From assembly GCF_001753165.1 (NCBI RefSeq), contig NZ_CP017448.1, positions 2,917,183-2,981,182 of the forward strand: DNA of 64,000 bases. Reading direction: 5' to 3'. Below, piece by piece: positions 1-64,000 of this stretch (position 1 is its first letter; the number at the start of each line of letters is the position of its first letter). The DNA comes from Acidihalobacter aeolianus (lineage in GTDB: Bacteria > Pseudomonadota > Gammaproteobacteria > DSM-5130 > Acidihalobacteraceae). Under the pieces are notes generated by a model. The model ran no database searches, was not told the origin of the DNA, and was given only the letters and a program-made list of their open reading frames with translations. Position numbers and translations under genes: made by a program.

Positions 1-517
1 CTACGCCGAGGACAAGATCGAGGTCGAACGCTGGCTGGAAGGCTTCGCCGCCAGCCACCCCGCCATGGGCGTCGCCCGGTTGCGGCCGCATGCCATCGTC
101 GGGGCGCATGCACACCCTCTGCTCAATCGAGTCCTGCGCCAGCCCATCTACCCACGCGTCACCCCGCCGCCGCCCACCCAGTGCATCTGGGAGAACGACG
201 TGGCGCGCGCCATCGGCCTCGCGCTGACCCAGCGTGCACGCGGGGCGTTCAATCTCGCGGCCGACCCGCCGATGAGCCTGTATGAGATGCTCGGGCTGGT
301 GCGCCGACGGCGGATCGCCGTCCCGCCCGCGATCCTTGCCGGCCTGCATCGGATTGCCTGGCAGATCACCCCTGCCGCCGGCGAACCGGGCTGGGTCGGC
401 GGACTGCGTCACCCCCTGGTGCTCGACACACGCAAGGCAGCCGCAGAACTGGACTTCGTCCCCGAGCTCGACACCGCCGCCTGCGTGCGCCGCGCCGCGA
501 GAGGTTGGCACGACTGA
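1..517 (+). CDS. NAD-dependent epimerase/dehydratase (extended SDR), C-terminal part
   Basis: Partial gene that enters from the left edge; the frame is open from base 2. The visible part starts at YAEDK, which fits the YxxxK catalytic tyrosine/lysine pair of the short-chain dehydrogenase/reductase family, so the NAD-binding N-terminus lies outside the window. Next come LRPHAIVG and a segment typical of the substrate-binding half of extended SDRs (WENDVARAIGLAL, then AFNLAADPPMSLYEM). Such proteins act on nucleotide-sugars or related sugars in the cytoplasm. The substrate cannot be read from this fragment. It ends about 90 bases before the antiporter gene, on the same strand. Confidence 0.75.
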   Translation, partial: YAEDKIEVERWLEGFAASHPAMGVARLRPHAIVGAHAHPLLNRVLRQPIYPRVTPPPPTQCIWENDVARAIGLALTQRARGAFNLAADPPMSLYEMLGLVRRRRIAVPPAILAGLHRIAWQITPAAGEPGWVGGLRHPLVLDTRKAAAELDFVPELDTAACVRRAARGWHD

Positions 518-557
518 GCCCATGCCTGGCATGCAGGGCTTTTCGCCACCCCCTATG

Positions 558-563
558 TATAAT
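558..563 (+). promoter_or_regulatory. possible sigma-70 -10 box
   Basis: A perfect TATAAT in the short gap between the epimerase and the antiporter, about 47 bases before the chosen GTG start. No convincing -35 hexamer is seen 16-18 bases upstream, so this is a candidate promoter for the antiporter-kds-lpt operon only. Confidence 0.35.
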
Positions 564-609
564 TCCTCGTTCCGCCCGCCCAACGGGCCCTTCAGGAACG
601 CCGTCCGAC

Positions 610-1569
610 GTGCTGCTCGCCGCCCTTGCCATTCTCGCCGGCTTCGCACTGCTCATCTGGAGCGCGGACCGTTTCGTCTACGGCGCAGCGGCGCTCGCCC
701 GCAATCTCGGGGTACCGCCACTGGTGATCGGCCTGACCATCGTCGGCATGGGCACCTCGGCGCCGGAACTGCTGGTCTCCGCACTGGCTGCGTGGGACGG
801 CAATCCCGGCCTAGGTATCGGCAACGCCATCGGATCGAACATCACCAACATCGGCCTGGTCCTCGGCGCCACCGCATTGGTCGCCCCGCTGACCGTGCAC
901 TCCAAGCTGCTCAAACGGGAGCTGCCGCTGCTGCTCGTGGCGATGCTGTTCGGCTACTGGCTGCTCAGCGACGGCAGGCTCGCCCGCGCGGAAGGCGCCG
1001 CGCTGCTGCTGGGGCTGGCCCTGCTGGTCGCCTGGATGGTGTGGTCCGCCCGGCGCGCACGGACCGACGATGCGCTCGCCGAGGAACTCCTCGACGAGCA
1101 GCCCACACCGACCTCGACCGCCGCCGCCCTGGGTTGGTTCGCACTCGGCCTGCTGGTCCTGCTTGGCGGCGCCAGGATGCTGGTCTGGGGCGCCGTACAC
1201 ATCGCCCACACGCTCGGCATCAGCGACCTCGTCATCGGGCTGACCGTGGTCGCCATCGGCACCAGCCTGCCGGAACTCGCTACCAGCATCGTCAGCGCTC
1301 GGCGCGGCGAGCCCGATATTGCCCTCGGCAACGTCATCGGCTCGAACCTATTCAACGTACTCGGCGTGCTCGGCCTGCCGGGATTGATCGCCCCCGGCCC
1401 CGTGCCACACGCGGTGCTCACGCGCGACTATCCGCTGATGCTCGCGCTCACGCTCCTGCTCTTCGTATTCGCCTACGGCCGTCAGCCCCGGCGCATCAAC
1501 CGCGCCGAGGGCGGCGTACTGCTCGGCGTATTCATCGGCTACGAATGCTGGCTTTACTGGACTGCCTGA
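610..1569 (+). CDS. calcium/sodium antiporter (CaCA family, YrbG type)
   Basis: Inner-membrane cation exchanger of the CaCA family. The two inverted alpha-repeats are visible: GMGTSAPELLVS with GNAIGSNITNIGLVLG in the first half, and AIGTSLPELATS with GNVIGSNLFNVLGVLG in the second. These hold the ion-binding acidic and polar residues. About ten hydrophobic segments and 319 residues match the family length. I chose GTG at 610 because the longer upstream reading (from 505) adds a Pro/Cys-rich non-membrane extension unlike the family. As in E. coli, where yrbG precedes kdsD, the gene sits at the head of the Kdo/LPS-transport cluster. The exact ion is not proven. Confidence 0.85.
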   Translation: MLLAALAILAGFALLIWSADRFVYGAAALARNLGVPPLVIGLTIVGMGTSAPELLVSALAAWDGNPGLGIGNAIGSNITNIGLVLGATALVAPLTVHSKLLKRELPLLLVAMLFGYWLLSDGRLARAEGAALLLGLALLVAWMVWSARRARTDDALAEELLDEQPTPTSTAAALGWFALGLLVLLGGARMLVWGAVHIAHTLGISDLVIGLTVVAIGTSLPELATSIVSARRGEPDIALGNVIGSNLFNVLGVLGLPGLIAPGPVPHAVLTRDYPLMLALTLLLFVFAYGRQPRRINRAEGGVLLGVFIGYECWLYWTA

Positions 1570-1573
1570 CCCC

Positions 1574-2548
1574 ATGCCCCTAGACGACCAACAGCTCATC
1601 ACCCTTGGCCTGGCGGTGATCCGCACCGAAAGCGAAGCGGTCGCCGCACTGGCGGAACGCATTGACGCCACCTTTGCGCGCGCCTGCCATCACCTGCACG
1701 CCTGTAGCGGGCGCATCGTCGTGCTCGGCATGGGCAAATCCGGACATATCGGCAGCAAGATCGCCGCAACCCTGGCCAGCACCGGCACCCCGGCCTTTTT
1801 CGTCCATCCCGGTGAGGCCAGCCACGGCGATCTCGGCATGATCACGGCCCAGGACGTAGTGCTGGCGCTGTCGAATTCGGGCGAGACCGACGAAATCCTG
1901 ACCATTCTCCCGCTTATCCGCCGCCTGGGCGTCCCCTTGATCGCACTTACCGGCAATCCGGGCTCCAGCCTCGCCAGGGAAGCCACCGTGCACATCGACG
2001 TCAGCGTCGCGCGCGAGGCCTGCCCGCTCGGCCTGGCGCCGACTTCGAGCACCACGGCGACGCTCGCCATGGGCGACGCGCTGGCGATCGCGCTGCTCGA
2101 GGCGCGCGGCTTCACCGCCGAGGATTTCGCCCGCTCGCATCCGGGCGGGCGCCTGGGCCGCCGCCTGTTGTTGCACGTCGCAGACGTGATGCGACGGGGT
2201 CAAGACGTGCCCTCCGTCGCGCCGGAAACCCCGATCAGCGAGGCCCTGATGGAGATCACGCGCAAGGGCCTGGGCATGACAACCGTAGTCCTCGACGAGC
2301 GGGTCATCGGCACTTTCACCGACGGCGATCTTCGCCGTACGCTGGACAAGGCCATCGACATTCACGGCACCTCCATCGCCGATGTCATGACCCGCAACTG
2401 CAAGACTGCGCGCCCCGACATGCTCGCTGCAGAGGTGGTCAAGCTGATGGAGGAACATCGCATCCAGGCGCTGCCGATCGTCGACGCCGAGCAGCGTCTC
2501 GTTGGCGCCCTGAACATGCACGATCTACTGCGCGCGGGGGTCGTCTGA
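1574..2548 (+). CDS. kdsD: D-arabinose-5-phosphate isomerase
   Basis: Converts ribulose-5-phosphate to arabinose-5-phosphate, the first committed step to Kdo for LPS. The 324-residue protein has an N-terminal SIS (sugar isomerase) domain, roughly residues 40-180, with GMGKSGHIGSKIAATLASTG and the SNSGETDE phosphate loop, then the linker SHPGGRLGRRLL. Two CBS domains follow (about 205-324, with FTDGDLRR and QALPIVD). This matches KdsD/KpsF in length and order. It starts 4 bases after the antiporter stop and its TGA overlaps the kdsC ATG by one base, so it is translationally coupled within an LPS operon. Confidence 0.95.
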   Translation: MPLDDQQLITLGLAVIRTESEAVAALAERIDATFARACHHLHACSGRIVVLGMGKSGHIGSKIAATLASTGTPAFFVHPGEASHGDLGMITAQDVVLALSNSGETDEILTILPLIRRLGVPLIALTGNPGSSLAREATVHIDVSVAREACPLGLAPTSSTTATLAMGDALAIALLEARGFTAEDFARSHPGGRLGRRLLLHVADVMRRGQDVPSVAPETPISEALMEITRKGLGMTTVVLDERVIGTFTDGDLRRTLDKAIDIHGTSIADVMTRNCKTARPDMLAAEVVKLMEEHRIQALPIVDAEQRLVGALNMHDLLRAGVV

Positions 2549-3081
2549 TGCAACTCACCGAAGACATCGTCGAGCGCGCGCGCGCCGTACGCCTGATGAT
2601 CTTCGACGTCGACGGCGTGCTCACCGACGGGCGCCTGATCCTCGGCGACGACGGTCAGGAGTACAAGGCGTTCAACTCCAAGGACGGCCACGGCATGCGC
2701 ATGCTCGCGGACAGCGGCGTCGCGCTGGCCATCCTCACCGGGCGCAGCTCGCGCGTGGTGGAACGTCGCGCCGCCGACCTCGGCATCGACCATGTCGTCC
2801 AGGGGCGCCGCGACAAGCTCCCGGCGTTCGAGGAACTCCTCGCCCGGATCGGGCTAAGTGCTGAGGCCGTCGCCTACGTCGGCGACGACATCGTCGATCT
2901 TCCGGTCATGCGCCGCGTGGGCCTGGCCATGGCGGTCGCCGATGCGGCCGCCGAGGTCCGCACGCACGCCCACTGGGTCACCGCCGCCGCCGGCGGTCGC
3001 GGCGCAGCTCGGGAGGCCTGCGAACTGGTGATGCGCGCCCAGGGGCAATATGAACGCCTGGTCGCGACCTATCTCGCATGA
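2548..3081 (+). CDS. kdsC: Kdo-8-phosphate phosphatase
   Basis: Cytoplasmic HAD-superfamily phosphatase that removes the phosphate from Kdo-8-phosphate. The nucleophile motif is FDVDGVLTDG (Asp20 and Asp22). A TGRSS motif II and a GDDIVDLPVM motif IV follow. At 177 residues it has the small, cap-less size typical of KdsC. It overlaps kdsD by one base and lptC by four (ATGA), so the three are one transcription unit. The cluster supplies Kdo and then the machinery that exports finished LPS. Confidence 0.95.
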   Translation: MQLTEDIVERARAVRLMIFDVDGVLTDGRLILGDDGQEYKAFNSKDGHGMRMLADSGVALAILTGRSSRVVERRAADLGIDHVVQGRRDKLPAFEELLARIGLSAEAVAYVGDDIVDLPVMRRVGLAMAVADAAAEVRTHAHWVTAAAGGRGAAREACELVMRAQGQYERLVATYLA

Positions 3082-3647
3082 ACGCGCAGCGCCTGCTGAC
3101 AGGCGCCGCGCTGGCCGTCACCCTGATGCTCGGTTTCTGGCTGGCACGCAACGCCCTGCCGCCACCGATCAAATTCCAGCCCCTGCAACAGGGCACGGAT
3201 TACAGCGCCCAGGGCATCACGCTGACGCAAATGCGAGCCGACGGCAAACCACGCTACCGCCTGCGGGCCAGTGCACTGGCGCATACCCTGCCCGACCGGT
3301 TGACCCGGCTGACCGACCCCGTGCTCGTGGTATATCCTGAACATGGGCCGCCGGTCACGTTGCGCTCGCCCAGCGCCATACTGATGCCGGGCGACACCAT
3401 CGTGCACATGCCGCAGCAGGTGGTCATCACCCGACCGGATGCACAGGGACATGAAATCCGCGTGACCACAGAGGATGTCACCGTCGACACACGCCGACAG
3501 ACCGCGACGAGCTCTCGGCCCACCCGGATCCAGGCCCCTCATGCCGTGACCGACGGCACAGGGCTGAATGCGAACTTCAAACAACAAACCTTCGACCTGC
3601 TAAAGGACGTGCATAGTGTCTATACGCCCATCAGGCCGACGCGCTAG
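3078..3647 (+). CDS. lptC: LPS export protein LptC
   Basis: Bitopic inner-membrane protein that passes LPS from the LptBFG extractor to LptA. One membrane segment lies near residues 7-22, followed by a periplasmic beta-jellyroll-like region with the family's typical pattern (YSAQGITLTQMRADGKPRYRL, interrupted here). The 189-residue length is normal for LptC. Identification rests mainly on position between kdsC and lptA and on the LptC/OstA-like strand pattern, since the family is divergent. It overlaps kdsC by 4 bases and the lptA reading by 32. Confidence 0.88.
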   Translation: MNAQRLLTGAALAVTLMLGFWLARNALPPPIKFQPLQQGTDYSAQGITLTQMRADGKPRYRLRASALAHTLPDRLTRLTDPVLVVYPEHGPPVTLRSPSAILMPGDTIVHMPQQVVITRPDAQGHEIRVTTEDVTVDTRRQTATSSRPTRIQAPHAVTDGTGLNANFKQQTFDLLKDVHSVYTPIRPTR

Positions 3648-4169
3648 ATCCGCCTTGCGGCGCCGCGCACTGACGCTGTTCGCCATGGCGCTGACCCTGC
3701 CCCCCGCCGGCGCCGCCCCCCCGGTCTCGCGCGACGCCCCGTGCACGTCAGCGCCGACCATTTCCATTTCGACCAGAAATCCGGAATCGGTGTCTATACC
3801 GGCGGAGTCCGGGTGCAGCAGAATTCGCTCACCATCGTGGGAGAACGCTTGACCGTGGTGGCTCCGCCGAACGCCCCGGTGGAACGTCTCAGCATGGAGG
3901 GCACGCCGGCACGTTTCAGCGACGTCACACCGAAGGGACGCAAGGTCGACGGCCACGCTGCGCACATGCGCTACCTGCCTGCCAGTCAGCAGGTCCACCT
4001 GGACGGCGCCGCCGAACTCACCGAGGGGGCCAACACCTTCAGCAGCGCGCATATCGTGTACGACACCAAAACCGGCGTCGTCACTGCCGGCACTCCCGGA
4101 ACGCGCGTCGAGGCCACACTCGTCCCCGGTAAGCAGACCGCTCCAGCCACTGGGAAACCCGCGCCGTGA
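3616..4169 (+). CDS. lptA: LPS transport periplasmic protein LptA, with apparent frameshift
   Basis: LptA bridges the periplasm in LPS export. The sequence holds it in two frames. A signal peptide ([19 protein letters not shown]) is read from GTG 3616. The mature OstA-like domain, beginning [21 protein letters not shown], is in the frame that contains 3741-4169. The switch falls between about 3710 and 3742, near a run of seven C at 3717-3723; adding one base there restores one protein of about 184 residues, normal for LptA. LptA is essential in most Gram-negatives, and the rest of the gene is intact, so a 1-base sequencing error is more likely than loss. It overlaps lptB by 4 bases (GTGA). 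Confidence 0.85.
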
Positions 4170-4891
4170 GCGTACTCAGCGCCACCCAGCTGACCAAGCG
4201 CTATCGCGGCCGCGATGTGCTCGACGGCGTATCCCTAGAGGTGGCCAGCGGCGAGATCGTCGGTCTGCTCGGCCCCAATGGAGCCGGCAAGACCACCTGC
4301 TTCTACATCATTGTCGGACTGATCCAGCCGGATTCCGGCCAGATCCGTCTCAACGACCAGGAGATCACACGCTTTCCGATGCATGCCCGCGCGCGCATGG
4401 GCGTCGGCTATCTGCCGCAGGAAGCCTCGGTGTTCCGCAAGCTGAGCGTCGAGGACAACATCCGCGCCGTGCTAGAACTGCGTGACAATCTCGACCTCAA
4501 AGCCCAGAATGAAATCCTGGAAAACTTGCTGGATGAACTACAGATCGGGCACATCCGCGCGAGCCGCGGATTCAGCCTGTCGGGAGGCGAGCGGCGACGC
4601 GTGGAAATTGCACGCGCTCTGGCTGCGGATCCTGCCTTCATCCTGCTCGACGAACCCTTCGCCGGAGTCGACCCGATATCGGTACTCGACATCCAGCGAA
4701 TCGTGCGACACCTGAGCGACCGGGACATAGGCGTCTTGATCACCGACCATAACGTCCGTGAAACCCTGGGCATTTGCCAGCGCGCATATATTTTGAGCGA
4801 TGGCCATGTGCTTGCCGCCGGCACGCCCGAAGAAATATTACGCGACCAGAAGGCCCGCGAGGTCTATCTGGGACAGGACTTCCGGTTGTAA
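4166..4891 (+). CDS. lptB: LPS export ABC transporter ATPase LptB
   Basis: Cytoplasmic ATPase that powers LPS extraction by LptFG. It shows Walker [10 protein letters not shown] (residues 36-44), the Q-loop in [12 protein letters not shown], signature [15 protein letters not shown], Walker [13 protein letters not shown] and the switch His in ITDHNVRE. The DEPFAGVDP sequence and the 241-residue length are characteristic of LptB. GTG start, overlapping lptA. lptF/lptG are not in the window, as is usual because they lie elsewhere. Confidence 0.97.
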
Positions 4892-4963
4892 GCTGAAACC
4901 ATGTTCCGACTTTCCATCATGACCATTGCGTTAAATGCGGATTCAAGATAAACATCAGGCGCG

Positions 4964-6421
4964 ATGATCAAACCGTCCATCCAACTCAGGCTAGGGCAAT
5001 CCCTGGCGATGACGCCGCAACTGCAGCAGGCCATCAGGCTGCTGCAGTACTCCACTTTGGAGTTGCAGACGCACATCCAGGAAGTGCTCGAGAGCAACCC
5101 TATGCTCGAGGTGGACGAAGACACAGGGCGTTCCGAAGGTAGCGAGACCGAAGGGCTCAACGGCGAAGGGCGCGAAAGCGCAGCGGAAGAGGCCACACCC
5201 CAGGACGTAATCCCCGACGAACTGCCGGTGGACAGCGCCTGGGACGATATCTACGAACCTCCGTCCGCAGCCGGCAGCGCGCCCGAAACGGACGATCGCG
5301 ACCCCTACGAATCGCAGAGCGGCGACGGCGAATCGCTGGCCGATCACCTGCTCTGGCAGGTCCATCTCGCGCCGATGAGCGATCAGGATCGACTGATCGC
5401 AATGACCCTGATCGATGCCATCGGCAACGACGGCTACCTACAGGATGACCTCGAAAACATCCGTGCGTCGCTCTCCGCGCAAATGGAAACCGAACTTGAG
5501 GTGGAGGACGTCGAAGCGGTCCTGCACCTCGTACAGCGCCTCGACCCGCCCAGCTGCGGCGCGCGCAATCTGGCTGAATGTCTGGACATCCAGCTTTCCG
5601 AATTGCCGCTCGATACGCCCTACCTCAAACCTGCCCGACGCCTGGTACAAAACTATCTGGACCTACTCGGCAACCACGATCTCAAGACGCTGATGCGCCA
5701 CCTTGAGCTCGACGAGGACGCGCTGCACGAAACCATCCTGCTGATCCAGTCGCTCAACCCCCGCCCCGGCGCGCAGATCAGCAACAGCCGCCCCGAATAC
5801 ATCGTGCCCGACGTCACCGTGCGCAAGCAGGGGAAGCGTTGGCGGGTCGAACTCAACAGCGAGGTCGCACCGCGACTGCGCGTCAATTCAACCTATGCGT
5901 CGATGGTGCGTCGCGCCGACAGCAGCATGGACAACACCTACATGAAGAACCAGCTGCAGGAAGCCCGCTGGTTCATCAAGAGTCTGCAAAGCCGCAACGA
6001 AACTCTGCTTCGTGTCGCGACTGCGATCGTCGAGCAGCAACGCGGCTTCCTCGAATACGGTGAGGAGGCGATGAAACCCCTGGTACTACGCGATATCGCC
6101 GAACAGGTGGACATGCACGAATCCACCATTTCGCGCGTGACCACGCAGAAATACATGTACACGCCACGCGGCATCTTCGAATTCAAGTACTTCTTCTCCA
6201 GCCATGTCGGCACGGCCGATGGCGGCGAATGTTCGGCGGTGGCCATACGCGCGATGATCCGCAAGCTGATCGAGGGCGAGCCCGGCGACAAGCCGCTGTC
6301 GGACAGCAAGCTCGCCGAACTGCTGAGCGACAAGGGCATCCAGGTCGCCCGGCGCACGGTCGCGAAGTACCGCGAAGGCATGAACATCCCCTCATCCAGC
6401 GATCGCAAGCGACTCAACTAG
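4964..6421 (+). CDS. rpoN: RNA polymerase sigma-54 factor
   Basis: Sigma-54, which directs RNA polymerase to -24/-12 promoters and needs enhancer-binding ATPases. The N-terminal activator-interacting region has the expected Gln/Leu pattern ([20 protein letters not shown]). An acidic, low-complexity region II follows (about 50-130). The core-binding and DNA-binding domains come next, ending in the RpoN box [10 protein letters not shown] (about residues 462-471). 485 residues is normal. The order lptB-rpoN-hpf-ptsN is a classic proteobacterial arrangement and the PTSNtr genes follow directly. Confidence 0.97.
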
Positions 6422-6614
6422 ACTGGAAGTTATGGCGCTTTCCCAATACATCACAGCTCCGTGTCCGCCAGACGAGTGTCCAGCATTCTTCCGCGGCCGA
6501 GTTCTGCGGAAGACAAGCATGGTCACGAAATCGTGCCAATGCCATTAAGTCAGCGGCAATGTATCCATCATCACAAAGGGCAATCAGGACACGGCCCATA
6601 ACGAGGAGTATCGT

Positions 6615-6935
6615 ATGCAAATCAACCTGTCCGGGCACCACATCGAACTGACCGACGCCCTGCGCGGTTACGTGGAGGAAAAATTCCAGCGCCTCGAAAG
6701 GCACTTCGACAACATGATCGACGTACACGTGATTCTTTCCGTCGAAAAACTGCGTCAGAAAGCCGAAGCCAGCCTGAATCTTGGCGGCAACCAGATTTTT
6801 GCCGATTCGACCGACGAAGACATGTATGCGGCCATCGACGCTTTGGTCGACAAGCTCGATCGGCAAGTGATTAAACACAAGGAAAAAACCAAAGATCATC
6901 ACAAGGCCGAAACCACCAAGCGCACGGCCACGTGA
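6615..6935 (+). CDS. hpf: ribosome hibernation promoting factor, short form
   Basis: Small protein that binds the 30S decoding region and promotes inactive 100S ribosomes in stationary phase. It starts MQINLSGHHIELTDALRGYV, a typical HPF/YfiA opening, and is 106 residues long. It lacks the extra C-terminal dimerisation domain of long HPFs, but has a charged tail (KHKEKTKDHHKAE). An AACGAGGAG-like ribosome site sits just upstream of the ATG. A 190-base gap separates it from rpoN; I see a short inverted repeat (TTCCGC/GCGGAA) there but no U-tract. Confidence 0.95.
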   Translation: MQINLSGHHIELTDALRGYVEEKFQRLERHFDNMIDVHVILSVEKLRQKAEASLNLGGNQIFADSTDEDMYAAIDALVDKLDRQVIKHKEKTKDHHKAETTKRTAT

Positions 6936-6959
6936 CACTACGCAAGCGACACCCAAACC

Positions 6960-7424
6960 ATGCATATCGGCGAACTGCTTACCTCTGACCGCATCGTCAA
7001 CGACGCGGACATCCACAGCAAGAAGCGGGCGCTGGAAGCCCTGAGCGAACTGCTCGCTCAGGGTGCCCAGGTTTCGTCCCACGAGGTTTTCGACACCCTG
7101 CTCGCGCGGGAAAGGCTGGGCAGCACCGGTCTAGGCCATGGGGTGGCCATACCCCATGCGCGCATTGCCGGACTCGAGCAAACCCAGGCGGCCTTCATCA
7201 AGCTCAAGGAGGGCGTCGATTTCGATGCCCCCGACCGAGAGCCGGTCGATCTGCTGTTTGCCCTGGCGGTTCCCGAGACGTGTACGAACGAGCATCTAGA
7301 AACGCTGGCACGGCTGGCGCGCTTGTTCAGCGACCCCGCCACCGTGCACCAGCTGCGCAACGCGCATGACGGTGCGGCGACGCTCGATCTGCTCAACGAC
7401 TGGGATGCACGGCACGCCGCCTAG
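6960..7424 (+). CDS. ptsN: nitrogen-regulatory PTS EIIA component (PtsN)
   Basis: EIIA of the PTSNtr phosphorelay, which regulates potassium and nitrogen responses rather than moving sugars. The phospho-accepting histidine is in GHGVAIPHARI (His66). The 154-residue length and the N-terminal MHIGELLTSDRIV match PtsN. It receives phosphate from HPr, which in turn is charged by PtsP or PtsI; all three are encoded in this window. It lies 24 bases after hpf and 8 bases before hprK. Confidence 0.95.
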   Translation: MHIGELLTSDRIVNDADIHSKKRALEALSELLAQGAQVSSHEVFDTLLARERLGSTGLGHGVAIPHARIAGLEQTQAAFIKLKEGVDFDAPDREPVDLLFALAVPETCTNEHLETLARLARLFSDPATVHQLRNAHDGAATLDLLNDWDARHAA

Positions 7425-7432
7425 GCGACGCC

Positions 7433-8377
7433 ATGAACACCCAACTCTCCGCTGAGGATCTGTATCAGGTATTAGGCGAACGCCTAGAGCTCTCCTGGGT
7501 CGCCGGGCGCAGGGGCGCGGGCCAGCACCTAGCCGAGGTCGACACGCACTGGGGCGGAGCCACCCTGGTCGGCCACCTCAACCTGATCCACCCGCATTGC
7601 GTCCAGGTGCTGGGCAGCCGCGAATTTGCCTACCTGAACCGACTCGAACCGGCCGTCCGCGAGCAAGCACTTGGACAATTGCTCAATGGCGACAGCGCGG
7701 CAGTCGTGGTCGGTGGTGGAGAATACCCCGACGCACACCTGATCGAGCTTGCCGACAAGGCGGGCATCCCGCTCCTCGCCTCTCCTCGGGCGACCCACGA
7801 ACTCATCAGCACGCTGCGTTACTTTCTCAGCGAGACATTGGCCGAGACCATCACCGTCCATGGCGTGTTCATGGAGGTGCTGGGCACTGGATTGCTGCTG
7901 ACGGGCGACAGCAACGTGGGCAAAAGCGAACTAGCCATGGAACTGATCACCCGAGGCCACCGCCTGGTCGCCGACGACGCTCCCGAATTCGCACGCATCA
8001 CGCCCGATATTTTGCAGGGCCGCTGCCCGCCGGTGCTACAGGACATGCTGGAAGTCCGCGGGCTTGGCGTGCTCAACGTCCGCGCAATGTACGGCGACAA
8101 CGCGATCAAGCGGCACAAATACCTGCGCCTGATCGTCGATCTTCGCCAGGGTAGCGAAGCGGCCCAACAAAACGAGAACCGCCTGTACGGCGTCATGCGC
8201 ATGAAATCGTTACTAGGCATCGAAATACCGCTGATCGAGCTGCCGGTCGCACCCAGCCGCAACCTCGCCGTGCTGGTGGAGGCCGCCGTACGTAAACACC
8301 TTCTGCTTCAGTCCGGGTATGATGCGGCCGACGATCTGATCCAACGCCAGCAACAACGCCTCGAGGGCGAATCGTGA
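7433..8377 (+). CDS. hprK: HPr kinase/phosphorylase
   Basis: Bifunctional enzyme that phosphorylates or dephosphorylates HPr on Ser46. The N-terminal half has the HprK fold and the C-terminal half has a Walker A GDSNVGKS (residues 158-165). The family signature with EVRGLGVLNVRAMYG follows. 314 residues is normal. HprK is best known from Firmicutes, but it also occurs in proteobacteria with an incomplete PTS. The HPr here keeps both His15 and Ser46, so the pair is functionally consistent. The stop overlaps the rapZ GTG start by 4 bases. Confidence 0.95.
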   Translation: MNTQLSAEDLYQVLGERLELSWVAGRRGAGQHLAEVDTHWGGATLVGHLNLIHPHCVQVLGSREFAYLNRLEPAVREQALGQLLNGDSAAVVVGGGEYPDAHLIELADKAGIPLLASPRATHELISTLRYFLSETLAETITVHGVFMEVLGTGLLLTGDSNVGKSELAMELITRGHRLVADDAPEFARITPDILQGRCPPVLQDMLEVRGLGVLNVRAMYGDNAIKRHKYLRLIVDLRQGSEAAQQNENRLYGVMRMKSLLGIEIPLIELPVAPSRNLAVLVEAAVRKHLLLQSGYDAADDLIQRQQQRLEGES

Positions 8378-9234
8378 GACTGATCATCATCAGCGGACTT
8401 TCGGGTTCAGGCAAGACGGTGGCCCTGCATGCCCTTGAAGATGAAGGTCTGTATTGCATCGACAACCTGCACCTAGGCCTGCTGCCCGCCTTCGTCGACA
8501 ACCTGCTGAGCCCACGGGTCAAACTCTATGAAGAGGCGGCCGTGGGTATCGATGCACGCAGCGGCATCGAGGAGCTACGCCGTTTCGAAACCATTCTCGA
8601 AGACATCCGTGCCCGCGGCGTCGAACTCGAGATCATCTACCTGCAAGCCGAGATCGACACACTGCTCAAGCGCTTCAGCGAGACCCGACGCAAGCATCCC
8701 CTATCACGCAAGGGACTGCCGCTGATCGAAGCGATACACCTAGAACGCTCCTTGCTGTCGATCATCGCCGAGCATGCCGACCTGACCATCGACACCACGC
8801 GGACCAACGTGCATCAGCTCAGCGCGCAGATCCGCGAGCGCGTTGGGCGCAGCCACGTCGGCTCGCTCTCGTTGCAGTTCCAGTCCTTCGGCTTCAAGCA
8901 TGGCGTCCCCGGCGACTCGGACTTCCTGTTCGACGTCCGCTGCCTGCCCAATCCGCACTGGGAGCCCCGCCTGCGCAATCAGACCGGCCTCGATCCACTG
9001 GTCCGGGATTACCTCTCCGCACATCCCATGGTCGAGGACATGTACCACGATATCCAACGCTTCCTGCAAAGCTGGATACCCCGCTTCGAGGCTGAAAACC
9101 GCAGCTACCTGACCGTTTCGATCGGATGTACGGGGGGGCAACATCGCTCGGTATACCTGGTGCAGCGCCTCGCCGATGCCTTCCGCGACGAACGCGGCAC
9201 CGAAATTACCATCCGCCACCGGGAACTCGCCTGA
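8374..9234 (+). CDS. rapZ: RNase adapter protein RapZ
   Basis: Nucleotide-binding protein which, in E. coli, senses glucosamine-6-phosphate and delivers the sRNA GlmZ to RNase E. Walker A is GLSGSGKT (residues 8-15), followed by LEDEGLYCIDNL. The C-terminal domain has QSFGFKHGVP and the conserved SIGCTGGQHRSVYLVQRL. 286 residues is the normal length. GTG start overlapping hprK. In this cluster RapZ is regularly found with the PTSNtr genes. Whether a GlmZ-like RNA exists in this organism cannot be told from the window. Confidence 0.95.
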   Translation: MRLIIISGLSGSGKTVALHALEDEGLYCIDNLHLGLLPAFVDNLLSPRVKLYEEAAVGIDARSGIEELRRFETILEDIRARGVELEIIYLQAEIDTLLKRFSETRRKHPLSRKGLPLIEAIHLERSLLSIIAEHADLTIDTTRTNVHQLSAQIRERVGRSHVGSLSLQFQSFGFKHGVPGDSDFLFDVRCLPNPHWEPRLRNQTGLDPLVRDYLSAHPMVEDMYHDIQRFLQSWIPRFEAENRSYLTVSIGCTGGQHRSVYLVQRLADAFRDERGTEITIRHRELA

Positions 9235-9284
9235 TGCAGCCCGTCGCCTTCCGTCCGCTTCGCCTCTGCATAGGTTGATCGCCG

Positions 9285-9683
9285 ATGTCTGTGGGAATCC
9301 TGCTGATCACGCACAACCGCCTCGGTGCCGACCTCATGGAAACGGCACGCAGCATGCTGCGTGAACCGCCGCTCGAAGTCGCCGTCCTGGCGGTCTCCCC
9401 GGCTGCGGATCCCGACGACCTGCTGCAGCGAGCCCGCACGCTGTGCGACCGTCTGGACGCCGGTAGCGGGGTGCTGGTACTGACCGACATGTTCGGCTCG
9501 ACGCCCAGCAACGTCGCCTGCCGCCTGTGCGACGACAAACACCAGATACGCATCCTCGCCGGACTCAACCTCCCCATGTTGATTCGAATCCTCAACTATC
9601 CCACGCTCGAACTCGACGCCCTCAAGGAAAAGGCGCTCAGCGGGGGGCATGACGGCGTACTCAACTGCCAGGATATGGGCTAG
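9285..9683 (+). CDS. PTS mannose-family EIIA component
   Basis: EIIA-Man-type phosphocarrier of 132 residues. The phospho-accepting histidine is His10 (GILLITHNRLG), followed by LVLTDMFGSTPSNVA, the family's second motif. No EIIB, EIIC or EIID for mannose is nearby, so it is unlikely to take part in transport. In the incomplete PTS of other proteobacteria this protein is thought to be a regulatory phosphoacceptor for HPr~P. Its gene ends 2 bases before the HPr gene. Confidence 0.9.
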   Translation: MSVGILLITHNRLGADLMETARSMLREPPLEVAVLAVSPAADPDDLLQRARTLCDRLDAGSGVLVLTDMFGSTPSNVACRLCDDKHQIRILAGLNLPMLIRILNYPTLELDALKEKALSGGHDGVLNCQDMG

Positions 9684-9685
9684 GC

Positions 9686-9955
9686 ATGGCGCAACTCGAA
9701 GTCACCATCGTCAACCGTCTAGGTCTGCACGCACGCGCTGCCGCTCGGCTGGTGAGCCTGGCCGGGCGATTCGAAGCACACATCGAACTCGAACGCGACG
9801 GGCGCCGCGTCAATGGCAAAAGCATTATGGGGGTGATGATGCTCGCCGCGGCCCAGGGCAGCACGCTGACGCTACACGCCGAGGGTGTGGATGCCGAACA
9901 GGCACTGGCCGAACTCAGCGCTCTCATCGCCGACCGCTTCGGGGAAGAAAACTAA
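9686..9955 (+). CDS. ptsH: HPr phosphocarrier protein
   Basis: Small PTS phosphocarrier (89 residues). His15 in RLGLHARAAARL is the site charged by enzyme I. Ser46 in NGKSIMGVMML is the regulatory site used by HprK. Both are present, so this HPr can receive both signals. It lies between the EIIA-Man gene and ptsI, though a 120-base gap separates it from ptsI. The symbol could equally be ptsO in PTSNtr naming. Confidence 0.95.
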   Translation: MAQLEVTIVNRLGLHARAAARLVSLAGRFEAHIELERDGRRVNGKSIMGVMMLAAAQGSTLTLHAEGVDAEQALAELSALIADRFGEEN

Positions 9956-10075
9956 GCTCACCCGCGCACGCACGCAGTGTACGTTACACTTGACAGCCAC
10001 AACGCATCGCGCGCCAACGCCTCCGGGCATCCATGGATAGGGAAAGAGCGCGAACGATAAAGGAAACTTCCTGAA

Positions 10076-11821
10076 ATGAGCCTGCTGCTCAACGGCATCG
10101 GTGTCTCACGCGGCATCGCCATTGGCCGCGCGCATCTCTATGCCCAGGAAACGCCCGAAGTGGCAGAGCGGCGGCTTCCCGGCGATGCCATCGCCAGCGA
10201 AGTGAAGCGTTTCCGACGTGCCCTGCAGCGTGCCAAGACTGAGCTCAAGGGCTTGCGCGCGCGCATCCCGACACATGCCCCTGCCGACGTCGGCTCGTTC
10301 ATCGACACGCACCTGCTGATGCTGGAGGACAATCTCCTCGCCCGCGTACCGATCCAGCACATTCGCGAACGCCATTGCAATGCGGAATGGGCCCTCAAAC
10401 TGCAGTACGACGAACTGATCGCCACCTTCGATGCGATGGAGGACCCGTATCTGCGTACCCGGCGCGACGACGTGGCGCATGTGATCGGTCGCGTCCAGCG
10501 CCTGCTCACCGGCAGCGAAACCAACGTGCTGCCCGCGGGCCGGGGAGAAATCGTGGTCGCCGATGACCTGTCCCCGGCAGATATCGCCAGCCTGCATCAG
10601 GCCCGCGTCGCCGGCGTCGTCACCGAATTCGGCGGTCCGCTCTCGCACACTGCCATCCTACTGCGCAGTCTCGAACTGCCGGCGGTGGTCGGTGTACAGG
10701 CTGCCCTGCGCTTGCTGGCCGCAGACGAACCCCTGATTCTCGATGGCGACGGTGGCTTCGTACTTGCCGATGCCCCCCCCTCGCTCAGGCAACATTTCCG
10801 TGACCGTCTGCGGGATGCACGCCAGCGACGCGCCGATCTCGTCCGCCAGGCGCGCTTGCCCAGCGTGACGCTGGATGGCACTCCGGTTACCCTTCAGGCC
10901 AACATCGAGCTCGATGCCGACCTCAATGCGCTGCGCCGGGCCGGCCCAACGGGGGTTGGCCTTTACCGTACCGAATTCCTCTACCTCAACCGCAGCACAC
11001 CGCCCGATGAAGGCGAACAGCTCAAGGCCTATCGCAGGGCGTTGCGCGCACTGGGCGGCGAAGCTCTCACGGTCCGCACCTACGATCTCGGCGGCGACAA
11101 GCTGCCCGACGCCGAAGCACGCGAAACCCAGGGATCGCCCAACCCGGCACTGGGCCTGCGCGCAATCCGCCTTAGCCTGCGCGAACCCGGACTCTTCGCC
11201 ACCCAGATCCGCGCCATTTTGCGCGCCTCCGCACTGGGCCCTATCCGTCTCATGCTGCCCATGCTCACCGACATCTCCGAGCTCGATCAGTGCCTCGCCC
11301 TGATCGAGGAACAACGCAGTCAGCTGCGCAAAGCAGGGCGGCGCTTCGATCCAGGCATGCCGATCGGCGCCATGATCGAAGTGCCGGCTGCCGCGCTGAC
11401 CGCCGCCGCCTTCGCCCGACGCCTGGATTTCCTGTCCATCGGCACCAATGACCTGACCCAATACACGCTCGCCATCGACCGCACGGACGAAACCGTCAAT
11501 CACCTCTACGACCCGCTGCACCCGGCCGTGCTGCAACTCATCCGTCTTACGCTCAAGGGTGCCGCCCGCGCCCGCAAGCCCGTGGCGATGTGTGGGGAAA
11601 TGGCTGGCGACCCACGCTATACCCGCCTGCTACTGGGCATGGGACTCCGCGAATTCAGCGTGCCCGTGAACCGTCTGGCCGAAATCCGTCACGTCATCCG
11701 CCGGACGGATGTGCGCAAACTGGCCACCCCCGTACGCAAGCTTCTTGCAGCAGGCGAACGCGCTGTACGCGACCGCCTGCTTGAAACGCTCAACCAAGAT
11801 CTGGAACCTGCGCTCCGCTGA
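10076..11821 (+). CDS. ptsI: PTS enzyme I (phosphoenolpyruvate-protein phosphotransferase)
   Basis: Cytoplasmic enzyme that takes phosphate from PEP and passes it to HPr. The active-site histidine is near residue 191 in FGGPLSHTAILLRSL. The PEP-binding barrel shows GVGLYRTEFLYL, the IGAMIEVPAA segment, LSIGTNDLTQYTLAIDR and the C-terminal VAMCGEMAGD. 581 residues, no GAF domain, so it is the ordinary enzyme I as opposed to PtsP, which is also encoded in the window. A TTGACA hexamer at 9990-9995 upstream could be a -35 box, but I do not see a good -10. Confidence 0.96.
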   Translation: MSLLLNGIGVSRGIAIGRAHLYAQETPEVAERRLPGDAIASEVKRFRRALQRAKTELKGLRARIPTHAPADVGSFIDTHLLMLEDNLLARVPIQHIRERHCNAEWALKLQYDELIATFDAMEDPYLRTRRDDVAHVIGRVQRLLTGSETNVLPAGRGEIVVADDLSPADIASLHQARVAGVVTEFGGPLSHTAILLRSLELPAVVGVQAALRLLAADEPLILDGDGGFVLADAPPSLRQHFRDRLRDARQRRADLVRQARLPSVTLDGTPVTLQANIELDADLNALRRAGPTGVGLYRTEFLYLNRSTPPDEGEQLKAYRRALRALGGEALTVRTYDLGGDKLPDAEARETQGSPNPALGLRAIRLSLREPGLFATQIRAILRASALGPIRLMLPMLTDISELDQCLALIEEQRSQLRKAGRRFDPGMPIGAMIEVPAAALTAAAFARRLDFLSIGTNDLTQYTLAIDRTDETVNHLYDPLHPAVLQLIRLTLKGAARARKPVAMCGEMAGDPRYTRLLLGMGLREFSVPVNRLAEIRHVIRRTDVRKLATPVRKLLAAGERAVRDRLLETLNQDLEPALR

Positions 11822-11890
11822 TTCCGTGTCCGAGCGGCTCACCTGTCCGGCTGCTACACTGGCTGACGCCGCTTTCACCACGAGCACGCC

Positions 11891-13255
11891 ATGGCCGATA
11901 CGGACACGACCAGCCGCAACGCGGGCAATCTCGAACTGATCTCCGCCACCCTGCAGACCGGCGCCATGCAGCAGGCACAGCGCATGCTCAACGCCCTGCA
12001 TCCGGCGGAAATCGCCCACCTGCTCGAATCCATGCCGCCCGCCCAGCGCGAACTGGTATGGGAACTGGTCGACCAGGAATACGACGGCGAGGTCCTGCTG
12101 CATCTCGGCGACGAGGTCCGGCAAAGCCTGATCCGCGGCATGGACGCCGAGGAACTCGTCCAGGCCGCACACAGCCTGGATGTCGACGACCTGGCGGATC
12201 TCGTACAGGACCTACCGCATGCGGTACTCCAGGAAACCCTGGACGGGATGGACAAGCAGCGCCGCCAGCGCCTGGAAGCTATCCTGTCCTACCCCGAGGA
12301 TAGCGCCGGCGGCCTGATGGACAGCGACGCGGTCACCGTGCGCGCCGATGTCACGCTCGATGTGGTGTTGCGCTACCTGCGCCTGCGTGGCGAACTCCCC
12401 GACCTGACCGACAGCCTGATCGTGGTCAACCGCTACGACAAGTATCTCGGCCTGCTGGCACTGACTGAACTACTGACCCAGGACCCCGAGCATACCGTCG
12501 CCGAGGTAATGGATACCTCGACCGCGGCGATTCCGGCAGAAACCCCGGCACACGAGGTGGCCAAGGTCTTCGAGGACCGCGATCTCATCTCCGCCCCAGT
12601 GGTCAACGAGGGCGGCATCCTGCTCGGACGCATCACCATCGACGACGTCGTCGACGTCATTCGCGAACAGGCCGATCATTCGGTCATGGGGCGTGCCGGC
12701 CTGAGCGAGGACGAGGACATTTTTGCACCGGTGGTCCGCAGCTCCCGCAGGCGCGCGGTGTGGCTCGGCATCAATCTCGCTACCGCCTTTCTTGCCTCCT
12801 GGGTGATTGGCCTGTTCGAGCACACCATCCAACGCTCGGTGGCGCTGGCCGTGCTCATGCCGATCGTTGCCAGCATGGGCGGCATCGCCGGCAGCCAGAC
12901 GCTCACCCTGGTGGTTCGTGGAATGGCGCTTGATCAGGTCAACCGCGGCAATCTGCGCTGGATCTTCAGCAAGGAAATCGCCGTCGGCGCGATCAACGGC
13001 CTGCTGTGGGCACTGGTGGTCGCGCTGATCGCCCTGATCTGGTTCGATAGCCTGCGCATCGGCGGCATCATCGCCCTCGCGATGATCATCAACCTGTTCG
13101 CCGCGGCGGTCGTCGGTGTGTCGTTGCCACCACTGCTGCGCGCATTCGGCGTCGACCCGGCGATCGCCGGCAGCGTCATCCTGACCACCTTCACCGACGT
13201 CATTGGGTACGCATCCTTCCTCGGCTTGGCCACGGTTGTCCTGTTCAGTCTGTAG
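11891..13255 (+). CDS. mgtE: magnesium transporter MgtE
   Basis: Homodimeric Mg2+ channel gated by cytoplasmic Mg2+. It has an N-terminal superhelical MgtE_N domain (about 20-130), a pair of CBS domains (about 130-255, ending LLGRITIDDVVDVIREQA), a plug helix and five membrane helices (about 285-454). These include MPIVASMGGIAGSQ, the conserved start of the pore region, and the ion-site region VILTTFTDVIGYASFLGLA. 454 residues is normal. mgtE is also found at this position in the incomplete PTS cluster of other chemolithotrophs such as Nitrosomonas. Confidence 0.95.
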   Translation: MADTDTTSRNAGNLELISATLQTGAMQQAQRMLNALHPAEIAHLLESMPPAQRELVWELVDQEYDGEVLLHLGDEVRQSLIRGMDAEELVQAAHSLDVDDLADLVQDLPHAVLQETLDGMDKQRRQRLEAILSYPEDSAGGLMDSDAVTVRADVTLDVVLRYLRLRGELPDLTDSLIVVNRYDKYLGLLALTELLTQDPEHTVAEVMDTSTAAIPAETPAHEVAKVFEDRDLISAPVVNEGGILLGRITIDDVVDVIREQADHSVMGRAGLSEDEDIFAPVVRSSRRRAVWLGINLATAFLASWVIGLFEHTIQRSVALAVLMPIVASMGGIAGSQTLTLVVRGMALDQVNRGNLRWIFSKEIAVGAINGLLWALVVALIALIWFDSLRIGGIIALAMIINLFAAAVVGVSLPPLLRAFGVDPAIAGSVILTTFTDVIGYASFLGLATVVLFSL

Positions 13256-13329
13256 CCCCGGCTGCTCTTTCCAGCGGCCCACGCAAGGACTAATCTAGTC
13301 GCGCTCGTCAGTCGATCCGGAACTCCAGA

Positions 13330-13845
13330 ATGAAGCTCAAACCCCGCGAACTCATCATCGGCATCGTCGCTGTCGCCATCATCGGACTGGCCACCTGGAT
13401 CTGGATGGCGCCCTCCGGCAACAGCGCTCCCGACGTCCATTTCACCCTGCTCGACGGCAAGAAACTCGACCTGAGTTCATTGCGCGGGCACCCCGTGCTG
13501 ATCAACTTCTGGGCGACCACCTGCCCGGGCTGCGTGGAGGAAATTCCAGAGCTGGCCAAGCTGTACGACAGGCTTTCGCCCAAGGGCTTCGAGATCATCG
13601 GCGTGGCCATGTCCTACGATGTACCTTCTCAGGTGCGCGCCATGCAGCACGACCGCAACATCCCCTACCCCATCACGATCGACAGCAGCGACGCGATCTC
13701 CAAGGCCTTCGGTACCATCCGGCTGACGCCGACCTCGTTCCTGATCAATCCGGCCGGACATGTGGTCTACCAGAAGATCGGCAACGTCGACGTGCACAAG
13801 CTGGCGGCGAAAGTAGAACGCATGCTGCACAAGCAGGGCAGTTGA
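13330..13845 (+). CDS. TlpA/ResA-like membrane-anchored thioredoxin
   Basis: Periplasmic thiol-disulfide protein held by one N-terminal membrane segment (about residues 8-26). The thioredoxin fold carries the active site TTCPGC (Cys65 and Cys68) in INFWATTCPGCVEEIPEL, and the cis-proline strand LTPTSFLINPAG. 171 residues. TlpA/ResA proteins usually reduce apocytochrome c or copper-site cysteines, but the specific partner is not visible here. It is convergent with ptsP, with only 16 bases between the two stops. Confidence 0.9.
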   Translation: MKLKPRELIIGIVAVAIIGLATWIWMAPSGNSAPDVHFTLLDGKKLDLSSLRGHPVLINFWATTCPGCVEEIPELAKLYDRLSPKGFEIIGVAMSYDVPSQVRAMQHDRNIPYPITIDSSDAISKAFGTIRLTPTSFLINPAGHVVYQKIGNVDVHKLAAKVERMLHKQGS

Positions 13846-13861
13846 GCGTCTGAAACGGGAC

Positions 13862-16231
13862 TCAGCGCTTGCCGGCGCGCACCAATCCACCAAGACCGGC
13901 ATCGACCAGCGCACCGTTGAGCAGTTCGCGCACCCGGTCCGGCTCCTCCAGCGTCAGGGCCTGCTCGGTGAGTTCGCGTGCCTTCTTCTGGGTGAAGCTG
14001 CGCACCACCCATTTCACCCGCGTCAAGCCCGCCACGCTGACGCTCAAGCCGTCGAAATCCATCCCCATGAGCAGGATCACGGCGGCGGGATCACCCGCCA
14101 TCTCGCCGCAAACGTAGATCGGCTTGCCCGCGCGCCGTGCACCCTCGCGCGCCTGATGCAACGCCTGCAGCACCGCCGGATGCATCGGGCGGTAAAGATC
14201 GGCCACTCGGCTGTTGTTGCGGTCGACCGCCAGCAGGTACTGCACCAGATCGTTGGTGCCCACGCTGAGATAATCCACCCGCCGCGCCAGCGACTCGGCG
14301 AGATAGACCGCCGAGGGCACCTCGATCATCGCCCCGAGTTGCGGACGAGAGATATCCAGGCCCTCCTCGCGCAGCTCGGCGGCTGCGCGGTCGAGCAAGC
14401 GACAGGCCTCGTCCAGTTCTCCGACCGTGCTGATCATCGGGAACAGCACCCGCAGATTGTCGAGCCCCGCGTTCGCGCGCAGCATCGCGCGGACCTGGGT
14501 CAGGAAGATCTCGGGGTGGTCCAGGGTAACGCGGATGCCGCGCCAGCCGAGGAAGGGGTTGTCCTCGGTCAAGGGGAAATAGGGCAACGGCTTGTCGCCG
14601 CCGATATCCAGCGTGCGCAGGGTCACCGGCCGCGGGTAGAACGCCGACAGCATCTGCCGGTAGGTAGGCAGCTGGGCCTATTCCGAAGGAAAACGGTCGC
14701 GCACCATGAACGGGAATTCGGTACGGTACAGACCCACCCCTTCGGCACCGCACTTGAGTGCAGGTTCGACGTCGGCCAGCAGGCCGGTGTTCACGTAAAT
14801 CGGGATCAGGCGCCCATCGGGGGTCAGCGCCGGTTCCGCGGCGAGCGCGTTCAGGCCATCCGACAGCTCGCGCTCCTCGCGCGCCAAACGCTCGAATTCG
14901 CGCCGCACCTGCGGCCCCGGCTGGATGAACAAGCGCCCCTGATAACCGTCGACGACGAGCTCGCGGCCCTCGAGCCGGCCCACCGGCAGGTTTTCCGCGC
15001 CCATCATCGCGGGAATGCCCAGCGCGCGGGCGAGGATGGCGACATGCGACGAAACCGAGCCGCGTGCCGACACCACGCCGGCCAGCACCCCAGGCGGAAT
15101 TTCCGCCAGCTGCGCGGCAGACACGTCCTCGCCTATGAGGATGGTGCGTTCTGGCCACGGCGAGTCGTTGCGCGCCTGGCTCAGCAGCTGCGCCAGGATG
15201 CGCCGCCCCAGATCGCGGATGTCGCTCGCGCGCTCGCGCAGGTACGCATCATCCATCTCCTCGAAGGCGCGTGCGTACTGACGCACGGTGTCGCGCAGGG
15301 CCGCCGGCGCCCAGGCCCCCTGTTCGATGCGTGCGACCGTACCCTCGATGAGGTGTTCGCTCGCCAGCATCATGGCGTAGGCATCGAACAATGCCTGCTC
15401 TTCGGCGGGCAGCACGTCGACCATGCGCGCGCGAATGGCCGCCATTTCCTGTCTGACGGCCTCGACGGCCTCGCGGAAGGCCGCGACTTCGGCTGCAATG
15501 TCTTCAATCGCGCGATCCGGGATACGTTCGAGATCCGACTGCGAATAGGCAACTCGACCGACGCCAATGGCAACACCGGGCGACCCACCCAGGCCGGTGA
15601 TGATCAGATCCGTCGGTAGTTCGCCGCGCAGCAGGCGCAGGGTTTCGCCGGACAACTCTGCCTGGCGGATGGCGACAGCGATCTGTACGGCCAGGGTGGA
15701 CAGCAGGGCCACCGCACCATCATCGAAACTGCGTCTGGCGCGCTGCTGCGCAACCAGCACGCCGAGCACCTGACGTCGATGGATGATGGGCACGCCGAGG
15801 AAGGCGTGATAGCGCTGCTCGCCGGTTTCTGGGAAGAATTTGAAGCGTGGGTGGTCGGGTGCCTCGTCGAGATTCACCGGTTCGGCGCGCTGTGCCACCA
15901 GACCGACCAGACCTTCGTCGAAATTCAGCTGGACCTGCCCGACCGAGGCCTGATTCAGACCTTCGGTGGCCATCAGCACCAGGCGCTCGCGCCCCGGCAT
16001 TACGAGGTACATCGAGCAGACATCGACCTCGAGCGCCGCACGCACGCGAGTGACCAGCACGCTCAGGGCATCCTGGGTCGACTCCGCGGCACCGACCGCC
16101 TCGACGATGCGCTGCAGGGTTTGCAGCAGGGGTTGTTCCAGCGGCTCGGAAGGACTCGCTGGAGTGGCGATCTCGTCGTCAGGACACACGGTGCGCCGTC
16201 TCCCGAACAATCGCGGGGGGCATTGCACCAT
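13862..16231 (-). pseudogene. ptsP: PTSNtr enzyme I PtsP, interrupted by an in-frame amber codon
   Basis: Enzyme I of the nitrogen PTS: an N-terminal GAF domain (EVDVCSMYLVMPGRERLVL onward) fused to an enzyme I module. The active His is in ARGSVSSHVAILARALGIPA, and GVGLYRTEFPFM and LSVGTNDLVQYLLAVDR mark the barrel. Reading stops at TAG 14678-14680 right after RDRFPSE. The same frame then continues AQLPTYRQMLSAFYPRP to the normal end at 13862, so no frameshift is involved. The expected residue is Glu (SEEAQ), one base away (GAG to TAG). Product if read through is about 789 codons; the true start is probably downstream of 16231, because the first residues overlap rppH. It may be a real nonsense mutation or a base-call error. 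Confidence 0.88.
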
Positions 16232-16706
16232 CTGCGCCGAACAACAGCGGCGCGAGCTCGCTCAGGGCACGCCGGTAGACCTTGCGCTTGAAGAACACGA
16301 CCTCCTCCACGGGCAACCAGTAGTCGACCCAACGCCAGCCGTCGAATTCCGGCTTGGCGGAGGCACTGAGATTGAAGCAGCTTTCATCGCAGTCGAGGCT
16401 GAGCAGGAACCACACCTGCTTCTGGCCGATACAGCGCGGCGAGGCATGGCGCCTGACCAGATTCTTGGGCAGGCGGTAACGCAGCCAGCCACGCGTGTGG
16501 CCCACCACATTCACATGCCTCTCCTCGAGCCCGGTTTCCTCCCACAGCTCGCGATACATCGCCTGCTCCGGAGACTCGTCGGGACGGATACCCCCCTGAG
16601 GAAACTGCCAAGTGCACTGGCCGATCCGCTTGCCCCAGAAGACGCGCCCATCGGCATTGCTCAGAATGATCCCAACGTTGTGCCTAAATCCGTCCGAATC
16701 AATCAC
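16179..16706 (-). CDS. rppH: RNA pyrophosphohydrolase
   Basis: Nudix hydrolase that removes pyrophosphate from 5'-triphosphate RNA and so triggers mRNA decay. The Nudix box [20 protein letters not shown] with TGL is complete. [14 protein letters not shown] and the C-terminal [19 protein letters not shown] are typical of RppH. I place the start at GTG 16706 because it gives [15 protein letters not shown], the usual family opening, 175 residues (E. coli 176), and a GGGGAT site lies upstream; ATG 16745 is an alternative. It overlaps the annotated ptsP start by about 50 bases; the pair rppH-ptsP is conserved in gammaproteobacteria. Confidence 0.95.
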
Positions 16707-16831
16707 TTGCAATCCCCGATCACGAGCCTCATTTACTAGGGTCATTGTTCCATAAGCGCCGGCCGGCGGCAAATGACGCCACCGCCCCCAATCGCTACAA
16801 TGCAGGCCTCATCAACAGCCCGGCGGATCCC

Positions 16832-17524
16832 ATGGGACTGGCCCTGTTCGATCTCGACAACACCCTGCTGGACGGCGACAGCGACCATGAATGGACGCGT
16901 TTCCTGATGGACGAAGGCGTCGTGGACCGCGAGACCGCCGATCAGGCCAACGAGCGCTTCTACGCCGACTACGTCGCTGGCAAGCTGGACATCCATGCCT
17001 TTGCGCGCTTTGCCTTCGAACCGCTGGCCACGCATCCGCTGGGACAGCTCGAGGCATGGCGGGCGCGCTATCTGCGCGAGCGCATCGAACCGATGATCAC
17101 CGCGGGCGCACGCGAACTGGTCGAGCGCCACCGCGCAGCCGGCGACACCCTGGTGCTGATCACCGCCACCAACAGCTTCGTCACCCGGCCGATCGCCGAC
17201 CTGCTGCGTATCGAGCACCTCATCGCCACCGAACCACGCCGCGTGGACGGGCGTTTCGTGGCTGAAATCGAGGGAACCCCCGCCTTCCGCGAGGGCAAGG
17301 TGATGCGCCTGGAGCAGTGGTTGGGCTCACGGCCTGACCTGGTCGGTGCGGAATCATGGTGCTACAGCGACTCGCACAACGACCTGCCGCTGCTCGAACG
17401 GGTCAATCACCCGGTAGCAGTCAACCCGGACCCATCCCTGGCGGAAATCGCCGCGGTGCGGGGCTGGCCCGTGCTCGGGCTGCGCCGCAACGCGGATCAG
17501 GCGCAGCGTTCGGCCAACGCCTGA
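16832..17524 (+). CDS. HAD-IB family phosphatase (SerB-like)
   Basis: HAD-superfamily subfamily IB hydrolase, related to phosphoserine phosphatase. Motif I is LALFDLDNTLLDGDSD, motif II LVLITATNS, and motif IV YSDSHNDLPLLERV. 230 residues from ATG 16832. The longer reading from 16745 adds 29 residues that run across the rppH upstream region, so I do not use it. The family includes phosphoserine and other small phosphomonoester phosphatases; the substrate is not evident. It is divergent from rppH and its end overlaps the next, opposite-strand gene by 28 bases. Confidence 0.88.
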   Translation: MGLALFDLDNTLLDGDSDHEWTRFLMDEGVVDRETADQANERFYADYVAGKLDIHAFARFAFEPLATHPLGQLEAWRARYLRERIEPMITAGARELVERHRAAGDTLVLITATNSFVTRPIADLLRIEHLIATEPRRVDGRFVAEIEGTPAFREGKVMRLEQWLGSRPDLVGAESWCYSDSHNDLPLLERVNHPVAVNPDPSLAEIAAVRGWPVLGLRRNADQAQRSANA

Positions 17525-17982
17525 AGCTTCAGCCCGGCTGGCGCCTCTATCTTGCCCGCCGCGGCCACGGCCGCCGCATAACCGCGCAGTAACTCGGGCA
17601 ACACCTTCACCAACTGCTGCTTGCGCAGGCGCCCTACGCCCTGCATGGCCCACATCGGGCGTAAGTTGCCCTGCGGCAACCCATCGCACACCTTCACCCC
17701 CCAGCCGGCGGTACCGACGTCCCACACGTGATGGCGCACGGCCAGCCGGAACACATGTTCGGCACCCATGTCCTGCATGCCGATGCCGGGACCGAGGTAC
17801 TCGACCTCGAGCTCCGCGGCCAGGGTCGCAAGCTCCTCGTCCAGCGCCTCCAGGGCTTCGTCCAGCGCCGCATCCACCTTCACCTGGGATTCGGCCGCCC
17901 GGGCGGCGAGCAGCGCCATCGCCTGATCTGTCGTCATCTTCTCGTCCTGTGCCCGCTCGGCGGGCGTCATCGCGGCTGACAT
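17497..17982 (-). CDS. conserved hypothetical protein (161 aa)
   Basis: Not recognised. The N-terminal third is Ala/Glu-rich and predicted helical (AAESQVKVDAALDEALEALDEELATLAAELEVEYL). The C-terminal part has a more globular look, with HHVWDVGTAGWGVKVCDGLPQG. No signal peptide or membrane segment. Codon use is like that of the neighbours. Its ATG lies 26 bases from the point (near 18,008) where the truncated P-type ATPase sequence begins. In between, a different frame ends KEDFEMVEV and TGA, which looks like the tail of another upstream gene lost at the junction. Confidence 0.7.
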   Translation of the reverse strand: MSAAMTPAERAQDEKMTTDQAMALLAARAAESQVKVDAALDEALEALDEELATLAAELEVEYLGPGIGMQDMGAEHVFRLAVRHHVWDVGTAGWGVKVCDGLPQGNLRPMWAMQGVGRLRKQQLVKVLPELLRGYAAAVAAAGKIEAPAGLKLQALAERCA

Positions 17983-18007
17983 CAGACCTCGACCATCTCG
18001 AAGTCTT

Positions 18008-20521
18008 CCTTCCGAAGAGCCCTTCCAGGCTGAAGGTCGAGGCGTGCAGGTAGCGGGCGTTGAGCAGATAGGCCATCTCGCCCAGCACCAGCATGTTGAC
18101 CGCCGCGGTGCGTGCGGTGTCGAGCGGGTAGCCCAGGTGCAGTGCGCCGTAGAACGCGAGGTCGACGCAGGCGAGCAGGATCAGCGAAACGAGGATGATG
18201 CGCCAGAGCAGGAAACGCGTGATCAGCGGCGTGCCGGAGGCGCGCGGAGGCCGGCGCATGGCGCCGGCCTCGGGACCCTCGAAGGCCAGCGCGAGCGCGA
18301 GGGTCACCGCGGTGATCATGTTGACCCAGAGAATCTGCACCGCGGTGATCGGCAGCAGGGCGTTGGCGATCACCGCGGACATGATCACCAGGGCCTCGGC
18401 GCCGTTGGTCGGCAGGATGAACAGGATCGACTTGCGGATGTTGTCGTAGGCGGTACGGCCTTCCTCCACGCCGGCGACGATGGCCGCGAAATTGTCGTCG
18501 GTGAGGACGATCTCGGCCGCCTCCTTGGCTGCCTCGGTGCCCTTGCGCCCCATCGCCACACCCACGTCGGCGCGCTTGAGCGCAGGCGCGTCGTTGACGC
18601 CGTCGCCGGTCATCGCGATGACCTGATCGTCGCGCTGCAGCGCCTCGATCAGGCGCAGCTTGTGTTCGGGTGCCATGCGTGCAAAGACCGCGGTGTCGCG
18701 CACCACTTCGGCGAGTCCGTCGCCGTCTAGTGTGTCCAGTTCGCTACCGGTCAGCGGCGGGCGGGGTGCATGGATGCCGATGGCGGCGGCAATCGCCGCC
18801 GCGGTGCGGGCGTGATCCCCGGTGATCATTTTCACCGCCACGCCGGCCCGGGTGGCGGAAGCCACGGCGTCCCGTGCTTCCTCGCGCGGCGGGTCGATGA
18901 AGCCGGCCAGACCCAGCAGGGTGAAGCCGCCTTCGAGGGCGGCGTGGCAGAGCGCGTCCGCCTCCGGCGGCATCTGTTTGACCGCCAGCGCCAGCACGCG
19001 ATAGCCGGCATCGGCGAGGTGCTCCAGCCGCGCCTGCCAGGTCGCGGGTTCCAGCGCCTCGTCGAGGCCGTTGCGCCGTTGTGTCCGGCAGCGTGCCAGT
19101 ACGCGTTCGGGGGCACCCTTGAGCGCGACGAAACGGCGTTCTTCGCGATCGCGGTGCAGCGTTGCCATCATCTGCAGGGCGGCGTCGAAGGGGATGGCGT
19201 CGAGGCGCGGCCAGGCCAGTGATTCGGTGCCCTGGTCGAGGCCGTGCTTGCGGGCCACGACGACCAGGGCGGCATCGACGGGGTCGCCTATCGGCTGCCA
19301 CGCATCCGCTTCGAGCGCGATCCCGCCGTCGTTGCACAGCAGCCCGGTACGTAGCAATTCGTTGAGGTCGCCGGGGTTGGGCACGGGACCGGCCGGGTCG
19401 GGTTGCGCTGCCGCGATGCCGCCCTCCGGCACGTAGCCCACGCCTTCCACGGCATAGTCGCTGTCCGCCGTGACCAGGATGGTGACGGTCATTTCGTTGC
19501 GCGTGAGGGTGCCGGTCTTGTCGCTGCAGATGACGCTGACCGCGCCGAGGGTTTCCACGGCGGGCAGGCGGCGGATGATCACGTGCCGTTCGGCCATGCG
19601 CCGCACGCCGATCGCCAGGGTGATGGTGATGATCGCCGGCAACCCCTCCGGGATGGCGGCGACCGCGAAGGCGACGGCGGCGAGGAACATGTCGAGCATG
19701 CCCTGGTGGTGCAGACCCACACCGAAGACGAAGGTCACCACGGCGAGCGCGAGGATGCCGACGGTCAGCTGGCGGGCGAGTCTCTGGATCTGGCGCAGCA
19801 GGGGCGTGGTCAGCGGCTCGATGTGCGCCAGCAGGGCATTGATGCGGCCGATCTCGGTGGCGGTTCCGGTGGCGACGACGAGGCCGGTGGCCTGTCCCGC
19901 GACCACCAGCGTTCCGGAATAGGCCATGTTGCGACGATCCGCCAGCGCGGTTTCGCTGGGCAGCGGGATGACGGTTTTGTCCACCGGCAGCGATTCGCCG
20001 GTCAGGCTGGATTCGTCGGTGCGCAGGTTGTGCGTCTGCAGGAGACGCAGGTCCGCGGGAACGCGATCGCCGGCCTCGACGCGGACGATGTCGCCGGGTA
20101 CGAGCCGTTCGGCGTCGAGGGTGTGCAGCGTACCGCCGCGCAGAACCGTGGCCTGAGGGGAAAGCATCGCGCGGATTGCCGCCATGGCGTTCTCGGCGCG
20201 TCCTTCCTGGATGAAACCGATGAAGGCGTTGATGACGACGACGCCGAGAATCACTCCGGCATCGACCCAGTGGCGCAACAGCAGGGTGGTCGCGCCCGCG
20301 GCGAGCAGGACGTAGATCAGCAGGTTGTGGAATTGCGCGAGCAGTCGCGCCAGGGCGCTGCGGCGTGCCGGCTCGGGCAGGCGGTTGGGGCCGAAGCGCT
20401 GTCGCCGGCTTTCGGCTTCCTCTGCGTCGAGTCCATGGGCGGAGACGCCGAGGCGGTCGAGGGCTTCGCCGGTTTGCAGGTCGTGCCAGTGGCTGGGTTC
20501 GTACTCGGTTCGCGCTGACAT
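18008..20521 (-). pseudogene. P-type cation-transporting ATPase, C-terminally truncated at a sequence junction
   Basis: P2-type ATPase. It has the actuator motif TGES (in DESSLTGESLPVDKT), the M4 motif PEGLPA, the phosphorylation site DKTGTLT and the hinge MTGDGVNDAPALKRADVG. The N-terminal FGPNRLPEPARRS opening resembles bacterial PMCA/SERCA-like pumps. Ion specificity is not certain; Ca2+ is plausible. The true protein reads to about LEGLFG near 18,020. It then passes into unrelated sequence and continues out of frame over the 161-residue gene to 17,354. The missing last helices are recognisable in the noisy mirror copy at 35.76-35.99 kb. It is divergent from sulP across 107 bases. Confidence 0.9.
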
Positions 20522-20627
20522 GTGTATATCAGTATATCCGTATTTACCGCGGTGACTTCCTGCGAGCGTCTATACTGTAGCCATTTTAGGCAGCGATACT
20601 CACAGCCGAATATACAGGAGGTCGATT
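20522..20627 (+). promoter_or_regulatory. divergent promoter region between ATPase gene and sulP
   Basis: AT-rich 106-base gap, unusual against the GC-rich neighbours. It holds a TATACT (20571-20576) that would suit a -10 box toward sulP, several TGTATAT/GTATAT half sites near 20,522-20,540, and an AGGAGG ribosome site a few bases before the sulP TTG start. No clear -35 box is seen. Confidence 0.4.
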
Positions 20628-22427
20628 TTGGAAGCCGGTGTCCAGCGCAGTACGCCCGCCTGGGTGAAAACCCTGTTCCCGTTCATGTCGTGGCTGCCCC
20701 ACGTCAATCGGGGCAGTTTCCGTACCGACCTGATGGCCGGTCTGACGGGGGCGGTCGTGGTGCTGCCGCAGGGCGTGGCCTTCGCCGCCATCGCCGGCAT
20801 GCCGCTGGAATATGGCCTCTATGCCGCCATGGTGCCGGCGATCATCGCCGCACTGTTCGGTTCTTCCTGGCATCTGGTATCCGGCCCGACCACGGCCGGT
20901 TCCATCGTGCTGTTTTCCGTGCTGTCCGCTTATGCCGAGCCTGGCACTGCACACTATGTCGCGCTAGCGCTGACCCTGACCTTCATGGTCGGCGTGATCG
21001 AGCTGGGTCTGGGCCTGGCGCGGCTGGGCACACTGGTCAATTTCATCTCGCATGCCGTGGTGATCGGCTTTACCGCCGGTGCCGCCATCCTGATCGCGGC
21101 CAGCCAGCTCAAGCACTTCCTGGGCATGGACATCCCGCGCGGCCTGCACCCTCACGAGGTGCTGTTCCACGTTGGCACGCATATCGTGGAGGTCAATCCC
21201 TATGTGGTTGCGGTGAGTGTCGCCACACTGGTTTCTGGTTTGCTGTTCAAACGCTTCCTGCCCAGATTTCCGTACATGATCGGCGCGATGATCTTCGGCA
21301 GCGTGGTTGCCTATGTGCTCAACGTGTCGCTCGGTCTGTCGGTCACCGGCATCAAGACGGTGGGCGCTTTGCCGGCCGCGCTGCCGCCGATGTCGATGCC
21401 TGACTTCTCGCCGGAGACCATCAAGCACCTGCTGCCGGGTGCGATTGCGGTGACCCTGTTCGCGCTGACCGAGGCGGTTTCGATCTCGCGTTCGCTTGCG
21501 GTGCGATCGGGACAGCACGTGGACGGCAATCAGGAGTTCATCGGTCAGGGCCTGTCCAATATGGTCGGCAGCTTCTTCTCGGCCTATGTCGCCACCGGTT
21601 CCTTCAACCGCAGCGGCGTCAACTATGCCGCCGGCGCGCGCACCCCGCTGGCCGCGGTCTTCGCCGGCCTGCTGCTGATGATCGTGGTCCTGCTGGTGGC
21701 GCCGCTCGCAGCCTATCTGCCGAACGCGGCGATGGCCGGCATCCTGATGCTCGTGGCCTGGGGGTTGATCGACTTCCACCACATTGCGTTGATCATCAAG
21801 ACTAGCCGGACGGAGGCGGTGGTGCTCGGGGTGACCTTCTTCTCCACGCTGCTGATGGAGCTGGAATTCGCCATCATGGTTGGCGTGATCGCCTCGCTGC
21901 TGGTCTATCTCAACCGCACCTCGCGGCCCAGCGTGCGGGTGCGTGTGCCCGACGCGCGGCTGCCCAACCGCAAGTTCAATACCGACTCGGAACTGCCCGA
22001 ATGTCCGCAGCTCAAGATCGTGCGCGTCGACGGTTCGCTGTTCTTCGGCGCGGTCAACTACGTCGCCGAGCGCTTGCGCGAATTCACCGAGCGCGACCCG
22101 CGCCAAAAGCACCTGCTGCTGATCGCCTCGGGCGTGAACTTCGTCGACGTTGCCGGTGCCGATTTCCTCACCCGCGAGGCCACTAGTCGCCGTGCGGCAG
22201 GCGGCAGCCTGTCCCTGTACCGGCTCAAGGAGGAACCCTGGGAAACGCTCCGCCGAGGCGACTACCTGGACAAGATTGGCTGGGACAACGTGTACACCAG
22301 CAAGGGCGAGGCGATCGGCGATATCGTGCGGCGCAAGCTGGACCCGGAGATCTGCCGGCACTGCAAGCGGCGGATCTTCAACGAATGCCAGTCCCTTCCG
22401 GGGCCGGAGGCGCCGCTGATCGAATGA
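20628..22427 (+). CDS. SulP family anion transporter with STAS domain
   Basis: Inner-membrane anion permease of the SulP (SLC26) family: sulfate, bicarbonate or other anions. The family signature region is GLTGAVVVLPQGVAFAAIAGMPLEYGLYAA, shown here in part: VLPQGVAFAAIAGMP. About a dozen hydrophobic segments follow to residue ~435. A C-terminal STAS domain (about 450-565) includes VDGSLFFGAVNYV and LIASGVNFVDVAGADFL. The TTG start at 20628 is supported by GGAGG just upstream. The last 30 residues hold three cysteines and a histidine (CRHCKRRIFNEC), an unusual tail. 599 residues. Confidence 0.93.
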   Translation: MEAGVQRSTPAWVKTLFPFMSWLPHVNRGSFRTDLMAGLTGAVVVLPQGVAFAAIAGMPLEYGLYAAMVPAIIAALFGSSWHLVSGPTTAGSIVLFSVLSAYAEPGTAHYVALALTLTFMVGVIELGLGLARLGTLVNFISHAVVIGFTAGAAILIAASQLKHFLGMDIPRGLHPHEVLFHVGTHIVEVNPYVVAVSVATLVSGLLFKRFLPRFPYMIGAMIFGSVVAYVLNVSLGLSVTGIKTVGALPAALPPMSMPDFSPETIKHLLPGAIAVTLFALTEAVSISRSLAVRSGQHVDGNQEFIGQGLSNMVGSFFSAYVATGSFNRSGVNYAAGARTPLAAVFAGLLLMIVVLLVAPLAAYLPNAAMAGILMLVAWGLIDFHHIALIIKTSRTEAVVLGVTFFSTLLMELEFAIMVGVIASLLVYLNRTSRPSVRVRVPDARLPNRKFNTDSELPECPQLKIVRVDGSLFFGAVNYVAERLREFTERDPRQKHLLLIASGVNFVDVAGADFLTREATSRRAAGGSLSLYRLKEEPWETLRRGDYLDKIGWDNVYTSKGEAIGDIVRRKLDPEICRHCKRRIFNECQSLPGPEAPLIE

Positions 22428-22458
22428 GCGCTCGCCCATTCGATCAGCGGGTCTGGCC

Positions 22459-22665
22459 TTAGTGTGTCAGCGGCGGAGCATGTTCGTAGCGAATGTGCCC
22501 GTCGCCGGCAGCCGGCTCGACGCCGTTGGACTTGAGCTGCTCGGCCAGCTCGGCCGCGACATCGCCGAGTTCGGGGTGGGCCAGCAGGCCGGCGAGCAGG
22601 TCACGGGCCTTTGCCTCGCCCATCTCGATGGTGACCGATTGCTTGTCCTGCTTGAGTATGCGCAT
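22459..22665 (-). CDS. small conserved hypothetical protein (68 aa)
   Basis: Not recognised. It is a short, acidic, soluble protein (MRILKQDKQSVTIEMGEAKA then LLAGLLAHPELGDVAAELAEQL). It lies 3 bases downstream of another small gene of the same direction and between sulP and hemL. The mirror arm keeps a degraded version of it, so the pair belongs to the locus. No motif gives a function. Confidence 0.6.
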   Translation of the reverse strand: MRILKQDKQSVTIEMGEAKARDLLAGLLAHPELGDVAAELAEQLKSNGVEPAAGDGHIRYEHAPPLTH

Positions 22666-22668
22666 GGC

Positions 22669-22896
22669 TCAATCCTCCGAAACCGGGTGCCGCGGATGCT
22701 GCGCGTCGAAGGCGTGCGGCGGTTGGCGAAAGGTATTTTCCGCGGCGTAACAGGCCACCTGCAGCAGACTCGCCACTTCCAGACAGCCATTGGTGAGATC
22801 GACGGCATGCTTGGTGATGCCGTGGCAGAGCTTCTCCGCATTGGACAGGTCGATCTCGAGGGTGAGATGGGTATCGTCAGGTCGGGTCACGTTCAT
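22669..22896 (-). CDS. small conserved hypothetical protein (75 aa)
   Basis: Not recognised. I start at ATG 22896 because GAGGAGG lies 7 bases upstream; the longer reading (to 22926) adds ten residues without support. The protein (MNVTRPDDTHLTLEIDLSNA onward) is soluble, with three cysteines, and reads as a small helical domain (CHGITKHAVDLTNGCLEVASLLQVACYAAE). It pairs with the 68-residue gene directly downstream, probably as one transcript. Confidence 0.6.
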   Translation of the reverse strand: MNVTRPDDTHLTLEIDLSNAEKLCHGITKHAVDLTNGCLEVASLLQVACYAAENTFRQPPHAFDAQHPRHPVSED

Positions 22897-23025
22897 CGGG
22901 AACCTCCTCGTCTGCAGTAACACCATCCATCACTGGGTGTGACCGCGATCGGCGGAGTGGGTTCACGTGCATCCACTAGCTTGGGCGCCGGCGCGGCCTC
23001 TTACGGACACGCGCCGGGGGGGTGC

Positions 23026-24309
23026 TCAGGCGAATCCTGCGAACACTTTCTGTGCAGAGGCGAGGGTGGCCGCGATCTCGGCGTCGCCGTGGGCGGCCGA
23101 GAGGAAGCCCGCCTCGAAGGCGGAAGGGGCGAGATAGACGCCCTCGTCGAGCATGCCGTGGAAGAACAGGCGGAAACGCTCGACGTCGCAGGCCATCACC
23201 TCGGAGAAGCAGGTGACGGCAGGCGCTTCGGTGAAGAACAGGCCGAACATGGCGCCCACCTGATTGGTGCGCAGGCCGACGCCCGCATCGGTGGCGGCGA
23301 CCTCGAGCCCGCGCAGCAGGCGCGTGGTGGTTTCGGTCAGACGCGCGTGGAATCCGGGTGCTGCGATCAGTTCCAGGGTCTTGAGCCCGGCGGTCATCGC
23401 CAGCGGGTTGCCTGACAGCGTGCCGGCCTGATAGACGGGACCGAGCGGGGCGAGCCGTTCCATGATCTCGCGCCGACCGCCGAAGGCGCCCACGGGCATG
23501 CCGCCGCCGATGATCTTGCCCAGCGTGGTCAGGTCAGGCTGGATGCCGAAGAGTGCCTGCGCGCCGCCCAGGGCGACGCGGAAACCGGTCATCACCTCGT
23601 CGAAGATGAGCACGCTGCCGTAGCGGTCGCAGATCTCGCGCAGGCCTTCGAGGAAACCGGGTAGCGGCGGCACGCAGTTCATGTTGCCGGCGACCGGTTC
23701 GACGATGATGCAGGCGATCTGGCCGCCGACATGGGCGAAGGCCTCGGCCACTGCTTCGAGATCGTTGTAGGGCAGGGTCAGGGTGTGTTCGGCCAGTGCC
23801 GCGGGCACGCCCGGGGAATCGGGCACGCCCAGGGTCAGCGCGCCCGAGCCGGCCTTGACCAGCAGGCTGTCGGCGTGGCCGTGGTAGCAACCCTCGAACT
23901 TGACGATCTTGTCGCGCCCGGTGAAGCCGCGCGCGAGCCGGATCGCGCTCATGGTCGCTTCGGTGCCCGAATTGACCATGCGAACCATGTCCATCGAGGG
24001 CACGAGCTCGCACACCCGTTCCGCCATTTCTGTCTCGAGTTCGGTGGGCGCACCGAAGGACAGGCCGCGACCGGCCGCCTCGCGTACCGCCGCGATCACC
24101 TCGGGGTGGGCGTGGCCGAGGATCATCGGGCCCCAGGAGCCGACGTAGTCGACGTAGCGTCGGCCGTCGGTGGCGTAGAGATAGGCGCCCTCGGCACGCT
24201 CGATGAACAGCGGGTCGCCGCCCACGCCCTTGAAGGCCCGCACCGGCGAGTTCACCCCCCCGGGGATGTGGCGCCGGGCGCGGTCGAATCGTGCGTGGGT
24301 GTCGCTCAT
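23026..24309 (-). CDS. hemL: glutamate-1-semialdehyde 2,1-aminomutase
   Basis: PLP enzyme that turns glutamate-1-semialdehyde into 5-aminolevulinate, the tetrapyrrole precursor. The PLP lysine is in [17 protein letters not shown]. The N-terminus has [16 protein letters not shown] and the [20 protein letters not shown] segment is diagnostic. 427 residues is normal. It lies downstream of thiE on the same strand, an arrangement (thiE-hemL) common in gammaproteobacteria. Confidence 0.97.
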
Positions 24310-24371
24310 GGGTCGCTTCCTCTGCGCGTTGACGAAGCGGGCAGTTTACCCGAAGGCGGCGGCGTGGCGCC

Positions 24372-25019
24372 TCAACCCTCGGCGAAGAGCCCCGCGAGGC
24401 GCTGGCTGGCGGCGCAAACGTCGGCCGCCGCGAACACCGCGCTGACCACCGCGATCAGATCGGCACCGGCTGCGACGAGCGGCGGGGCGTTGTCTGCGGT
24501 GATGCCGCCGATCGCGCACAGCGGACGCTCCAGCGTGCGAGCCGCGCGCAGCAGGTCCGGGTCGGCGGCGACCGCCTCGGGTTTGGTGGTCGAGGGATAA
24601 AAGCTGCCGAAGGCAACGTAGTCGGCGCCGTCGGCCACGGCTGCGCGCGCGAGTTCCAGGCGGTTGTAGCAGGAAACGCCGATTATCGCGTGCGGGCCGA
24701 GGCGTTCGCGCGCCTGCGCCAGCGGCGCGTCGTCGGCGCCGACATGCACGCCGTCGGCGCCGCAGGCGAGCGCCAGTTCGGTGTCGTCGTTGACGATGAA
24801 GCCGGCACCATGGGCCAGGCACACGGCGCGCAGCGCGCGCGTCTCGTCCAGGCGCCGAGCGTTATCGTGCGCCGCCTTGTCGCGGTACTGGACCCAGCGC
24901 GCGCCGCCCGCCAGGGCCTGTTCCACGGCCTCGACGAGCCGCGGGCCGGGGGTCAGGGCGGCGTCGGTGACGACATACAGGCCGCGCAGCGGCGGCACGG
25001 ACCTATTCGTCACTGGCAT
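24372..25019 (-). CDS. thiE: thiamine-phosphate synthase
   Basis: Couples hydroxymethylpyrimidine pyrophosphate to the thiazole phosphate to give thiamine monophosphate. Key segments are WVQYRDKAAHDNARRL, FIVNDDTELALACGADGVHVG, IGVSCYN, YVAFGSFYPSTTKP and AIGGITADNAPPLVAAGA. 215 residues, a TIM-barrel of normal length. Its start overlaps the thiD end by 17 bases, so the two are translated from one message. Confidence 0.95.
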   Translation of the reverse strand: MPVTNRSVPPLRGLYVVTDAALTPGPRLVEAVEQALAGGARWVQYRDKAAHDNARRLDETRALRAVCLAHGAGFIVNDDTELALACGADGVHVGADDAPLAQARERLGPHAIIGVSCYNRLELARAAVADGADYVAFGSFYPSTTKPEAVAADPDLLRAARTLERPLCAIGGITADNAPPLVAAGADLIAVVSAVFAAADVCAASQRLAGLFAEG

Positions 25020-25761
25020 CGCGCGCCCAGAACAGACGGTCGGGGATGAGCTGCCCGCCGTTTAAGGCGTAGGCGGCCTGCAGGCTACGCCAGGTGTAGG
25101 ACTGTGCACGCCTGACCGCGGCCGGCGTCATCTCGCCCTGGGCGATCAGTGCGGCGCAGGCGGCCGCGAGGGTGCAGCCGGAACCGTGATATTCGCCCGG
25201 CAGTCTCGGCCATTCATAGCGTTCGATGGGGCCATGATGACCGAAGAGGCGGTTGATCACCGTTTCGGTGCTGGCATGGGTGCCGGTGATCAGGGCGTAT
25301 TCGACCCCGGATTCGAGCAGGGCGATGCCGGCGGCATCGACCGAGTCCGCTCCGGGGGCGAGCAGATGCGCCTCGGGCAGGTTGGGCGTGATCAGCGTGC
25401 ACAGCGGCAGCAGCAGCTCGCGCACCGCGTCGAGCGTGCCGCGGCCGGCGAGCGAGCCGCCGCCGCCGGCCTGCAGCACGGGGTCGAGAATGACGGGCAC
25501 GCGGGGATGATCGCGCAGCAGGGTGTGCACGGCTTCCACCGTTTCCACCTCGCCGAGCATGCCGATCTTCACGGCGCCGACGGGGATGTCGTCGAGGATG
25601 GCGCGCCCTGTTCGATCACAAGGTGGCGGAGGTGGGTGTCGTGAACGCGCGCGGTTCCTGCACGGTGACCGGCGGTGATACGGGCGGGATGCCCGCCCAG
25701 GCGGGTCTGGCGGTGATGTCGCGCGAGTCGGGCGCCCGCCGTTGCGCGCCGGCAATAACAC
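25003..25761 (-). CDS. thiD: hydroxymethylpyrimidine/phosphomethylpyrimidine kinase, 5' end unreliable
   Basis: ThiD phosphorylates HMP and HMP-P for thiamine synthesis. From about ILDDIPVGAVKIGMLGE the protein is a clean ThiD, with VPVILDPVLQAGGGGSL, LITPNLPEAHLL and the catalytic-site segment YHGSGCTLAAACAALIA. Upstream of about 25,610 the reading becomes Pro/Arg-rich nonsense. The expected ThiD N-terminus is recognisable only in pieces spread over other frames (for example THLRHLVIEQ), which means several indels. The listed start is therefore arbitrary. No TPP riboswitch can be judged in this noisy stretch. Confidence 0.85.
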   Translation of the reverse strand: MLLPARNGGRPTRATSPPDPPGRASRPYHRRSPCRNRARSRHPPPPPCDRTGRAILDDIPVGAVKIGMLGEVETVEAVHTLLRDHPRVPVILDPVLQAGGGGSLAGRGTLDAVRELLLPLCTLITPNLPEAHLLAPGADSVDAAGIALLESGVEYALITGTHASTETVINRLFGHHGPIERYEWPRLPGEYHGSGCTLAAACAALIAQGEMTPAAVRRAQSYTWRSLQAAYALNGGQLIPDRLFWARDASDE

Positions 25762-28289
25762 AGGATGGCATTAGGGATTCATGCCGGTCGTATCCTAATC
25801 TGGTCGTGGGAAACCTCGAGCAATCTTGGCCCGACATGAGCTGTCATAAGACTTGCACTTGCGTGCGCAAGCGTGTTCCGATCTCATTAAGGCAGTAGGC
25901 AGGGTGGCGTCATATCTTATCACTCCGAACTAAGAGCAACATCCGACGCTTCATGAAGCCCTCGGCTTACGTACCAATAAGGTCAGAGGGAAGGAACGAG
26001 CGGCCACTCCTCATAGGTGCACTGTCACCGCTTCGAAACGCGATAACACGATTGCTTACGTTGATGCGTCGGACAAGGGACGTGTCTCCTACTGCGACGC
26101 GCTCTAAGCGGTCGTCCCCTTACTAATGGTTGGTGTGGATTCGCGTGCTCGAGCTACGCGCAACTCTGAAGCGTGACCCCGGGCCGCAAGCTCGAGATCC
26201 CACTGTACATACGCGGTCATCCGATCCAAAATGCGTGACTGAAAGTGGTTCCCTGCTTTGCGTCCAGTAGCCACCGCGAGGCCACGCGCTGGGGGTGACT
26301 GGCGATACAGTCCGCAGAGCATAAGACGACACTGCAAGCACCACCAACGATGGGCCGTAGCAGCCTCATCCACATCCCGACACGATCAACAGCTACAAGC
26401 AGACAATCCAACGACGTCCAGTTGGCGCCCCACGGTATATACATGGTGCGAACACACCGCCGAGATCTGGATACTGGAGGCACGGGGTGAGTCGCACGCT
26501 ATGCAATAACGCGGGACTCGACAGCGGAAAGGTCGACAAGGTGACCTCACCGTTTACGCCGCGCGGCTCACACACCAGACATCCCAAACTGACAGCTTAC
26601 ATGGGACAACCGCTCGAAGATGTAGGGCGCCCGCCTGCATTGACTACCCAGGACCTCGGAAACAACCGAGCCCCCACATAAAGCCACCGTACCCAGAGAC
26701 ACTCTTACTACCGCAAGTACCACTCATAGGCCACCAACTGAACTTATAACCTCAGACTCACCATCCAACACGCAGACGAAACGAATGCGAAGTGCCCTAC
26801 AAGGCTATCTCCGACCCATGATACACCTACCAAGCCGACAGCACAGCAGCTCACTTCGACAGGTTGAAATGCAAGGCTAACTTCCTCCGATCTGATCCCA
26901 AGGCACGGATAACTCAGAACGAGGATCGCGCGTCACGACGCTGATCCAGTGATCCGCGCCCAGCCGCAAATGCGACAATATCAACTATACGAAGGCACCC
27001 AAGATCACGCCTCAAACCATAACCATTTACCTATAAACTAGATGCATCAACTCCATAGCAAAATCCTCAAGGTCTTTAGGCGTGATCCCGCACCTTCGTA
27101 TAGTTGATATTGTCACAAAGTGCGGCTGCGGCATCACTCACATCACCTCTCGTGACGCGCCATCATCCTTTTAAGGCATAGTGCCTTGGCATCAAATCGG
27201 AGCAAGAAGCCTTGCACTTCCACCAGAACATGAGCTGCTGATGCGCCGGCAGCCAGCAGTATCAACGTCCCCAGACAGCCAGTGTCGGGCGCGTCGCACT
27301 CGTGCCCCCAGCGTCTTGGATGGACAGTCTCATGTCGCCAGCGCAGGGGGCGGCCTATGACCAGTACCCGCGCTCTCGAGCTCCCTGGGTACACTTTACC
27401 CGTCACTCCTCCCTACTATCCGCGGTCCTGGGCGCCAATTCAGGCGGGCGCCCTTCATCTTCGAGCGGTCGTCCTATGTAAACACGCCAGTCTCTGTCCG
27501 AAACGTGACCCGCGCGGCACTTAACGTTGAAGTCACCTTGTCTCCCTTTCCGCCCTCGCGTCCAACGTTACGCATAGCGTTCAACTCACCCCGAAAACAG
27601 GCAATATCCACACACTCGGCCCGCTTCACACCTTGTATATAACATATTCGGCAACCGGACGTCGTTGAATTGTCTGCCCCAGCCAGTACATCGTGACGGG
27701 ACGTCGATGAGGCTGCCCACGACCCTTTGCGGTGGCACCCCACTGCCGTAGGCCCTGCGCACCATCGCCATCCTCACCCCCAGCGCCTGGCCTCGCGGTT
27801 CCTACACGGACGCCAAGCAGGGAACCACTTTCCGGCACCCCATTTGCATCGGATGCCCGGGTAGGTACATTAGGACCTCGAGCCGCGGCCCAGGGTCACG
27901 CTTCAGAGCGCTCGGGCTCGTCACGCGCATCCACACCCACCCTGGGTCCGGGGACGGCCGCCGGGCGCGAGCAGTAGCGCTCACGCCCCCTGTCTGATCC
28001 CCATCAACAGACGTCATCGACTATGCGTCGACCGGCGGCGTCAGTGCGGCCTATCAGGACCTCGCCATTCTCGAAGTCCTTCCCTCTGACCTTATTGGGG
28101 CGTAAGCCCAGGGCTTCAACGCGAGCGGCGGATGCCCTGCCCTTAGTTCGTCAATGAGATGACATGACGACAACCTGATACTTCTTAACCGAGCTCCTCA
28201 CACGCTTGCGCACAAACAAGCGCGATTCTTCTCACAGCGCACCCCGAGCCACGACCCCCGAGGTTTCCCACGATCAGATTAGGATTGCG
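25762..28289. other. low-quality region around the palindrome axis, no intact gene
   Basis: About 2.5 kb without a believable gene. All readings are short and change frame. The left half (to about 27,044) and the right half are reverse complements of each other with different errors in each: for example a stretch near 26,170-26,280 pairs with 27,800-27,920. A consensus of both halves would probably restore coding sequence upstream of thiD. The composition looks less GC-rich than the flanks, as expected from error noise. Confidence 0.7.
26974..27114. repeat. axis of the giant palindrome
   Basis: Exact 22-base inverted arms at 26974-26995 and 27093-27114, extended inward by an imperfect match (GATCACGCCT facing AGGCGTGATC). 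They surround an unpaired core of about 60 bases. The axis is near 27,044. Confidence 0.9.
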
Positions 28290-29030
28290 ACCGGCATGAA
28301 TCCCTAATCACCATCCTGTGGATTGCCGGCGCGCATTCGGACGGCGCCGACTCGCGTGACATCACCGCCATACCCGCCCGCGGGCATCCCGCCCGTATCA
28401 CCGCCAGTCACCGTGCAGGAACCGCTCGCGTTCACGACACCCACCTCCGCCACCCGATGTGATCGAACAGCGCGCGCCATCCTCGACGACATCCCCGTCG
28501 GGCGCCGTGAAGATCGCGTTCTGCTCCGGCGGTAAACGGTTGAAGCGGTGCACCCTGCTCCCGCGATCATCCCCGCGTGCCGTCATTTCGACTCCGGGCT
28601 GCACAGCCGGCGCACGGCGGCTCGCTCGCGGCGCGCACGCGACGCGTGCGCGAGCTGCTGCGCGCTGTGCCGCTGATCACGCCAAAGCTGCCGAGGCGTT
28701 CTGCCCCCAGCGGACTCGGCCGATGCCCGCGGCATCGCCTGCTCGAGTCCGGGGTCGCATAGCCCTGCTACGGCACCCATGCAAGCACCGAAAGCGGTGA
28801 TCAACCGCCTCTTCGGCACTCATGGCCGATCGACGCCTATGAATGGCCGAGACTGCGGGCAAATCAGGTTCCGGCTGCCCCTCGCGGCACGCGGCCGACA
28901 CTGATCGCCAGGCGAGATTGGCCGGCCGCGGTCAGCGTGCACAGTCCTACACCTGCGTCCTGCCACCGCCTCCCTTAACCACGCGGGCAGCTCATCCCGA
29001 CGTCTTTCTGGGCGCGCGATGCCAGTGATA
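28290..29030 (+). pseudogene. degraded mirror copy of thiD
   Basis: Readable pieces match thiD of the left arm: the ATCCTCGACGACATCCCCGT region near 28,480, later the LFGTHGRSTPMNGRDCG-like stretch near 28,815, and the end near 29,027. Many indels break every frame. It should not be counted as a second gene before the duplication is confirmed. Confidence 0.75.
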
Positions 29031-29662
29031 ATAGGTCGTGCGCCGCTGCGCGCCTGTATGTCGTCACCGACGCCGCCTGCCCCGGCCCGCGGCTCGTCGA
29101 GGCCTGCAAAGCCTGGGCAGGGCGACGCGGCGCGTCCAAGGTAACCCGACAAGGCGGCGCACGAAACGCTCGGCGCCCGGACAGACGCCGACCACCGCGC
29201 GCGTTTGCCGGCCCATGGTGCGGCTCATCGTACGACACACCGAAATGGCGCTCGCCTGCGCGCGACGGCGCCTGCATTCTGCCCCGACGACGCGCCGCTG
29301 GGCAGTCGGCTATACACCCTCGCCCGCACGCGATACGGCGTTCCTGCTACAACCGCCTTTGAATCGCGCGCGCAGCGTCGGCCGCGGCGACTACATTGCC
29401 TTCGCGAGTTTTATCCCTCACCCAAACCCGAGGCGGGTCGCCGCCGCCGACCTCTGCGTCGCAGGCTCTGACGCCTTGAGCGTCCGCTGTCGCGCGTGAT
29501 TCGGCCGCATCACGCAGGCAACGTCCCCGCCGCTGTCGGCCGTGCCGATGTGATTCCCCGCGGAAGTCATAGCGCCGGATGTATCGCCGGCCGTCCGCAC
29601 TGTTTGCCCGCTCGCCAGCCCCAACGCACTGCCGTGCACGTCTGTTCGCTCTGGTAGGCGGC
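29031..29662 (+). pseudogene. degraded mirror copy of thiE
   Basis: Begins with a recognisable LYVVTDAACPGPRLVEA-like reading near 29,050 and passes through GDYIAFASF and FYPSPKPEAG pieces near 29,390-29,440 in different frames. No continuous reading frame. Confidence 0.75.
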
Positions 29663-29717
29663 CCCGGCGACCGCCTTCGGAGCTAAACTGCCCGCTGACG
29701 CGGCAGAGAAGCGACCC

Positions 29718-31006
29718 ATGAGGCCACCCCTAAAACGAATTCTGACCCGCGCCCGCGCCCACATCCGGCGGTACGGAAGATGAACTCGCTCCTGCTTCGC
29801 CGCTCTCAAGGGCGTGGGCGGCACCCGCTGTTCATCCGGCGTGGGCCCCCCCCCCCCCCCCCCCCACCGAGGGCCAGTCTTACCGCACCGACGGCCGACG
29901 CTCACTCGACTACGTCGCTCACTGGGGCCCGATGATCCTGCCACGCCACCCCGGGTGGATAGCGGCGGTTACGCCGGGCGTGCCGGCTCGGACCGTTCCG
30001 GCGCCACTCGAGACAGAAATGGCGAACGTGTGCGATGCTCGTGCCCTCGCTGACATGAGTTCCATGGTCAATTCGGGCACGAGCGACAGAGCGCGACCGC
30101 TCGCGCGCGTCCTCACGGCGCGACAAGATTCGTCCAGTTCGACGGGTCTACCACGCGGACTCGCTCTGGCTGCTGGTCAAGGGCCGCTTCGTGGCGCACG
30201 CCTGACCCTCGGGCGTGCCGATTCCCCGGGCTGCCCGCGGCACTGGCGAACTACCCCTGACCCTGCCTCAACGATTCGAAGCAGTGGCGAGGCCTTCGCC
30301 CATGTTGGCGGCCAGATCGCCTGATCATTCGTCGAACCGACGTCGAGCAACATGAACTGCGTTGCCGCCGGTTACCCGTTCCTCGAAGGCTTGCGCGAGA
30401 TCTGCGGCCTACGGCAGGGCGTGGTGTCATCTTCGACGAGCGTGATGACGGATTTCCGCGTCGCACCTGGACGGCACGCAGGCACTTTTCGGCATACCAG
30501 CACCTGACTGCCATCGCTGGCAAGCACCTCGGCGACGGCATGCGGGGCGCCTTCGGCGGTCGGCGCGAGATCATGGAACGCTCGCCCCTCGGTCGGCCGT
30601 CATCAGGCCGCACCGTCGCAACCGCTGGCGATGACCGCAGGCTCAAGACCCTGAACTCGATCGCAGCACCCGGGAATTCACGCGCTCTGACCGAACCAAC
30701 GCTCTCTGCCGCGGGCTCGAGGTGGCCGCCACGATGCGGGCTCGGCTGCGCACCATCAGTGGCGCCAATGTTGCGGCCTTTCTTCACCGAGCGCCTTTGC
30801 GTCACCTGCTTACTCCGAGGTCATGGCCTTGCAGTCGAGCGTTTCCGACCCTGGTCTTCCACCGGTGCGACCGGGGCGTTATTGCCCCTCCGCTTTCGAG
30901 GCGGGCTTCTCTCGCCGCCACGGGGGGGGGCCCCCGGGGAGGGGACCGCGCCCGCAGGATCGGGGCCCACCTCGCTCTGAAGGAAGTGTTCGCAGGATTC
31001 GCTAGC
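29718..31006 (+). pseudogene. degraded mirror copy of hemL
   Basis: Starts at an ATG in the same context as the real hemL start (GAAGCGACCCATGAG). Fragments such as [12 protein letters not shown] (near 30,545) and EVFAGFA (near 30,985) are preserved in different frames. A 20-base C run at 29846-29865 replaces a short coding segment. Confidence 0.8.
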
Positions 31007-31117
31007 ACCCCCCCGGCGCGTGTCGTAAGGAGCCGCCCACAGTGGTGAACGTGGAACCACTCGCCGATCGCGGTCACACCAGTTATGGCCCTGGTGTACT
31101 GAGACGAGAGGGTTCCG

Positions 31118-31535
31118 ATGAACGTGACCCGACTGACGATACCCATCTCCCCCCTCGAGATCGACCGTTCCAATGCGGGTAACGCCGCCACGATCACCAA
31201 TCATGCCGTCGATCTCACCCATGGCTGTCGGATGGCGAGTCTGACTGCAGTCGTCGCCTGTTCGCGCGGAAAATACCTTTCGCCACCCGCACGCCGCCTT
31301 CGACGCGCAGCATCGGCGCACCCGGTTTCCAGATTGAGCCATGGCCATACTCAAGCAGGCACGCAATCGGTCACCATCGAATGGGCGAGGCAAAGCCCGG
31401 ACTGCTGCCGGCCTTGCTGGCCCACCGAACTCGGGATGTCGCGCCGAGCTGCCGAGCAGCAAGTCCAACTCGGGTCGAGCGGCTGCCGGCGACGGAACAT
31501 TCGCTACGAATGCTCGCCCGCTGACACACTAGGCC
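31118..31535 (+). pseudogene. degraded mirror copies of the two small genes
   Basis: MNVTRLTIPISPLEIDRSNA at 31,118 corresponds to the start of the 75-residue gene. MAILKQARNRSPS at 31,341 corresponds to the start of the 68-residue gene. Both are broken by indels. Confidence 0.7.
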
Positions 31536-31562
31536 AGAAGCGCTGAGTCGAATGGCGAGCGC

Positions 31563-33297
31563 TCATAGATCAGCGCCGGCCTCCGGCACCGGAAGGGATG
31601 GCATTCGTGAAGATCCGCCGCTGCGTGCCGGTATATCTCCCGGGTCCAGCTTGCGCCGCTGCACTATCGCCGATCGCCTTAGCCCTTGTGTGTACACGTG
31701 TCCCAGCCAATTACCAGGAGTCGCCTCGCAGAGCGTTTCCAGGTTCTTCCTGGCGGTACAGGGACAGGCTGCGAGCTGCCGCACGCGACTAGTGGCCTCG
31801 CGGTCAGGAAATCGGCACCGGCAACGTCGACGAAGTTCACGCCCGAGGCCGAACGCAGCATGGTGCTTTTGGCGCGGTCGCGGCGGCTAATCTCGCGCAA
31901 GCGCTCGCGACGTGTTGACCGCGCCGAGGACAGCCGCTCCGTCGACGACGCCTTGAGCTGCGGCATTCGACGCGTTCGAGTCGTATTGAACTTCGGTGGG
32001 CAGCCGCGCGTCGGGCACAGCAACCGCACGCTGCCGGCCGGAGTGCGTTGAGATGACCAGCAGGAGCGATCAGCCAACCATGATGGCGAATCAGCTTCCT
32101 CAGCAGTGGAGAAGAGGTACCAGCCCACCGCCTCACGTCCGCTAGTCTTGATGATCAACGCAATGTGGGTGGAGTCGATCAACCCCAGGCCACGAGCATA
32201 GGGCCCATCGCGCGTTCGCATAGGCTGCGAGCGGCGCCACCAGCATCGGACCACGATCCTCAGCAGCAGGCCGCGAAACGGGCCAGCGGGTGCGGCGCCG
32301 GCGCATAGTTGACGCCGCTGCGGTTCCAAGGAACGGTGGCGACATAGGCCGAAAGAATGCGAGCCATATGGACAAGCCCTGACGAGAACTCCTTTGCCTA
32401 TCACGTGCTGTCCCGATCCGCACCGCAAGGAACGCGAGATCGAAACCTCGGTCAGCAGCGAACAGGGTCACCGCAATCGCACCGGCAGAGGTGCTCATGG
32501 TCTCCGGCGAGAAGTCAGGCATCGCACGGCGCAGCGCCGCCGGCAAAGCGCCCACCGTTCTTGATGCGGATGACCGACAAGACCGAGTGACCAACGGTGG
32601 GCACAACATCTAGGCAAGCCGACTGAGGTCAAATCGCCGCGATCATGTACGGAATCTGGCAGATGCGTTGACAAAGGAAACCAAAACCCGTGTGCAAACA
32701 TCACCGGCAACTCACAAACTTTGGTCGGGGTGGGTGCGGGCTTTTGGGGGGGGGCGGGACTTCGAATGCGTGCCAACGGTGGACAGCCCTCGTGTGTGCT
32801 AGCGCGCGGGTGTCCCCCAGGTGCATTGAACCTGGTGGCCGATCAGGTGGCGGCACCATGCCGTAAGCGATCCCACGCATGCGGATGAAATTGCCCAGTG
32901 GTGCAGCCGCGCAGGCCAGACCAGGCTCGATCATGCCGACCATTCGAAGTCGGTTCAGCCCGTAGCGCGATTAGTTGTTCGTCCAGGCTCGGATAAGCGG
33001 ACAGCACGGAACAGCAACGATGGAACCGCCGTGGTCGGGGCCGGATACCCCTGACCATCGACTGAAACGCTCTCTGTGCGCGCGATGATCGCCGCATCAT
33101 CTTTTTCCGTCGCATAGCTGCATAGAGAAGCTCGCATGCCGCGATGGCGGCGAGGGCCACGCCTGCGGCGCACCACGACCGCCCCGTCAACGGCATCAGG
33201 TCGGACGAAACTGCCCCGATTGACGGGGGGCAGCCACGACATGAACTCGGGAACCGGTTTCACCCAGCGGGCTACTGCGCTTGGACACCGGCTCCAA
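31563..33297 (-). pseudogene. degraded mirror copy of sulP
   Basis: Fragments of the SulP protein are recognisable on the minus strand in changing frames: SASGVNFVDVAGADFLT near 31,800, SLVTRSCRSS-type noise over the transmembrane part, and PSVARWVKPVPEFMSWLPPV near 33,240, matching the left-arm N-terminus. It is about 65 bases shorter than the intact gene. Confidence 0.8.
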
Positions 33298-33387
33298 AAT
33301 CGAACCTCCTGTATATCCGTGGTGCAGTTAAAATGGCTACGTATAGACCTAGCAGACGTCACCGCGGAAATACGGATTATGAATTAC

Positions 33388-35995
33388 CATTTCAGCGCGA
33401 ACGAGTACGAACCAGCCACTGGCACGACCTGCAAACCGGCGAAAACCTCGACCGCCTCGGCGTCTTCCCGCATGGACTCGACGCAGGGAAGCCGAAAGCG
33501 GCGACGCCCTTCGCCCCAAACGCCTGCCCGAGCGCACGCCGGCAACAACCTGGCGCGACTGTTCGCGCAACTCACAACCTGCTGTCTAGTCCTGCTGCGC
33601 GCGCGCGGGCGGCCTGGGACGCACATCGGGCGTAGTCCGGATTCGACAGCCCGCGTGATCTCGGCGTCGCTCGTCACAACGCCTTCATCGGGGTTCATCT
33701 AGGAGGACGCTCGGGAGCGCCAGGGCCGGGGGCAATCCGCGCGATGTTCCTCAGCCACGGTGCTGCGCGCCGTACGCTGCACACCTCGACGCGAACGTCA
33801 CCCGGCGACATCGTCCGCGTCGAGGCGGCGCGCGTTCCGCGGACTGCGTCTCCTGCGACGCACAACCTGCGCACCGACGATCCAGCCTGACCGGCGAATC
33901 GCTGCCGTGGACAAAACTTCATCGCCGCTGTCCAGCGAAACGCGCTGGCGGATGCTCGCAACATGGCTATTCCGGAACGCTGGGGTCGCGGACAGGCCAC
34001 CGGCCTCGTCGTCGCCCTTCACCCGAGATCGCCCATCAATGCCTGCTGGCGCAACATCGGCCGCTGACACGCCCCTGCTGCGGCCCGAACCAAGAGGACT
34101 CGCCCGCCAGCTGACCGTCGGCATCCTGCGCGCTCGACGTGGTCTACCTCGTCTTCCGTGTGGGTCTCACACCAGGCAAGTGCTCGCATGCCTTCCTCGC
34201 GCCGTCGCTTCGCCGGTCGCCGCATCCCGCAGGGGGTTGCCGGGCGATCATTCACCATCACCCTGGCGATCGGCGTGCGGCGGCATGCCGAACGGCACGT
34301 GATCATCCGCGCCTGCCCGTGGAACCCTCGGCGCGGTCATAGCTTCATCTGCAGCGACAAACCAGGCACCCTCACCGCACGAAAAGACCGTCACATCCTG
34401 GTCACGCGGACAGCGCCTATGCCGTGGAAGGCGTGGCCACGTGCCGCGAGGGCGCATCGCGCACGCACAACCCGACCGCCGTCCCGTGCCAACCCGGCGA
34501 CCTACGATTGCTACGTACGGCTGCTGTGCAACGACGGCGGGATGCGCTCTGAAGCGGATGCGTGGCAGCGATAGGCCCCCGTCGATGCCTCCTGGTCGTC
34601 TAGCCCGCAAGCACGGCCTCGACTCAGGGCAGGATCATGGCCGGCCGCGCCTCGACGCCATCCCCTTCGAGCGCCCTGCAGAGATGGCAACGCTGCACCG
34701 CGATCGCGAAGAACCCGTTTGTCGCGCTCAAGGGTGCCAGGCCGAACGCTACTGGGCACGCGCCGGACAAAACCGCAAACGAGCTCGACGAGCGGCTGGA
34801 ACCGCTACCTGGCAGGGGGCTGGAGCACCTCGCCGATGCCGCTATCGCGTATGCGTGCGGTCAAACAGAGCCCGCGAGAGCGGCTTCGCCGACCCCGCTC
34901 TGAAGGCGGCTTCACCTAGCTGGGTCTGGGCGGCTTCATGACCCGACGGCGAGGATAAGCACGGACGCCCGTGGCTTCCGCACCGGCCGGCGTGGCGGTG
35001 AAATGATACCGGGCTACGCCCGACCGCGCGGCGCGTTGCCGCGCCATCGGCATCCATCACCCAGCCCGCCGGACCGGAGCGAACTGGAACACATAGACGG
35101 GCGCGATGCGCCAAAGTGGTGCGCGACACCGCGGTCTTTGCAGCAGGCACCCGAACACGAAGTGCGCCTGATCGCGGCGCTACAGCGCGACGATCAGTTC
35201 ATCGCGATGACCGGCGGACGGGCGTCAACGACCGACTGCGCTCAAGGCGCGCGACGTGGGTGTGGCGATGGGGCGCAAAGGGCACGAGGCACCAAGTAGC
35301 GAGATGTCCTCCACCGACGCAATTTCGCGGCCATCGTCGCCCGAAATGCGCGTACGCCTACGACAACTCCGCAAGTCGGCCTGTCATACCTGCACACCAC
35401 GGCGCGAGGCCTCGGTATGCACTAGTCCACCTTCACTCAATTCTATGCTCTCGCAGCAACGCGCGAATTTCTTTAGTCAACATGATCCCGGGGACCTGCG
35501 TCTGCGGTGGCTTCGAGGGTCCTGAGGGCCGGCGCCATCGCGCCGGCCTCGCGCGCCTCCGCACTCGCGTGATCCACGCGTTTCCTGCTCCGGGATTCAT
35601 CTCGTTTACCTGAATCTGCTCGCCTGCGTCGACCTCGCGTTCTACTACTGCACCTGGGCTACCCGCTCGACCGCACGCCCGCGGCGGCAACATGTGGTGC
35701 TGGGCGAGTGGCCTCTCTTGCTCAACGCCGCTACCTGCACGCTCGACCTTCGCTGAAGGGCCTTCGCCCCTGGTCGTATTCGGCTGCTGTCTACCGCCGT
35801 CATCCAACTGCCTTACCTATGCCCCGAGTGCAGGCGCTGTTCGCACGCCGTCGTGCCCTGCACTATGGCCACCACTCTGGCAATTGGGGCTGTGACTTAC
35901 CTGTGGTCGAACTCGAGAAACGTCTGCTGCGAGACGCCCCCGCACGCTTTGATAAAGAGGACGCGTCGCGCATGCTCGACGCTTTTCAACCGACC
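33388..35995 (+). pseudogene. degraded copy of the P-type ATPase, including the C-terminus missing from the left copy
   Basis: Begins with a degraded form of the start of the left ATPase (NEYEPATGTTCKPAK reading near 33,390). It continues past the point where the left copy is cut (left 18,020, right about 35,757). Pieces such as LTYAP, QALFARRRALHYGHHSGNWG and VVELEKRLLRDAPA are the kind of last-helix sequence expected at the end of such pumps. So the complete gene ends just before nadC, and this arm, though noisy, preserves the true downstream context. Confidence 0.75.
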
Positions 35996-36005
35996 TTCAG
36001 GGCGC

Positions 36006-36861
<856 letters not shown>

Positions 36862-36863
36862 GC

Positions 36864-37229
36864 TTGGCGCCGGACCTGCGGCCTCGCGCACGACTGTCCA
36901 GCCTGGGACATGCCTGGCGCGGCCTGCGCACGCTGCTGCGCAGCGAAGCCAACGCGCGGATTCATCTGGCGGCCACGCTGGCCGTGCTGATCGCAGGGGC
37001 GGCGTTGGGGCTGAACGCGGGGGAGTGGGCCCTGCTGGTATTCGCCATCGCCCTGGTATGGGTCGCGGAAGCACTCAACACGGCTATCGAGCACCTCGCC
37101 AACGCACTGCACCCGGAACGACACCCGCTGATCGGGCAGGCCAAGGACATCGCCGCCGCCGGGGTGCTGCTCGCCGCCATCAGTGCGGTGGCGATCGCGG
37201 CGTTGGTGCTGTGGCAGCGCTACGCCTGA
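36864..37229 (+). CDS. diacylglycerol/undecaprenol kinase family membrane protein
   Basis: Small integral membrane kinase of the DgkA family (121 residues), which recycles lipid carriers by phosphorylating diacylglycerol or undecaprenol. The family pattern RSEANARIHLAATLAVLIAG and the catalytic region WVAEALNTAIEHLANAL are present, with three hydrophobic helices. TTG 36864, two bases after the nadC stop, is the earliest sensible start in frame; GHAWRGLRTLL follows shortly, as in the family. It probably shares a transcript with nadC. Confidence 0.87.
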   Translation: MAPDLRPRARLSSLGHAWRGLRTLLRSEANARIHLAATLAVLIAGAALGLNAGEWALLVFAIALVWVAEALNTAIEHLANALHPERHPLIGQAKDIAAAGVLLAAISAVAIAALVLWQRYA

Positions 37230-37245
37230 GCGGGCCGGTGCGCGG

Positions 37246-38052
37246 CTACCACCACTTCTCGTAGATCAGTTGCTCCGGCGCCAGACCGCCGAGCTGCAGG
37301 TCGCGCGCCATGTCGTCGACGAAGCCCGGCGGACCGCAGAAGTAGTACAGGGCGTTGCAGTCGACACCCACTTCGTCCAGCAGCATGCGGTTGATACGCC
37401 CCTCAAAACCGCTCCAGTCGCGGTTAAGCGGCTGGGTCACCGTGTAGAAGCAGTGGATGTTCGCGCGTGCCGCGCTCATCGCGTCGAGCTCCTCGCGGAA
37501 CAGGATATCCTCGGGGGTGCTCACGCTGTAGATCAGAGTGACTGCCACCTCGGGTGCAGAGGCATACACGTGGCGCAGGATGCTGAGCAGGGGCGTGACG
37601 CCTATCCCGCCCGCCAGCAGCACCAGGCGGTCTCCCATGCCGCGTTCGTAACGAAAGCGCCCCTGCCCGCCGGTGATGCCGACCGTGTCGCCGACCTGTG
37701 CGACGTGATGCAGGTAGCGGGTCACTGCGTGGGTGGAGGAGTCGCGGATCGCGAGCTGGAGACGCCCGGGACGGGCACCGGGCGCGGAAACGATGGAGTA
37801 GCCGCCGACTTCGGCCTTGCCGTCGACAAGGGCATACAGGTCGAGCCACTGGCCCGGAAGGAAACTCAGCGGCTGCCCGCCGTAATCCAGCCAGAAGGAT
37901 TTGATGGTGGGCGATTCGCGCCGAATCTCGACGATCTCGGCGCAGAAATCGCCGCCCGCGATCGGCTCGCCGGGCGGCGTCGCTGCGTCACCCGACTCAG
38001 AAGCGGAGTCGGATGCCGACGTGCAGCGCGTTGTCGAATTTGTATTCCCCAT
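37246..38052 (-). CDS. FAD/NAD(P)-binding oxidoreductase (ferredoxin reductase type)
   Basis: Flavin reductase-like electron-transfer protein. FAD-binding beta barrel with FLPGQWLDLY and GGYSIVSAPGA, then the NAD(P) domain with LLAGGIGVTPLLSILRHVY and the C-terminal YYFCGPPGFVDDMARDLQ. There is no iron-sulfur cysteine cluster. The first 35 residues are Ser/Thr-rich and overlap the end of the upstream yfaZ-like gene by 56 bases, so the real start may lie inside; no better ribosome site is obvious. Redox partner unknown. It is convergent with the kinase gene. Confidence 0.85.
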   Translation of the reverse strand: MGNTNSTTRCTSASDSASESGDAATPPGEPIAGGDFCAEIVEIRRESPTIKSFWLDYGGQPLSFLPGQWLDLYALVDGKAEVGGYSIVSAPGARPGRLQLAIRDSSTHAVTRYLHHVAQVGDTVGITGGQGRFRYERGMGDRLVLLAGGIGVTPLLSILRHVYASAPEVAVTLIYSVSTPEDILFREELDAMSAARANIHCFYTVTQPLNRDWSGFEGRINRMLLDEVGVDCNALYYFCGPPGFVDDMARDLQLGGLAPEQLIYEKWW

Positions 38053-38563
38053 AATTCTTCAGATCCGTCTGCAGGACGCGGTAGCCGACATAGGCCTTGG
38101 CGCCGGGTGTCACCTCGATCTGGTAGTCCAGACTCACGTCGGAGAAGGACTTGCCTTGCCCGAAGGTCGTGATGTTGGGGGCGTAGTAGCCCTCCAGAAC
38201 CACGGCCATGGGCATACGGTAGGGGATAGTGTATTTGACCAGTCCGCCTAGCGCGATTGCCCCTACGTCGACATTGGGCTTGTCCACCGAACCGGCGTAG
38301 GCACTCACCCCCAGGCCGAAGCTCAGCGGGGTCTCCCCGGCAGCAAGACCTTCGACCTTGAGACTGACGTTGCCGAGCACGTCGTGACGGCTGTCGACGA
38401 AACCGCCGAAGCCGAGTTCGCCGCCGGTGTAGCCCAGGGGGCCTGTGCCGGTGTAGAACTTGAGCTGAGCCGTATTGTTGCCCAGCTGAAAATCCAGGCC
38501 ATTGGCCATCGCCGCGGAACTCGCCGCCAGCAGGCAGGCTCCAAGCACAGTCACTATGCGCAT
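37997..38563 (-). CDS. YfaZ-like outer membrane beta-barrel protein
   Basis: Exported protein of 188 residues with a clean signal peptide (MRIVTVLGACLLAASSAAMA). The rest alternates polar and hydrophobic residues and ends in a C-terminal Phe (HVGIRLRF), as outer-membrane barrels do. The pattern with GGFVDSRHDVLGNVSLKVEG, YYAPNITTFGQGKSF and YRVLQTDLKNYGEY fits the YfaZ family. Its substrate, if it is a channel, is unknown. It shares direction and a 56-base overlap with the oxidoreductase. Confidence 0.8.
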   Translation of the reverse strand: MRIVTVLGACLLAASSAAMANGLDFQLGNNTAQLKFYTGTGPLGYTGGELGFGGFVDSRHDVLGNVSLKVEGLAAGETPLSFGLGVSAYAGSVDKPNVDVGAIALGGLVKYTIPYRMPMAVVLEGYYAPNITTFGQGKSFSDVSLDYQIEVTPGAKAYVGYRVLQTDLKNYGEYKFDNALHVGIRLRF

Positions 38564-38691
38564 AGTTTCACCCTAAGAACAGTTGGTTGGACGGCCCCGG
38601 CGAATCCGGGGGAGCGGCGGGCACCAAGTCTACCATCCCCTGCGAGGCCTCCGTCCACCGTCGCCAGATAACGACGCGGAGCGGTAGAATC

Positions 38692-38853
38692 ATGATGCGA
38701 CTTTTCACGATGGCAGGCGCCACCCTGGGCGGTTGGGTGGGCTGGGATCTCGGTCAGCCCGAAGGCACCGGACTGGCCTTCGCCCTGAGCAGTGTCGGCA
38801 CCCTGGCCGGGGTGCTGCTGGGTTGGTGGGTGGTCAGACGTTACCTTGAATAA
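38692..38853 (+). CDS. small inner-membrane protein (53 aa)
   Basis: Not recognised beyond its topology: two short hydrophobic segments rich in glycine (MAGATLGGWVGWDLG and VGTLAGVLLGWWVV). I start at ATG 38692 because the longer reading upstream crosses the promoter region of the yfaZ-like gene. 63 bases upstream of the LysR gene. Confidence 0.6.
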   Translation: MMRLFTMAGATLGGWVGWDLGQPEGTGLAFALSSVGTLAGVLLGWWVVRRYLE

Positions 38854-38916
38854 GGACCGACTGCGCGCCGGCGTGCCCCGCCCTATAATCGCCGGCAGGT
38901 TCCTCCGGACACTCTC

Positions 38917-39819
38917 ATGCGCCTGACCCTGGATGCCCTCAACGTGCTCGATGCGATCGAGCGCAAAGGCAGCTTCGCCGCCGCGGCCGAAGCGCTGCAC
39001 CGTGTGCCTTCGGCGGTCACCTACACCGTGCAGAAGCTCGAACAGGACCTAGACGTCCAGCTGTTCGACCGCAGCGGCCACCGTGCCCGCCTGACCGAGG
39101 CGGGGCAACGCCTGGTGCAGGAGGGGCGGCATCTGCTGCGCGCCGCCGATGAACTCGAATCCCAGGTCAGGCGGGTAGCCACCGGCTGGGAGGCGGAATT
39201 GCGCATTGCGGTGGGGGATCTGATCCCGATCGCACGAATGTATCCGATTCTGAATGAATTCTACGCGGCCGGTCACACTACACGCCTGCGGCTGTTCGAC
39301 GAGACCTTCGGCGGCAACTGGGATGCGTTGCTCAGCGGGCGCGCCGATCTCGTCGTCGGCGCACCGGGCGATGGCCCCGTGGAGGGTGGCTACAACGCAC
39401 GTACGCTCGGTGAAACCCCGTTCGTTTTCGTGGTCGCACCGCAACACCCGCTGGCCCGCGCCGAGGAACCGATCCCCGAATCGATACTCCGCCAGCACCG
39501 CGCCATCGTCGCAGCGGACACCTCGCGCCGTCTGCCTCCGCGCAGCTCGGGCGTCACCGGGACCCAGGACGTCCTCACCGTGCCCAGCATGGAGGCCAAG
39601 CGCGAAGCCCATTGCCAGGGACTGGGAATCGGCTACATGCCCAGACATCTGGTTGCCCGCGAGCTTGCATCGGGACGCCTGATCGCCAAGCAAGTCACCA
39701 CCGATGTCGCCTGCCCACGCATCTCGCTTGCCTGGCGCGAGCCCTCGGAAGGCCGGGCCTTGCAGTGGTTCCTGCATCGCCTGGCCCAGCCGGACTGGCT
39801 GGAAGGCATCGTCGCCTAG
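38917..39819 (+). CDS. LysR family transcriptional regulator
   Basis: DNA-binding regulator with an N-terminal winged helix-turn-helix (residues 5-62: LDAIERKGSFAAAAEALHRV, PSAVTYTVQKLEQDLDVQLF, DRSGHRARLTEAG) and a C-terminal co-inducer domain of the periplasmic-binding type. 300 residues is standard. LysR proteins commonly control a neighbouring gene, but the only divergent neighbour is the tiny membrane protein on the same strand, so the target is unclear. Effector unknown. Confidence 0.93.
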   Translation: MRLTLDALNVLDAIERKGSFAAAAEALHRVPSAVTYTVQKLEQDLDVQLFDRSGHRARLTEAGQRLVQEGRHLLRAADELESQVRRVATGWEAELRIAVGDLIPIARMYPILNEFYAAGHTTRLRLFDETFGGNWDALLSGRADLVVGAPGDGPVEGGYNARTLGETPFVFVVAPQHPLARAEEPIPESILRQHRAIVAADTSRRLPPRSSGVTGTQDVLTVPSMEAKREAHCQGLGIGYMPRHLVARELASGRLIAKQVTTDVACPRISLAWREPSEGRALQWFLHRLAQPDWLEGIVA

Positions 39820-39897
39820 CGGCTGGGTGGCCGCCGCGCTTGAGCCGGCGCCCATTCGCCCCCATATGTAACAACTCATCCATAATCCGTCGTAAGC

Positions 39898-40233
39898 ATG
39901 GACAAGCGCATCTACCGCATCGTGTTCCACAATCAGGGCAGCGTGTATGAGCTGTACGCACGCAAGGTCGCCCAGAGCGGCATGTATGCCTTCCTGGAAG
40001 TTGAGGACATCATTTTCGGGGAACGCTCGGCCGTGCTCGTGGACCCGACCGAGGAGCGACTCAAGGCCGAGTTCGCCGGCGTCAAGCGCACCTACGTCCC
40101 ATTGCAGTCGGTGGTACGTATCGATGAGGTCGAGAAGGTCGGCACCAACCGGATTCTCGCCGAGGGCGGCAGTTCGGGTGGCGGCAAGGTGACCGCCTTC
40201 CCTATGCCTGCACCACCGCGTTCGAGCGACTGA
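39898..40233 (+). CDS. DUF1820 family protein
   Basis: Soluble 111-residue protein with the typical DUF1820 opening RIYRIVFHNQGSVYELYA and the segments GMYAFLEVEDIIFGER, LVDPTEERLKAEFAGVKRTY and PLQSVVRIDEVEKVG. The family is conserved in gammaproteobacteria, with no known biochemical role; its tail is Gly/Pro/Ser-rich. It follows the LysR gene by 78 bases. Confidence 0.88.
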   Translation: MDKRIYRIVFHNQGSVYELYARKVAQSGMYAFLEVEDIIFGERSAVLVDPTEERLKAEFAGVKRTYVPLQSVVRIDEVEKVGTNRILAEGGSSGGGKVTAFPMPAPPRSSD

Positions 40234-40241
40234 GTAGACAC

Positions 40242-41240
40242 TCAGGTCATCAGCACGAGCTTGCCGCGCACTCTCCCGCCGCCGATCTCGGCGTGCGCCT
40301 CGGACGCCTCAGCCAAAGGATAGCGCCGGGTCACGCACAGCTTCAGCAGACCATCGTCGATCAAGCCTGCACACCGATCCAGTATCTCGCCCTGATGCGC
40401 GCGCGCCTCCGGCAGATCGCGCATCAGCGGCGTCAGCATCAGCTCGAAGCCCAGACGCAGATTGCGCGTACGCGCTTCGTTCCAAGCCGTATCCGAAGCG
40501 CTTAGCTGCAGCAAAGTGACGAGGCTGCCGTAGTGTGCGGTCGCCCCGACGCTACGCGTCAGCGTCTCGCCGCCGACCGTATCCAGACAGATATCCACGC
40601 CGCGTCCGTCGGTCCAGTCAAGGGTCTCCTCGACGAAATCCTCGCGATGGTAATCGATGACATGATCGGCGCCCAGCTCCCGCACCATGGCCGTCTTTTC
40701 CGGCGTCCCCACCGTGGTGATCACACGGGCCCCAGCCCACTTGGCGAGCTGGATGGCGACATGTCCGACCCCACCCGCTCCTGCATGCACAAGCACCGTA
40801 TGCCCGGCCTGCAGGCCGGCACGGTCGAACAGGCCCTCCCACGCGGTCAGCAGCACCAGCGGGCCGGCCGCCGCCTCGGCAAAATCCACGGATATGGGCT
40901 TGCGGCGTGCGGCCTTCGCGTCAAGCACGGTGTATTCCGCGTAATTGCCAGGCTCGCGCCCCAGACCACCATTGCAGTACCAGACCGCATCACCCGGCTT
41001 GAACTCCGTCACCCCCGCACCGACGGCACACACTTCGCCGGCACCATCCAACCCCAGAATCACGGGCAGCTTGCCGGGCTGGAACAGGCCTCGCGAGCGG
41101 ATCTTGGTATCGACCGGATTGATGCCTGCGGCATGGATACGTACCTTGATCTGTCCGGGTGCGACGATCTCCGGTTCCGCCACCTCGTCCAGCTGCAGCA
41201 CTTCAGGCCCACCGGCCGCCGTCATCAACACCGCTTTCAT
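40242..41240 (-). CDS. quinone oxidoreductase-like NADP-dependent dehydrogenase
   Basis: MDR-superfamily enzyme (zeta-crystallin/QOR type). It shows the N-terminal GroES-like domain with IKVRIHAAGINPVDTKIRSRG and GLDGAGEVCAVGAGVTEFKPGD, and a Rossmann domain with HTVLVHAGAGGVGHVAIQLA and GADHVIDYHREDF. The zinc-binding cysteines of alcohol dehydrogenases are absent. ATG 41240 is chosen because GGGAGG lies a few bases upstream; the longer reading to 41,369 crosses a terminator hairpin. 332 residues. The actual electron acceptor is unknown. Confidence 0.9.
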   Translation of the reverse strand: MKAVLMTAAGGPEVLQLDEVAEPEIVAPGQIKVRIHAAGINPVDTKIRSRGLFQPGKLPVILGLDGAGEVCAVGAGVTEFKPGDAVWYCNGGLGREPGNYAEYTVLDAKAARRKPISVDFAEAAAGPLVLLTAWEGLFDRAGLQAGHTVLVHAGAGGVGHVAIQLAKWAGARVITTVGTPEKTAMVRELGADHVIDYHREDFVEETLDWTDGRGVDICLDTVGGETLTRSVGATAHYGSLVTLLQLSASDTAWNEARTRNLRLGFELMLTPLMRDLPEARAHQGEILDRCAGLIDDGLLKLCVTRRYPLAEASEAHAEIGGGRVRGKLVLMT

Positions 41241-41326
41241 CGCACACCTCCCGGACCGTTGCGTCACAAAGACATGGGAAGGCGACGATAGCGCAATCGC
41301 GCGGCAGGGCGAATGCCCGGCATCAA

Positions 41327-41357
41327 CAAAAAAGGTCCGGCGCAAAGCGCCGGACCC
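41327..41357 (-). terminator. rho-independent terminator
   Basis: On the minus strand a GC-rich stem (GGTCCGGCGC facing GCGCCGGACC, loop TTT) is followed by a run of seven T (41327-41333 read as A on +). It is placed correctly to end the msrA-sseA transcript, about 145 bases after the sseA stop. The region 41,358-41,501 holds nothing else I can support. Confidence 0.8.
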
Positions 41358-41501
41358 AATGGAGAACATCTGCAGACCTCAAGTCTGACCCGGGAGTGTC
41401 GCTACAGCACGCCCAGGCTGGAGGGAGTCGACTTAAGGCGACGATAAGCATAGCCAATATTACAGTGCACAACAAGAATTTGTTATGCACATATAAGATT
41501 A

Positions 41502-42353
41502 TTAGCGGTCGATACGGGAAACCGGACGCTCGGGATTGCGGATCCATTCGCTCCACGAACCCGCATACAAGCGTGCCCCCGGCAGTCCAGCATGCGCCAT
41601 CGCCAGCAGCAGGTGGCAGGCGGTGACGCCGGAACCGCACATCGCCACGGCCTCATCCGGCGACACCCCCGCCAGCACCGCCTCGATCTGGGCACGCAGC
41701 GCTTCGGGCGGCAGGAAGCGTCCGTCCTCGCTCAGCAGGCGGTTATAGGGATGGTTCACCGCCCCCGGGACGTGCCCGGCAACCGGATCGATCGGTTCGA
41801 CATGGCCCTTGAAGCGTGCCTCCGTACGCACGTCGATCAGCCGACAACGACGTGCATGCAGCAGGGACTGTAGGGTTTCGGCGTCGAGCACCCGTTCGGC
41901 CCGCGGGTAGCCGGTGAACTCACCCACCCGGGGCGTAGCCTCATCCTGTTCCAGCGCATAACCCTCTGCCATCCACGCCTGAATACCACCATCGAGCACC
42001 ACCGCCTCGGCATGACCCAGCCAGTGCAGCAGCCACCACAGACGCGCGGCATAGGCGCCGCCGGCATCGTCGTAGGCAACCACGAGCCTGCCCGGACCTA
42101 TACCCCAGGCGCGGCAACGTGCGGCAAAATCCTCGTGATCAGGTAGCGGATGCCTACCGCTCGCAGGGCTCGCCGGGCCGGACAGATCCGCGTCGAGATG
42201 CGCATAGCACGCCGTCGGCAGATGCCCCCGCATGTAGGCCTCGCGCCCCGCCTCCGGGTGCGCGAGATCGAAGCGGCAGTCGACAAGAACCGGCGGCTCT
42301 TCGCCCCTCAGGCGCTCGGCCAGGCTGCGCGCGTCGATCAGGCAGTCGCTCAC
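41502..42353 (-). CDS. sseA: sulfurtransferase (SseA type, tandem rhodanese)
   Basis: Two rhodanese domains; the second carries the active-site cysteine in [18 protein letters not shown] is the loop of 3-mercaptopyruvate sulfurtransferases rather than the CRxGx[RT] of thiosulfate-type enzymes. The first domain has [20 protein letters not shown] start at GTG 42353, which overlaps the msrA stop by 4 bases and begins [12 protein letters not shown], instead of the much longer open frame upstream that lies antisense/in another frame over msrA. 283 residues, normal. Likely role: sulfur transfer from mercaptopyruvate to a thiol acceptor. Confidence 0.92.
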
Positions 42354-43030
42354 GCCTCGTCCTCGCGCATGCGGCCGGCGCCATCCAGCGACGGGCAAGC
42401 GATCCGTGTCCCGCCCAACCCGCAATAACCGTCGAGGTGCTGCGCCAGATACTGCTGGTGATAGTCCTCGGCGAGATAGACGGTCCCGACCGGAAGGATC
42501 TCCGTCGTGATATCTCCCAGGTCCGCGGCATACAAGGCGGTCTGGTAGGTCTCTCGCGAGGCCTCCGCGGCGGCGAGTGTTGCGGTATCCTGAGCGAGAA
42601 TCATGGAGCGATACTGGGTGCCGACATCGTTCCCCTGACGCATCCCCTGAGTGGGATCGTGCCCTTCCCAGAAACAGCGCAGCAGCTCGGAGTAGTCGAT
42701 TTCCTCGGGGTTGTAGACCACGCGGACAACCTCGGCATGCCCGGTCAATCCGCTGCACACCTCGCGGTAAGTCGGATTCGGGGTCAACCCACCGGCATAG
42801 CCAACGGCGGTGACCCAAACCCCCGGCAGTTGCCAGAAGAGCCGCTCAGCCCCCCAGAAGCACCCCATGCCGAAGGTCGCGATACGCATGCGTGGTGGAT
42901 AGGGTGGCAGCAGGCTGCGCCCGCTGACGCGGTGTGGTTCTGGAGGCGGCAGCGGCTCGGCACGGCCAGGGAGTGCACCCGCAGCGTCCGGGAGCAAGGG
43001 CGGACGGCGATTGAAGAGGTTCATCGACAA
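42350..43030 (-). CDS. msrA: peptide-methionine (S)-S-oxide reductase
   Basis: Repairs oxidised methionine. The catalytic cysteine is in [19 protein letters not shown], followed by [20 protein letters not shown] and the [13 protein letters not shown] segment. The end [20 protein letters not shown] is diagnostic. 226 residues, with a Pro-rich N-terminal extension of about 45 residues not needed for activity. The gene overlaps sseA by 4 bases, so the two sulfur-related genes are co-translated. Confidence 0.96.
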
Positions 43031-43173
43031 TCTCCTCGACGGTTAGCGTCGGAGTATGGCTATGAATCGTGGACTATAACGCCGAAGCTGGGGGCGAGGC
43101 GATGCCGCTGTGTCGACACGCGCGGGCAAAACTTTGGTGTAAGCTGCCGACAGACCCAATACCGGCCCGCAGC

Positions 43174-43593
43174 ATGTCCATCGCTTCCTATGTCATTCCT
43201 GTCGTTGTCGTCGGTTACCTGGCCTGGCAATGGCGCCCGTTGTGGCGTGCACGCCGCCAGCGCGGCCAGGTCGCTCCCGGCCTGGAACGTCTGTTCCCAG
43301 GCCGAGTACCAGACCGCGTGGCGCTCTATTTCTGGAGCCGACACTGCGTGATGTGCCATGGCATGACCCCGGTCATCGAAAAGCTGCGTACGGAACGCGA
43401 CGACCTGGTCAGCCTGGACGCGGAGCAAGAGGTCGAACTGGCGAAATCGCTCGGCGTGATGGCCACACCGAGCTTGGTACTGATACGCGGAGGCCGCATC
43501 GCGCGCATCGTCGTAGGGGCTCAGTCCGAGCCCCGCATCCGGCGCCTGCTCGACGCCGAGGACCCTGCCGAACCCGGTACGGCCGGAAGCTGA
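43174..43593 (+). CDS. membrane-anchored thioredoxin-like protein
   Basis: 139-residue protein with one N-terminal membrane segment (YVIPVVVVGYLAW) and a thioredoxin-like domain. The active-site motif is CVMC (in FWSRHCVMCHGMTPVIEKL). VMATPSLVLIRGGRI supplies the cis-Pro strand. I chose ATG 43174; the longer reading upstream is unlike a protein start. Topology (Arg-rich WRARRQRG after the helix) suggests the domain could be cytoplasmic, which would be unusual for a thiol oxidoreductase anchored this way. It is convergent with copD. Role not known. Confidence 0.8.
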   Translation: MSIASYVIPVVVVGYLAWQWRPLWRARRQRGQVAPGLERLFPGRVPDRVALYFWSRHCVMCHGMTPVIEKLRTERDDLVSLDAEQEVELAKSLGVMATPSLVLIRGGRIARIVVGAQSEPRIRRLLDAEDPAEPGTAGS

Positions 43594-43598
43594 ACCGA

Positions 43599-44642
43599 CT
43601 AGGCCCTGCCAGTATGCCCGGGCGCCGGCGCGACCACTGGGGCCGGCGCGAACCCCATGTGCCGCATGTCAGAGGGAGGCATGCCGTGATGTAACCACGC
43701 GGCAAGCGCCAACACCAGAACCCCAAGCACACTTTCAATGTGCACCGCACGCACGCAGCGCGCCATTACATGATTGCCGCCGCGCGTGGTGGACACAGGA
43801 CGCCAACCAGGTACGCGTAATCCCATCCCGGAAGCTCTGCCGCTGTCTAGGCCGCTGCTGAGACGCAATGCGGGTACCTTGTGATAGCGATTGTGACCGC
43901 CGAGGTAGACCATCCAGGCAACCAGGACCAACTTGATCGACAGTATGCGCCCGTAGCCGCTGTTCCAGAGATTTCCCACGCTGTCCAGGCCGTTCCACGC
44001 GTTGAACACACCCGACAACACAATCGCGGCAAGGGCAGCACCTGCCACAACCGACAGACGTGAAAACACGTCCGCGGCGAGAGCCTGTCCCGTTACGCCC
44101 TCCTTGATCAATGCAGGGAACACCAGCAGCGACATCGCGAACAGTCCACCAACCCAGATCCCACTCGACCAGACGTGGACGCAGTCGACCCATACGCCGA
44201 GCGAGTAAGCCCCATGGTCGCCCGCATGCCCCGTGGCACTGCGCGAGTACACGACGACCAGCAGCACAGCCATGGCCAGCCATGCGGCATACGGCCGCGC
44301 ACGCGCGGAAAGACCTGCAAGCCAGCACAGCCACAGTACGACTACAGCGAAGATCCGCGCCTTCCAGATCAGGCCGTAGTGGGTCTTGCTCACGACCAGT
44401 GGGAGATAGGTCGACAGACCCGAGAAGCCAGCACCGCTGAATTCCATGGTGCGCGAGGCGAGCAGGACGACGCTGGCTGCCGCCAGCCAGGCAAGAGCCG
44501 CACCGAAACCCACCCATAGCCTGGTCGGATAATGCCCCGGCGCATACCGGGGCACGACCCACAGCACACAGGCGAGCACGCCTGCACAGGCGGAGATGGC
44601 CATCACGTCCAGCCAAGTGGCAAGAACGAAGAAGCTCTCCAT
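43599..44642 (-). CDS. copper resistance protein CopD-like membrane protein
   Basis: Polytopic inner-membrane protein of the CopD/YcnJ type (347 residues, eight or so hydrophobic helices). Family marks include FGAALAWLAAASVVLLASRTMEF, HYGLIWKARIFAVVVLW, VHVWSSGIWVGGLFAMSLLVFP and the His-rich patch near GGHNRYHKVPAL. CopD is thought to move copper across the inner membrane together with periplasmic CopC, whose gene is 7 bases upstream in the same direction. Confidence 0.88.
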   Translation of the reverse strand: MESFFVLATWLDVMAISACAGVLACVLWVVPRYAPGHYPTRLWVGFGAALAWLAAASVVLLASRTMEFSGAGFSGLSTYLPLVVSKTHYGLIWKARIFAVVVLWLCWLAGLSARARPYAAWLAMAVLLVVVYSRSATGHAGDHGAYSLGVWVDCVHVWSSGIWVGGLFAMSLLVFPALIKEGVTGQALAADVFSRLSVVAGAALAAIVLSGVFNAWNGLDSVGNLWNSGYGRILSIKLVLVAWMVYLGGHNRYHKVPALRLSSGLDSGRASGMGLRVPGWRPVSTTRGGNHVMARCVRAVHIESVLGVLVLALAAWLHHGMPPSDMRHMGFAPAPVVAPAPGHTGRA

Positions 44643-44649
44643 GTCCGCG

Positions 44650-45021
44650 CTACTTCACGGCAAACGGAAACTTGCCCTCGGTATGGTGGCCGTCACGGGC
44701 GACCACGCTCCACTGCACCCAGTACTGACCGGCTGCGAGCGGCTTGACGGCAGTCGTCAGTAACCGCGGATTGCCCGCAGCCATATGACTACCGCCCGTG
44801 CTCACCACCTGCCCCGCAGCGCTCTCCACCGTGATCTTGGAGAACAGCGCGTTGAGGTCCGCATCGAACCAGATACTGACCTGCTTGGGTGCCACGGCAA
44901 GCGTGGAACCCACCTTGGGGGAAGACTTGACCGGAAAGGCGTGCGCCAGTGCAGGTGCGGATACGACCAGACTAGCCAGCAGGCCGAACGTGGCCCCGAA
45001 GTACTTCAAGTAACGCAACAT
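44650..45021 (-). CDS. copC: periplasmic copper-binding protein CopC
   Basis: Small exported copper chaperone (123 residues). The signal peptide ends at PALA, leaving mature HAFPVKSSPK with an N-terminal histidine, the usual first Cu(II) ligand. The barrel has SIWFDADLNALFSKITVE and the second site region YWVQWSVVARDGHHTEGKFPF. The Met-rich Cu(I) site of plasmid CopC is not obvious. It lies between copD and the outer-membrane-like gene, all in the same direction, so likely one copper operon. Confidence 0.92.
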   Translation of the reverse strand: MLRYLKYFGATFGLLASLVVSAPALAHAFPVKSSPKVGSTLAVAPKQVSIWFDADLNALFSKITVESAAGQVVSTGGSHMAAGNPRLLTTAVKPLAAGQYWVQWSVVARDGHHTEGKFPFAVK

Positions 45022-45082
45022 CTATTTCCTCCTGTGTAATGTCCACCCCCGCCCGCCGGCTTAGCGCCGGTCTCGTGCCGGC

Positions 45083-45988
45083 TCAGCCGAAGATCGGTGC
45101 GCCGAGGCTGTGCGGAAGGACGTCGTCCAGATACACGTCGATGCCCAGCAGAATGCCCACGTGGTTGCCGGAAGCCCTATTCGCCGGGATCTGCGCCTCA
45201 ACGCCGATCTGGTAGTACTTGCCCACCCAGATCACGCCCGGGTTCATGCTGCCGGTGCGGTCGAGGCTGCCACTGCTTGCGCAGACAGAGTAGCTGTCCA
45301 CGCACTGCGACATGGTGTACTCGACGATCGGCACCATGTTGTTGAACGGCGCACCAAGGCCAACATCCTTCACGAAGCTCTGCAGGTACGGGATGCTGTA
45401 CTGCAGGGACAAGCCCCAGTTGAGCATCTTGGGTTGCGTGGAATCGGACGGCATATCCTCCGAGATCGCGCCGGAAATCGCCAGGGGGCGCAGGTACTTC
45501 ACCGACCACGGCAGGTCGCCGAAGCCCTTGCCGAAGGCGAATTCGGGGGAAATCGTGGAGAAATTGCTGTCCATGCCGCCACTGCCGCTGTTCGCCAGCG
45601 TGTCGCTTACGGCCAGCATGCCGATGGCCTCGTGCGGACCGTTGACGAACAGCTGGTAGGCCGCGCCGATGGTGACGTTGTCCCAACCGCTCTGGTTGGG
45701 TTGCCCAGGCTGGGTGATCCAGTTGTAGTCGGAGGCGATGCTCAGACCGAACTTCGGCGTGATCGTCTTGGCATAGGCAAAGGCGAGGTTCTTGGTGGTC
45801 ACGCCATCGGCCTTGATCTGGCTGTAGTTGGTCGAGAACTCGTTGGCCACGCCCGGGTCGTCGAAGCTCAAGGTCGCCGGGAACACGCGCATGCCTGCCA
45901 CCGCATGCGCCCAGGTAACCGCCGGCATGATCAGCGCAGCCGAAACCACAAGCCCAGCGCCGAATCGCCCGAAATGGTGATGTCGCAT
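45083..45988 (-). CDS. exported outer-membrane beta-barrel-like protein of the copper operon
   Basis: 301 residues with a signal peptide (residues 10-27, ending VTWAHA) followed by alternating beta-strand patterns (FAYAKTITPKFGLSIASDYN, VTIGAAYQLFVNGPHEAIGM, WVGKYYQIGVEAQIPANRAS). Two cysteines occur in TMSQCVDSYSVCASSG. It resembles the uncharacterised barrel proteins found next to copC/copD, and I know no assigned function. It is first in the operon and divergent from the regB-like gene; the shared 222-base gap holds a palindrome. Confidence 0.7.
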   Translation of the reverse strand: MRHHHFGRFGAGLVVSAALIMPAVTWAHAVAGMRVFPATLSFDDPGVANEFSTNYSQIKADGVTTKNLAFAYAKTITPKFGLSIASDYNWITQPGQPNQSGWDNVTIGAAYQLFVNGPHEAIGMLAVSDTLANSGSGGMDSNFSTISPEFAFGKGFGDLPWSVKYLRPLAISGAISEDMPSDSTQPKMLNWGLSLQYSIPYLQSFVKDVGLGAPFNNMVPIVEYTMSQCVDSYSVCASSGSLDRTGSMNPGVIWVGKYYQIGVEAQIPANRASGNHVGILLGIDVYLDDVLPHSLGAPIFG

Positions 45989-46063
45989 CCTGCCTTCCTC
46001 CTAATAACTAGTGTAGTGATTTTTGATAAGGGAGAATTATCATCACAAAAACAACTGCCTGTC

Positions 46064-46082
46064 CTGCGACACAGTGTCGCAG
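46064..46082. promoter_or_regulatory. RegA-type operator palindrome
   Basis: Perfect inverted repeat with 9-base arms and a single central base: CTGCGACAC A GTGTCGCAG. It contains TGCGAC and GTCGC half sites separated as in the published RegA/PrrA box (roughly YGCGRC-N-GNCGC). It lies between the copper barrel gene (start 45988, leftward) and the regB-like gene (start 46211, rightward), so it could control either or both. Confidence 0.6.
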
Positions 46083-46210
46083 CCGCCCCATAAACCGCGT
46101 GATTTGCGGCAGAAAATGGAACTATCATCTGCTTTCGTGATCGAAGCGGCCATGGCGTGTTCCCATCCCGTCCGCTTCGAACGGACCTGGATAGCCGTCA
46201 AGGGAAGGAT

Positions 46211-47500
46211 ATGAACGTCGAAGCCGGCGAAGTGGTGCGCAAGCCCGGACGCCCCGGCAAACTCAACCTCCAGCGCCTGTACGTCATGCGCAATCTCGCG
46301 GTCGCCGCCCAGTTGGGGGCGATCGTCGTCGCGCACGAGATTTTCCGCATCCATCTGCCCCTCGACCCCCTGCTGCTGGTGATCGGGGGGCTGGCCGCGA
46401 TCAACCTGCTCACCTGGCTGCGGCTGCAGACCAATCAGGACTGCGGCGAAGGCGAATTCCTGTTTCAGCTGCTGCTGGACATCGGCGCGCTGACCGCCGT
46501 CCTCTACTTCACCGGCGGCGCCACCAACCCCTTCGTCGGCCTGTTCCTACTGCCGCTCACCATCGCGGCTACCGTGCTGCGCCCCTATTACACCTGGCTG
46601 CTCGCAGCGATCACGGTCGTTGCCTACACCTGGCTGATGAATCATTACGTACCCATGCCGCCGGCCATCGGCGTGGCTGCCACGGACTTCGACCCGATGG
46701 TCACCGGCATGTGGCTGCGCTTCGTGATCAATTCGGCGCTGATCGCCTACTTCGTCGTCGGCATGGCCGAAACCCTGCGCCAGCGCGACCACAAACTCGC
46801 CCTGGCCCGCGAGGAAACCCTGCGCAACGAACGACTGGTGGCGCTGGGCATGCTCTCGGCCGGCGCCGCACACGAGCTGGGCACCCCGCTGGCCACACTC
46901 GCCACGCTGACCGGCGAACTCAAGCACCGTTATCAGAGCCCGGAATATGCAGAGCTGCAGGAAAGCCTCTGTCTCATGCGCGGCCAGATCGATCGCTGCA
47001 AGGAAGCCCTGAGCGAGATATCGGCCTCGGCCGGTGGGCAACAGGCCCAAGCGGGTCATGCCGTGCCCGTTCGGGGTTACCTGCTCGACACCCTGGCACA
47101 ATGGGCACGCATGCGTCCCGGCGTGGCGGTGACGCCGCACTTGGACGGCCCCGACTCCCAACCGTGCATCCTGACCGAACGCACCCTGTCGCAGGCCATC
47201 ATCACCATGCTCAACAATGCGGCCGACGCCTCGCCGCAGGCCGTCGAACTCAATGCCCACTGGGACAACGCGGAGCTGGTTCTAGAAGTCTGCGACCGCG
47301 GTGCCGGTCTCGCCCCGGCGGCCTCTGCCAACGTCGGGCAATCCCCATTTTCCACCAAGGAACAAGGGCTCGGGCTCGGGCTCTATCTGGCGCATGCCGC
47401 AATCACGCGGGTTGGCGGGCGGGTATCCCTGCTCGACCGCCCCGGCGGCGGTACCTGCGCCCGTGTGGAACTGCCCCTCAACCGACTCTCAGCGACTTGA
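46211..47500 (+). CDS. RegB/PrrB-like redox sensor histidine kinase
   Basis: Membrane sensor of the RegBA (PrrBA) redox system. Six hydrophobic segments span about residues 25-175. The quinone-sensing motif GGATNPF is at 102-108. The phospho-accepting histidine is His221 in GAAHELGTPLATLATLTGEL, and the redox-active cysteine position is conserved as Cys263 (QIDRCKEALSEIS). An ATP-binding domain closes the protein (LNNAADASP, GLGLGLYLAHAAI). ATG 46211 follows AAGGGAAGG. 429 residues. All three hallmarks make the assignment firm. It is followed after 4 bases by its response regulator gene. Confidence 0.92.
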   Translation: MNVEAGEVVRKPGRPGKLNLQRLYVMRNLAVAAQLGAIVVAHEIFRIHLPLDPLLLVIGGLAAINLLTWLRLQTNQDCGEGEFLFQLLLDIGALTAVLYFTGGATNPFVGLFLLPLTIAATVLRPYYTWLLAAITVVAYTWLMNHYVPMPPAIGVAATDFDPMVTGMWLRFVINSALIAYFVVGMAETLRQRDHKLALAREETLRNERLVALGMLSAGAAHELGTPLATLATLTGELKHRYQSPEYAELQESLCLMRGQIDRCKEALSEISASAGGQQAQAGHAVPVRGYLLDTLAQWARMRPGVAVTPHLDGPDSQPCILTERTLSQAIITMLNNAADASPQAVELNAHWDNAELVLEVCDRGAGLAPAASANVGQSPFSTKEQGLGLGLYLAHAAITRVGGRVSLLDRPGGGTCARVELPLNRLSAT

Positions 47501-47504
47501 AACC

Positions 47505-48068
47505 ATGACCCAGTTTGCAACGCAATCTCTGCCTGAAACCCTTCCCACCTTGCTGCTCGCCGAAGACGACGAGATTTTCCGCCATGTGCTCGCACGCGCA
47601 CTGACGCAACGCGGCTACGATGTGATCGCGGCCAAGGACTTGACCGAGGCCTCGGAACTCGCCGAGGCCAGACGGCCTACCCATGCCGTCGTGGATCTGC
47701 GCCTGGGGGAGGACTCGGGACTGGAGCTGATCGACCGGCTGACCCGACTCTCGCCGGGCATCCGCGCGGTCATACTGACCGGCTATGCAAGCATCGCCAC
47801 CGCCGTGGAGGCGATCAAGCTGGGTGCCACCTACTACCTGACCAAGCCGGTGGACGCAGATGAAGTAGTCGCGGCCCTGCATCGCGATACTGGCGACCCA
47901 GCCATTTCGCCGGCCGAGCGGCCCTGCTCGGTCAAGCGGCTGGAATGGGAACACATTCAGCAAGTGCTGCAGCAGTGCAACGGCAACATCTCGGAAACCG
48001 CACGCAAGCTCGGCATGCATCGCCGCACGCTGCAGCGCAAGCTGCAAAAGCGCCCGGTACGGCACTGA
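47505..48068 (+). CDS. RegA/PrrA-like response regulator
   Basis: 187-residue two-domain regulator. Receiver with LLLAEDDEIFRHVL and the phospho-acceptor Asp in AVVDLRLGEDSGLELI, switch Thr in VILTGYASIATAVEAIKLGA, Lys in YYLTKPVDADE. The C-terminal Fis-type helix-turn-helix (NISETARKLGMHRRTLQRKL) is the nearly invariant RegA DNA-binding element. It starts 4 bases after regB. RegA controls respiratory, carbon-fixation and cytochrome genes in other proteobacteria; targets here are not known apart from the palindrome upstream of its own operon. Confidence 0.94.
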   Translation: MTQFATQSLPETLPTLLLAEDDEIFRHVLARALTQRGYDVIAAKDLTEASELAEARRPTHAVVDLRLGEDSGLELIDRLTRLSPGIRAVILTGYASIATAVEAIKLGATYYLTKPVDADEVVAALHRDTGDPAISPAERPCSVKRLEWEHIQQVLQQCNGNISETARKLGMHRRTLQRKLQKRPVRH

Positions 48069-48078
48069 CCCGGCAACG

Positions 48079-48441
48079 CTAGCCGACCCGCGCCGCCCTC
48101 AGATCCAGGATCGGCACACCCGAGGCGCGCGCGCGCGCGACCAGATCCGGGGTGCCGCGCCCGCCCGGGAAGGCGACCAGCAGATCCGGCCGCCCCTCGT
48201 CGAAGATACGGCCGTGCCGCGCCGGCCCCGCCGCGAAACCCAGGCGTCGCCACTCCGCAGCATAGATTTCGGTCGGGATACCCTGCTGATCGGCCCAGGC
48301 CTGCGCCAAGCTGTCCGTCTCGCTGCTGCCGCCATGCATCACGCAGCCGATGGACCAGCGCTCATGCACCGAATACAGCGCGTGATACACGCGCGAATGG
48401 GCATTGTCCGACGTCCCGCCGGCCACCAGTACGCGCTTCAT
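48079..48441 (-). CDS. DUF2493 (SLOG-like nucleotide-binding) protein
   Basis: 120 residues with the DUF2493/SLOG pattern: MKRVLVAGGTSDNAHSRVYH, CVMHGGSSETDSLAQAWADQ, GRIFDEGRPDLLVAFPGGRG and TPDLVARARASGVPILDL. The glycine-rich HGGSS and PGGRG loops are expected to bind a nucleotide or nucleotide-derived ligand. The function of solitary members is not established. Its ATG overlaps the upstream Sel1 gene stop by 4 bases, so it is the last gene of a three-gene unit with the cytochrome b. Confidence 0.85.
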   Translation of the reverse strand: MKRVLVAGGTSDNAHSRVYHALYSVHERWSIGCVMHGGSSETDSLAQAWADQQGIPTEIYAAEWRRLGFAAGPARHGRIFDEGRPDLLVAFPGGRGTPDLVARARASGVPILDLRAARVG

Positions 48442-49016
48442 GACGAGGCACCTCCTGCCAGCCAGGCGCGAGCCTTCGCACGCGCCTGATGAGCTGCGGG
48501 CGCGCCGATATCAGCCGCCAGACTCTCGGCAACCGGCCGCCAGGCGGCCGAACGACGCCCCGCCAGCCAGTACCAGGCATAAGCACGGCTGACGTCACGC
48601 GTGACACCCTCACCGAGGTAATAGGCATTGCCCAGCGCGGCCAACGCATGCACGCTACCGAGCTTGGCGGCGCGCCGATACCAGCTTACGGCGCGAACCG
48701 GATCGCGTGGCACGCCGTGCCCGAAGGCGTACAGGTAACCGAGGTTCAGTGCCGCTGTCCGATTCCCTCCGGCCGCCGACAGGCGATAGTCATGTATCGC
48801 CCGGCCAGCATCCCCGCGGCTCTCCCAATACGCCCCAAGCCAATTCATGGCCACCGCGTCGCCCGCGTGGGCCGCAATGTCGAGACGCAGATAGGCGCGC
48901 GTATCATGTTCCAGTGCCGCAACCGCAAGGCGATGGCCCTCGGCCGCGGTCATGCCTTGCGCCCACGCGACGCCCGGCAGCACCAGGGAGGCAATCACGA
49001 TAGCCAAGCGCTTCAT
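48438..49016 (-). CDS. exported Sel1-repeat protein
   Basis: Signal peptide MKRLAIVIASLVLPGVAWA, then Sel1-like alpha-helical repeats (AVAMNWLGAYWESRGDAGRA; AALNLGYLYAFGHGVPRDPV; ALAALGNAYYLGEGVTRDVS), each about 36 residues. Sel1 repeats form protein-interaction solenoids, so a periplasmic adaptor role is likely. ATG 49016 overlaps the cytochrome b stop (ATGA). 192 residues. Confidence 0.88.
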   Translation of the reverse strand: MKRLAIVIASLVLPGVAWAQGMTAAEGHRLAVAALEHDTRAYLRLDIAAHAGDAVAMNWLGAYWESRGDAGRAIHDYRLSAAGGNRTAALNLGYLYAFGHGVPRDPVRAVSWYRRAAKLGSVHALAALGNAYYLGEGVTRDVSRAYAWYWLAGRRSAAWRPVAESLAADIGAPAAHQARAKARAWLAGGASS

Positions 49017-49609
49017 TGCTGGCGCACCCTGCGCGGACCAAACATCGATGACACCACCGGCTGGCGTGCCAGCTGATGGATCACCACGATACTGACGTGG
49101 CCGATCCAATAGGCCCATGCGAGATAGGAGATCAGATTGTGTGTCTCGGACACGGCGGTGAACATGGCAGCGCCGTGCATGCCCTTGAAGGACGGACGGA
49201 GCATCAGATTGAGCACCCCGGTCAACCCCATGCCGGTCATGGTCAGAAAGCCCAGGCCGTGGATATAACTCGGCAGACCCACGCGGGGCCCGGATTCCGG
49301 TAGTTGGCCACGCAGCAGACCACGCAGGTCGGCGAGGACGGCACGGCGTCCGCTCGGATACCAGGGGAACAACTGCGAGAGGTACCAGCCCTGCCGATAG
49401 CGCACCACCCAGAACCAATGGGCCGCAATTACGCAGGCTGCAGTCACGCCGACGATTTGATGCAGCAGAAATACATCCGCCGTCTGCGGCGTGGACATGT
49501 CCAGGCTAGTGAACAGCTGAAAGGTGATGGTGAGAGCCATCCCCATGTGCAGCCAACGGATGGTCGGGTCCCAGGGTTGAACTGGTTTGGGAGCGTGCAT
49601 CGTCATCAT
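49013..49609 (-). CDS. cytochrome b561-type membrane protein
   Basis: Four-helix di-haem cytochrome b of the b561/HydC type (198 residues). Candidate haem histidines are in IRWLHMGMALT, DVFLLHQIVGVT, YIHGLGFLTMTG and WIGHVSIVVIHQL. GGAGGCGAG precedes ATG 49609. It is likely to pass electrons between quinone and a periplasmic partner. The gene is followed by the Sel1 and DUF2493 genes in an overlapping unit, and a cytochrome c gene lies 240 bases upstream in the same direction, which would be a natural partner (inference). Confidence 0.85.
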   Translation of the reverse strand: MMTMHAPKPVQPWDPTIRWLHMGMALTITFQLFTSLDMSTPQTADVFLLHQIVGVTAACVIAAHWFWVVRYRQGWYLSQLFPWYPSGRRAVLADLRGLLRGQLPESGPRVGLPSYIHGLGFLTMTGMGLTGVLNLMLRPSFKGMHGAAMFTAVSETHNLISYLAWAYWIGHVSIVVIHQLARQPVVSSMFGPRRVRQQ

Positions 49610-49846
49610 CTCGCCTCCATCGCGGTTTCGTACCGCACCTCCTGCGCGGAGGCACGGCACCACTCTGGATCAGACAATGCACACTGCGCGCCAGCATGGA
49701 ACATATTGGATTCAGGACATCTCAATCCGCCCATAACCCATGCGCCGCGCGGTTTTCACGCGATGGCGGCAGACTTCCAAACACAGCGGACGCCCAGCCT
49801 AGTGGCTCAGCCTGAGGCCCGCATGGCGCAAAACGAGTCCGTCCGG

Positions 49847-50212
49847 TCAGTCGACCAGCTTCAGAATCATCTTGGCCAGTACGGCCGCCTGCGCGTTGTT
49901 GGCCATACCCGGCGGCATCGGAGGATACCCGGCCCACAGGCCGCTGCTGCCGTTGGCGATGGCCTTTGTCACCTCAGCCTCGGCATTGGGCTTGCCGTGA
50001 TAGCGCAGCGCCACGTCCTCCCAAGGCGGCCCCACCACGCGGTGATTGATCGCATGGCAACCCATGCACGCCAAGCCGTTGGACTTGACGTAGGACAACA
50101 GCTTGGAGGCATCCGCCTGGTTGATTTTCGGCCCGGCCAGCGCGGGCACCGTGGTCCCGGCAAGCATCAGTGCGATGCCGGTCATGCTCAACATCCGTGA
50201 GATTTTTTTCAT
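49847..50212 (-). CDS. periplasmic class I cytochrome c
   Basis: 121-residue exported cytochrome c. Signal peptide MKKISRMLSMTGIALMLAG ending near ALAG. One haem motif CMGCH (in NGLACMGCHAINHRVVGPP) and an axial methionine in YPPMPPG. The pattern HRVVGPPWEDVALRY is seen in cytochromes c5/c-551. GGGAG lies upstream of ATG 50212, which I prefer over the longer reading to 50,269. It is the likely electron partner of the cytochrome b encoded next to it. Confidence 0.92.
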   Translation of the reverse strand: MKKISRMLSMTGIALMLAGTTVPALAGPKINQADASKLLSYVKSNGLACMGCHAINHRVVGPPWEDVALRYHGKPNAEAEVTKAIANGSSGLWAGYPPMPPGMANNAQAAVLAKMILKLVD

Positions 50213-50356
50213 AGACGAAAACTCCCTGAGTAAACGACAGGCCGCGAATCTCGCCATGCCCAGAATCACTTTACCGCCGGGGCGCCCCGCAGCCCTTGAT
50301 CCTGGTCACGAAACCCATGGTTGAATATAGCGTGGGTCAAACCCGAAACAATTGTA

Positions 50357-50362
50357 TATAAT
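50357..50362 (+). promoter_or_regulatory. possible -10 box for the MHYT-GGDEF-EAL gene
   Basis: TATAAT within an AT-rich stretch (ATTGTATATAATCC) 63 bases before the ATG, in an otherwise GC-rich region. A GTCAAA about 15 bases upstream is only a weak -35 candidate. Confidence 0.4.
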
Positions 50363-50424
50363 CCCCATCTAATATTCTAAACACCGCGCGACAAAGAATA
50401 ATCACTCCGCACCGCGGCCAAGCG

Positions 50425-53013
50425 ATGACCTACATCCATACCGCTTACAACATACCCCTCGTCGGCCTGTCCTTCGCCGTGGCGATGATGGCCTCGTATA
50501 CCGCTCTGGAACTCGCACGCCGCGTCACCGGCACCGACTCCGGTCAGCGCGCCGGCATCTGGCTGACCACGGGCGCGGTGGTCATGGGGCTTGGCGTATG
50601 GTCGATGCACTTCATCAGCATGCTGGCGTACGAAACCGGCATGCGCATCCGCTACGACCTCCCTCTGACCCTGCTGTCGATGGCGGTCGCCGTTGCCGCC
50701 TCAGGCTTTGCCTTGCACATCGCTACGCGCAGCCACCTGCGCTGGCCGCGGCTGACGGTAAGCGGTTTGATCATGGGTGGTGGCATCGCCGCCATGCACT
50801 ATATCGGCATGGCGGCGATGATCATGCCGGCAGTCGCACACTTCAACGCCACCATCCTGACGCTATCGATCCTGATCGCGATCGTCGCCGCCACTGCGGC
50901 GCTGTGGATGACCTACCAGCTCGCGCATCGCACCGGAGGCATGATCCCGCCGCTTCGCCTGCGTTTCGCCGCGGCCATAGCAATGGGCATTGCCGTGTGC
51001 GGCATGCATTACACCGGCATGGCCGCGGTTGACTACACCCCTGTCGACTCAGCCTTCCCGCTCGTTGCTGCAGCCACGCACGGCAACGACATCAACCGCT
51101 TCTGGCTCGCCGTCGCCATTGGCGCAGTCATCGTGTTGCTGCTGGCAGCCACGTTGCTGATCGTGGTCATCGAGGCCCGCCTGAGCGACCGCGAACGCGC
51201 CGAGCGCGCGCTCAAGCATCGCATCGAGGACACCTCGCGCGCCCTGCATCAGGAGCAGATCCGCGGTCAGGTCACTCTGGACGCTATCGCCGATGGCGTG
51301 ATCACCGTGAACCTGGATGGCCAGGTGATACACCTCAATCCCATGGCCGAGCAGCTGACGGGTTGGACGTCCGCGGCAACTCTCGGGCGGCCGATCGAGC
51401 AGACGCTGGAAATCATCAACGAGACCACGCGACACGCCCTATCTCTCCCTATGGACACCGTGTTCACCGAACACCGCACCTCGCGCCTACCTTCGGTCAA
51501 TCTGGTCAACGCCGTGGACGGCAACGAGATCGCCATCGACCTGATGGTCTCCCCGATCCGCGATGACGACGGTACGCCTATTGGCGCCGTCATCGTGTTC
51601 CGAGACATCAGTCAGCGCCAGGAACTGACCCGCCGGCTCAATTATCAGGCACGCCAAGACGCCCTCACCGGGCTGTTCAACCGCGCCGAATTCGACGAGC
51701 GCCTGCGCGAGGCGATCCGCTCCGCGCAGGAAGACGAGCGTGAGCACTCCCTGCTCTACTTCGATCTCGACCACTTCAAGCTGGTCAACGACACCTGTGG
51801 CCACGTCGCCGGAGACGAACTGCTCAAGCAGCTCAGCCTGCTGCTGCGGAGCTGCTTCCGCGAGTCGGACTCCATCGCCCGCCTGGGCGGAGACGAGTTC
51901 GGCGTCATCATGCGCGACTGTCCCCAGGTGATGGCGAGACGCCTCGCGGAGAAACTGCGTTCCACGGTCGAGCATTTCCGCTTTGCCTGGCAGGACCGCA
52001 GCTTCAGCATCGGCATCAGCGCAGGTCTGGTCAGCATCAACGCCTTTGCCGGCGATGTGACGCGATTGCTCAGCGCGGTCGATACAGCCTGCTATCTCGC
52101 CAAGGACAACGGCCGCAACCGGGTCGAGATCTACGACGAGAAGAACACGCAGCTCGCTTCCCGCGGCCAGGAAATGGAATGGGCTCACCGCATCCGCGAA
52201 GCCATCGAACACGATCATTTCGTGCTTTATTGCCAGAACATCAGCCCGCTCGCCCCAGGCGAACAATCCCCGCACTGCGAGGTCCTGCTGCGTTACCGCG
52301 ACGAACGCGGGCAGATCTCGCCGCCGATGAGCTTCATCCCCACCGCCGAGCGTTATTTCCTCATGCCGGCGATCGACCGCTGGGTCATCCGCAAGGTACT
52401 GGAACTGCTCTCCGGCGAGCGAGCGCAGGGCGACGGCATCCCGCACTCGTACTCGATCAACCTCTCCGGACAGAGCCTCGGCGATACCGCCATGGTCGGC
52501 TACATCCTGGAGCAGCTAGACGCCAGCGGCGTCGATCCGCAGTGCCTGTGCTTCGAGATCACCGAGACGGCCGCGATCACCAACCTCAGCCATGCGCGCG
52601 AATTCATCCGCACCCTCAAGGCACGCGGCGTGCGCTTCTCGCTGGACGACTTCGGCAGCGGCATGTCGTCCTTCGCCTATCTCAAGGACCTGCCGGTCGA
52701 CTACATCAAGATCGACGGCTGCTTCATCCGCGACTTGCTCGACGACTCGCTGGACCACGCCATCGTCACCTCCATTTGCGACATCGGCCGCGTACTCGGC
52801 ATCAAGACGGTGGCCGAATACGTAGAAACCGACTCCGTCATCCAGCGTCTGCGCGAGATCGGCATCGACTACGCGCAGGGATTCTGGATCGGCAAGCCAC
52901 AGCCGATCCCGGCGGCACTGGCGCAGATCCAGCCCAATGCGCCCGCCCGCAAGCAGATCGAGATGCCGGGGGGCGGACCACTCGCCCCCTGCGCAGCCAG
53001 AGCGCCCGAATAA
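50425..53013 (+). CDS. MHYT-PAS-GGDEF-EAL cyclic-di-GMP protein
   Basis: 862-residue membrane sensor for c-di-GMP. The N-terminal MHYT domain (about 1-250, seven helices) has MHFISMLAY, MHYIGMAAM and MHYTGMAAVD, whose Met/His residues are thought to bind copper and sense O2, CO or NO. A PAS domain (about 285-400) is followed by a GGDEF domain with an intact GGDEF motif (488-492) and an EAL domain. The EAL signature is EVLLR (Glu619), still with Glu at the metal site; DDFGSG and DYIKIDG are present. Both activities are possible; which dominates cannot be told. It is monocistronic by spacing. Confidence 0.95.
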   Translation: MTYIHTAYNIPLVGLSFAVAMMASYTALELARRVTGTDSGQRAGIWLTTGAVVMGLGVWSMHFISMLAYETGMRIRYDLPLTLLSMAVAVAASGFALHIATRSHLRWPRLTVSGLIMGGGIAAMHYIGMAAMIMPAVAHFNATILTLSILIAIVAATAALWMTYQLAHRTGGMIPPLRLRFAAAIAMGIAVCGMHYTGMAAVDYTPVDSAFPLVAAATHGNDINRFWLAVAIGAVIVLLLAATLLIVVIEARLSDRERAERALKHRIEDTSRALHQEQIRGQVTLDAIADGVITVNLDGQVIHLNPMAEQLTGWTSAATLGRPIEQTLEIINETTRHALSLPMDTVFTEHRTSRLPSVNLVNAVDGNEIAIDLMVSPIRDDDGTPIGAVIVFRDISQRQELTRRLNYQARQDALTGLFNRAEFDERLREAIRSAQEDEREHSLLYFDLDHFKLVNDTCGHVAGDELLKQLSLLLRSCFRESDSIARLGGDEFGVIMRDCPQVMARRLAEKLRSTVEHFRFAWQDRSFSIGISAGLVSINAFAGDVTRLLSAVDTACYLAKDNGRNRVEIYDEKNTQLASRGQEMEWAHRIREAIEHDHFVLYCQNISPLAPGEQSPHCEVLLRYRDERGQISPPMSFIPTAERYFLMPAIDRWVIRKVLELLSGERAQGDGIPHSYSINLSGQSLGDTAMVGYILEQLDASGVDPQCLCFEITETAAITNLSHAREFIRTLKARGVRFSLDDFGSGMSSFAYLKDLPVDYIKIDGCFIRDLLDDSLDHAIVTSICDIGRVLGIKTVAEYVETDSVIQRLREIGIDYAQGFWIGKPQPIPAALAQIQPNAPARKQIEMPGGGPLAPCAARAPE

Positions 53014-53029
53014 TCCAGCGTCTGCCGCG

Positions 53030-53575
53030 TCAGCGGACGCGGCGATAGGTTCCCATCAGCGTCGCCTCCGCGAGCACATGACCGTGCATCGCGGCGAGCA
53101 GGCGTGCGCGGTCGGGCGGCGCTGGGAATTTCAGCGTCGTGTCGAGGGCATAGAGGCGGAAGAAGTAGCGGTGCCGACCGATCGGCGGGCACGGCCCGCC
53201 GTAACCCGCGCGCTTCCAGCTGTTCAAGCCGTCGCGTGCCTCGGGCGGGGTCGCCGCGCCCGTGGGCAGAGCGCCGGCGTGCGGCGGCAGGTCGTAAATC
53301 ACCCAGTGGACCCAGGTCATGCGCGGCGCCTTCGGGTCCGGGGCGTCCGGATCGGTGACCACCAGCGCCAGGCTGCGCGTGCCCGCAGGCGGCCGCGTCC
53401 AGGCCAGCGGCGGCGACACGCCCGGGCCGTCGCAGGTATAGCGCTGCGGAATCGAGGCATCCGCGGCGAAGGCCGCAGAGCTCAGCCGCATGCCCGGCGC
53501 CGCGATCGCCAGACCGCCGCCGAGACACAGCACGGCCGTCAGGCTGACTCTGATCCAGGTCGCTCCGTAACGCAT
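53030..53575 (-). CDS. exported YbhB/YbcL-type PEBP family protein
   Basis: Phosphatidylethanolamine-binding-protein-like domain of the bacterial YbhB/YbcL group (181 residues from ATG 53575). Signal peptide with AVLCLGGGLAIAAPG. Motifs: RYTCDGPGVSPPLAW, ALVVTDPDAPDPK, WVHWVIYDLPP, YGGPCPPIGRHRYFFRLYAL. The DPDAP and GGPCPP loops form the ligand pocket. Physiological role is not established. It is convergent with the MHYT gene. Confidence 0.92.
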   Translation of the reverse strand: MRYGATWIRVSLTAVLCLGGGLAIAAPGMRLSSAAFAADASIPQRYTCDGPGVSPPLAWTRPPAGTRSLALVVTDPDAPDPKAPRMTWVHWVIYDLPPHAGALPTGAATPPEARDGLNSWKRAGYGGPCPPIGRHRYFFRLYALDTTLKFPAPPDRARLLAAMHGHVLAEATLMGTYRRVR

Positions 53576-53744
53576 AGCCCGTCTCCTCGAAGGCTTCGGG
53601 CGCGCAAGGCGCCCAGGGTCAACGAACACCATCGCATGCCGTTGTCGTCAATATAGATCGACATGCCCGCCAAACAATCGCCTCGCAGCATAACGATGAA
53701 TTATTTTCGATTTCATCCTCACGCTCGGATCGCCGAGAACCACG

Positions 53745-54641
53745 CTATGCGGACGGATGCGTACGAGAGGCCCAAAAATCGATGAAGGTACGCACCTTCG
53801 CTGAAAGATATTTTCTGTTCGGGTAAACGGCGTACAGCGTGGTGGTGAAATTCAACGCTTCCGGAAGCAGCACCTCGAGCCGGCCCGCCTGAATATCCGG
53901 CGCGGACATCCAGGTCGGCAGGAAAGCAAGCCCCATGCCGGCGAGCGCTGCGAGATGCAGCATTGTCTCGTTTTCGGTGCGCAATACGGTGCGCAATCTC
54001 GCCGCACCCTCTCCCTTCGTCCCGTTGACGGGGAAACTGCCGTCCCAGTTCGTGCCGCTGTAGAGCAACAGCGCATGGCCTTCCAGGTCCGCGATCCGTT
54101 CGGGACGGCCCGTACGCGCCAGATACTCGACCGAACCCACGAGCTGGAACACCACGTCCATGAGCGGACGTGCCACCAGACCCGGATCGAGATTCTCGGA
54201 GGCCGTCGCGCGCAGCGCCAGATCGAATCCCTCGTCCACCAGGTTCACGATTCTTCCACTGAAATCCATGTCGAGCACGACATCGGGATAACGCTGATGA
54301 TATTCGGCCAGTCCGCCGGCGGTGAATGCGTTGGCAATCCACACCGGCGCGCTCAGCTTCAGAGTCCCGCGCGGCGTGACGGTGACGTTGCTGACCGCGG
54401 CTTCCACCTCGTCCAGACCGTCCAGCATTTGCCGCGCCTGATTGAAATACAGCGCTCCGGCTTCGGTCAGATTGACGTGGCGACTCGTCCGGTTCAGCAA
54501 GCGGCTGCCGAGCCGATTCTCGAGATGCATCACGTGCTTGCTGGCCATCGCCGGCGAAAGGCCCAGACGGCCCGCGGCCGCCGTGAAGCTCTTCAGCTCG
54601 GCCACGGCGCAGAACACGCGCAGGCTCAATAGGGTGTCCAC
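53745..54641 (-). CDS. LysR family transcriptional regulator
   Basis: 298-residue LysR protein with an N-terminal winged HTH (LRVFCAVAELKSFTAAAGRL, LSPAMASKHVMHLENRLGSRL, NRTSRHVNLTEAG) of the CrgA/AaeR-like subgroup (NRTSR, YxxxxQxLD style), and a C-terminal substrate-binding-like domain. It is divergent from the DODA-type dioxygenase gene with 147 bases between, the standard LysR/target arrangement, so it probably controls that gene and perhaps yceI. Confidence 0.94.
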   Translation of the reverse strand: MDTLLSLRVFCAVAELKSFTAAAGRLGLSPAMASKHVMHLENRLGSRLLNRTSRHVNLTEAGALYFNQARQMLDGLDEVEAAVSNVTVTPRGTLKLSAPVWIANAFTAGGLAEYHQRYPDVVLDMDFSGRIVNLVDEGFDLALRATASENLDPGLVARPLMDVVFQLVGSVEYLARTGRPERIADLEGHALLLYSGTNWDGSFPVNGTKGEGAARLRTVLRTENETMLHLAALAGMGLAFLPTWMSAPDIQAGRLEVLLPEALNFTTTLYAVYPNRKYLSAKVRTFIDFWASRTHPSA

Positions 54642-54788
54642 CGATCATCAACCCAAAAGAAACATTGCATCAATAATTACCACATTGATGCATGAATAAG
54701 AAACAATCATCCTTACAATCAATCGGCAGCCCTGTACCGCAAGCCTGCGCAGGATGCCCTCATCGGTATTCGGCACGAGGACAGCAAC

Positions 54789-55619
54789 GTGAACACCACT
54801 CGTCTCCCCACCTATTTCGTCAGTCATGGCGGCGGCCCCTGGCCGTATATGGACGGCGAATTCCGACGCAATTTCAACCTGCTCGAAAACTCCCTGCACG
54901 AAATGCGCGCGGATCTGGGCAACGCGCCCCGCGCGATTCTCATGGTCTCCGGCCACTGGGAAGAACAGGGACTGGCGATTTCATCCGGAGACCGCCCCGG
55001 CATGGTCTACGACTACTATGGCTTCCCGGATTACCTCTACCACATCGCCTACAACGCCCCCGGCTCGCCGGAGCTTGCGCAGCGCGTTCAAACCCTGCTC
55101 CGCGACAATCGAATGGAGGCGAGGCTGGACCCGACGCGGGGTTTCGATCACGGCACGTTCAGCATCATGAAACCGCTTTATCCCGACGAAGATATGCCGG
55201 TGGTACAGCTCTCGCTGGACGCGAAACTGGACCCGGAATTCCACATCCGGGTCGGGCGTGCTCTGGTGCCGCTACGCGACGAAGGCGTGCTGATCGTGGG
55301 CAGCGGCCTGAGCTACCACAATCTACGCGCCATGCGCGACGCCAGCGGGGAAATACCCTCGCGCGAATTCGATGCCTGGTTGCAACGGACACTGTTCGAT
55401 TTCGCACCGGAAGCACGCAGCGAACGACTTATTCACTGGGAAAAGGCCCCTTCCGCGCGCGCCGCTCACCCGCGCGAGGATCACCTGATTCCGCTGATGG
55501 TCGCGCTCGGTGCAGCCGAACAGGAAAACGCCAGTCTCACTTATCACCAGAAGGATTTTTTCGGAAATTTAACCGCATCGAGTTTTCGATTCGGGCAGCC
55601 CCCGAATTTTCAAAACTGA
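54789..55619 (+). CDS. class III extradiol dioxygenase (DODA/YgiD type)
   Basis: Zinc or iron aromatic-ring dioxygenase of the 4,5-DOPA dioxygenase group, 276 residues. Candidate metal ligands are His13 in YFVSHGGGPWPYMD, the His in LMVSGHWEEQGLAI and the one in GFDHGTFSIM. The C-terminal segment HPREDHLIPLMVALGAA is typical. The natural substrate of the bacterial proteins is unknown. An intergenic AT-rich gap separates it from the divergent LysR gene. yceI follows 102 bases downstream on the same strand. Confidence 0.92.
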   Translation: MNTTRLPTYFVSHGGGPWPYMDGEFRRNFNLLENSLHEMRADLGNAPRAILMVSGHWEEQGLAISSGDRPGMVYDYYGFPDYLYHIAYNAPGSPELAQRVQTLLRDNRMEARLDPTRGFDHGTFSIMKPLYPDEDMPVVQLSLDAKLDPEFHIRVGRALVPLRDEGVLIVGSGLSYHNLRAMRDASGEIPSREFDAWLQRTLFDFAPEARSERLIHWEKAPSARAAHPREDHLIPLMVALGAAEQENASLTYHQKDFFGNLTASSFRFGQPPNFQN

Positions 55620-55721
55620 GCTAAATAAATAGACCTGGATCGTTGTTCGTAGAAACGGGCTTTATCGAACCAAGGCCCATGTGTCGCATATTCAAAAACA
55701 GACAAACAGGAGGTCTGAGCC

Positions 55722-56363
55722 ATGCGCAACAAATTGCTGAACACCCTCGGCGCGGGCGCGCTTGCACTGGGCGCCCTGAACCTCGTCCCGTCTGCAGCCC
55801 AGGCCGCACCCGCCACCCTGCACGACAGCTTCGCCGGCACGTACAAGATCGACCATGACCACTCCCTTGCTTGGTTCACGGTCGAACATGCGCGTGTCTC
55901 GGAATTCGTCGGCCGTTTCGACAAGATCGCCGGCACCTACACCTTCGACCCCAAGGACCCCGCCAAGGACAAGGTCGAGGTCACCATCCCGGTCGACAGT
56001 CTCGACACCAATTTCGCGATGCGTAACCGCGACCTGCTCGGGCCCGATTTCTTCAACGCACGCGAATTCCCGGACATCAAGTTCGTCAGCACGCGCTATG
56101 AGCCCACCGGCAAGCACACCGGCAAGCTGTATGGCAACATGACCCTGCACGGTACCACGCACCCGATCGTGTTCCGCGTACGCCAGATCGGCGCCGGCCC
56201 GGTCAACGCCCTGCCCAAACCCTGGGGCGGGTACCTGTCCGGCTACGTCGCCACCGCCACCATCAAGCGCAGCGACTTCGGCGTTTCCGCCTACGAAGGC
56301 ATGATCGGCAACCGTGTCCGCCTGCACATCAACATCGAAGGCGTGCGCACCGGACATTCCTGA
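55722..56363 (+). CDS. YceI family exported lipid-binding protein
   Basis: Periplasmic lipocalin-like protein of 213 residues. Signal peptide to about AAQAAP, then YKIDHDHSLAWFTVEHARVS, FVGRFDKIAGTYTFDP, DLLGPDFFNAREFPDIKFVS and the closing YEGMIGNRVRLHINIEG. The family binds isoprenoids such as quinone-like lipids and is often stress- or base-induced. AGGAGG precedes the ATG. It ends with a strong terminator hairpin. Confidence 0.95.
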   Translation: MRNKLLNTLGAGALALGALNLVPSAAQAAPATLHDSFAGTYKIDHDHSLAWFTVEHARVSEFVGRFDKIAGTYTFDPKDPAKDKVEVTIPVDSLDTNFAMRNRDLLGPDFFNAREFPDIKFVSTRYEPTGKHTGKLYGNMTLHGTTHPIVFRVRQIGAGPVNALPKPWGGYLSGYVATATIKRSDFGVSAYEGMIGNRVRLHINIEGVRTGHS

Positions 56364-56373
56364 TCCGTCACGC

Positions 56374-56405
56374 CTGCGCCGGGCTCAAGCCCGGCGCAGC
56401 TTTTA
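56374..56405 (+). terminator. rho-independent terminator after yceI
   Basis: Ten-base GC stem (CTGCGCCGGG / CCCGGCGCAG) with a short loop, followed by TTTTAT. It lies 11 bases after the yceI stop and before the next gene on the same strand. Confidence 0.8.
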
Positions 56406-56425
56406 TCCTCCGGGCGGAACCTCCC

Positions 56426-57307
56426 ATGAACGACCTGCTGGCCAACCCCTTCGTACGCCATCTCGTCTGGCGCAGCCTCGTCCTGCCGGGCCTCGCGACG
56501 CTCGCTTCCGGCCTGATATTGCTCGCCCTCACGCGCAACATGCGCGAACGCGATACCGGCAGCCTGTGGTCGACTCCCCTGCTCGTCGGCCTGCTCAGCG
56601 GCTATTTCGCCGTGTACCGCGACTGGTCCCTGTGGCCGCACACCGTCCTCGGCTGGCTGCCCGCACTGGCCGTGGCCACCATCCTGCTGACCGGCTGGAC
56701 GGCGCGCCGCAACCGATGGCTTGCCTGGGTCGCCGTCGCGCTGCTGGCGGCCGTGGCAAGCGGCGTCATGCTCCAACCGCTTCTACAGCAGGGCGCAACG
56801 CTCCCCGTCCTTCGGGAATGGGTCGTCATCGCTCTGCTCTGGTGGCTGCTGTGGGCAGGCTCCGCCTGCGGGCGCGGCGACCAACGCGGCGCCGCGGCCA
56901 GTCAGATCGTTCTCGCCGCAGGTCTGGCCGCCGCCGGCCCGCTCTCGCAGAGCATTCTTCTCGGCCAGTTGGCGATGGTCTTCGGCGCGGCCTGGGCGGT
57001 CGTCATCGCGCTGTCCTGGCTGCGCACCGACATGCCGATTTCGACACCTGCCGCGGATCTCGGCGCACTGGTGCTCGGCGTTCTCTACATCGAACTCTGG
57101 TACTACGCCGCAGCGCCGTGGCGAGTCGTTCTCGCGCTGCTCGTCGCCGCCGCGCTCGGCGCTGCCGCGCAACGCCTCTACCAGCGCACGAGTCCCGCGC
57201 ATCCACTCAAACGCATGCTCATATCGGCCGCCGTCACCGCCCTGCCCGCGGCCATCGGCGTGTATTACGCCTGGCAGGCCTACGCCACAAGCGGTGGAGG
57301 TTACTGA
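56426..57307 (+). CDS. polytopic inner-membrane protein, function unknown
   Basis: 293 residues with about nine hydrophobic segments and few charged residues (LVWRSLVLPGLATLASGLIL; TVLGWLPALAVATILLTGW; WWLLWAGSACGRG; LGALVLGVLYIELWYYAAAP). No signature motif is recognised. The start at 56426 has CGGGCGGAAC upstream. It starts 20 bases after the yceI terminator. It might be a small-molecule permease component, but nothing in the sequence proves it. Confidence 0.6.
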   Translation: MNDLLANPFVRHLVWRSLVLPGLATLASGLILLALTRNMRERDTGSLWSTPLLVGLLSGYFAVYRDWSLWPHTVLGWLPALAVATILLTGWTARRNRWLAWVAVALLAAVASGVMLQPLLQQGATLPVLREWVVIALLWWLLWAGSACGRGDQRGAAASQIVLAAGLAAAGPLSQSILLGQLAMVFGAAWAVVIALSWLRTDMPISTPAADLGALVLGVLYIELWYYAAAPWRVVLALLVAAALGAAAQRLYQRTSPAHPLKRMLISAAVTALPAAIGVYYAWQAYATSGGGY

Positions 57308-57617
57308 TCTCTCCGCAAGGCTCAATGGTTCTTACTGGATTGTCCACTGCGAATAGCGTTCTTAGGCACGACTTGCCAATAATTTTGAAAATTAATCAAG
57401 CCTATCTTATTGGCATTTGTGCACACTCAACCAAGCATGAATGCCATTAACCTGCTTGCTTACCTGTACGAGTGCGCAACGAAAAAGTTTGATAGCAAAA
57501 TCGCTATATAGTGCTAAATTTCCAATTCCCAGCACTCACTACGCTTCTGAACATCAGCCATCCACATGATTGGCGAGATATGTGTTTTCGCGCTGGGCAC
57601 CCACAGGAGGATAAACC
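57308..57617. other. intergenic region, AT-richer than flanks
   Basis: 310 bases with no gene I can support. It contains an inverted repeat GCCAATAA...TTATTGGC (about 57,374-57,413) and several AT-rich TATA-like stretches around 57,490-57,530 that may hold the promoter of the next gene. The drop in GC marks the approach to the accessory region. Confidence 0.5.
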
Positions 57618-58022
57618 ATGAAAAAGTTACGACTATTAGCCGCTTTTTCCGTATTGACGACCGGCCTTATTTTCGCCGGCACTAGCCTAGCAGCAGGAAA
57701 TGCCCAGCAAGAAATCAACAAGGCGCTACTGCATGCCGATTTTCTCATCAAGGCGAACACCCTGAACCATATGCACATGCACATGCACCATATACTCAAC
57801 TGCATGGTGGGTGAGCATGGGAAAGGGTTCAATGCGCACTATATGAATCCATGCAAAGGGCTCGGCAACGGCGCAATCAACGATGAGACCTCGGCCTCGA
57901 AGCGTAAATTGCTTCGGCAGATCGATCAGCTCGCCAGTGTCGGAGTGACCATCAACGATCATGCCGCCGCACATGACGTTGCCCTGGCCATTCACAGTCT
58001 GCTGGAGCAGGCTGACAAATAA
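57618..58022 (+). CDS. small exported His/Met-rich protein, unknown
   Basis: Not recognised. 134 residues with a clear signal peptide (MKKLRLLAAFSVLTTGLIFA to about SLAAG). The mature part is helical with a striking HMHMHMHH block (51-58), two cysteines (62 and 79) and further His/Met, a composition that suggests metal (copper) binding. AGGAGG precedes the ATG. Its nearest neighbours do not give a function, but a copper operon lies 12 kb away. GC is lower than in the core genes. Confidence 0.65.
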   Translation: MKKLRLLAAFSVLTTGLIFAGTSLAAGNAQQEINKALLHADFLIKANTLNHMHMHMHHILNCMVGEHGKGFNAHYMNPCKGLGNGAINDETSASKRKLLRQIDQLASVGVTINDHAAAHDVALAIHSLLEQADK

Positions 58023-58216
58023 CTGAAAACCGGCTCGACGATCGCGGCCGCCAGGGTTGTGGCGGTCGCGAACGCACCCGGAGAGAGTCTTGGGCTACCC
58101 CAGGCATTCGTTTCCTGCGTGTCTTCGGCCGAATCGGTCGGTCATCTTCGGTCAAGTGAAGGAGCCGGGATGAGAATCGGGTACCCGAAAGCCCTCACCA
58201 AAAACGAAACTCACCC

Positions 58217-58316
58217 TCACGCCTGTGGCGCCACATGGAAGGCCTCGCGGTAGATGGCGGTATGCAGTCGGCCGTCGGCTCCCACGTAACCTCTGTACAT
58301 GCCCGCGCTATTGAAT
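58217..58316 (-). pseudogene. remnant C-terminus of an interrupted gene
   Basis: On the minus strand a reading ends GMYRGYVGADGRLHT, AIYREAFHVAPQA and a TGA at 58217-58219. It looks like a real protein tail of about 32 codons. It is cut near 58,316 exactly where the group II intron RT sequence begins, so the insertion or a deletion removed the rest. I cannot name the protein. Confidence 0.4.
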
Positions 58317-59178
58317 GATCGCCGTCGACCTGGACTTGGCGAAATTCTTCGACAACGTCCAGCACGATACCCTTATGGTCAGAGTGGCCAGAAAGGTGCG
58401 CGACAAGCGGCTGCTGGCCCTGATCGGTCGCTACCTGCGGGCGGGTGTCCTGGTCGGGGAGTCCATCCAGGCAACGGAAATCGGCACGCCGCAGGGCGGG
58501 CCGCTCTCTCCGCTGCTGGCCAATATCCTTTTGGACGACCTTGACCGAGAACTGGACGGACGTGGCCACCGGTTTGCCCGCTACGCGGACGACCTGGTGA
58601 TCCTCGTCAAGACTTTCAGAGCCGGAGAACGGGTGAAGGCGAGCGTGACCCGTTTCCTCACCCGAAAGTTGGCACTGGTGGTCAATGAGCAGAAGAGCCG
58701 GGTAGTGAAGACCAACGACTGCACGTTTCTCGGGTTTACGTTTCGGGGAACGAAGCTGCGCTGGTCCGACCGCGCCTTCGAGGACTTCAGGCACCACGTC
58801 CGGCGATTGACCGGTCGTTCCTGGGGCGTCTCGATGGCATACCGATTCATGAAGCTCGCCCGGTACGTGCGAGGCTGGATGGGTTACTTCGGCATCTCGG
58901 ATTACTACCGACCGCTCCCCGAGATCGACCATTGGCTGCGCCGCCGGGTGCGCATGTGCTACTGGAAACAGTGGCGCTATGTGCGCACCAAGGTCCGCCA
59001 CCTGGTGGCCTTGGGGACGTTCAAACGCCAAGCGATCCTGACGGCGCTCAGCAGCAAGAGCTACTGGCATCTATCCCGCACGCTGGCGACACAATCCGGA
59101 ATGACGAATGAGTGGCTGAAACGCCAAGGGCTGATCGGTATCCGCGATCTGTGGATGAAAGCCCATGGCTATGCTTGA
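58315..59178 (+). pseudogene. group II intron reverse transcriptase/maturase, N-terminally truncated
   Basis: LtrA-type intron-encoded protein. Present are RT motifs from DLDLAKFFDNVQHD, TPQGGPLSPLLANILLDDLD, the catalytic RYADDLVIL and TFLGFTF, then the maturase domain (YVRGWMGYFGISDYYRPL, RRRVRMCYWKQW). The first 120-150 residues (RT0-RT2) are missing, so the enzyme is almost certainly inactive. 287 residues remain of about 420. The short C-terminus without an endonuclease domain fits group IIC/bacterial-C introns. Intron RNA domains V and VI follow downstream, split by an IS. Confidence 0.88.
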
Positions 59179-59375
59179 TCTCCCTGTGTGCTTCTTTCTT
59201 ATGAACCGCCTAGTGCGGACCCGCATGCTAGTGTAGTGTTCCATACAGAATGACGATTCTCATGGAAGCTGATCTGCTGCGCGTGTCGCCATAATCAACG
59301 TAGGTTGTTATTTGATGAGATTAGCGTCAGCCATCGATTTATCCCGTTAAGGAACGAAAAATACTCCGGCAGTAC

Positions 59376-60521
59376 GTGCGCAGTCGAACGACACCGGTGA
59401 GGCTTATCGAGCGTGCAAAGATTATCTTGCTTGCCGATGATGGTGCGACCAATCAGACGATTGCCAGCGACCTGGGTGTCACAGAAAACAAGGTTGGGCG
59501 TTGGCGCAATCGTTATGCACAAGGCGGCCTGAAGGCGATCGAAAAAGACCGGCCCCGCGGTAAGAATCAGGGTGGCAAAAAGACAGCCGCTCAAATCCGG
59601 CTGCGAAACAAAGTGATCCATATGACCACACAGGAAACGCCGGAAGATGCGACACACTGGTCAACGCGCTCATGGCGTATCCACCTCTGTTGACTGTGAT
59701 CTTGGTCGTGATCAGTCAGCAGGGTACGCCACCTAATTCAGGACTCGTCGTACACCAGAAATCACAATAACTCGCGGAGTTTGGCGAAGCAGTTAAACAC
59801 AACACATACCTTTGTCCATCGTGTATGGAAAGCGGTTGGATTGAAACCGCATCTTATCAAGACGTTCAAGGTCAGCACCGATCCGCGCTTTGAAGAGAAA
59901 CTCCATGATGTCGTCGGACTCTATCTTGATCCGCCCCACAATGCGGTGGTGCTGAGTCTTGATGAAAAGAGTTCAATCCAGGCACTGGATCGCACACAGC
60001 CAGGTTTACCGATTAAGAAAGGCCGCTGCGGCACCATGACGCATGACTATAAACGCCATGGTACCAGCACACTGTTTGCCGCCCTGGATATTGCAACAGG
60101 TCACGTGATGGGTGAATCCTACCCGCAGCACCGGCATCAGGAATTTCTTAAATTCCTGAAAAAAGTCGAGCGGCAAACGCCAAGGGATAAAGAGATCCAT
60201 ATCATCCTGGATAACTACGCGACGCATAAACACCCCAACGTGCTGGAATGGATTGAAAAGAAGAAACGCATCTTCATCCATTTTGTTCCGACCAGTTCTT
60301 CCTGGTTAAATCTAGTGGAAAGATTTTTTGGGATACTGACAGACAAACGATTGCGCAGAAGTGTATTTACATCGGTGACAGAATTGGAGGCGGCTTTGAA
60401 AGACTTTATTGAACAACACAACAGGAACCCAAAGCCATTCGCATGGACGAAATCAACAGAAGAAATCTTGGAGAAAGTCGGGCGCGCGCGTGAACAACTC
60501 AATAATCTTCAGACTATTTGA
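59376..60521 (+). pseudogene. IS630 transposase, disrupted
   Basis: DDE transposase in two blocks. The N-terminal helix-turn-helix part (IERAKIILLADDGATNQTIA, KVGRWRNRYAQGGL) is read from 59376. The catalytic part (AKQLNTTHTFVHRVWKAVGL onward) is read from about 59,781 to 60,521. The catalytic acids are visible: SLDEKSSIQAL, ILDNYATHKHP and NLVERFFGIL. The blocks belong to one protein (THWSTR joins SLAKQLN), interrupted by 108 extra bases at 59669-59776 flanked by CGCG on both sides. Stops inside the insert end the first block. Confidence 0.88.
59669..59776. repeat. 108-bp hairpin-forming insertion in the IS630 transposase
   Basis: Removing these bases restores the transposase reading exactly. 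A CGCG at 59665-59668 is repeated at 59773-59776, as expected for a 4-base target duplication. The insert folds on itself: TGGCGTATCC faces GGTACGCCA and TGTTGACTGTGATC faces GATCAGTCAGCA around a short loop. I do not recognise it as a known element. Confidence 0.6.
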
Positions 60522-60591
60522 AATACTGCACTAGGTGGTGTGGGGAGGGCGGGCTAAACACCCGCCCTTACCCGATTATGCGTTACCCTCT

Positions 60592-61230
60592 TTAACGTTC
60601 ATTCCGATCTTGATCATTGTCGATTTCTGCATGCTCAATAATATCTTTGTCTTGGTGTCTATCGAGCGCCAACAACGGTTTATTAACCAATTCGTTCAAT
60701 AGCGGCGCAAGGTCTTTATCGGTAGCGCCTAATTCTTTCGCGATCCTGACACGCCCAGCAATAGCCTCATTTTCCAACTTTATATTTTCAAGACGAAGTC
60801 GGCGTTCTTCCGCAGATTCCCTATATTCTCTATCCTTACGCCTTTCATGACGGTCATTTAGATATTGGCGTATTACTTCTAGCGGATTAATTTTACCCAA
60901 AAATTCCCAGAACCCAGGAGAACTCAGTCGAACCGCTGACAAAATAAGCTGCTCGGAGTGTGGCACCAACGATGACACTTCATCTGCGGTAGGAGGCCAA
61001 TCTCTGACATAACGAACAGCACGTCGTGGTCCTAGTGGCCAGCCATACATCAACCCTGGGTAAACAGGGAAGGGAAACTCACGGGACACTCGTTTAAATC
61101 CATCCATTACCGATTCGAAAACAAGAAGCGATTCATAGGCGTGTTTTAAATCGGCTAAATACTCTTCAACTAGCGCGACCTCAACTTCACCGTGACCGTG
61201 TATCCTTATTCTTCCCTGTCTTTGTGGCAT
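60592..61230 (-). CDS. integron cassette gene 3: hypothetical protein (212 aa)
   Basis: Not recognised. Soluble, charged protein; the middle to C-terminal part (about 125-170, with RHERRKDREYRESAEERRLR) is strongly helical and may be a coiled coil. GGAGG precedes its ATG (MPQRQGRIRIHGHGEVEVAL). It is the third of three minus-strand genes bounded by attC sites; the attC upstream is at 61256-61320. The downstream side is interrupted by the group II intron. GC is clearly lower than in the chromosome core. Confidence 0.7.
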   Translation of the reverse strand: MPQRQGRIRIHGHGEVEVALVEEYLADLKHAYESLLVFESVMDGFKRVSREFPFPVYPGLMYGWPLGPRRAVRYVRDWPPTADEVSSLVPHSEQLILSAVRLSSPGFWEFLGKINPLEVIRQYLNDRHERRKDREYRESAEERRLRLENIKLENEAIAGRVRIAKELGATDKDLAPLLNELVNKPLLALDRHQDKDIIEHAEIDNDQDRNER

Positions 61231-61255
61231 AGACTATTCCTCCAACTCTTATCAC

Positions 61256-61320
61256 GCATAACGGTTAAGCTGTGGGGCGGCGCAGCGAAGCAAGCCGTCC
61301 CACACGAGCGCATTGTTAGC
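61256..61320 (-). repeat. attC recombination site between cassettes 2 and 3
   Basis: On the minus strand it starts GCTAACAATGCGCTCG three bases after the cassette 2 stop, continues through a stem (TGTGGGACGGC facing GCCGCCCCACA), and ends CTTAACCGTTATGC. The outer GCTAAC/GTTATGC ends and the inner imperfect palindrome of about 65 bases are the attC design. Gene 3 begins shortly after. Confidence 0.85.
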
Positions 61321-61323
61321 CCA

Positions 61324-62256
61324 TTATTTTAAACCTTTATCAGATAGCCATTTTTCAAGCTGCTCCGGAAGCGAATTCTTAACTTCCGTAGTGTCAAATT
61401 GCTTGTATAAACGACCAGTTAGGTCTGTAGACAAAGACTTCAATGTTTTATCTTTTAATAATAAGACATCTTTTCCCATACCTAACATATAACCCACTTC
61501 AAGAGTTACATTAGGATTAAAATCATTCTCTGTGATCCTATCAAAAACAGCAATGCCAAAATCACATGCATGCATATACACTTTAACATTTGGAAAGAGA
61601 TCATCCATATATTCTTTATCATCGGCTCTTAATCCAACAATATTATTCCTTTTAAGAATTTCTTTTATTGTTTCTACAATTTCATTGTGGAGTTTCGTGT
61701 TTCCAAATTGCATTATGATAAATGCTGTTTTAGTTCCATTTGGATAGTCTTTTCTGAATTTTTCTAAACCTGATGCTATTTCGGGTGTTGAAATCGCCTG
61801 CTCTGATATTCTTTTTTCTGGTTTTTGTTGAGCTTCGAGAACAGAGTTTACATACTGCACTACTATTTGCTGCACATATTCTTCGAGATCTTTCTCTAAG
61901 ATGTGTTGAGGGTACGAGAATGCCCATACTACATCTCCAACTTCAATTCGTACTTGGTGAGTAATGCTTTGAAGTTCAAGTCTTCCATGAGATGAAAGAT
62001 CTCGATAATTTATTGATGTTCCACCAGGAGCATTTGCAAAAACGATGTGATAACTTGAAGTGTCTTTACCTACAAAGAGGAAAGTACATTGTTGAACTGA
62101 TAAAAGAGATGCTGGCACTTGCAAAGAGAGAGCATATTTTCTCACTTTGTCACCGAAGCTCTTTACTACTTCATTTACTTTTTTTCGTTCTTCTTCTGGT
62201 AGATCGCCACCGATACTTGCCATACCACCAGATGTAATAAATTGAATCGCCGACAT
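61324..62256 (-). CDS. integron cassette gene 2: predicted nucleotide-processing (deoxyribosyltransferase/TIR-related fold) protein
   Basis: 310 residues. The N-terminal 170 residues are of unknown type, perhaps a sensor domain. The C-terminal domain (about 175-290) has KTAFIIMQFGN (178-184), GLRADD (208-213), the strand CDFGIAVFDR (231-240) and NPNVTLEVGYMLGMGKDVLL with Glu253. This order is shared by nucleoside 2-deoxyribosyltransferase-like and TIR-related nucleotide-binding domains, several of which are anti-phage effectors that act on NAD or nucleosides. That role is inference. The gene starts after GTTAGCCCACACAAGGAG, an attC end carrying its ribosome site. Confidence 0.75.
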   Translation of the reverse strand: MSAIQFITSGGMASIGGDLPEEERKKVNEVVKSFGDKVRKYALSLQVPASLLSVQQCTFLFVGKDTSSYHIVFANAPGGTSINYRDLSSHGRLELQSITHQVRIEVGDVVWAFSYPQHILEKDLEEYVQQIVVQYVNSVLEAQQKPEKRISEQAISTPEIASGLEKFRKDYPNGTKTAFIIMQFGNTKLHNEIVETIKEILKRNNIVGLRADDKEYMDDLFPNVKVYMHACDFGIAVFDRITENDFNPNVTLEVGYMLGMGKDVLLLKDKTLKSLSTDLTGRLYKQFDTTEVKNSLPEQLEKWLSDKGLK

Positions 62257-62273
62257 TATCTCTCCTTGTGTGG

Positions 62274-62341
62274 GCTAACGACCAAGCTCACTCGACGAAA
62301 ACCGCGTAGCGGTTTTTGGTCGAGTGGAGCGCCGTGTTAGC
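62274..62341 (-). repeat. attC recombination site between cassettes 1 and 2
   Basis: Read on the minus strand it begins GCTAACACGGCGCTCCACTC about ten bases after the cassette 1 stop and ends GGTCGTTAGC before gene 2. The arms (CTCCACTCGAC facing GTCGAGTGAG, and inner AAAACCGC facing GCGGTTTT) form the imperfect hairpin of an attC site, 68 bases in all. Confidence 0.88.
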
Positions 62342-62350
62342 TGTGGCCGC

Positions 62351-62941
62351 TTACATCCCCAGAGATGGACCACTACGTTCCCTCTTAATTTCTCTTACCA
62401 TTTCAGGCGTAGGATCTAGTTTTAAGCCGTGATCCAAGCCAAACTCATACAAGTTCATGCAACTGGTAATTTTCTTGTCTTTACTGATACCTGCAACAAA
62501 GGAATAACTACCAACAGAGCCGCCGCTCGACTCTCCAATTTTTGATTTATGTTTAATAAGCTCATCAAGATAGGAAATGAATTCCTGCTTTTCTTTCCCT
62601 GCCTCGAATATCTCACTGATTTTAGATATGGATTTGTTTGAAAAGTAAGTTCTACCACCAAGCCAAAAACCGCCATCCACTACTTGACCATAGATTAAAA
62701 AGTGATGGTCATCATTAGGAGATAGTGCACTCTTCGCTGACTCGTAGTTCTTGTATTTTTTCTTTTCGGATGACAATGACTCTAAATCCTTTTTGAACTC
62801 CAAAATAACCCACTTTTCATTAGTAGAGAGAAAAGCATCTCCAGCTTTTTCTTGTTCTCCATCTAGAGGAGACAGAATCATCTCATCAGGAATGAACCTC
62901 CTGATGAAGTAGCACTCAACGGTTTTTTCCCACCACTTCAT
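62351..62941 (-). CDS. integron cassette gene 1: possible PD-(D/E)XK-like protein (196 aa)
   Basis: Not recognised by name. Soluble. Residues 28-50 hold an arrangement like the nuclease core: Glu-rich GEQEKAGD with Asp35, then KWVILEFKKD with Glu48 and Lys50 (D-x12-ExK). This fits a PD-(D/E)XK fold, but other folds are possible. The gene starts after GTTAGCTGCACAAGGAG, the same attC-end/ribosome-site design as cassette 2, although no complete attC with a matching left half is seen upstream of it. Low GC. Confidence 0.6.
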   Translation of the reverse strand: MKWWEKTVECYFIRRFIPDEMILSPLDGEQEKAGDAFLSTNEKWVILEFKKDLESLSSEKKKYKNYESAKSALSPNDDHHFLIYGQVVDGGFWLGGRTYFSNKSISKISEIFEAGKEKQEFISYLDELIKHKSKIGESSGGSVGSYSFVAGISKDKKITSCMNLYEFGLDHGLKLDPTPEMVREIKRERSGPSLGM

Positions 62942-63349
62942 CTAATTCTCCTTGTGCAGCTAACTTAAAGTAGACACCCTAAAGGGGTGCGTTGAACCAC
63001 ACCTGACAGGTGCCTAAACTACAATCATGCTCGCCTTATCAAGGCTTACACATCACATCGAGCCGTCAAATACACCCTAAAGCGGACAGCAAGTACACCT
63101 CTGCGCACAGCTGGGATCGAATGGCTGCATCCCCGGTCCAATACCCACTCACGCAAAAATGAGTAAGTGCTGGCGCGTTCATACGGCGATAGCCAAGCCT
63201 GTTTCCCTACGTGTGAAACTCGATGATATCGAGCACCATCGCCCGTACGCGCCAAGCGAATGACCACGGTAGACAACGGGTTAATGAAGTAGAGCTGCGG
63301 GCGGTTGATAAGTTCCGCCGCTGAGCGATGGCCAAGCGTGAAAAAACGT
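62942..63349. other. non-coding boundary between cassette array and core genome
   Basis: About 400 bases with no gene I support. It holds the GTTAGC end (62956-62965 region, read on minus) with a small hairpin CACCCTAAAGGGGTG next to it, which may be the truncated first recombination site. Further right, a minus-strand reading (63,046-63,350) such as YFINPLSTVVIRLARTGDGA has no recognisable family and could be a gene remnant. No integrase gene is present. Confidence 0.5.
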
Positions 63350-64000
63350 TCAGCCCGGCGGCGAAACGTCCAACGCCTCGCCCAACACCCGCATCCCCGC
63401 ACCCTCGCGCTCGGCGACGAGTACGCCGTTACGGAACACGGCGCGGCGCGGCGGGAGGCGGCGCAGGGCTTCGTCCTCGGTGGGGACGTCCCACAGGATG
63501 AGGTCGGCGGGGGCGCCGACGGCGATGGCGTGATCGCTCAGGCCGAAGGCGGCGGCGGGCATGTCGGTGAGCATGCGGAACAGCCAGGGGCGTTCGTCCG
63601 CGCCGATGATCTGGGCGTAGTGCATGAGCACGAAGGCGGCCTTGAGCGGGTCGCCATCGCCCATGGGATACCAGGGGTCCATCACGGAGTCGTGGCCGCA
63701 GGCGACGTTGAGCCCGGCCTGCAGCATTTCCTTGATGCGTGCGTGACCGCGGCGCGTGGGATAGCCGTCGAAGCGCCCTTGCAGGACGGAATTGTCCAGC
63801 GGGTTGGTGACCACGTGCAGGCCGGCGCGGGCCATGTAGCCGATCAGCTTGCCGGCGTAGGCGCCGTTGTAGCCGTGCGAGGCGGTCAGGTGGCTGGCGG
63901 TGACCTTGCCGGATACGCCCTGGCGCAGGGTCTGCGCGGCCATGACCTCGACGAAGCGCGACTGATCGTCGTCGGTCTCGTCGCAGTGGATGTCCACCCG
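63350..64000 (-). CDS. codA: cytosine deaminase-type amidohydrolase, C-terminal part
   Basis: Runs off the right edge; the N-terminal metal-binding HxH is outside. Visible are VDIHCDETDDDQSRFVEVMA, the TASHLTASHGYNGAYAGKL metal-His region, ANPL-like VTNPLDNSVLQGRFDGYPTR, RIKEMLQAGLNVACGHDSVM (metal Asp) and DPWYPMGDGDPLKAAF. All match E. coli CodA in order. The C-terminal composite beta-sandwich is present. CodA-like proteins deaminate cytosine, but relatives act on isoguanine and other rings. No transporter gene (codB) is seen in the window. Confidence 0.9.
   Translation of the reverse strand, partial: RVDIHCDETDDDQSRFVEVMAAQTLRQGVSGKVTASHLTASHGYNGAYAGKLIGYMARAGLHVVTNPLDNSVLQGRFDGYPTRRGHARIKEMLQAGLNVACGHDSVMDPWYPMGDGDPLKAAFVLMHYAQIIGADERPWLFRMLTDMPAAAFGLSDHAIAVGAPADLILWDVPTEDEALRRLPPRRAVFRNGVLVAEREGAGMRVLGEALDVSPPG

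Follow-up and report, generated by a model that had tools for sequence, protein, structure and literature searches.

Kinases of the RegB family sense redox state through the quinone pool and a reactive cysteine. The sites published for their partner regulators RegA, PrrA, and RegR are degenerate and variable in spacing, whereas a single 17-bp dyad of fixed spacing recurs in the Gammaproteobacteria studied here. RegA sites have been described in Rhodobacter capsulatus, for example, GCGACCGTTCGTCGC at ccoN (PMC5359404), a strong consensus was not found for PrrA in the work reported in PMC4263372, and the search for RegA sites reported for At. ferrooxidans failed (PMC5506826). Because no sharp site is known, RegA regulons are hard to read.

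Several described systems resemble the one considered here. RegA of At. ferrooxidans binds cyo and the regulatory region of its own reg operon, mostly upstream of the -35 (PMC5506826), and both of these regions bear a dyad in our organism; that study differs from ours in that it identified no site, and its main text does not use the word copper. In Bradyrhizobium japonicum, the RegA orthologue RegR controls the copper homeostasis genes copCAB, copC being among the genes picked for qRT-PCR (PMC4064962). That system differs in belonging to an alphaproteobacterium and to anoxic denitrification, and the cop promoter lies outside the six promoters tested there by electrophoretic mobility shift (PMC4064962). 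A link between copper and RegA is also known from R. capsulatus, where RegA binds copper and senC-reg clusters occur (PMC9147068); unlike in those clusters, the SCO1/SenC genes of our organism lie elsewhere with a dyad of their own. Among the Gammaproteobacteria, RegA of Methylomonas sp. DH-1 is likewise linked to a TonB receptor and metal uptake, since it raises the expression of the receptor gene tbdr, tonB, and feo, with chromatin immunoprecipitation reporting binding at feo only (PMC13274454). The metal described there, in contrast, is iron, and the main text uses neither the word motif nor the word consensus. In Pseudomonas aeruginosa, the homologue RoxSR acts as a repressor of coxB and an activator of cio (PMC5436846). 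That RegA regulates its own operon and that RegR controls copCAB has already been published; a search of titles and abstract openings, in which few subscription papers were covered, yielded no report of the dyad or of a gammaproteobacterial RegA copper regulon.

The regB-regA locus and the divergent copper operon

We analyzed a 64-kb stretch of the genome of Acidihalobacter aeolianus DSM 14174 (the window), in which regB and regA are divergent from an operon carrying copC and copD (Table 1). RegB scored best against the ActS/PrrB/RegB profile at 239.9 bits, below the NCBIfam equivalog cut-off of 350, and RegA scored best against the ActR/PrrA/RegA profile at 202.6 bits, below the cut-off of 250. 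The two hallmarks of RegB (PMC8191878), a GGXXNPF quinone motif and, following the H-box, a reactive Cys, are present in the kinase, its C263 being equated with Cys265 by position only and not by alignment. The helix-turn-helix (HTH) of RegA matches that of PrrA (1umq) in an alignment in which C158, just before the HTH, falls on a Cys of PrrA; in R. capsulatus RegA, copper promotes disulfide formation by the Cys at the corresponding place (PMC9147068). Group 1 of the RegB/RegA systems is defined by cotranscription of regA and/or regB with senC (PMC9147068), an arrangement that is absent here, and a Pfam search of nine window proteins from around regBA detected no SCO1/SenC protein.

Table 1. 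Features of the regBA-copper operon region (window coordinates)
Feature	Position	Strand	Basis or remark
copD	43599..44642	-	PF05425, 7e-19
copC	44650..45021	-	PF04234, 7.6e-20
"barrel," first gene of divergent operon, unclassified, 301 aa	45083..45988	-	signal-peptide-like start by eye
Second perfect dyad, TGATAA-N7-TTATCA	46024..46042	.	overlaps barrel -10
Barrel-operon promoter-like sequence, AGGACA-18-GATAAT	46036..46065	-	sigma-70 scan; dyad centre about -44
Predicted RegA-box dyad, CTGCGACACAGTGTCGCAG	46064..46082	.	17-bp core TGCGACA-N3-TGTCGCA at 46065-46081
Possible regB -10, TATCAT	46123..46128	+	by eye; weak; missed by promoter scan
regB-type redox histidine kinase, 429 aa	46211..47500	+	best hit NF033792 (ActS/PrrB/RegB); GGATNPF at 102, H221, C263
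regA-type response regulator, 187 aa	47505..48068	+	Pfam receiver and Fis-type HTH (HTH_8); NF033791

The product of the first gene of the divergent operon, named "barrel" in an earlier note on this DNA, has no Pfam or NCBIfam match and is conserved in relatives. An AlphaFold model built on a four-row alignment had a mean pLDDT of 40.2 and was too poor to use.

A perfect dyad between regB and the copper operon

The earlier note had called attention to a perfect dyad with RegA/PrrA half sites in the region common to regBA and barrel-copC-copD, and that description holds. The dyad is exactly as it was written, with two perfect 9-bp arms flanking one central A, and the gene coordinates place it in the 222-bp gap between the start of regB (46211, plus strand) and that of the first gene of the copper operon (45988, minus strand). 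Read as GCGAC-ACAGT-GTCGC, it consists of inverted GCGNC / GNCGC half sites with a spacer of 5, the GCGAC-N5-GTCGC form of the published R. capsulatus RegA sites; its core fits the ccoN site, and it shares with the Rhodobacter and Bradyrhizobium RegA/PrrA/RegR sites the GCG-type inverted half sites and the short spacer. At up to three mismatches, the sequence occurs at one place only in the 64-kb window, with 100 shuffles averaging 0.05 matches.

The promoter-like sequence of the barrel operon adjoins the dyad and is the sole sigma-70-like site in 45950-46250, where shuffles gave a mean of 0.1. In the three Acidihalobacter species, the spacing between the dyad and the -10 is 23, 23, and 24 on the barrel side and 41, 49, and 47 on the side of the candidate regB -10. 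Relative to the starts implied by the -10 sequences, which apart from that of barrel were chosen by eye, the core centre is at -44, -44, and -45 for barrel and at -62, -70, and -68 for regB; at two further targets described below, the core centres are at -43 (SCO1) and at -60 and -102 (a TonB-receptor pair), each in all three species. Activator sites typically lie near -42 and -61. Since the dyads of three promoters occupy positions of this kind, RegA would be likelier to activate than to repress through them. The second perfect dyad, which is kept in all three species, has no other match in the window with one mismatch or none and occurs at 4 to 8 places per Acidihalobacter genome at the same threshold; it is possibly the operator of another regulator, such as a metal regulator.

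The dyad is conserved upstream of regB and co-occurs with RegB

The earlier note had named absence of the dyad upstream of regBA in close relatives as evidence against its proposal. Instead, the dyad is kept at the same place in both of the other genomes of the genus that we compared (G001 and G002), differing from the core by a single mismatch in each, and the one relative returned by a scan of genome contigs, L001, has a dyad upstream of regB. To extend the comparison, we used a sample of 370 gammaproteobacterial genomes, 110 of which encode RegB at an E value of 1e-60 or below, and took up to 3 kb (in a few cases less) upstream of regB at 80 loci from the 108 RegB genomes outside Acidihalobacter, choosing higher-scoring RegB proteins with room on the contig. 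In the 350 bp before regB, 51 of these 80 distant loci matched the dyad at no fewer than 12 of 14 fixed positions, compared with 8 of 547 control segments taken from further upstream of regB; at a threshold of at least 11, the numbers were 60/80 and 19/547. Twenty rounds of dinucleotide shuffling gave means of 0.1 and 1.8 per 80 loci at the two thresholds, respectively. The remaining 29 loci had no dyad of at least 12/14 within the 350 bp. Among the 51 loci, which were selected by their match, G2, G4, C6, G12, C14, and C16 are invariant and the centre is A/T rich.

The dyad also follows RegB across the sample. The exact pattern TGYGACANNNTGTCRCA is present in 74 of the 370 genomes, namely, in 55 of the 110 with RegB and in 19 of the 260 without it (Fisher P = 2.6e-19, uncorrected for genome relatedness), whereas the reversed control pattern showed no such difference (7/110 versus 12/260; P = 0.45). 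When sites within 500 bp of regB were excluded, exact dyads were still found in 36 of 80 RegB genomes versus 19 of 260 (P = 1.9e-13, again uncorrected for kinship); some of the sites in these 36 genomes are within a few kilobases of regB. Nineteen genomes without RegB at 1e-60 nonetheless carry the exact dyad. A search of plasmids returned 23 records, mostly from Azospirillum, and the five matches listed all fell on RegB/RegA-like genes. Together with its retention upstream of regB, this co-occurrence supports the proposal of the earlier note that RegA would control its own operon.

Further dyads in the genus

Scanning the A. aeolianus genome (3,526,118 bases, with a main contig of 3,363,634) for the dyad, as the earlier note had advised, returned a single exact copy of the core, that of the window. 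At up to two mismatches, the core matched at 24 places compared with 31 for the reversed control, so there is no enrichment and the weak matches are mostly chance. Eleven of the 24 are inside predicted genes, and those at 447967 (just before a ResB-like gene, as judged by eye), 1641370, and 3253298 seem to be intergenic; the 24 also include 1716467, 1830820, 2551565, and 2977209. A looser pattern, TGCGAC-N5-GTCGCA with two mismatches, was discarded, having given 233 matches versus 563 for its reversed control. Among its listed matches with one mismatch, and leaving the TonB-receptor pair aside, nine of ten places were inside genes according to a simple gene caller and one, at 428865, was intergenic.

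Conservation singles out four sites in the genus, upstream of regB, a TonB receptor gene, SCO1/SenC, and cyoA. The TonB receptor region has a tandem pair of dyads 42 bp apart in all three genomes, and TGCGACACTTTGTCACT stands upstream of two SCO1/SenC genes, whose products match PF02630, likewise in all three; when these two upstream regions are aligned, the best-kept blocks include the dyads. The cyoA site is about 440 nucleotides upstream of cyoA in the three genomes and, in the two inspected, inside the end of the preceding open reading frame (ORF). All six PDB sequences matched by the TonB receptor (L077:4689-6935, outside the window) at 0.001 are OprC, and its plug has a CxxxM motif, ACPNHM, that aligns with ACPNRM of OprC, although against TIGR01778 (TonB-copper) it reaches 73.9 bits with a cut-off of 472.45. 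In OprC, the CxxxM motif binds copper. It is likely, judging from these sites, that RegA serves copper supply in Acidihalobacter.

The dyad-bearing SCO1 pair follows a gene for an unclassified membrane protein without a family and a urease-alpha-like gene recognized by eye (L080:10-1629 and 1825-2400). G001 and G002 have a second SCO1 pair (L094 and L095) near a gene that by eye is rusticyanin-like.

Two genomes of the sister genus (G003 and G004) contain no RegB at 1e-30 and, for RegA, only distant response regulators. Their cyoA genes, one copy in G003 and three in G004, have no dyad of at least 10 within 700 bp (0/4), nor does the second cyoA copy of G002. These two genomes also have no SCO1 of the dyad-bearing type at 1e-12 and no OprC-like TonB receptor at 1e-30, which is weak evidence because the same queries missed most RegB-bearing genomes of the class as well: the SCO1 query found nothing in 19 of the 19 searched and the TonB-receptor query nothing in 18 of 19. 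Since nothing close was found in most RegB-bearing genomes, the SCO1 and TonB-receptor targets are not general in the class. A. ferrooxydans is reported to be without copC and copD (PMC7760498).

Genes beside regB and beside exact dyads in the class

At L152 and L192, loci from two other families, regB likewise has the barrel-copC-copD operon beside it, with copD being 48% identical in L152; the dyad at these operon-bearing loci matches 13/14 positions in L192 but only 10 in L152. Nearest upstream ORFs, called by a length and GC3 rule that makes some of them wrong, were obtained at 79 of the 80 loci. By Pfam they include 13 PF13557-type barrels, 7 TonB receptors, 3 TonB proteins, 2 PCuAC proteins, and 2 FTR1 proteins, and one is CorA-like; the 77 second ORFs include 7 TonB receptors, 2 SCO1 proteins, and 1 MbnP. 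Many other regB neighbours have no metal link.

A recurring class of nearest neighbour is a Met/His/Cys-rich, barrel-like protein with the motif GLCCxKCGGNMPMN or PxGxMGxHxH, some members of which match PF13557. The two Met-rich barrel types distinguished by these motifs occupy 7 and 5 loci (L146, L150, L154, L161, L175, L178, L182, L185, L189, L205, L214, and L218), and a dyad of at least 12 is present at all 12. His, Met, and Cys content did not differ overall between nearest and second ORFs (Mann-Whitney P = 0.07); a content of at least 9% was found in 20 of 70 nearest and 6 of 64 second ORFs.

We also examined 20 regions in which exact dyads, 27 in all, lie at a distance from regB; the regions were taken from the matches listed for RegB genomes without sight of their contents. 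In seven of them (L243, L246, L251, L253, L256, L257, and L259), a TonB receptor gene starts within 220 bp of the dyad, and five more have Csp1 (L245, above cut-off), NosZ (L258, above cut-off), NosR (L250, below cut-off), an ExbB-like protein (L247), or a Met-rich barrel (L254), the barrels of L254 and L259 being recognized by motif. One of these proteins is thus beside the dyad in 12 of the 20 regions, a count made on its own and not against random regions; in our judgment, metal and copper genes are enriched at the exact dyads of this set. L248 encodes what by eye is probably a truncated barrel, and seven regions (L244, L249, L252, L255, L260, L261, and L262) have no recognized copper protein, L260 being Tll0287-like and L255 an aldo-keto reductase. 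Where dyads fell inside short predicted ORFs of the opposite strand, we took the ORFs to be spurious. The TonB receptors at exact dyads mostly scored best against siderophore or haem-type profiles, and of the six scanned with NCBIfam, that of L257 alone had the TonB-copper profile as its best hit (for L246 and L259, the scan was with Pfam alone). Two secreted proteins of L244 and L245 looked YcnI-like by eye, matched no family, and were left uncounted. Exact dyads are clustered at these two places: L245 (genome G173) has five in a stretch of about 9 kb around the Csp1 gene, and L244 (G300) has four in about 6 kb, around secreted proteins that are unclassified.

Role of the dyad

We consider it probable that the dyad is a RegA box common to regBA and the copper operon, predicted to serve autoregulation and redox control of copper supply. 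RegB would sense the redox state of the respiratory chain and phosphorylate RegA, dimers of which would bind dyads of the TGYGACA-N3-TGTCRCA type. A dimer at the dyad between the two divergent promoters would activate both regBA and barrel-copC-copD, and through matching dyads RegA would drive the OprC-like receptor, the SCO1/SenC copper-chaperone pair, and the cyo oxidase operon; if the signal is as supposed and copper is the main metal, copper import and delivery would thereby follow the demand of the copper-containing oxidases. The proposal builds on the observed sites: on how they are conserved and co-occur with RegB, how they are spaced from promoter-like sequences, and which genes they neighbour. 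The suggestion of the earlier note that copper handling is under redox control is accordingly strengthened as regards its targets, by the conserved dyads at the OprC-like receptor, the SCO1/SenC pair, and cyo and by the targets in the class. Which way the control runs, what the signal is, and that the metal is copper in particular are points that we infer.

The box might instead serve regBA autoregulation only, with the copper operon adjacent by chance and controlled by a copper sensor, perhaps through TGATAA-N7-TTATCA. Autoregulation is a widespread feature, the dyad often stays where the neighbours of regB vary, and the second dyad over the barrel -10 is independent of the first and retained in all three species. 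The near-constant spacing, however, is towards barrel and not towards the regB -10, regB has the same operon as its neighbour in two other families, and dyads recur at the OprC-like receptor and the SCO1 pair, which makes this account unlikely. Perfect palindromes are also typical of many dimeric repressors, and the dyad could belong to an unrelated repressor or nucleoid protein that happens to bind near regBA; given its co-occurrence with RegB, the match of its half sites, and its absence at cyo of the sister genomes that lack RegB, we regard this as very improbable.

How far the role of RegA extends beyond copper is a question of scope. It is possible, though we would not put it first, that RegA controls metal acquisition generally, iron as much as copper, and that the copper genes are merely this genus's share. 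Such a role is compatible with a shared RegA box at the site itself, so that the likelihoods that we attach to the two overlap. It would agree with the raised expression of feo, tbdr, and tonB reported for Methylomonas (PMC13274454), with the two FTR1-like nearest neighbours of regB, and with the siderophore and haem-type profiles preferred by most of the TonB receptors; against it, copper proteins turn up repeatedly at dyads or next to regB, namely, CopC, CopD, SCO1, Csp1, NosZ, NosR (below cut-off), PCuAC, MbnP, and the CorA-like protein. General metal uptake is the main rival to a broader and equally tentative idea, that gammaproteobacterial RegB/RegA by ancestry controls the supply of copper to respiration through one 17-bp dyad, with regBA, TonB-type receptors, Met/His/Cys-rich barrels divergent from regBA, SCO1, Csp1, NosZ, and cyo as its targets. 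On this idea, RegA may itself sense copper through the Cys before its HTH and so close a loop, by feedback or feed-forward.

With a fixed 17-bp dyad, the RegA regulons of Gammaproteobacteria would become predictable from sequence. Its recurrence at metal-uptake and copper-enzyme genes suggests that copper supply is matched to the state of the respiratory chain, and if the targets are as seen, redox sensing and copper acquisition would form one circuit. Such a circuit, if it exists, matters for copper-dependent oxidases, for the reduction of N2O, and for bacteria used in the leaching of copper ores.

Other features of the locus

Downstream of regA, on the opposite strand, are a YspA-type SLOG gene (48079-48441), a cytochrome b561-type gene (49013-49663), and a gene for a small cytochrome c (49847-50269). 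Upstream of regB, a further block, TGATTTGCGGYAGAAAAYGGAACTATCAT at 46100-46128, is conserved in the genus at least as well as the dyad.
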